The notes under the pieces were generated by a model that saw only the letters and a list, made by a program, of their open reading frames with translations, did no database searches and was not told the origin of the DNA. A DNA stretch of 20,477 nt from a virus. A program made the translations under genes and the position numbers. Position 1 is the first letter of the stretch, and every line of letters begins with the position of its first letter. Of the stretch, positions 1 through 20,477 are shown piece after piece. The DNA lies in IMG/VR virus record IMGVR_UViG_3300042987_000016, positions 1 to 20,477 of that record; one strand, written 5' to 3'.

Positions 1-65
1 GCATCTGACAGTCCCGGCTGACGACATGCAGACAGATGCGCTTAACTTGCATGTGAGGAAAAATC
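1..65 (+). promoter_or_regulatory. Leader of first gene with ribosome binding site
   Basis: Sixty-five bases precede the first gene. A GAGG site at 55-58 lies 7 nt before the ATG at 66 and fixes that start. Stops occur early in two frames (6-8 and 19-21), so an upstream gene may end here, but too little is visible to name it. Short inverted repeats exist (GCATCTG at 1-7 with CAGATGC at 33-39; CATGCA at 25-30 with TGCATG at 48-53), but no U-tract follows. No convincing promoter is seen. Confidence 0.5.
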
Positions 66-605
66 ATGGCACGCACGACATTTCAAGGCCCAGTCCGTTC
101 TTTGGCTGGCATGTACAACCAAGGCCCCGCCTCCGTTGTCGCAATCACCGCTTCTACCACTTTGAATCCTGTTGACCACGGCGGTCGTATTCTTTCTGTT
201 GGTGGCACTTTGGCCGCAGACATCACACTGACTCTGCCCACAATCGACGCATCTACCAACCCAGTTACTTCTGGCCCCGGCCAAGACCCTAGCACCAGCA
301 ACAACCAAGGTGTTGTGTACACAATTTGGGTTCCCACTACCATCGCTACCAGCTCTTTAAAGATTGGTACAGACGGTACTGACAAATACATTGGCACTAT
401 TTTTGGCATAGACACTGACAGCTCAAATGCTTTGGTTGCTTACACAGCCGCAGCAGCAAACGACTTCATCAACTTCAACGGTGGCACCACTGGTGGTGTT
501 GCTGGTACATGGGTGCAGATTTACGCAATTGCGGCTCTCAAGTACATGGTCAATGGCGTTGCTTTGGGTACAGGTACTGTTGCCACACCGTTTGCCAATT
601 CCTGA
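66..605 (+). CDS. Putative head decoration or other virion structural protein
   Basis: A 179-residue protein rich in Thr, Ala, Gly and Val with almost no Lys or Arg, a composition typical of beta-rich virion surface proteins. No signal peptide, membrane segment or catalytic motif is visible. A GAGG site 7 nt upstream supports the ATG start. In related phage layouts a protein of this size and composition follows the major capsid gene and is taken to be a head decoration or stabilisation protein. That role is inferred from position and composition only; it could instead be an appendage protein. The next gene starts 13 nt downstream with its own AGGAG site. Confidence 0.72.
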   Translation: MARTTFQGPVRSLAGMYNQGPASVVAITASTTLNPVDHGGRILSVGGTLAADITLTLPTIDASTNPVTSGPGQDPSTSNNQGVVYTIWVPTTIATSSLKIGTDGTDKYIGTIFGIDTDSSNALVAYTAAAANDFINFNGGTTGGVAGTWVQIYAIAALKYMVNGVALGTGTVATPFANS

Positions 606-618
606 TTAGGAGCATCCC

Positions 619-900
619 ATGACGATGCAATTTGACGTCAAGTCAGCACACGCTGAAGCAACAGGTACGATGATTTCAACGCGTACCCGACTCAAAGGCT
701 ATCAACTTTTGTCTGGGGGCACTGCTGGAGACATTGTTTTTACCGACGGGGGTTCAGGAGGAACTGAACGCCTGCGGGTCAATATCTCTACAAATACAGC
801 CGCTATCTCTACGTTGATTCCCGGCGAAGGTATTTTGTTCACAACAGATGTGTATGTGACCCTTCCCACCGCTGCAAAAATCACGGTGTTCTATGGCTAA
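619..900 (+). CDS. Small conserved phage protein, probably virion-associated
   Basis: A 93-residue, beta-rich protein starting with the pattern M-x-M-Q-F-D-V-K-S-A-H. The body is Thr/Gly/Ile rich (segments such as GDIVFTDGG and ITVFYG). An AGGAG site at 608-612 is 6 nt before the ATG at 619; an in-frame ATG at 625 is a weaker alternative. Its last 8 bases overlap the next gene (ATGGCTAA), so the two are probably translationally coupled. I recognise it as a recurring small protein of aquatic phage structural operons but know no established function. A minor head or completion component is the best guess. Confidence 0.7.
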   Translation: MTMQFDVKSAHAEATGTMISTRTRLKGYQLLSGGTAGDIVFTDGGSGGTERLRVNISTNTAAISTLIPGEGILFTTDVYVTLPTAAKITVFYG

Positions 901-1216
901 GTCACCAGCATGGCAACGCAAGGAAGGGAAGTCCGAGAGCGGCGGCTTGAACGCCAAAGGACGCGCCTCCTACAACAGAGCGAATCCGGGGAAACCCGGA
1001 TTGAAGCCACCTCAGCCAGAGGGCGGCAGTCGCCGCGACTCTTTCTGCGCCCGTATGAAAGGCATGAAAGCGAAGCTTACGAGCGCCAAGACCGCCAACG
1101 ATCCGGATTCGAGGATTAACAAGAGCCTTCGTGCGTGGAACTGTGCTGATGGTGGCTACGTCACCAAGGCCGATGGTTGCGCCACCAAGGGAAAGACGAA
1201 AGGTAGGTTTGTATGA
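893..1216 (+). CDS. Small basic phage protein resembling DUF6321
   Basis: A 107-residue Lys/Arg/Gly-rich protein. Residues 4-84 carry the pattern SPAWQRKEGKSESGGLNAKGR, then N-P-G-K-P-G-L-K-P-P, RRDSFCARMKGM and TSAKTANDPDSRINKSLRAWNC, which I recognise from memory as the phage family DUF6321; no function is established. Cys52, Cys84 and Cys97 are present but form no clear zinc site. The last 15 residues (ADGCATKGKTKGRFV) form a tail motif repeated in the next gene and in the gene at 1730. It overlaps its neighbours by 8 nt upstream and 4 nt (ATGA) downstream. The charge suggests binding to nucleic acid or to an acidic virion surface; this is inference. Confidence 0.85.
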   Translation: MAKSPAWQRKEGKSESGGLNAKGRASYNRANPGKPGLKPPQPEGGSRRDSFCARMKGMKAKLTSAKTANDPDSRINKSLRAWNCADGGYVTKADGCATKGKTKGRFV

Positions 1217-1539
1217 AAAAAATCGGCAAAAAACCTACTGATGACCAAATGCTTGAAGGTGGCGGTGCTGGTGCTGGCAAAGTAAGCACCAATACTCCTT
1301 GGCTTGGTAATGAGCGCGTAACAGGTGGTCGATCAGCAAAAGATTACAAAGAAAAAGAACGAACATCCGAATTTTCGGGTGAAATGAGTTTTGGTTCACC
1401 AAGTGGGCGAGATTACGGGTCTGGTGATAGATCACCTCGCACAAGTGATGACTACGCCAAAGGCGGCAAAGTTTCCAGCGCATCAGCCCGTGCTGACGGT
1501 TGTTGCACCAAAGGTAAGACCAAAGGACGGATGGTTTAA
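1213..1539 (+). CDS. Small basic Gly/Ser-rich protein with DGC-TKGKTKG tail
   Basis: A 108-residue hydrophilic, probably largely disordered protein. It is rich in Gly, Ser, Lys and Asp (GGGAGAGK near the start, GDYGSGDRSPRTSDD-type low-complexity centre). It has a YAKGGKV motif and ends in ADGCCTKGKTKGRMV, almost the same tail as the preceding gene. The codons differ at many third positions between the two tails, so the likeness is kept at protein level. The start overlaps the upstream stop by 4 nt (ATGA), and the stop directly abuts the next ATG. No family is recognised beyond the tail motif, and the function is unknown. Confidence 0.78.
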   Translation: MKKIGKKPTDDQMLEGGGAGAGKVSTNTPWLGNERVTGGRSAKDYKEKERTSEFSGEMSFGSPSGRDYGSGDRSPRTSDDYAKGGKVSSASARADGCCTKGKTKGRMV

Positions 1540-1728
1540 ATGGCTGATATTGAATTGACAGATCGTGAACGTGCCATTGCCAAAGAAGCGGCAAAGCTGG
1601 CCCTTGAAGAACTTTCGTCTGAGTTTTACAAGAAGGTCGGTAAGACTGTTGTCGAAAAGCTTTTGATTTGGGCGGGCATGTTGTTTGTCGGTTTTGTGTT
1701 GGGCAAAGGCTGGGTAGTCAAGGTTTGA
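1540..1728 (+). CDS. Small single-pass membrane protein
   Basis: A 62-residue protein. Residues 1-38 are a charged amphipathic helix (many Glu, Lys, Arg), and residues 40-60 are a single hydrophobic segment (LLIWAGMLFVGFVLG followed by KGW). The ATG directly follows the previous TAA. Size and topology are compatible with a small holin-like or other inner-membrane protein, but it lies about 9 kb before the lysis cassette and has only one membrane span. It could instead be a virion or assembly membrane anchor. It resembles small membrane proteins I recall from aquatic phages, without a known role. Confidence 0.75.
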   Translation: MADIELTDRERAIAKEAAKLALEELSSEFYKKVGKTVVEKLLIWAGMLFVGFVLGKGWVVKV

Positions 1729-1729
1729 C

Positions 1730-2161
1730 ATGCCAAGCACCAGCAAAAAGCAACACAACTTTATGGCCGCAGTGGCGCACAACCCTGCGTTTGCAAAGCG
1801 TGTGGGAATCCCGCAAAGCGTTGGGCGTGAGTTCAACCAAGCGGACAAGGGTAAAAAATTTTCAGGAGGTGGTGAAATGAAAGAGTCCAAGGCTATGGCC
1901 AAGAAAGAAATTTCGTTCATGGAGCGCAAAGGTGCTCCCAAATCTATGGTTAAACATGAGAAAGAGGAGTACGGTATGAAAAAAGGCGGCATGAAGAAAA
2001 TGGCTTCTGGCGGCATCACCAGCGCAAAAATGGGTTCTGTCAAAACCGCAGCTCCCAGCAAAGACGGTGTTGCTTCCAAAGGCAAGACCAAAGGCACCAT
2101 GATTTCCATGAAGGGCAGCACCCCTCTGGGAATGAAAAAGGGCGGCAAGGCCTACTGCTGA
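1730..2161 (+). CDS. Lys-rich phage protein, DUF3008-like N-terminus, likely two-module
   Basis: A 143-residue strongly basic protein. Residues 1-45 (MPSTSKKQHNFMAAVAHNP, then FAKRVGIPQSVGREF) match a small phage protein commonly labelled DUF3008, as far as memory allows. Residues 50-94 form a second module (KESKAMAKKE, FMERKGAPKSMVKHE, then MKKGGMKKM). An internal ATG at codon 50 (1877) has a near-perfect AGGAGG site 7 nt upstream, so a shorter 94-residue product from the same frame is plausible. Residues 111-125 (KDGVASKGKTKGTMI) repeat the tail motif of the two genes upstream. There are no membrane segments. Function unknown; nucleic-acid or virion-lumen binding is a guess from charge. Confidence 0.85.
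   Translation: MPSTSKKQHNFMAAVAHNPAFAKRVGIPQSVGREFNQADKGKKFSGGGEMKESKAMAKKEISFMERKGAPKSMVKHEKEEYGMKKGGMKKMASGGITSAKMGSVKTAAPSKDGVASKGKTKGTMISMKGSTPLGMKKGGKAYC
1864..1879 (+). promoter_or_regulatory. Internal ribosome binding site and in-frame start
   Basis: AGGAGGT at 1864-1870 is followed by an ATG at 1877, a spacing of 7 nt after AGGAGG. This is among the strongest such sites in the window, yet it lies inside the 1730-2161 gene, in frame, at codon 50. It falls between the two recognisable modules of that protein. It may give a second, N-terminally truncated product covering only the second module. The Gly-Gly-Gly-Glu it encodes would otherwise be an ordinary linker. Confidence 0.6.
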
Positions 2162-2162
2162 C

Positions 2163-2441
2163 ATGATGACCTCACGCGGGATGGGTGACATCAACCCATC
2201 CAAAATGCCGGGTAAGAAAACCATTCGTCGCAAAGACAAGCCGCAGGATGTGGCAATGTACAAGGACGGAGGGAAGGTGAATGCTGCCGGTAATTACACC
2301 AAGCCCGAGCTGCGTAAACGGATCGTGGCGCAGGTTAAAGCCGCAGCGACCCAAGGCACAGGTGCTGGCCAGTGGTCAGCCCGTAAAGCTCAGTTGGTAG
2401 CCAAGAAGTACAAGGCTGCTGGCGGAGGTTATCGAGATTGA
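2163..2441 (+). CDS. Small basic conserved phage protein (GQWSARKAQ family)
   Basis: A 92-residue basic protein. The N-terminal part has SRGMGDINPSKMP and K-K-T-I-R-R-K-D, the middle has YKDGGKVNAAGNYTKPELRKR, and the C-terminus has GQWSARKAQLVAKKYKAAGGGY. I recall this block from many aquatic phages, with no assigned activity. Two adjacent ATGs (2163, 2166) are possible starts. A GGAGG at 2424-2428 near its end serves the next gene, whose TTG start overlaps its stop (TTGA). It is probably helical in the C-terminal half and highly cationic. Role unknown. Confidence 0.82.
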   Translation: MMTSRGMGDINPSKMPGKKTIRRKDKPQDVAMYKDGGKVNAAGNYTKPELRKRIVAQVKAAATQGTGAGQWSARKAQLVAKKYKAAGGGYRD

Positions 2442-2671
2442 AAGCGCCGCAGCAATCCCTCAAAGATTGGACTGCCCAAAAGTGGAGAACCAAAAGTGGC
2501 AAACGCTCTTCTGACACAGGCGAAAGATATCTTCCAGAGGCTGCTATCAAAGCTCTCAGCCCTGCTGAGTACGCTGCGACAACGCGTGCAAAACGCGCTG
2601 GCAAAAAAGCCGGGAAGCAGTTCGTAAAACAGCCGCCAAAAGTGGCAAAGAAAACAGCGGGGTACAGGTGA
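2438..2671 (+). CDS. Small basic conserved phage protein (DUF5872-like), TTG start
   Basis: A 77-residue Lys/Arg/Ala-rich protein with the pattern Q-Q-S-L-K-D-W-T-x-Q-K-W-R-T-K-S-G-K, then TGERYLPEAAIKAL and a Lys-rich C-terminus (KQFVKQPPKVAKK). It resembles the phage family I recall as DUF5872. The start is TTG at 2438, overlapping the previous stop, with GGAGG at 2424-2428 nine nt upstream; no ATG gives the conserved N-terminus. In some relatives, as I recall, this block and the block of the preceding gene occur together in one protein, so the pair may be a split form. The stop overlaps the next ATG by one base (TGATG). Confidence 0.8.
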   Translation: MKAPQQSLKDWTAQKWRTKSGKRSSDTGERYLPEAAIKALSPAEYAATTRAKRAGKKAGKQFVKQPPKVAKKTAGYR

Positions 2672-2844
2672 TGGCCGAGAAGTGGATTCAAAAAGCAATC
2701 AAAAAGCCCGGTGCCCTGCGTGCATCGTTGGGCGTTAAAGGTGACAAACCCATCCCAGCCAAGAAACTGGCCGCAGCCGCAAAAGCTCCCGGCAAACTGG
2801 GCCAACGCGCCAGACTGGCGCAGACTTTGAAGAAAATGAAGTGA
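2671..2844 (+). CDS. 57-residue basic protein (AEKWIQKAI family)
   Basis: A short frame of 57 codons from ATG 2671 to TGA 2842-2844. It begins MAEKWIQKAIKKPGALRA and ends in a Lys/Ala-rich helix (KLGQRARLAQTLKKMK). The M-A-E-K-W-I-Q-x-A-I-x-x-P-G-A opening is a pattern I recognise from many phage small proteins, which makes chance coding unlikely. The start overlaps the previous stop by one base, and the next gene begins 1 nt after the stop, so it fills the gap exactly. Net charge is strongly positive. No enzymatic motif is present and the function is unknown. Confidence 0.85.
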   Translation: MAEKWIQKAIKKPGALRASLGVKGDKPIPAKKLAAAAKAPGKLGQRARLAQTLKKMK

Positions 2845-2845
2845 C

Positions 2846-3775
2846 ATGGCAACAACTTCTGGACAAGCAGGCTTTAATTTAGACCTCACCGAATTGGTAG
2901 AGGAGGCGTTTGAGCGTGCGGGTTCAGAGATGCGTACCGGGTATGACCTGAAAACGGCACGTCGGTCGCTTAATTTGTTGTTTGCCGACTGGGCAAACCG
3001 TGGTATCAACATGTGGACGTTTGAACAAGGGACAATCACCCTTGAGCAAGGTTTGAACACATATACGATTCCTGTAAACACTGTGGACTTGCTGGATCAT
3101 GTGATTCGTACACAGGCAAATGTGGCGGCAACGCAGTCGGATTTGACAATTACACGCATCAGTGTGTCTACCTACGCCACGATCCCCAACAAATTGACCC
3201 AAGCAAGACCGATTCAGGTTTGGTATCAACGTTTGGACGGTCAAATTGCTGCGACAACTTCTACTTTTGTAAGTGATGATGTCAATGCGCAGACAGTTAC
3301 GCTGACCAACACAATCGGTTTTCCCACAACAGGGTATGTTGACATAGGCACAGAGACAATTTTTTACAACTGGATTGACGGCAACACTTTAAACGGTTGT
3401 TTTCGCGGACAGAATGGCACGTCACCGATCACCCCAACCGTAGGAACTGCGGTTTATTTGAACAACGTCCCCCGAGTAACCGTTTGGCCAACGCCTGATG
3501 GTTCTCAGACATACCAGTTTGTGTACTGGCGCATGCGGCGTGTTCAAGATGCGGGCGGTGGTGTCAACGTTATGGATGTACCGTTCCGTTTTATTCCTTG
3601 CATGGTGGCAGGACTGGCCTACTACATCGCGCTCAAAATTCCGGGCGGTATGGAACGGTTACCCATCTTGAAACAACAGTATGACGAAGCTTGGATGACG
3701 GCGGCTGACGAAGATCAAGAACGCGCCGCGCTGCGTCTCGTGCCTAGACAGATGTTCATTGGGAGCAGCACTTAA
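2846..3775 (+). CDS. Head-tail connector/adaptor-like protein (P22 gp4-like) with inserted domain
   Basis: A 309-residue protein. Residues 10-60 (L-T-E-L-V-E-E-A-F-E-R-A-G, then A-R-R-S-L-N-L-L-F-A-D-W-A-N-R-G-I-N-M-W) form a helical start reminiscent of gp4-type connector proteins that bind the portal and seal the head. Residues 120-133 and 208-236 (RPIQVWYQRLDG; VTVWPTPDG and VYWRMRRVQDAG) look like the two halves of a continuous beta region. They are separated by an insert at about 134-207 that recurs in the 736-residue tail protein at 12398. The C-terminal third is helical. It overlaps the next gene by one base (TAATG). The connector role is inferred from pattern and from the adaptor-like gene at 4589. 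Confidence 0.8.
   Translation: MATTSGQAGFNLDLTELVEEAFERAGSEMRTGYDLKTARRSLNLLFADWANRGINMWTFEQGTITLEQGLNTYTIPVNTVDLLDHVIRTQANVAATQSDLTITRISVSTYATIPNKLTQARPIQVWYQRLDGQIAATTSTFVSDDVNAQTVTLTNTIGFPTTGYVDIGTETIFYNWIDGNTLNGCFRGQNGTSPITPTVGTAVYLNNVPRVTVWPTPDGSQTYQFVYWRMRRVQDAGGGVNVMDVPFRFIPCMVAGLAYYIALKIPGGMERLPILKQQYDEAWMTAADEDQERAALRLVPRQMFIGSST
3245..3466 (+). other. Inserted beta-domain, copy 1 (in connector-like protein)
   Basis: Encodes about residues 134-207 of the connector-like protein. Key positions are G163-Y164-x-x-I167-G168-x-E170-T171-I172-x-Y174, then T181-L182-x-G184-C185-x-R187-G188, then a Thr/Pro-rich stretch ending G-T-A-V-Y. The same order of residues occurs in the tail protein at 12398. 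It appears to interrupt an otherwise continuous protein, and looks like a mobile accessory beta-domain of virion proteins. Confidence 0.65.
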
Positions 3776-4203
3776 TGGGCAATCGGTTTTCCTCTGGCAA
3801 GAATTCAATTGCCGAGTGCGACCGGTGTGGCTTCAGGTTCAAGCTCACGGCACTCAGAAAACTCGTTGTCAAGACCAAGACATACGACTTGAAAGTATGC
3901 CCGCAGTGTTGGGATCCAGACCAGCCGCAGCTCCAGTTGGGTATGTACCCAGTGGACGACCCGCAAGGGGTGCGTGATCCACGTCCTGATTTGAGTTACT
4001 TTCAATCAGGTTTGAACGGGTTGCAGATTGACGTTAATGGTGGTACTGGTGTTGATGGGTCTGGTACTCCCGAAGGCGGCAGCAGAGTTATTCAGTGGGG
4101 GTGGAACCCTATTGGTGGCGCAAGGGCCTACGATGACGGTTTAACACCAAATAACTTGGTTTTAGCCGTAGAACTTGGTACAGTTACGGTTACAACGACA
4201 TAG
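3775..4203 (+). CDS. Phage protein with Cys4 zinc-binding-like motif
   Basis: A 142-residue protein. The N-terminal 50 residues contain two CxxC pairs (C15-D-R-C18 and C42-P-Q-C45) separated by 23 residues, a typical rubredoxin or zinc-ribbon spacing. The intervening segment is basic (F-K-L-T-A-L-R-K-L-V-V-K). The rest is Gly/Pro/Asp rich without recognisable domains (PVDDPQGVRDPRPDL, then GGTGVDGSGTPEGG). It sits between two head-tail adaptor-like genes, so it may be a small neck or head completion component stabilised by zinc; the metal and role are inferred. The start overlaps the previous stop by one base. Confidence 0.8.
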   Translation: MGNRFSSGKNSIAECDRCGFRFKLTALRKLVVKTKTYDLKVCPQCWDPDQPQLQLGMYPVDDPQGVRDPRPDLSYFQSGLNGLQIDVNGGTGVDGSGTPEGGSRVIQWGWNPIGGARAYDDGLTPNNLVLAVELGTVTVTTT

Positions 4204-4210
4204 GGGGTCG

Positions 4211-4390
4211 ATGATGGACACAAAACAGGTAAAGAAAATTGCTGACAAAGAAGTTAAGGCGCATGAAAAGCGTATGCACCCCGGTGCAAAAAAGATGCGT
4301 GCTGGCGGCAAGACAAACAGCGACATGCTGAAATATGGCCGCAACATGGCCAAGATCATGAACCAACGCTCAACTGGTCGCGGAGGCTAA
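4211..4390 (+). CDS. Small basic phage protein (59 residues)
   Basis: A 59-residue Lys-rich protein beginning MMDTKQVKKIADKEVKAHEK, followed by HPGAKKMRAGGKTNSDM, and ending NMAKIMNQRSTGRGG. The open frame extends upstream into the previous gene (4175), but the ATG at 4211, 7 nt after the preceding TAG and behind a G-rich site (4203-4207), gives the N-terminus I recall in relatives. The NQRSTGRGG ending is a recurrent signature of aquatic phage small proteins. No function is known. The next gene begins 1 nt after the stop. Confidence 0.78.
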   Translation: MMDTKQVKKIADKEVKAHEKRMHPGAKKMRAGGKTNSDMLKYGRNMAKIMNQRSTGRGG

Positions 4391-4391
4391 G

Positions 4392-4592
4392 ATGGCTGAA
4401 TACAAACAACCCAAGACCATCCCGACTGTGGATGTGTACAACCAGCCAAACAAAGAGTATCTGCGTGAGGCAAACGTGTCTGTGGGCAATGTGCGCAGCG
4501 GTGACTACAAAGGCACCAAGACTGACGGCATCAAAATCCGTGGCACTGGCGCAGCAACTAAAGGCGTGATGGCCAGAGGCCCGATGGCATGA
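4392..4592 (+). CDS. Small phage protein with RGTGAATKG-ARGPMA tail
   Basis: A 66-residue hydrophilic protein. The N-terminus is Pro/Tyr rich (PTVDVYNQPNKEYLRE) and the C-terminus runs T-K-T-D-G-I-K-I-R-G-T-G-A-A-T-K-G-V-M-A-R-G-P-M-A. This C-terminal block recalls the DGC-TKGKTKG tails of the genes at 893, 1213 and 1730 in layout (D-G, then T-K-G, then R) but is not identical. GGAGG at 4382-4386 lies 5 nt before the ATG. It overlaps the following adaptor-like gene by 4 nt (ATGA). It is a conserved companion of head-tail genes in related phages as far as I recall; function unknown. Confidence 0.78.
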   Translation: MAEYKQPKTIPTVDVYNQPNKEYLREANVSVGNVRSGDYKGTKTDGIKIRGTGAATKGVMARGPMA

Positions 4593-5308
4593 ATTACACC
4601 CAGTTGTCCGCTTCAATCCAATCGTATATTGAGAATACGTTTCCCCAAACGTATTTGTACGATGGCGGAACTGTGTCTTCTCAAACTCAAATAGACACGT
4701 TCATTAAACAAGCGGAACAACGAATTTACAACGTTGCGCAGCCACCGGCTTTGCGCAAAAATGTCAACGGCACATTTACAAGCGGCAACAAATATTTAAA
4801 TTTGCCGCCTGATTTTTTATCGGTCTACTCAGTTGCTGTGTACACGGATACCGCGCTTGCACTAAACAGCCCACAAGAATTTTTGTTGGACAAGGATGTC
4901 AACTTTATTCGGCAGGCGTACCCAACACCTACTGACACGGGGTTGCCAAAATACTATGCACTGTTTGGTGTTACGCAGGGCGTCAATGTGACTACGCCGT
5001 ATAAAGATTACACGTTGATCGTGGGGCCTACCCCTGACAGCGACTACCTTGTCGAGCTACATTACTTTCACTATCCGCCGTCAATTGTTGATGTGCAAAC
5101 ATCGTGGCTTGGGGATAATTTTGACAGTGTTCTTTTGTATGGCTCTTTATTAGAAGCCATCACTTTCATCAAAGGTGAACCAGATGTGGTTGCTTTGTAC
5201 CAATCACGGTACAGTGAAGCAATGAGTTTATACAAACTTCTTTGTGATGGTAAAGAGCGTACTGATGCTTATCGTACCGGCCAGACACGGATATCAGCAA
5301 ACACTTAA
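4589..5308 (+). CDS. Phage adaptor protein (SU10-adaptor-like)
   Basis: A 239-residue protein. The N-terminal third is helical (YTQLSASIQSYIENTFPQTY; TQIDTFIKQAEQRIYN), then a beta region follows (YLNLPPDFLSVYSVAVY), the motif VGPTPDSDYLVELHYFHYP, and a helical C-terminus (SVLLYGSLLEAITFIKGE, SRYSEAMSLY). This order (helical opening, Pro-Pro-D-F-L turn, G-P-x-P-x-x-x-Y-x-x-E-L strand, C-terminal helices) matches the adaptor proteins that join portal to tail in short-tailed phages such as SU10. The assignment is from memory. The start overlaps the previous stop by 4 nt. Together with the 2846 gene it would form the neck. Confidence 0.82.
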   Translation: MNYTQLSASIQSYIENTFPQTYLYDGGTVSSQTQIDTFIKQAEQRIYNVAQPPALRKNVNGTFTSGNKYLNLPPDFLSVYSVAVYTDTALALNSPQEFLLDKDVNFIRQAYPTPTDTGLPKYYALFGVTQGVNVTTPYKDYTLIVGPTPDSDYLVELHYFHYPPSIVDVQTSWLGDNFDSVLLYGSLLEAITFIKGEPDVVALYQSRYSEAMSLYKLLCDGKERTDAYRTGQTRISANT

Positions 5309-5320
5309 CGGAGAAATTTA

Positions 5321-5743
5321 ATGGCGATCACACAAACCTTACCAACAAGCTTCAAAGTGCAGCTTTTGAATGCGCAACAGAACTTTACTACCAATACTTT
5401 TAAAATGGCGTTGTATACGTCATCAGCAACGCTTGATGCGAATACTACAGTGTATACAACATCAAATGAAGTTTCCGGGGTAGGCTATACCGCAGGCGGC
5501 AACACATTGACGGTGACCGTTTCTCCTACCTCTTCGGGGACGGTGGCGTACATATCTTTTGCAGATACCTCTTGGTTTACGTCTACGTTCACTGCACGGG
5601 GCGCGTTGATTTACAACACATCACAATCAAACGCAGCTGTTGCGATTTTTGACTTTGGTTCAGACAAATCGGTTGTAGGCGGTACTTTTACTGTTACTTT
5701 TCCAGCAGCAAACAGTACGTCTGCTGTTATCCGAATTGCATAA
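5321..5743 (+). CDS. Conserved virion structural protein (ALYTSSA type)
   Basis: A 140-residue beta-rich protein. The opening (F-K-V-Q-L-L-N-A-Q-Q-N-F, then FKMALYTSSATLDANTTVY) and middle (EVSGVGYTAGGNTLTVTV) form a pattern I recognise from many phages and prophages, where it is annotated only as a structural or hypothetical protein. The C-terminal half has alternating strands ending in VIRIA. A GGAG site at 5310-5313 lies 7 nt before the ATG. It begins the appendage and fibre block and is followed 12 nt later by a fibre gene. A role as a fibre-attachment or baseplate-edge protein is plausible but unproven. Confidence 0.8.
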   Translation: MAITQTLPTSFKVQLLNAQQNFTTNTFKMALYTSSATLDANTTVYTTSNEVSGVGYTAGGNTLTVTVSPTSSGTVAYISFADTSWFTSTFTARGALIYNTSQSNAAVAIFDFGSDKSVVGGTFTVTFPAANSTSAVIRIA

Positions 5744-5755
5744 AGGGAGGACAAC

Positions 5756-7270
5756 ATGCCATTAGTTCTTAATGATCGTGTCCTTGAGACGTCCTCATCC
5801 ACTGGAACTGGGCCGCTCACATTATTGGGCGCGCCTTCTAGTTTCCAAACGTTTCTTACCGGTATTGGTGCAAGCAACACCACGTACTACGCAATTCAAA
5901 ATACTGCGGCGAACGAATACGAAGTTGGGCTTGGTACTCTTGACGGTACTGGCACGGTTCTTACACGTACAACGGTGTACAGATCATCCAACTCAAATAA
6001 CGCTGTAAATTTCAGTGCGGGCACAAAAAACGTCTTCTGTACATACCCATCAGCACGGTCTGTAAATTACGACGCTGCTGGCGCGTTGGCAGTTACTGGT
6101 GCGTTGACAGTTACTGGCGCTGCCACGTTTAGTAGCACCGCTGCATTTAGCGGTACTGCTACTTTTAGCGACCCAGCAATTTTCAACGATACGGCAACAT
6201 TCAATTCAACGACTACAGCCACCGATACGTTTGTTGTCACATCAACTGTAAACAGTCCACTCACGGTAAACAACAACATTACTGGAACGGCGCTTGCAAA
6301 TTCTGTCGCATCGTTTTTTGGTAATGTAAACAGTTATTCACAGATAAATTATCAGAACAAAAATGCGGGCAACAACGCATCAACTGATTTGGTTTTGACT
6401 GCGGATAACGGAAATGACACCACATATTACGTTGATTTTGGTATCAACAGTTCGACGTACAACCTTGGCACTTTTACAATTACCGGAGCAAATGATGGGT
6501 ACTTGTACTCACAAAGCACCAATCTGGCGATTGGTGTGGCAACTGCTGGTTATTCTGTTAAGTTTTTCCAAGGTGGTACGTTGGCGGCAAATGAAGTCGC
6601 ACGGTTTGCTCCAACTACGAATAATTTGCTCGTTGGCACAACGTCTGACGGAGCGGGCACTTCAAAAATTCGAGCTGCGGGAATTATTGAATCTACTACT
6701 GGTGGGTTTAAATTCCCAAATGGATCAGTTCAGACTGCTGCCAGCCAGCCACCAGCACCAGCTCAAATTAACTTAGGTAGTACCCCCGTTCAGTCTTACT
6801 TTGGCAGTATCACTGATGCAACCGTAACAACCGCAAATAGTATCTCTATCACACCCAGTGCAAAAACAACAAACGTCATTTCTGCGCTTGGAACAATCAC
6901 TGGCGGTTCTGGCTATGTTAACGGCACATATACCGACGTACCTTTAACAGGTGGGTCTGGTACAGGTGCAGTAGCTACTTCTGTTGTTGTAAGTGTTGGC
7001 GTAGTTACTTCAGTGACTATTGCTACAAACGGTACAGGTATAAATTATGCGTACGGTGACACACTTTCGGCGTCTAATGCAAATTTAGGCGGTACAGGTT
7101 CCGGCTTTTCAATCCCAGTTGCACTTTTGTCAGCAGGGGGCGATGAGCTAGAAATGGACGGTATCAAAGTATCTGCGGTCTGCACGACCAACGGTACGAT
7201 TACCGTTTTCATTGATGCAAGCCCCGGTTACATAGCTGGGGGCCGTAATTTTCTCTACACTCTCAGCTAA
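5756..7270 (+). CDS. Tail fibre / appendage protein with modular C-terminus
   Basis: A 504-residue Thr/Ser/Asn/Gly-rich protein. Residues 1-105 form a compact start (VLNDRVLETSSSTGTGPLTL, later VYRSSN). Residues 106-160 are a repetitive A-x-F-S/T-x-T-A-T-F region suited to a trimeric beta-helix. Residues 315-329 carry GGFKFPNGSVQTAAS, a fibre signature. Residues 382-452 are a Gly-rich accessory module (ITGGSGYVNGTYTDVPLTGG to GDTLSASNANLGGTGSG) lying between two halves of a likely C-terminal beta-domain (340-372 and 460-504). GGGAGG 5 nt before the ATG supports the start. It probably contributes to host recognition or to fibre-base attachment. Confidence 0.85.
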   Translation: MPLVLNDRVLETSSSTGTGPLTLLGAPSSFQTFLTGIGASNTTYYAIQNTAANEYEVGLGTLDGTGTVLTRTTVYRSSNSNNAVNFSAGTKNVFCTYPSARSVNYDAAGALAVTGALTVTGAATFSSTAAFSGTATFSDPAIFNDTATFNSTTTATDTFVVTSTVNSPLTVNNNITGTALANSVASFFGNVNSYSQINYQNKNAGNNASTDLVLTADNGNDTTYYVDFGINSSTYNLGTFTITGANDGYLYSQSTNLAIGVATAGYSVKFFQGGTLAANEVARFAPTTNNLLVGTTSDGAGTSKIRAAGIIESTTGGFKFPNGSVQTAASQPPAPAQINLGSTPVQSYFGSITDATVTTANSISITPSAKTTNVISALGTITGGSGYVNGTYTDVPLTGGSGTGAVATSVVVSVGVVTSVTIATNGTGINYAYGDTLSASNANLGGTGSGFSIPVALLSAGGDELEMDGIKVSAVCTTNGTITVFIDASPGYIAGGRNFLYTLS

Positions 7271-7287
7271 ATTCAAGGAGTTTTCAA

Positions 7288-7968
7288 ATGGCTATCATTC
7301 AATCTGGTGCAAATAGCACTGTTCTTCAAACTGTAGATCCAACTATGACTGCGGCGCGTATGACTATACGCCCGTCTGAACTTCTTGGTGCGTATGAACT
7401 TGGACTTGTTTCCGGCAACTTATCTGGTGTTGTTGCAGCCGCCACAGTGTTTTCTTTCCGTTGGGCACCGGCAACTTCAACTAATCTGTGCTTGATTCGC
7501 CGTGTTGAGATTGGTTTCTCAACAATAACTGCGTTTACTACAGCACAGTCTTTGCAGTATTCGTTACAAGTTGCGCGTCAGTGGACAGCTAACGATACCG
7601 GCGGCCTTTCTGCTGCGTTTACTCAAACAAACACAGCTAAGTTCCGTACTACCATGCCTACTTCAGCGTTTGCTGGTGGCGGTCAGATCATGATTGCAAA
7701 CACCGGCGCTAATACTGCTGGTACTCGCACGCTTGATACACAAGCTATGGCGTTTGTAAACGGTTCGTCCACTGCGATTGGTACAACAATGTTAAATACG
7801 CCAATTCTTCAGCAGCAAACCGGCGATTATCCGTTGATCCTTGCCACCAATGAAGGCTTCATCATCAACAATGTGCAGACTATGGGTGGCGCAGGTGTAA
7901 TTAACTTATTCGTCAACGTCGAATGGTTTGAATTGGCAGCGACCACTGGTAACGCAATCGCTTACTAA
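7288..7968 (+). CDS. Conserved virion structural protein
   Basis: A 226-residue beta-rich protein with few charged residues. Recognisable stretches are YELGLVSGNLSGVVAAATVF, F-S-F-R-W-A-P and a C-terminal strand set (INLFVNVEWFELA). I recall similar proteins in fibre and appendage clusters of aquatic phages, without biochemical data. AGGAG at 7276-7280 is 7 nt before the ATG. A terminator-like hairpin begins 3 nt after the stop, so this gene may be made in larger amounts than those that follow, which would fit an abundant structural component. No catalytic motifs or membrane segments are present. Confidence 0.8.
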   Translation: MAIIQSGANSTVLQTVDPTMTAARMTIRPSELLGAYELGLVSGNLSGVVAAATVFSFRWAPATSTNLCLIRRVEIGFSTITAFTTAQSLQYSLQVARQWTANDTGGLSAAFTQTNTAKFRTTMPTSAFAGGGQIMIANTGANTAGTRTLDTQAMAFVNGSSTAIGTTMLNTPILQQQTGDYPLILATNEGFIINNVQTMGGAGVINLFVNVEWFELAATTGNAIAY

Positions 7969-7971
7969 ACC

Positions 7972-7994
7972 AAGGGGGGCTTCGGCCCCCTTTT
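7972..7994 (+). terminator. Rho-independent terminator-like hairpin
   Basis: The arm AAGGGGGGC (7972-7980) pairs with GCCCCCTTT (7985-7993), counting one G-T pair, across a TTCG tetraloop (7981-7984). This is a 9-bp very GC-rich stem with the extra-stable cUUCGg loop. The trailing U run is short (TTTT, 7991-7994, partly inside the stem), so termination may be partial. It is the only such structure found between genes here, and it splits the appendage block. Confidence 0.85.
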
Positions 7995-8005
7995 GAAAGG
8001 CTCAT

Positions 8006-8239
8006 ATGTTTGGATTGGCTCCGTTTGCAAGCGCCCCGTTTTCCAGCGTTTTAAACTACTCAGCTAGTTCAGATTTGGTTGGGTTGCAAGCAAACGCACT
8101 TTTGAACTCTGTTATTGGTGAATACCAAGTTTCTACGCCTGTAACAGGTCAAGCAGCATTGGCTGTTTTGATGTCTGGGTCTGCTGTTATGAAGCCGGTT
8201 TACTGGACGTTGGTAGATACAACTCAAGATCAACTGTAA
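8006..8239 (+). CDS. Small conserved phage protein, fibre-cluster associated
   Basis: A 77-residue protein starting MFGLAPFASAPFSS, followed by a hydrophobic Ala/Val/Ser-rich body and an end rich in Thr, Asp and Gln. The F-G-x-A-P-F-A-S-x-P-F opening recurs in small proteins and in fibre N-termini of related phages. AAAGG at 7996-8000, just after the terminator hairpin, is 5 nt before the ATG. It is the first gene after the hairpin. It may be a minor fibre or appendage component; the assignment rests on context only. Confidence 0.7.
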   Translation: MFGLAPFASAPFSSVLNYSASSDLVGLQANALLNSVIGEYQVSTPVTGQAALAVLMSGSAVMKPVYWTLVDTTQDQL

Positions 8240-8248
8240 GGACACAAC

Positions 8249-8461
8249 ATGAAACAAGTCAACGAAGCAAGAACTCTTGAAGATGGCGCTGTTGATGTCA
8301 AACACGAAATAGAGACGGTTTGCAGTTCCTGTAAAGACCCAATGAGTTCTGAAGAACAAGAAACTGGAGTTTGCACAGCTTGTGGGACTGATTGGAGGCC
8401 CGTTCAGAATGTAAATGTGTTTGTGACTTCAATACCTGTTTTTGCCACAGCTTTTATTTAA
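8249..8461 (+). CDS. Zinc-ribbon-like small protein
   Basis: A 70-residue protein with two CxxC pairs, C25-S-S-C28 and C42-T-A-C45, 13 residues apart, in a typical zinc-ribbon arrangement. An acidic N-terminus (E-D-G-A-V-D-V-K-H-E) precedes the ribbon, and a hydrophobic C-terminal strand (VNVFVTSIPVFATAFI) follows. An AAGGA site lies upstream of the ATG. It is the second Cys4 protein in the window (the other is at 3775) but shows no other likeness to it. It could be a small zinc-stabilised virion or chaperone protein. No nucleic-acid-binding residues are obvious. Confidence 0.75.
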   Translation: MKQVNEARTLEDGAVDVKHEIETVCSSCKDPMSSEEQETGVCTACGTDWRPVQNVNVFVTSIPVFATAFI

Positions 8462-8469
8462 GGTAGAAA

Positions 8470-9576
8470 ATGAGCAGCTCATATTCAAATAGTCTTCGCA
8501 TAGAACTGATTGGCCCGGGTGACCAAGCAGGTGCGTGGGGTAACACGACCAACAGTAATCTGTCCTACATACTGGATACGGCAATTGCTGGGTATCAAAC
8601 GGTCAACACAGTTTCTACCAATACGGCGTTGACTTATTTAGATGGCGCGTCTGAATTTACAACAGAAAATCAATCTATCTACGCCACTTTGCGTTTTACA
8701 ACAAGCACGGGGGCAGCGTTCAATGTCTACGCACCGCCCGTACCAAAACAGTACATCATATTTAACAATAGTGGTCATTCAATGACCATCTACAACTCCA
8801 CAAACTTCGGCGACTTTAATGCCGCTGGGGCTGGGGTCACCGTATTGGATGGCAAAAAAGTAGTGGTGTTCAGTGATGGAGATAATTTCTACACAATTGA
8901 TGCTGCTAATTTGACTGGAACACTGGAAATTGCAAACGGTGGTACTGGTCAAACAACACAGCAGGCCGCATTAAATGCTCTAGCGGGAACGCAAATAAAC
9001 AACCGCGTATTACGTTCAGACGGCACAAATACAACTTTGTCTCAAGTAGTATTGACCACGGATGTTGCTGGAGTTTTGCCCGTTGGAAACGGTGGTACAG
9101 GTGTCAGCACATCTACTGGAACAGGCAGTACCGTTCTTTCAAACTCTCCCTCTCTTGCTACTCCACGAGTGCTCGGGTCGAGTTCAGGATACACGACCAT
9201 TGCTAGCGCAAACACAGGGGCTACCAACTTTACCGCAACACTGCCTACTGAAAACTTTACAGTTGGGTTCAGAAACGTTCCACCAGTAGGCACAAAAACA
9301 AGTTCTTACACGTTGGCAATTAACGATGTCGGTAAGTATGTTCAGGTAAGCACTGGCGGCAGCATAGTAATTCCGAACGGCGTGTTTTCTGAAGGCGATG
9401 CTATTACATTGTTTAACAACACATCGGGCACCATCACAATTACTTGTTCAGCCCTCACCACATATCTTGCCGGGCTTAACACACCTAAAACATCGCTGAC
9501 ACTTAGCATACGCGGTGTAGCCACAATTTTATTTATCAGTGGCAATGTTTGTGTTGTGTCGGGGCTTGTTGCATGA
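8470..9576 (+). CDS. Tail fibre protein
   Basis: A 368-residue Thr/Ser/Gly-rich protein. The N-terminus (SYSNSLRIELIGPGDQAGAW, then G-N-T-T-N-S-N-L) is a phage fibre start I recognise from cyanophages and other aquatic phages, usually the part that docks on the tail. Residues 150-235 contain two N-G-G-T-G repeats (EIANGGTGQTT and PVGNGGTGVSTST) followed by SNSPSLATP, a common fibre shaft signature. Residues 280-368 form a beta-rich C-terminal head (YTLAINDVGKYVQVS; GDAITLFNNTSGTITI) that could contact the receptor or end the trimer. The stop overlaps the next ATG by 4 nt, tying it to the glycine-rich adhesin candidate. Confidence 0.88.
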   Translation: MSSSYSNSLRIELIGPGDQAGAWGNTTNSNLSYILDTAIAGYQTVNTVSTNTALTYLDGASEFTTENQSIYATLRFTTSTGAAFNVYAPPVPKQYIIFNNSGHSMTIYNSTNFGDFNAAGAGVTVLDGKKVVVFSDGDNFYTIDAANLTGTLEIANGGTGQTTQQAALNALAGTQINNRVLRSDGTNTTLSQVVLTTDVAGVLPVGNGGTGVSTSTGTGSTVLSNSPSLATPRVLGSSSGYTTIASANTGATNFTATLPTENFTVGFRNVPPVGTKTSSYTLAINDVGKYVQVSTGGSIVIPNGVFSEGDAITLFNNTSGTITITCSALTTYLAGLNTPKTSLTLSIRGVATILFISGNVCVVSGLVA

Positions 9577-10223
9577 GCGGGATACAGCAGATGCTGTTAG
9601 CAGGTGGTAAAGCGCCTGCTGGGTCTGAGACTTTTACTTCAGGCTCTGGTAATTTCACCGTGCCCGTTGGTATTTTTTCTATAACGTATAGCATTGTTGG
9701 TGGCGGCGGTGGCGGTTCGGCTGGCTACCAGATTGGTGGCGTAAATAATGGCTACACTTTTGGTGACATCGTAGGTGGCGCTGGCGGTAGTGGCGGTCGA
9801 AGATTAAATCAAACACTTTCGGTTTCTCCCGGTGATCTTATTGCTTATGCCGTAGGCGCGGCTGGCCCACCCAATGGCGGTGGTGGTTATGCAAATGCCA
9901 TAGGTAGTCCCGGGGGCACTACAACATTTGCTGGCGTTACTGCAACCGGCGGCGCTGGAGGCACTGGCTATAACGAATCTGGTGGTGGCGGTAATCCTGC
10001 AAACCGTAGTGGTGGTGGCGGCGTCGGTGGTAGCCCCGGCGGATTAAATGGCACGCAACCAAATGCTTACGGAAATAACACTTCTATTGGACAGCCACAG
10101 GGCGGTGCGGGGGCTGTTGTCAACGGTGTTACTTATGGTACAGGTGGGTTCGGTGGCCCTGCTAATCCAAATAATAGTGGTGGCTCCGGCGTAGGCGGTG
10201 TTGTATACGTTTCATGGGAGTGA
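9573..10223 (+). CDS. Glycine-rich putative tail-tip adhesin
   Basis: A 216-residue protein, roughly one third glycine. It opens with an M-S-G-I-Q-Q-M-L-L-A-G-G segment and a short beta region (FTSGSGNFTVPVGIFSITYS). It then carries runs such as VGGGGGGSAG (43-51), GGAGGSGG, GGGG-Y, GGAGGTGY, SGGGGN, SGGGGVGGSPGG and GGFGGPA. The pattern fits the glycine-rich domain of phage fibre tips, and recalls the polyglycine sandwich of T-even gp38-type adhesins. The open frame continues 24 nt upstream, but the ATG at 9573 overlapping the fibre stop (ATGA) is preferred. A role as receptor-binding tip of the preceding fibre is inferred. Confidence 0.82.
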   Translation: MSGIQQMLLAGGKAPAGSETFTSGSGNFTVPVGIFSITYSIVGGGGGGSAGYQIGGVNNGYTFGDIVGGAGGSGGRRLNQTLSVSPGDLIAYAVGAAGPPNGGGGYANAIGSPGGTTTFAGVTATGGAGGTGYNESGGGGNPANRSGGGGVGGSPGGLNGTQPNAYGNNTSIGQPQGGAGAVVNGVTYGTGGFGGPANPNNSGGSGVGGVVYVSWE

Positions 10224-10231
10224 GGTTGTAA

Positions 10232-10930
10232 ATTGATCCGATCAGCCTCCTCTTTGCAGCCAATGCTTGCGTCGCAGCCATCAAGGAAGGTTGTGAGTTA
10301 TACAAGCAGGCGAAGACTTCTTTCATGGAGGTCAAAGCCACGGTTGACGAAGCTGTTGACATCGGAAAAGAAATCTATGGATTTTGGGGAAAGATTTCTG
10401 CTTTCTTTGGCGCGAAGCCTAAAGCTCGACCAGCGTCGAAGCCTGTGGCGAAAAAGAAAGAAAAGTTCGTTGCCATCGACGAAACCCAAGTCATGGTCGA
10501 TATTGTCAAGCATCTCACCGAGCTTTTCAGGCTCCAAGAGCAGTTAGCCGCACACAATCGGGAGGAAGAAGAAAAGTCCAGAAGCGTCTATGAGCCTGAC
10601 CAAAACCAAATGGAAGCCGCCTTGAAGCGGGTGATGGCGATGGATCAGATGGCGGCGCTGGAGATTGAGGTCAGGGAGACGATGGTTTACCGCAGTCCAC
10701 CAGAAATGGGGGCGCTGTATTCCAAGGTGTTTGAAATGCGGGACATCATCGCCGCTGAACAAGAAGCCGCAAGGTTGGCGCAAGAACAGCGGGAGCGAAG
10801 ATTGAGATGGCAACGACACCAAAGGGAAAGAAGCCAAAACCTGCGAGCGGGAGCCGCCGTCCTAACCTTGATCCTTATCGCATACCTGTGGACGTGGCTC
10901 CTGTGGCTGAAACAACTGAGGAGCTTGTGA
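10232..10930 (+). CDS. Membrane-anchored phage protein (MDPI family), probable AUU start
   Basis: From ATT at 10232 the frame encodes 232 residues beginning (M)DPISLLFAANACVAAIKEGC, then a helical region, a Lys/Pro/Ala-rich linker (about residues 61-78), two helical segments with many Glu, Arg and Gln, and a C-terminal membrane segment (about 206-227, AGAAVLTLILIAYLWTWLLW). The first in-frame ATG (10325) lacks a good ribosome site and would remove a start I recall from relatives. The ATT follows an in-frame TAA directly and has GAGG at 10222-10225, 6 nt upstream. A TTG at 10233 is out of frame. It opens the lysis cassette. Function is unknown; an inner-membrane role in lysis control or DNA entry is possible. 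Confidence 0.75.
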   Translation: MDPISLLFAANACVAAIKEGCELYKQAKTSFMEVKATVDEAVDIGKEIYGFWGKISAFFGAKPKARPASKPVAKKKEKFVAIDETQVMVDIVKHLTELFRLQEQLAAHNREEEEKSRSVYEPDQNQMEAALKRVMAMDQMAALEIEVRETMVYRSPPEMGALYSKVFEMRDIIAAEQEAARLAQEQRERRLRWQRHQRERSQNLRAGAAVLTLILIAYLWTWLLWLKQLRSL

Positions 10931-11148
10931 TGGGGATGGTGGGCTGGGTGGTGGCGGTTTTGTTGGTAGCCCTCATGCTGCCGTTGTTGGCGTTCATGTA
11001 TCTGGACATACTGGAGACAAGGAACGATGCCAAACAGCAGTTGGAAAAGGTGGAGAAGTTGAGACGGGAAGTTGAGAGGAAGAATCGGGATGATCCAAAA
11101 GAATTTGAGGACAACCCTGTTTTTGACCGGAGAAAGAAACATGAGTAA
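10930..11148 (+). CDS. Small membrane coiled-coil protein of lysis cassette
   Basis: A 72-residue protein with a hydrophobic segment at 4-25 (VGWVVAVLLVALMLPLLAFM) and a charged coiled-coil-like tail (LETRNDAKQQLEKVEKLRRE) ending in D-R-R-K-K-H-E. The ATG at 10930 overlaps the previous stop (TGATG) and has GAGGAG at 10918-10923, 6 nt upstream. The frame stays open back to an ATG at 10807, which would add 41 Pro/Lys-rich residues and overlap the previous gene by 124 nt; that start has a poorly spaced site. Topology (one span plus a coiled coil) suits an auxiliary holin or antiholin, or a second spanin-like protein. The stop overlaps the next start by 8 nt. Confidence 0.75.
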   Translation: MGMVGWVVAVLLVALMLPLLAFMYLDILETRNDAKQQLEKVEKLRREVERKNRDDPKEFEDNPVFDRRKKHE

Positions 11149-11467
11149 GCAACTGGAAAAAGACTCAAGCTACAACCAATTTGACACCGACCACGACGGC
11201 GTGGTGACCGACACAGAGTTGGCGCGGTCTGAGCGCATGATGCAGATCGAGAACATGGACAAGATGGCTGACCAGCAGAGGATCATGGCGTGGGCGGCGC
11301 TGGTTGCACCGCCTACCCTCATCGCGTACTTGGCGTCCGAGTTGGTGACACTGGAGAAAGTCAATGCGCTAAATGGTCTGGTGACCACCTACTGCGCGGC
11401 AATGGGTACGATTGTGGTGGCGTTCATGGCAGCAACGGCCTACGTGCGGGGAAAGACCGGCGAATGA
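11141..11467 (+). CDS. Holin-like two-span membrane protein with EF-hand loop
   Basis: A 108-residue protein. Residues 15-26 (DTDHDGVVTDTE) are a full canonical EF-hand calcium loop, with Asp at 1, 3 and 5, Gly at 6 and Glu at 12. Then follow an acidic/Met-rich helix (32-47) and two membrane spans (about 48-68 and 77-101), and a short basic tail (RGKTGE). The open frame extends upstream to 11072, but the ATG at 11141 gives the compact protein seen in relatives I recall. Location directly before Rz and the endolysin, and the two-span layout, suggest a class II-like holin. The holin role is inferred and calcium binding is predicted from the loop alone. Confidence 0.82.
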   Translation: MSKQLEKDSSYNQFDTDHDGVVTDTELARSERMMQIENMDKMADQQRIMAWAALVAPPTLIAYLASELVTLEKVNALNGLVTTYCAAMGTIVVAFMAATAYVRGKTGE

Positions 11468-11931
11468 GCCTGCTCAACCCCTACGTCCTGCTTGTCATCG
11501 TGCTTGCCCTACTTGGCAGTTTTGGAGCCGGGTATTACAGTGGCGAACAGGAGGAGTATGAGCGACAGCAGCTGGAGATTGCCCGTTTAAACGAACAGGC
11601 ACGGGAGACAGAACAACGCATGGCAGAGGTTGCCCAGACCTACGCCCAAACCTTGAAGAAAGCCAACGATGTTGCACGGATTAAAGAAATTAAGCTTCGT
11701 ACTGATCTTGCCTCTGGCGAGCGCAAGCTGTTCATTCCTGTCAAAGCGCCCGACTGCCCCATGTCAGTGTCCGAACCATCCGCCCCTGCCAGTGGAGATA
11801 CAGAAACAAGAGCCGAGCTTGACGGACGAGTTGCTCAAGCTCTTGTCGATCTCACCGCCCGAGGCGACCAAGCCATCCGGCAACTCAACACCTGCATCGA
11901 CCAGTACAACCAAGTGAGGAGCATGAAATGA
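11464..11931 (+). CDS. Rz: i-spanin, Rz-like
   Basis: A 155-residue protein with an N-terminal membrane anchor at 7-25 (VLLVIVLALLGSFGAGYY), a long Gln/Glu/Arg-rich periplasmic coiled coil (about 28-80), and a C-terminal segment with C98 and the pattern LVDLTARGDQAIRQLNTCID at 128-147, typical of Rz/DUF2514-type lysis proteins. It would sit in the inner membrane and pair with the lipoprotein encoded inside it to fuse inner and outer membranes at the end of lysis. The ATG at 11464 overlaps the holin-like gene stop by 4 nt; an open frame back to 11290 is not used. It overlaps the endolysin gene by 4 nt. Confidence 0.88.
   Translation: MSLLNPYVLLVIVLALLGSFGAGYYSGEQEEYERQQLEIARLNEQARETEQRMAEVAQTYAQTLKKANDVARIKEIKLRTDLASGERKLFIPVKAPDCPMSVSEPSAPASGDTETRAELDGRVAQALVDLTARGDQAIRQLNTCIDQYNQVRSMK
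11669..11917 (+). CDS. Rz1: o-spanin, Rz1-like, embedded in Rz
   Basis: An 82-residue protein encoded entirely inside Rz in the +1 frame, the lambda-type architecture. Residues 1-20 form a lipoprotein signal (MLHGLKKLSFVLILPLASAS) followed by Cys21. The box before the Cys is A-S-A-S rather than the ideal L-x-G/A, so it is somewhat atypical. The mature part is Pro-rich (RPTAPCQCPNHPPLPVEI) and has the Leu-rich L-T-D-E-L-L-K-L-L segment common in Rz1 proteins. It would be an outer-membrane lipoprotein contacting the Rz coiled coil across the periplasm. Position, signal, Pro content and embedding together make this call strong. Confidence 0.87.
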   Translation: MLHGLKKLSFVLILPLASASCSFLSKRPTAPCQCPNHPPLPVEIQKQEPSLTDELLKLLSISPPEATKPSGNSTPASTSTTK

Positions 11932-12395
11932 CCCAGTTGACTGCCAACTTCTCCCTGCACGAACTGACCAAATCTGAGACCGCCCTGCGCATGGGCTTGG
12001 ACAACACCCCCGGGCCAGTTGAGACCGAGTACCTCAAAATCTTGGCTGAACGTGTTCTCCAGCCCATCCGCGATCACTTCCAAAAAGGTGTCAAGGTGAA
12101 CTCTGCCTATCGCTCTCCTGACTCAAATGCAGCGGTCGGAGGGTCTCGTACCTCAGACCATTGCAAGGGCCAAGCAGCCGATATAGAGATTCCCGGCGTA
12201 CCCAACGCAGAACTTGCGCAGTGGATCATGGATAATCTGGACTACACCCAGTTGATTCTGGAGTTCTACACCCCCGGCATTCCTGACAGTGGTTGGGTGC
12301 ATGTGAGTTACAACCCAGACAACTTAAAGAAGCAGGAGTTGACCGCCATGAAAGTCGCTGGTAAAACACAATATGTTCCCGGACTTGTAGCCTAA
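11928..12395 (+). CDS. Endolysin, peptidase M15-like
   Basis: A 155-residue protein of the M15 D-Ala/L-Ala-D-Glu peptidase type (Peptidase_M15_3-like). The zinc motif S76-x-H78-x-x-G81-x-A83-x-D85 and the second site W123-V-H125-V-S are in order, with Glu112 as the likely catalytic acid. Residues 54-62 (GVKVNSAYR) match the conserved strand before the motif, and FSLHELTKSE at the start is a usual M15_3 opening. There is no signal peptide or cell-wall-binding domain, so export would need a holin. It would cut peptidoglycan cross-links. Overlap with Rz by 4 nt places it in the lysis cassette. A virion-associated lysin is a less likely alternative. Confidence 0.9.
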   Translation: MTQLTANFSLHELTKSETALRMGLDNTPGPVETEYLKILAERVLQPIRDHFQKGVKVNSAYRSPDSNAAVGGSRTSDHCKGQAADIEIPGVPNAELAQWIMDNLDYTQLILEFYTPGIPDSGWVHVSYNPDNLKKQELTAMKVAGKTQYVPGLVA

Positions 12396-12397
12396 TC

Positions 12398-14608
12398 ATG
12401 CCACTGCAAAAACTTCAATTCAGACCGGGGGTTAACCGCGAAAGTACAACACTATCCAACGAGGGTGGTTGGTTTGAGTGCGACAAAATTCGGTTTCGTT
12501 CTGGATACCCTGAAAAGATTGGTGGCTGGGTATTAGACACAGGCACAAACACTTCTGTTTTGCAACCTCCATCTGGCGCTTTTTGGGGTGTTTGTAGGTC
12601 GATGTGGAACTGGCTAAATCTTGCAAGCTACAACTTGTTGGGTATTGGTACAAACCTCAAATACTATATTCAAAACGGCGTTAACGGAAACATATATGAC
12701 GTTACGCCTATCAGGTCAACAACTACCGCAGGGCAAATAACATTTGATGCTGATCCCGGATCGAATGTCATCACTGTGTCTGATACAGGGCATGGGGCGC
12801 AGGCGGGCGACTTTGTAACCTTTAGCGGGGCGGTGAGTCTTGGCGGAAATATTACAGCATCAATTTTGAATGCTGAGTTTCAGATTACTTCCTACATAAG
12901 CTCAAACAGATACACCATAACAACTTCTGTAGCAGCAAACGCAAGTGACATTGGTAACGGTGGCCCTTCTGTGATTGGGGCATATCAAATTACAACAGGT
13001 AATGAAACCCTTTCAACTTTCTCAGGATGGGGTACAGGTACTTGGGGCGGTATTGTTACAGGTACAGCAACAACAGCCATAACGGGCGGCACTTTATCGG
13101 CTGCCAACACAACCGTAACTGTCAACGATACTTCTGCTTTTACGTCGTCCGGGTATTTATTGATTGGCTCAGAAACAATTTACTACCCATCCAAAACACC
13201 CACCACATTTACTGGATGCACTCGTGGTTTTAGTGGCGCTGGTTCAGGCGCTGCGGCTACCCATCCTAATGGGGCGGCTGTTGTTCAGTCAACCACTTTT
13301 ACCGCATTTAACAATCCCGGAGCGGGCGGAATTGGTGTGCAGTTACGCTTGTGGAGTCAAGCAAACTACGGCGAAGATTTAGTTTTTAATCCGCGTGGCG
13401 GAGGGCTTTATTATTGGGCGAACTCGGCTTCGCCTAATGTTTTTGCAAGAGGTCAACGGCTCGGCCCCGGCGTAACAGTCAATACCAAGGCAGGCTCCTT
13501 GGTTGTAGATAACTACTGCCCATCTGTTGCCAACTATGTGATGGTGTCAGATTCTTCGCGATTTGTAATTGCGTTTGGTGCAAATGATCCAAATTTACCA
13601 GCACCACAAAACTTAGTGCAAAACCCTATGCTGATTGCGTGGTCGGATCAAGAAGATGTAGCAACATGGCAATCACTAGCAACAAATCAAGCTGGTAGTT
13701 ATCAACTAAGCCACGGGTCGCAGATTATTAGTGCCATTCAGACACGACAAGAAATTCTTGTTTTTACTGACTCAGCTATTTATTCTATGCAGTATGTTGG
13801 GCCGCCTTATGTTTGGGGTTTCCAATTAATGGGCGACAACATTTCTCTTGCTAGTCCTAATGCAGTTGCAACAGTAAACAACGTGACTTATTGGATGGGC
13901 GCGGATAAATTCTATATGTACTCTGGACGGGTGGAAACTTTGCCATGTTCTTTACGTCAGTATGTATATGACGACATCAACCTGAGTCAAGCGTTTCAGT
14001 TTTTTGCTAGCACGAATGAGGGGTACAACGAGGTTTGGTGGTTTTACTGTTCTGCTAACTCAAACACAGTAGACAAGTATGTCATTTTTAATCACCTTGA
14101 ACGTACTTGGTATTACGGAACAATGCCACGCACATATTGGTTGGATAGCCCATTGCGTCCAACACCAATGTCTGCTGGGTATAACGGAAAGTTAATTTAT
14201 CAAGAAAATGGTAATGATGATGGAACAACTAACCCAGCTACCCCTATTGTTGCTTATGTTCAGTCTTCTGATTTTGACATTGGTGACGGGCATAACTTTG
14301 GGCTAGTCACTCGCATCATCCCTGATGTCACGTTTGACAGTTCAACCGTCAACGCGCCGTCTGTAAATTTTGAAGTTAGACCAAGGCAGTTCCCCGGTAC
14401 AAACTACGGAACAGCAAATGCTCCTGCGGTAACAAGTGCTCAAAACTACTTGAATACACGGTATTACATTGTTCAACAGTTTACGGAGCAGGTGTTTGTT
14501 CGCGTGCGTGGTCGTCAGATGGCGTTCAAAATAATTTCTGACAGCCTTGGCGTATCTTGGCAGCTTGGCGCGCCTAGGATTGATGTTCGTCCAGATGGTA
14601 GACGTTAA
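12398..14608 (+). CDS. Large tail nozzle-like protein (P22 gp10-like) with inserted domains
   Basis: A 736-residue protein. Residues 1-45 (LQFRPGVNRESTTLSNEGGW, then C-D-K-I-R-F-R-S-G-Y-P-E-K-I-G-G-W) and the centre (QLRLWSQANYGEDLVFNPRG at 315-334; ILVFTDSAIYSMQYVGPP at 453-470; VTYWMGADKFYMYSGR at 496-511) have the repeated strand pattern of the beta-propeller tail proteins that form the nozzle of short tails, such as P22 gp10. Two extra modules are inserted: about 113-195 (GHGAQAGDFVTFSGAVSLGG) and about 225-303, the latter resembling an insert in the connector gene at 2846. The C-terminus (VFVRVRGRQMAFKI) is a conserved strand end. The assignment is by pattern. Confidence 0.85.
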   Translation: MPLQKLQFRPGVNRESTTLSNEGGWFECDKIRFRSGYPEKIGGWVLDTGTNTSVLQPPSGAFWGVCRSMWNWLNLASYNLLGIGTNLKYYIQNGVNGNIYDVTPIRSTTTAGQITFDADPGSNVITVSDTGHGAQAGDFVTFSGAVSLGGNITASILNAEFQITSYISSNRYTITTSVAANASDIGNGGPSVIGAYQITTGNETLSTFSGWGTGTWGGIVTGTATTAITGGTLSAANTTVTVNDTSAFTSSGYLLIGSETIYYPSKTPTTFTGCTRGFSGAGSGAAATHPNGAAVVQSTTFTAFNNPGAGGIGVQLRLWSQANYGEDLVFNPRGGGLYYWANSASPNVFARGQRLGPGVTVNTKAGSLVVDNYCPSVANYVMVSDSSRFVIAFGANDPNLPAPQNLVQNPMLIAWSDQEDVATWQSLATNQAGSYQLSHGSQIISAIQTRQEILVFTDSAIYSMQYVGPPYVWGFQLMGDNISLASPNAVATVNNVTYWMGADKFYMYSGRVETLPCSLRQYVYDDINLSQAFQFFASTNEGYNEVWWFYCSANSNTVDKYVIFNHLERTWYYGTMPRTYWLDSPLRPTPMSAGYNGKLIYQENGNDDGTTNPATPIVAYVQSSDFDIGDGHNFGLVTRIIPDVTFDSSTVNAPSVNFEVRPRQFPGTNYGTANAPAVTSAQNYLNTRYYIVQQFTEQVFVRVRGRQMAFKIISDSLGVSWQLGAPRIDVRPDGRR
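13070..13306 (+). other. Inserted beta-domain, copy 2 (in nozzle-like protein)
   Basis: Encodes about residues 225-303 of the nozzle-like protein. Key positions are G252-Y253-x-x-I256-G257-x-E259-T260-I261-x-Y263, then F271-T272-G273-C274-x-R276-G277, then an Ala/Gly-rich loop with T-H-P-N-G-A-A-V-V. The order and spacing match the insert in the connector-like protein at 3245-3466. It separates two parts of the nozzle-like protein that read as contiguous (GTGTWGG before, GIGVQLRLW after). Confidence 0.65.
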
Positions 14609-15249
14609 TGGCAACAGCACCAAAGACGTTACGACTTGTACCCCCGCAACAGCCGAGGCTTCTTGCCGCGCCGGTTGAATACAACGCCCAGTACCAAGAA
14701 CAATATTCAAACGCCTTACGACTGTACTTCAACCAGTCGCAAAATTTTTTGGAGCTTTTTACGTCCCGTACTGGGGGGTCATTTATACAGTTTCCATTCG
14801 GTGTTTTTAATGCCACTACAGCGCAAATACCCGCTGCCATAAACACTGCGTATGGCGTGACTTTTAATAACACTGTTTTAAGTACCGAAGTAACTATTGG
14901 ATCCCCCACTTCAAGAGTGATTACCAATATAGCGGGCGTTTATAACTTTGCTTTTTCTTTGCAGCTTGACCTGACGTCAGGAGCAGCGGCAAATGCGTAT
15001 ATATGGGCAAGGGTGGATGGGGTGAATGTGCCTAACTCGGCCAGAAAAGTAACTGTCCAAAGTTCCGCCACCGAGACCGTTGTTTCTGGTAATTTTGTGT
15101 TGGACATGTCTACAGACCAATATTTTGAATTGATGTACAGCGTTGACAACACGGCTGTGCAAATATCAACCTTTGCCGCAGCAGCACCCGTGCCTGCTGT
15201 TCCGGCAGCAACCCTGACCGTGACATTTGTTTCGGCATTACTAACATGA
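14608..15249 (+). CDS. C1q-like jelly-roll appendage protein
   Basis: A 213-residue protein. Residues 1-60 include YNAQYQEQYSNALRLYFNQ, a helical stalk or attachment region. Residues 76-212 form a C1q/TNF-like beta-domain, visible as AGVYNFAFSLQLDL, YIWARVDGVNVPNSARKV, SGNFVLDMSTDQYFELMYSVD and a final strand ATLTVTFVSALL. This class occurs in aquatic phages as a virion decoration or spike protein and may bind host surface carbohydrate. The start overlaps the previous stop by one base, and the stop overlaps the cupin start by 4 nt. Function at atomic level is not known; the fold call is by pattern and fairly strong. Confidence 0.83.
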   Translation: MATAPKTLRLVPPQQPRLLAAPVEYNAQYQEQYSNALRLYFNQSQNFLELFTSRTGGSFIQFPFGVFNATTAQIPAAINTAYGVTFNNTVLSTEVTIGSPTSRVITNIAGVYNFAFSLQLDLTSGAAANAYIWARVDGVNVPNSARKVTVQSSATETVVSGNFVLDMSTDQYFELMYSVDNTAVQISTFAAAAPVPAVPAATLTVTFVSALLT

Positions 15250-15569
15250 CCCATACTGCCAGCACCCCCACTGATTACATCCAGTTTGACGAGGTTGACG
15301 ACATTTGGATTCGGTCGTACACCATTGAGAAGGCGGGCTGCGGTTTATCCCAACACGTCCATGAACACCCCCACGCCACCCTTGTTTCTCGGGGTACTAT
15401 TCAAGCTTGGCAGGACGGGGAAAATATCGGACAATTCACTGCCCCTGCGGTGCTCACGATTCCGGCTGGCAAAAAACACATGTTCAAAGCGCTGACAGAT
15501 GATGTGGTGCTTTGTTGTCTACATAATTTGCGGGGGACTGGTCTCGAGTCACCCAAATTCAAGGAGTAA
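15246..15569 (+). CDS. Cupin-fold protein
   Basis: A 107-residue single-domain cupin. Motif 1 is present as H37-V-H39-E-H41-P-H43-A-T-L-V-S-R-G50, giving the HxH metal ligands and the closing Gly. Motif 2 is P73-A-G75-K-K-H78, with H78 as the likely further ligand. C90-C91 and H93 follow. Cupins bind metals and may be enzymes or sugar-binding modules; no substrate can be read from the sequence. It is translationally coupled (ATGA) to the C1q-like appendage gene and precedes the internal protein block. It could be a virion component or an enzyme acting on host metabolites or surface sugars. Confidence 0.85.
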   Translation: MTHTASTPTDYIQFDEVDDIWIRSYTIEKAGCGLSQHVHEHPHATLVSRGTIQAWQDGENIGQFTAPAVLTIPAGKKHMFKALTDDVVLCCLHNLRGTGLESPKFKE

Positions 15570-15572
15570 TTT

Positions 15573-17165
15573 ATGCCCGCACTGCTTATGACCGCCGCCG
15601 AGATTGCAGCAGCCGAAGCTGCCGCAGCGGAAATACTTGCCGCCCAACAAGCAGCCGCTGTTGCTGAAGCTGCACAAGCTGCACAAGCTGCACAAGCCGC
15701 ACAAGCTGCACAAGCCGCACAAGCTGCACAAGCCGCACAAGCTACACAAGCCGCGCAAGCTACAGCTACCGCAACAAACGCAGCAACAAACCAATCAGTT
15801 CTTCAAGCCATAGGCGCACAAGGAGGCGCACCTGCATCTGCTGCACAAATGGGGGGCTACGGCGGTGTAAACGGTATCCAAGCGCTGGCGCAAGAAGTAG
15901 GAGCTAATATACCTTCAGGCGGCGTAAGTAATTTGGTAAACACTACAGCAGGGCCAACCAGTTGGGAACAGATTTTTAGCCAAGGCCAAAACATAGCCGA
16001 CACTTCTACAAAAATAGCTGATGTGGCTGGCCCCGGACAGGGGCAATACGTTGATTTAAGTGGAGCGCCTGCTGGACAAGTTTCTCCCAACCCTATTCCT
16101 TCCGTAGAAATAACACCACACCAATCAGTTTCGCATAATCTTGATCCCGTACAACAAATCCAATCACAATCAGTTGACTTTGGCGAGGGCGTTGGAGAGA
16201 CTCTTGGGCGAGGGTCTTATGCTTCACCATCCGCACCTCCTGCCGCACCTCCTAATACTACTTATAGTGCTTTGGCGGATAAATACGGTTTAGATACTAG
16301 TGTTGGAATGAATCCTAAAGGTGCAGAAACTCTTAAACTCCAACCGTCAGGAGACCCTTTCTACAACATCAATTCTGGGCACATCAACCAAACATTGGGT
16401 AGACCGGGTTACGACCTTAGGGCCGTAGCGGCTGAACCCAGTGCGTTTACCTCTAACTTGCCCGCACAACCAGCAACTGGAATTCAAGGGCTGATAGACA
16501 AAAGTTTGGCGTATGCAAAAGAACACCCCTTGCAAACCGCTTATGGTGCAATGACGGCTTACAACATACTCAATCAACCTAAGCCGTACGAAAAGCCAAA
16601 GTACAAATCTACATTTGACCCCAGCACTTACAGGCCATACGAACCCACACCACCTAACCCTCCGTACCGCGCTCGGTATGCAGGCGGTGGGCCAATTGAA
16701 AGGATGTCAGACGCAAATGCTGTTGGAGCCAACACAGGTTACCCAATGGCAGACATTAACAAAGGCGCATACGCAGCGCCATATCAAACACCTATGTCTC
16801 AAAATGTTGTGCAAGGCGCATCAGATACCGGAGTAAACCCGGTAACTGGAGAGATGCTTAATTTTGCTCGTGGCGGTATTTCTGATCTTGGCGGTTACTC
16901 AGACTATGCCCGTGGTGGGCGCATGCTCAAAGGGCCGGGAGACGGCATGTCTGACGACATACCTGCGACAATTGCCAACAAGCAGCCCGCACGTTTGGCC
17001 AACGAAGAGTTTGTGATTCCTGCCGATGTGGTCTCTCACCTTGGTAATGGCTCGTCTGAAGCTGGCGCTAAAGCGTTGTACAAGATGATGGACAGAGTTC
17101 GTCAAGCACGCACAGGCACCAAGAAACAAGGCAAACAGATCAACCCTGAGAAGTACCTAGCATGA
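15573..17165 (+). CDS. Ala/Gln-rich virion protein with (AAQ)n repeat and GPGDG C-terminus
   Basis: A 530-residue protein. Residues 7-62 are almost all Ala, Gln and Glu, with ten AAQ-type triplets at 33-62, likely a long helix. The central 400 residues are Pro/Gly/Ser/Asn rich. Glycine motifs follow (YAGGGPIERM, FARGGISDLGG, YARGGRML). Residues 454-530 form the conserved end: GPGDGMSDDIPATIANKQPA, then EEFVIPADVVSHLGNGS, AGAKALYKMMDRVR and a basic tail. I recognise this end from many phages, where it is unassigned. AGGAG at 15562-15566 supports the ATG. With the later genes it may form the internal or ejected protein set. Function unproven. Confidence 0.83.
   Translation: MPALLMTAAEIAAAEAAAAEILAAQQAAAVAEAAQAAQAAQAAQAAQAAQAAQAAQATQAAQATATATNAATNQSVLQAIGAQGGAPASAAQMGGYGGVNGIQALAQEVGANIPSGGVSNLVNTTAGPTSWEQIFSQGQNIADTSTKIADVAGPGQGQYVDLSGAPAGQVSPNPIPSVEITPHQSVSHNLDPVQQIQSQSVDFGEGVGETLGRGSYASPSAPPAAPPNTTYSALADKYGLDTSVGMNPKGAETLKLQPSGDPFYNINSGHINQTLGRPGYDLRAVAAEPSAFTSNLPAQPATGIQGLIDKSLAYAKEHPLQTAYGAMTAYNILNQPKPYEKPKYKSTFDPSTYRPYEPTPPNPPYRARYAGGGPIERMSDANAVGANTGYPMADINKGAYAAPYQTPMSQNVVQGASDTGVNPVTGEMLNFARGGISDLGGYSDYARGGRMLKGPGDGMSDDIPATIANKQPARLANEEFVIPADVVSHLGNGSSEAGAKALYKMMDRVRQARTGTKKQGKQINPEKYLA
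15669..15758 (+). repeat. 9-bp tandem repeat, ten units, coding (AAQ)10
   Basis: Ten consecutive 9-bp units of the type GCTGCACAA, in frame as Ala-Ala-Gln. Units 1-3 begin GCT, and units 3-8 alternate GCT/GCC, giving an 18-bp higher-order unit repeated three times. Units 9 and 10 are degenerate (ACA or GCG in the middle, the former giving Thr). The alternation points to stepwise duplication. Length changes by slippage would keep the reading frame. Confidence 0.9.
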
Positions 17166-17614
17166 AAGTTAGAAGAGAAGGCAAGTTGGAGTGGTTTGGG
17201 GGCAATGAACACGCCTTGCGGATGCTTAACGCTTTTGCTGATCTGGCGCATGTTTGGGATGACATGGTGGATAAAGATAACAACATATCCGCAGACGACA
17301 TCAACAGGGCATTTTTGACTTGTCTTGTGTACCTACCAGCCAATCCGTTTTATCGTAGTATTCAAAACGAAATTTTGCCGATGTGGCTTACGGTAGTGTC
17401 GGCATACGAAACAGCCAACCATTTTGAAAAAAACAAAGACGCTCACGGAATTGAAATTGCTCATGGCTTGCGCTATGCGTCTGGCAACATCATTGCCTAC
17501 GCTGTGCATGTTTGTGTTGGCCCTGAAAAAGCCAAAGAATATTTGCCCGAGATGTGGAAAACAATTTTTTATGAGCGGTTTGACGAATACCGCGAGGAGC
17601 ATTTAAATGTTTAA
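17162..17614 (+). CDS. Conserved helical phage protein with DDxxD motif
   Basis: A 150-residue, mostly helical protein. It opens E-G-K-L-E-W-F-G-G-N-E-H-A-L, has AHVWDDMVDKDN at 29-40 (a D33-D34-x-x-D37 motif), then YLPANPFYRSIQNEILPMW, VSAYETANHFEKNKDAHG and HGLRYASGNIIAYAVHVCVG. It is strongly conserved among related phages as I recall it, with no function. DDxxD is also the metal-binding motif of isoprenoid synthases, but the protein is about half their length and lacks a second Asp-rich site, so that relation is unproven. It overlaps its neighbours by 4 nt (ATGA) and 8 nt, between two likely internal virion proteins. Confidence 0.82.
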   Translation: MKVRREGKLEWFGGNEHALRMLNAFADLAHVWDDMVDKDNNISADDINRAFLTCLVYLPANPFYRSIQNEILPMWLTVVSAYETANHFEKNKDAHGIEIAHGLRYASGNIIAYAVHVCVGPEKAKEYLPEMWKTIFYERFDEYREEHLNV

Positions 17615-18782
17615 AGTTTCATGGCTATTTAATTTTTTGCTTGGCCCACGATTTAACATGATGCCAAGTCCAAGCCCCGGGCCAAGCCAAACATATTCAC
17701 AGACGTCAAACATTCCTGAGTATGCGCAGCCGTATGTCGAGCAGATGCTTGGCGCGGCACAGGGAGAAATTTTTACCAAAGATGCTTCTGGTAATACTAT
17801 TATCAAGCCGTACAAGCCTTTCAGCACCGACCCCAACGACTATTTTGCAGGGTTTTCTCCTTTGCAACAGCAAGCGCAACAGCAAGCGGCAAATATGCGC
17901 GTTACCCCAGAAACAGGTATGGCTTCGGGGATGGCGGGTGCTGCCGGTATGGGGGCGTTAAACACGCAATACAACCCAATGGGTGCGTACTCAGAACAGT
18001 TTGGCCAACAGCAAGCCAACCAGTACATGTCGCCGTACATGCAAAACGTGGTAAATGTTCAGCAAGCCGCAGCACAACGCCAAGCAGATATTGCCCGCAC
18101 AGGGCGCAACGCACAAGCTGTTAAATCTGGCGCTTTTGGCGGTTCTCGCCAAGCAATTACAGATGCCGAGGCTGCACGTGCATTGGCCGATCAACAAAAC
18201 GCCATACAAGCGCAAGGCCTGCAAAGTGCATTTAGCCAAGCCCAACAACAGTTCAACGCTGACCAAGCTGCTCGGATGCAAGCACAAGCTGCCAATATTG
18301 GCCAGCAACAGTTTGGCGCTTCTCTTGGAATGCAAGGGCTTCAAACTGGGTTGCAAGCCGCCGGGCAGTTGGGACAACTTGGCCAGAATATCTACGGCCA
18401 GCAAATGGGCATCAACCAGTTGCAGAACCAGTACGGCGCACAGCAACAGGCGTTGGAGCAGGCCAAGATCAACCAGCAGATTCAAGACTACGCCACGGCA
18501 CAGCAGTACCCCATGATGCAGTTAGCCAATATGAGTGCACTGACACGAGGGTTGCCTATGCAGTCAGCAACTACACAAATGTACCAAGCGCCCCCAAGCA
18601 TGGCTTCACAACTGGCCGGTCTAGGCACGGCAGCATACGGACTGTCTCAAATGGGCGCTTTTGGCTCGAACCCCAGCTCAGGCGGCACAGGTTCGGTTGC
18701 GGGCAAAGCCAAAGGCGGCTCAGTCAAAGAAAAGAAACGACCAGCCGGTTTGGCTGAGTTGGCACTGATGAAAATGCAGTAA
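17607..18782 (+). CDS. Gln/Ala-rich putative internal (ejection) virion protein
   Basis: A 391-residue protein rich in Gln and Ala. After a hydrophobic start (WLFNFLLGPRF) it has IPEYAQPYVEQMLGAAQGEI at 36-55, then FSPLQQQAQQQAANM, SPYMQNVVNVQQAAAQRQAD, SGAFGGSRQAITDAEAARAL and a long Gln-rich helical region (LGMQGLQTGLQAAGQLGQLG). It ends in a KAKGGSVKEKKRPAG motif. This arrangement is widespread in aquatic phages and is generally treated as a virion or DNA-transfer protein. GAGGAG at 17594-17599, 7 nt before the ATG, supports this start over the internal ATGs at 17658/17661. Analogy to T7 or P22 internal proteins is inferred from composition and position. Confidence 0.83.
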   Translation: MFKVSWLFNFLLGPRFNMMPSPSPGPSQTYSQTSNIPEYAQPYVEQMLGAAQGEIFTKDASGNTIIKPYKPFSTDPNDYFAGFSPLQQQAQQQAANMRVTPETGMASGMAGAAGMGALNTQYNPMGAYSEQFGQQQANQYMSPYMQNVVNVQQAAAQRQADIARTGRNAQAVKSGAFGGSRQAITDAEAARALADQQNAIQAQGLQSAFSQAQQQFNADQAARMQAQAANIGQQQFGASLGMQGLQTGLQAAGQLGQLGQNIYGQQMGINQLQNQYGAQQQALEQAKINQQIQDYATAQQYPMMQLANMSALTRGLPMQSATTQMYQAPPSMASQLAGLGTAAYGLSQMGAFGSNPSSGGTGSVAGKAKGGSVKEKKRPAGLAELALMKMQ

Positions 18783-18791
18783 GGAACACTC

Positions 18792-20477
18792 ATGCTTAAC
18801 GTAAAAACTCTCACCGACACGTTGTCTCGCATGCCCTTGCCACAGTTGCAGCAGTATGCTGCGCTGCACAAGAATGATCCTTACGTTGTTTCACTGGCGC
18901 TGTCTATTGCAAACCAGAAAAAACAAATGTTGGCAGGTAAAGCTGGACAAGCTGGCATGCAGCCTCAACCAAAAGTGGTTGACCAAGCACTGGCACAAAT
19001 GATGGCCCCTCCTCCACAACAGATGGCTACTGCACCGCAGCAGCAAATGCTTCCCGAAGATACAGGCATTGGCCAACTCCCAGCCCAGAACATGCAGAAC
19101 TTGGCTGAAGGCGGCATTGTGGCGTTTGAAGATGGTGGTAGTGTGCCGGGGTATGCGGATGGCGCATTTACTGGAACTTTAGGCGGGGTTCCTCCCGGTG
19201 CAATTGTTATGGGTAATATGTATCAAGACCCTGTTACGGGAAAAATGATACCTATTCCACAACGAGACGCGTTACCGTTTGGTAATGTGCCAATGAATTA
19301 CGCAGAAAACAAACGCATTTACGAAGCAAAAAAACAAGAAGACATTGCCAAACGTACGGAGGCAGCAAAAGCAATTATCAATGAGAGTCCTGAAGATTAT
19401 GCTTTTAGAAAAGTTGCAGAACTTGAAGCGCAAGGTGGTAAAAAACTGTCCCCTGACGCTAGAAACATGGCTATGTCCCAGTTTGTAAAAGACAAAATTG
19501 CAGGCCAAGTTAGTCGCGGTGAGGCATCTTTTACAAAAAGCAGCGCATTACCAAAGCCAGCCACTACATACACAGGTGATAAACCTTTGCCGGGAATGAC
19601 TCCCCCCGGACAGTCGCCTTTAAACGCATTGCCTAAACCTGTTGCTGCGGCCAAACCCGCTGCTCCCGCTGCGCCAGCTGCGCCTGTGCCAGCTCCTGTT
19701 GACCCTATGGCGGGTATCAAAGCGTTGGATACAAAACCAATGACTGCCGCAGAAGCAAAAGAGCAAGCCGCAGCGTTGTCAGACTCAACAGAATTGCGCA
19801 AACAACTGGAGGCGAACGAAAAGTTCACCACAGACGCGTACGCCAAATTGCTGGGAGACTACGACAAGAAAATTGCAGCGATGCCAGAAGCCTATAAAGG
19901 CTACGAAGCACGTTTGCAAAAAGAAGAAGCTGAAGCCGCTTCAGACAAAGACAAAGCGTTGGGCATGGCTATTTTTCAAGCAGGCCTTGGCATGCTGTCT
20001 GGCACTTCTCAATATGCGTTTGAAAATATTGGTAAAGGTGCTTTGGCTGGTTTGGAGAACTACCAATCTGCGTTGAAAGACTTGAAGAAAGCCCAGCGTG
20101 AACGAGACAAAGCGTTTGCAGATATTGAAGCTGCACGTTTGGCTGAGAAACGCGGAGACATCAAAGCGCACACTGAATTGCAAGCCAGAGGTATTGAAGC
20201 TTTAAGCACGGCTAAGAACCGCACCGTTGAAGCTACCAGCAAAATCTTTGATGTAGACACACGTACAGCTACCGGCATCTTTGAAACCAGATTCAGAGAA
20301 AATTTAGCGAATGAGCGCACCATGTACACATCTGCTGTAGACATTGGCAAACAAAGAATGGCGGACGACGCAGCACGGCAACGAGACATAGCAAACAATG
20401 CTGCTGCACTGCAACGCGCTCAAATTCAAGCTAACGCACCCGGGGCAGAAGAACGTATTTTGTCAAATCCGGCGTTG
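18792..20477 (+). CDS. Large putative internal/ejection virion protein, 3' end outside window
   Basis: An open frame of 562 codons from ATG 18792 to the window edge, with no stop. The first 110 residues contain LSRMPLPQLQQYAALHKNDP, a Gln/Pro/Met-rich linker, and DTGIGQLPAQNMQNLAEGGI, a start I recognise from many aquatic phages. EDGGSV and YADGAF follow. Residues 281-305 are an Ala/Pro spacer. From about 330 on it is charged and helical, with a Gly/Ala-rich hydrophobic stretch (ALGMAIFQAGLGMLSG at 389-404) that could touch membranes. An AAGGA site lies 7 nt upstream. Composition and position suggest a DNA-ejection or tape-measure-like protein. The truncation is only the window end. Confidence 0.87.
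   Translation, partial: MLNVKTLTDTLSRMPLPQLQQYAALHKNDPYVVSLALSIANQKKQMLAGKAGQAGMQPQPKVVDQALAQMMAPPPQQMATAPQQQMLPEDTGIGQLPAQNMQNLAEGGIVAFEDGGSVPGYADGAFTGTLGGVPPGAIVMGNMYQDPVTGKMIPIPQRDALPFGNVPMNYAENKRIYEAKKQEDIAKRTEAAKAIINESPEDYAFRKVAELEAQGGKKLSPDARNMAMSQFVKDKIAGQVSRGEASFTKSSALPKPATTYTGDKPLPGMTPPGQSPLNALPKPVAAAKPAAPAAPAAPVPAPVDPMAGIKALDTKPMTAAEAKEQAAALSDSTELRKQLEANEKFTTDAYAKLLGDYDKKIAAMPEAYKGYEARLQKEEAEAASDKDKALGMAIFQAGLGMLSGTSQYAFENIGKGALAGLENYQSALKDLKKAQRERDKAFADIEAARLAEKRGDIKAHTELQARGIEALSTAKNRTVEATSKIFDVDTRTATGIFETRFRENLANERTMYTSAVDIGKQRMADDAARQRDIANNAAALQRAQIQANAPGAEERILSNPAL

Follow-up and report, generated by a model that had tools for sequence, protein, structure and literature searches.

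Three neighbouring small genes at the start of a virus record encode proteins that carry the same short peptide, DGxxxKGKTKG, at or near their C-terminal ends. The record, 20,477 bases long and analysed in full (the window), takes in part of a late operon. The question raised by this locus is why proteins with apparently dissimilar bodies should share such an ending, and an earlier note, made from the letters alone, had proposed that it could be a packaging, docking or cleavage signal.

The shared peptide in the window

All six frames of the window were searched with the strict motif [DN]G...[KRQ]G[KR][TS][KRQ]G. Three matches were found, all on the + strand and all within the ORFs starting at 893, 1213 and 1730, which confirmed the peptide in the three proteins and at the places where it had first been noticed (Table 1). 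The number of matches expected from residue composition is about 0.0003 per whole window, and a chance origin was therefore ruled out. The peptide, referred to here as the tag, had been described as a shared tail. This is accurate for the 893 and 1213 ORFs, in which the stop comes three residues after the motif, but not for the 1730 ORF, in which the motif is internal and the protein continues for 21 residues beyond the DGxxxKGKTKG core, ending in GGKAYC. AlphaFold models place the tag in disordered tails, comprising residues 86-107 of the 893 product and the low-confidence C-terminal region of the 1730 product. A reading of the tag as the Walker A element of a P-loop NTPase was rejected: the letters GxxxxGKT formally fit GxxxxGK[ST], but the region is predicted to be disordered instead of forming the folded strand-loop-helix, and a Gly stands two residues past the Thr, so that the match was considered a coincidence.

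Table 1. Features of the head-operon region of the window, in order of position
Feature	Position	Strand	Basis or remark
Cement-like head protein ahead of the cassette	66..605	+	Counterpart of L006:8882-9445 by sequence and by position right after MCP; DSL-LC04 has an annotated 'cement protein' there
Small conserved head-operon protein ahead of the cassette	619..900	+	phrog_28102 (weak); homologues in 141 loci
Tagged protein 1, 107 aa: DUF6321 (residues 12-82), linker, C-terminal tag	893..1216	+	Pfam PF19846, E=1.4e-19
Tag 1, ADGCATKGKTKGRFV-COOH	1169..1213	+	DG at 1172; residues 93-107 of the 893 ORF; fits the consensus
AAAGGTAGG within tag codons, probable ribosome-binding site for the ATG at 1213	1199..1207	+	Sequence; codon skew in coupled genes
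Tagged protein 2, 108 aa: low-complexity body of LEGGG type with the tag at the C-terminus	1213..1539	+	
Tag 2, ADGCCTKGKTKGRMV-COOH	1492..1536	+	DG at 1495; residues 94-108 of the 1213 ORF
AAAGGACGG within tag codons, probable ribosome-binding site for the ATG at 1540	1522..1530	+	Sequence; codon skew in coupled genes
Untagged 62-aa protein with C-terminal hydrophobic stretch, among the tagged genes	1540..1728	+	No significant match in PHROG or Pfam
Tagged protein 3, 143 aa: helical module at the N-terminus, then a variable middle, the tag (internal) and GGKAYC at the end	1730..2161	+	phrog_16759, E=3e-21; phrog_22033 and phrog_25121 'virion structural protein'; structure model
N-terminal module, residues 1-43, in common with jumbo-phage virion proteins	1730..1858	+	
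Tag 3, internal, KDGVASKGKTKGTMI	2060..2104	+	DG at 2063; residues 111-125 of the 1730 ORF
Head-tail adaptor closing the cassette	2846..3775	+	PF24175 SU10_adaptor, E=6.7e-07; homologues in 298/360 loci
Separate family of small proteins; tail KT[TD]GIKIRGTGAATKG.MARGPMA	4392..4592	+	61 distinct members
Second adaptor (SU10-type), beyond which relatives have no tagged genes	4589..5308	+	Homologue of L006:13135-13872, PF24175, E=1.4e-24

Spread of the tag and nature of the tagged bodies

The tag was surveyed in 360 loci, most of them from IMG/VR; the sample was partly fetched by means of tagged proteins, so that prevalence is better taken from the samples fetched by MCP (see below). The motif was present in 563 distinct ORFs, 340 of which stop exactly three residues past it, while in a second group it mostly lies 10-21 residues before the end. 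The C-terminal form has the consensus SASxRADG[CI]Ax[RK]GKT[KR]G[RK][MIF][VCI]-COOH. Because tags were selected by motif, the letters fixed in it look more conserved than they are. The search pattern permitted R at position -7 and S at position -6, yet the former was K in 316 cases and R in 2, and the latter T in 316 cases and S in 2. At positions -9, -5 and -3, K and R are about equally frequent.

The bodies ahead of the tag are diverse. They fall into 130 BLAST clusters; as short disordered bodies diverge fast, independent origins may be fewer but not more. When the profiles of the three families in the window were compared with hhalign, the aligned columns (16, 25 and 26) comprised the tag only, in agreement with the description of the proteins as otherwise dissimilar. 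The earlier note had counted a motif that is just the end of one homologous family, on proteins absent from virions, among the grounds against its proposal. A single homologous family was rejected, since the bodies do not align and one of them, DUF6321, exists without a tag.

The 893 product belongs to DUF6321 by its body only (PF19846, 70.9 bits; cut-off 28.5). This domain, encoded at 893-1138 of the window, is common among cyanophages and pelagiphages (565 records) and also closes the larger proteins of several phage families that otherwise differ (phrog_3477, 727, 30733 and others). Most relatives, cultured and uncultured, have the same domain but stop at its end without a tag. A full-length match in phage HTVC115P was discounted: the alignment crossed a stop codon, and the DUF6321 of this phage has no tag. 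Only 36 DUF6321 genes in the survey are tagged and 217 of 253 are not; most of the latter occupy the same slot, beside other tagged genes. Because tag-free DUF6321 occupies this slot, the tag is an add-on to the bodies. The body of the 1213 product had no significant match among cultured phages, and the tag is kept in 15 of its 15 homologues in the fetched loci, a count of homologues that omits one query (c0_145) that matched mainly the 619-900 family of small head proteins and not a tag body.

The 43-residue N-terminal module of the 1730 product is also present in phiKZ (PHIKZ165.1) and other jumbo phages. Modules of this type (phrog_16759, 22033 and 25121) stand before differing bodies, including that of CBB_322, an 847-residue protein that was detected in virions by mass spectrometry with 30 peptides (PMC5259590). 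The module proteins of phiKZ and CBB that were examined share residues 1-43 with the 1730 product but lack the DGxxxKGKTKG end. In the Shewanella phage vB_Sb_QDWS, a 1730-type N-terminal module stands at the start of a 616-aa protein whose gene closely follows the portal gene (L377:4001-5848); judged by eye only, this protein seems to run on into a Nudix-like stretch. Neither the DUF6321 nor the 1730 family had structural relatives in the PDB.

A stricter DNA pattern, run against 257 Gb of bacterial and archaeal genomes, matched six contigs, of which three (L361, L362 and L366), all from metagenome bins, contain real tags. A tblastn search of cultured phages with the bare tag found no match; this is a limit of sensitivity, since the Planktothrix phage Pag-Yong1 has a tag. 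An identical tagged protein of 308 aa, ending in ...GRDGCAKRGRTKGRFI, occurs in Pag-Yong1, MinM2 and Pra-JY27. The gene for the Pag-Yong1 tagged protein, UMO75986.1 (C-terminal end ...DGCAKRGRTKGRFI), lies between the capsid and portal-adaptor genes. The end and the gene position are of the same kind as those of the tagged proteins described above, but Pag-Yong1 has one tagged gene only, and the body of UMO75986.1 is unrelated to any other cultured phage protein. A relative of the group (L407) has His-rich degenerate tags, RADGIAQRGHTRYRGDKH and RADGIARKGHTKCACGGGKM, in the same slot.

Genomic setting and charge of the tagged proteins

In relatives of the window the gene order is TerL, portal, a GroES-like gene, an acidic scaffold-like gene, two further genes, MCP, the cement-like gene, the small-gene cassette and the SU10-type adaptors. 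The scaffold-like gene is a homologue of L006:5790-6743. The MCP gene is outside the window and its position was taken from these relatives, in which its product matches PF25209 Phage_capsid_4. The position of tagged genes is exclusive. On contigs that bear an adaptor, all 505 of 505 distinct tagged ORFs are on the adaptor strand; where MCP is also visible, 254 lie between MCP and the adaptor and 22 between both adaptors, with none upstream of MCP or past the second adaptor. Among loci fetched by the tag pattern alone, an adaptor or MCP was visible in 112 of 117, and four of the other five are contigs shorter than 3.3 kb. In the samples fetched by MCP, which were blind to the tag, tags were found in 24 of 25 close relatives and in 11 of 40 distant ones, all downstream of MCP and on the same strand. 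The motif search across phages that had been suggested at the outset found the tag on unrelated bodies and, in hundreds of phage contigs, clustered next to the gene for the capsid protein. A search of the accessible, mostly non-subscription literature with RGKTRG and GKTKGR (together with phage) and with DUF6321 found no paper on the tag or on DUF6321 and no description of a portable peptide carried by many bodies in one genomic slot.

The tagged proteins are strongly basic. Net charge is positive in 99% of tagged bodies, with a median of +10 in the gap between MCP and the adaptor, and the tag itself contributes about +5. The median for untagged genes is -3 upstream of MCP, +1 in the gap and 0 downstream. 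The cassette also holds two small basic proteins without tags (2163-2441 and 2438-2671 of the window), of a phrog_17747-type with NYTKP..GQWSARKAQ..AKxYK and of a KSLKxWxxQKWRTKSGK type, respectively, which are kept even in tag-free relatives.

Codon usage and selection

The codons of the three tags in the window differ as the earlier note had claimed. Across the survey, most tag positions use several synonymous codons, as do background genes, and because most third codon positions vary, selection on the tag acts at the protein level. Among tagged DUF6321 genes dN/dS was 0.08-0.10 for the tag, a value biased low by the picking of tags by motif, and 0.05 for the body, with synonymous sites saturated. 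The selection on protein that the earlier note had proposed was borne out. Recent DNA duplication as the source of the shared tag, already doubted from the codons of the window, was rejected on the codon differences and the saturation of synonymous sites, although some copying within genomes remains. Tags on unrelated bodies have a similarity of 12.12 of 16 within a genome and 10.98 across genomes (null sd 0.13), and share codons at 0.52 and 0.44, respectively. Since codons as well as residues are more alike within a genome, a shared partner and local copying may both contribute. Four loci (L009, L010, L019 and L020) have chimeras whose N-terminal half is that of a 1213-type gene and whose C-terminal half comes from a different tagged gene, which shows that tagged neighbours recombine.

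The last tag codons, judging from their sequence, probably double as the ribosome-binding site of the next gene. The codon of Gly-4 is GGA or GGG in 200 of 297 tagged genes when the next gene is coupled versus 4 of 31 when the next start is 5-20 nt away, and uncoupled tagged genes have the same residues with other codons. A ribosome-binding site as the sole cause of the tag was rejected, for it accounts only for the skew at these last codons.

A docking or targeting signal as the proposed function of the tag

The tag is a sequence-specific peptide on varied small basic proteins whose genes lie beside MCP in the head operon, and for this reason we favour the reading that it is a portable docking or targeting signal for incorporation into the head, a reading to which we give about an even chance. 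A stretch of some 16-20 disordered residues, usually at the C-terminus, would be appended to varied small basic proteins of the late head operon. A component of head assembly (scaffold, capsid protein or connector) would bind it through the near-invariant D-G....G-K-T.G residues and bring the tagged proteins into the capsid during assembly, where the basic bodies would then lie with the DNA; the proteins would probably be ejected into the host. We infer their presence in virions from gene position, basic charge and the virion-protein module at the N-terminus of one of them. Alignment of the tag alone among three families, the many body clusters, the fixed end three residues past the motif and the near-invariant K-7 and T-6 agree with docking. 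The protein class with the tag 10-21 residues from the end, and the part of within-genome similarity that comes from DNA copying, speak against it. Relatives without the tag have the upstream head genes just as often, and we name no partner because the presence or absence of these genes does not predict the tag. The tag is dispensable, as DUF6321 is mostly untagged in the slot and 29 of 40 distant MCP relatives are tag-free.

The nearest working analogue is the capsid targeting sequence (CTS) of phage T4, which is found on the varied basic internal proteins IPI-III (PMC9026906). Both are short conserved peptides on several small basic proteins with divergent bodies. However, the CTS is N-terminal, has about 10 residues and is removed by the protease gp21, whereas the tag is C-terminal or nearly so, has a different sequence and runs to the natural stop; in the 340 ORFs mentioned above the motif lies three residues before it. 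Since it sits at the opposite end of the protein, the tag is no CTS, but its mode of action may be similar, from the C-terminus and probably without cleavage. The cargo-loading peptides of encapsulins (PMC10960027, PMC8346489) offer a second likeness: they too are short, disordered and usually terminal peptides, and send cargo into a shell of the HK97 fold. The tag, itself short and of predicted disorder, differs from them in sequence and setting; encapsulins lack genome packaging, but the operon studied here has terminase and portal genes, which make it that of a phage.

The basic charge could also have another meaning. The tag might be a tail that binds or condenses nucleic acid, a basic Gly-rich peptide coating phage DNA or RNA without any docking partner, as tag and bodies are both so strongly basic. 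Plain electrostatics does not need a near-invariant K-7 and T-6 where R and S are allowed, nor a conserved acidic D, and leaves the fixed C-terminal distance unexplained; we regard this alternative as rather unlikely. The operon position and the sequence data would equally suit proteins that dock on an intermediate of head assembly or of the connector, for instance as assembly factors, and are then released, so that they are absent from mature virions; the adaptor genes do adjoin. Diverse and fast-changing bodies would be unusual in essential assembly factors, and the 1730 family has a virion-protein module, which makes this alternative unlikely in our judgment.

The roles first proposed are partly supported; cleavage, the last of the three, is disfavoured. 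A maturation site cut by a prohead protease has a precedent in the T4 internal head proteins, which are cut in head maturation (PMC9026906), and one tagged family has a module in common with jumbo phages, but the fixed distance to the stop and the conservation of the last three residues speak against it, and in the close relative L006 none of the genes from portal to MCP was recognised as a separate protease gene; we consider it very improbable. Equally improbable is conservation at the DNA level, with the tag codons serving as a translational-coupling or recombination sequence for gene swaps and the peptide having no role of its own: the codon skew in coupled genes, the codon sharing within genomes and the chimeras (L009) would fit, but this explanation is already weakened by variable third positions at most tag codons, saturated synonymous sites and the residues kept with other codons in uncoupled genes.

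Returning to the targeting signal, a more specific version of it is possible, but we advance it tentatively. The tag would be an uncleaved C-terminal capsid-loading signal of a common lineage of aquatic phages, used for fast-changing small basic proteins that the phage injects together with its DNA and that act on the host, for instance by countering its defences, and new cargo would be acquired by swapping bodies ahead of the tag. If true, the targeting reading would provide a sequence rule by which internal head proteins, and candidates for injected effectors, could be recognised among the unannotated genes of hundreds of aquatic phages not yet in culture, and a short tag with which foreign proteins could be loaded into phage heads. 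Even without packaging, it is a portable peptide kept on many types of body in one genomic slot.

Other small proteins of the window

The 66-residue protein encoded at 4392 had been taken for a carrier of a looser version of the tag. It is instead a member of a separate family, whose conserved tail is a different one (Table 1) and invariant in the family, and its gene always adjoins that of the second, SU10-type adaptor. Farther downstream, the ORF at 15573-17165 encodes a 530-aa protein with an AAQ-type repeat run near its N-terminus and, towards the C-terminus, several short elements rich in Gly (YARGG, FARGG).
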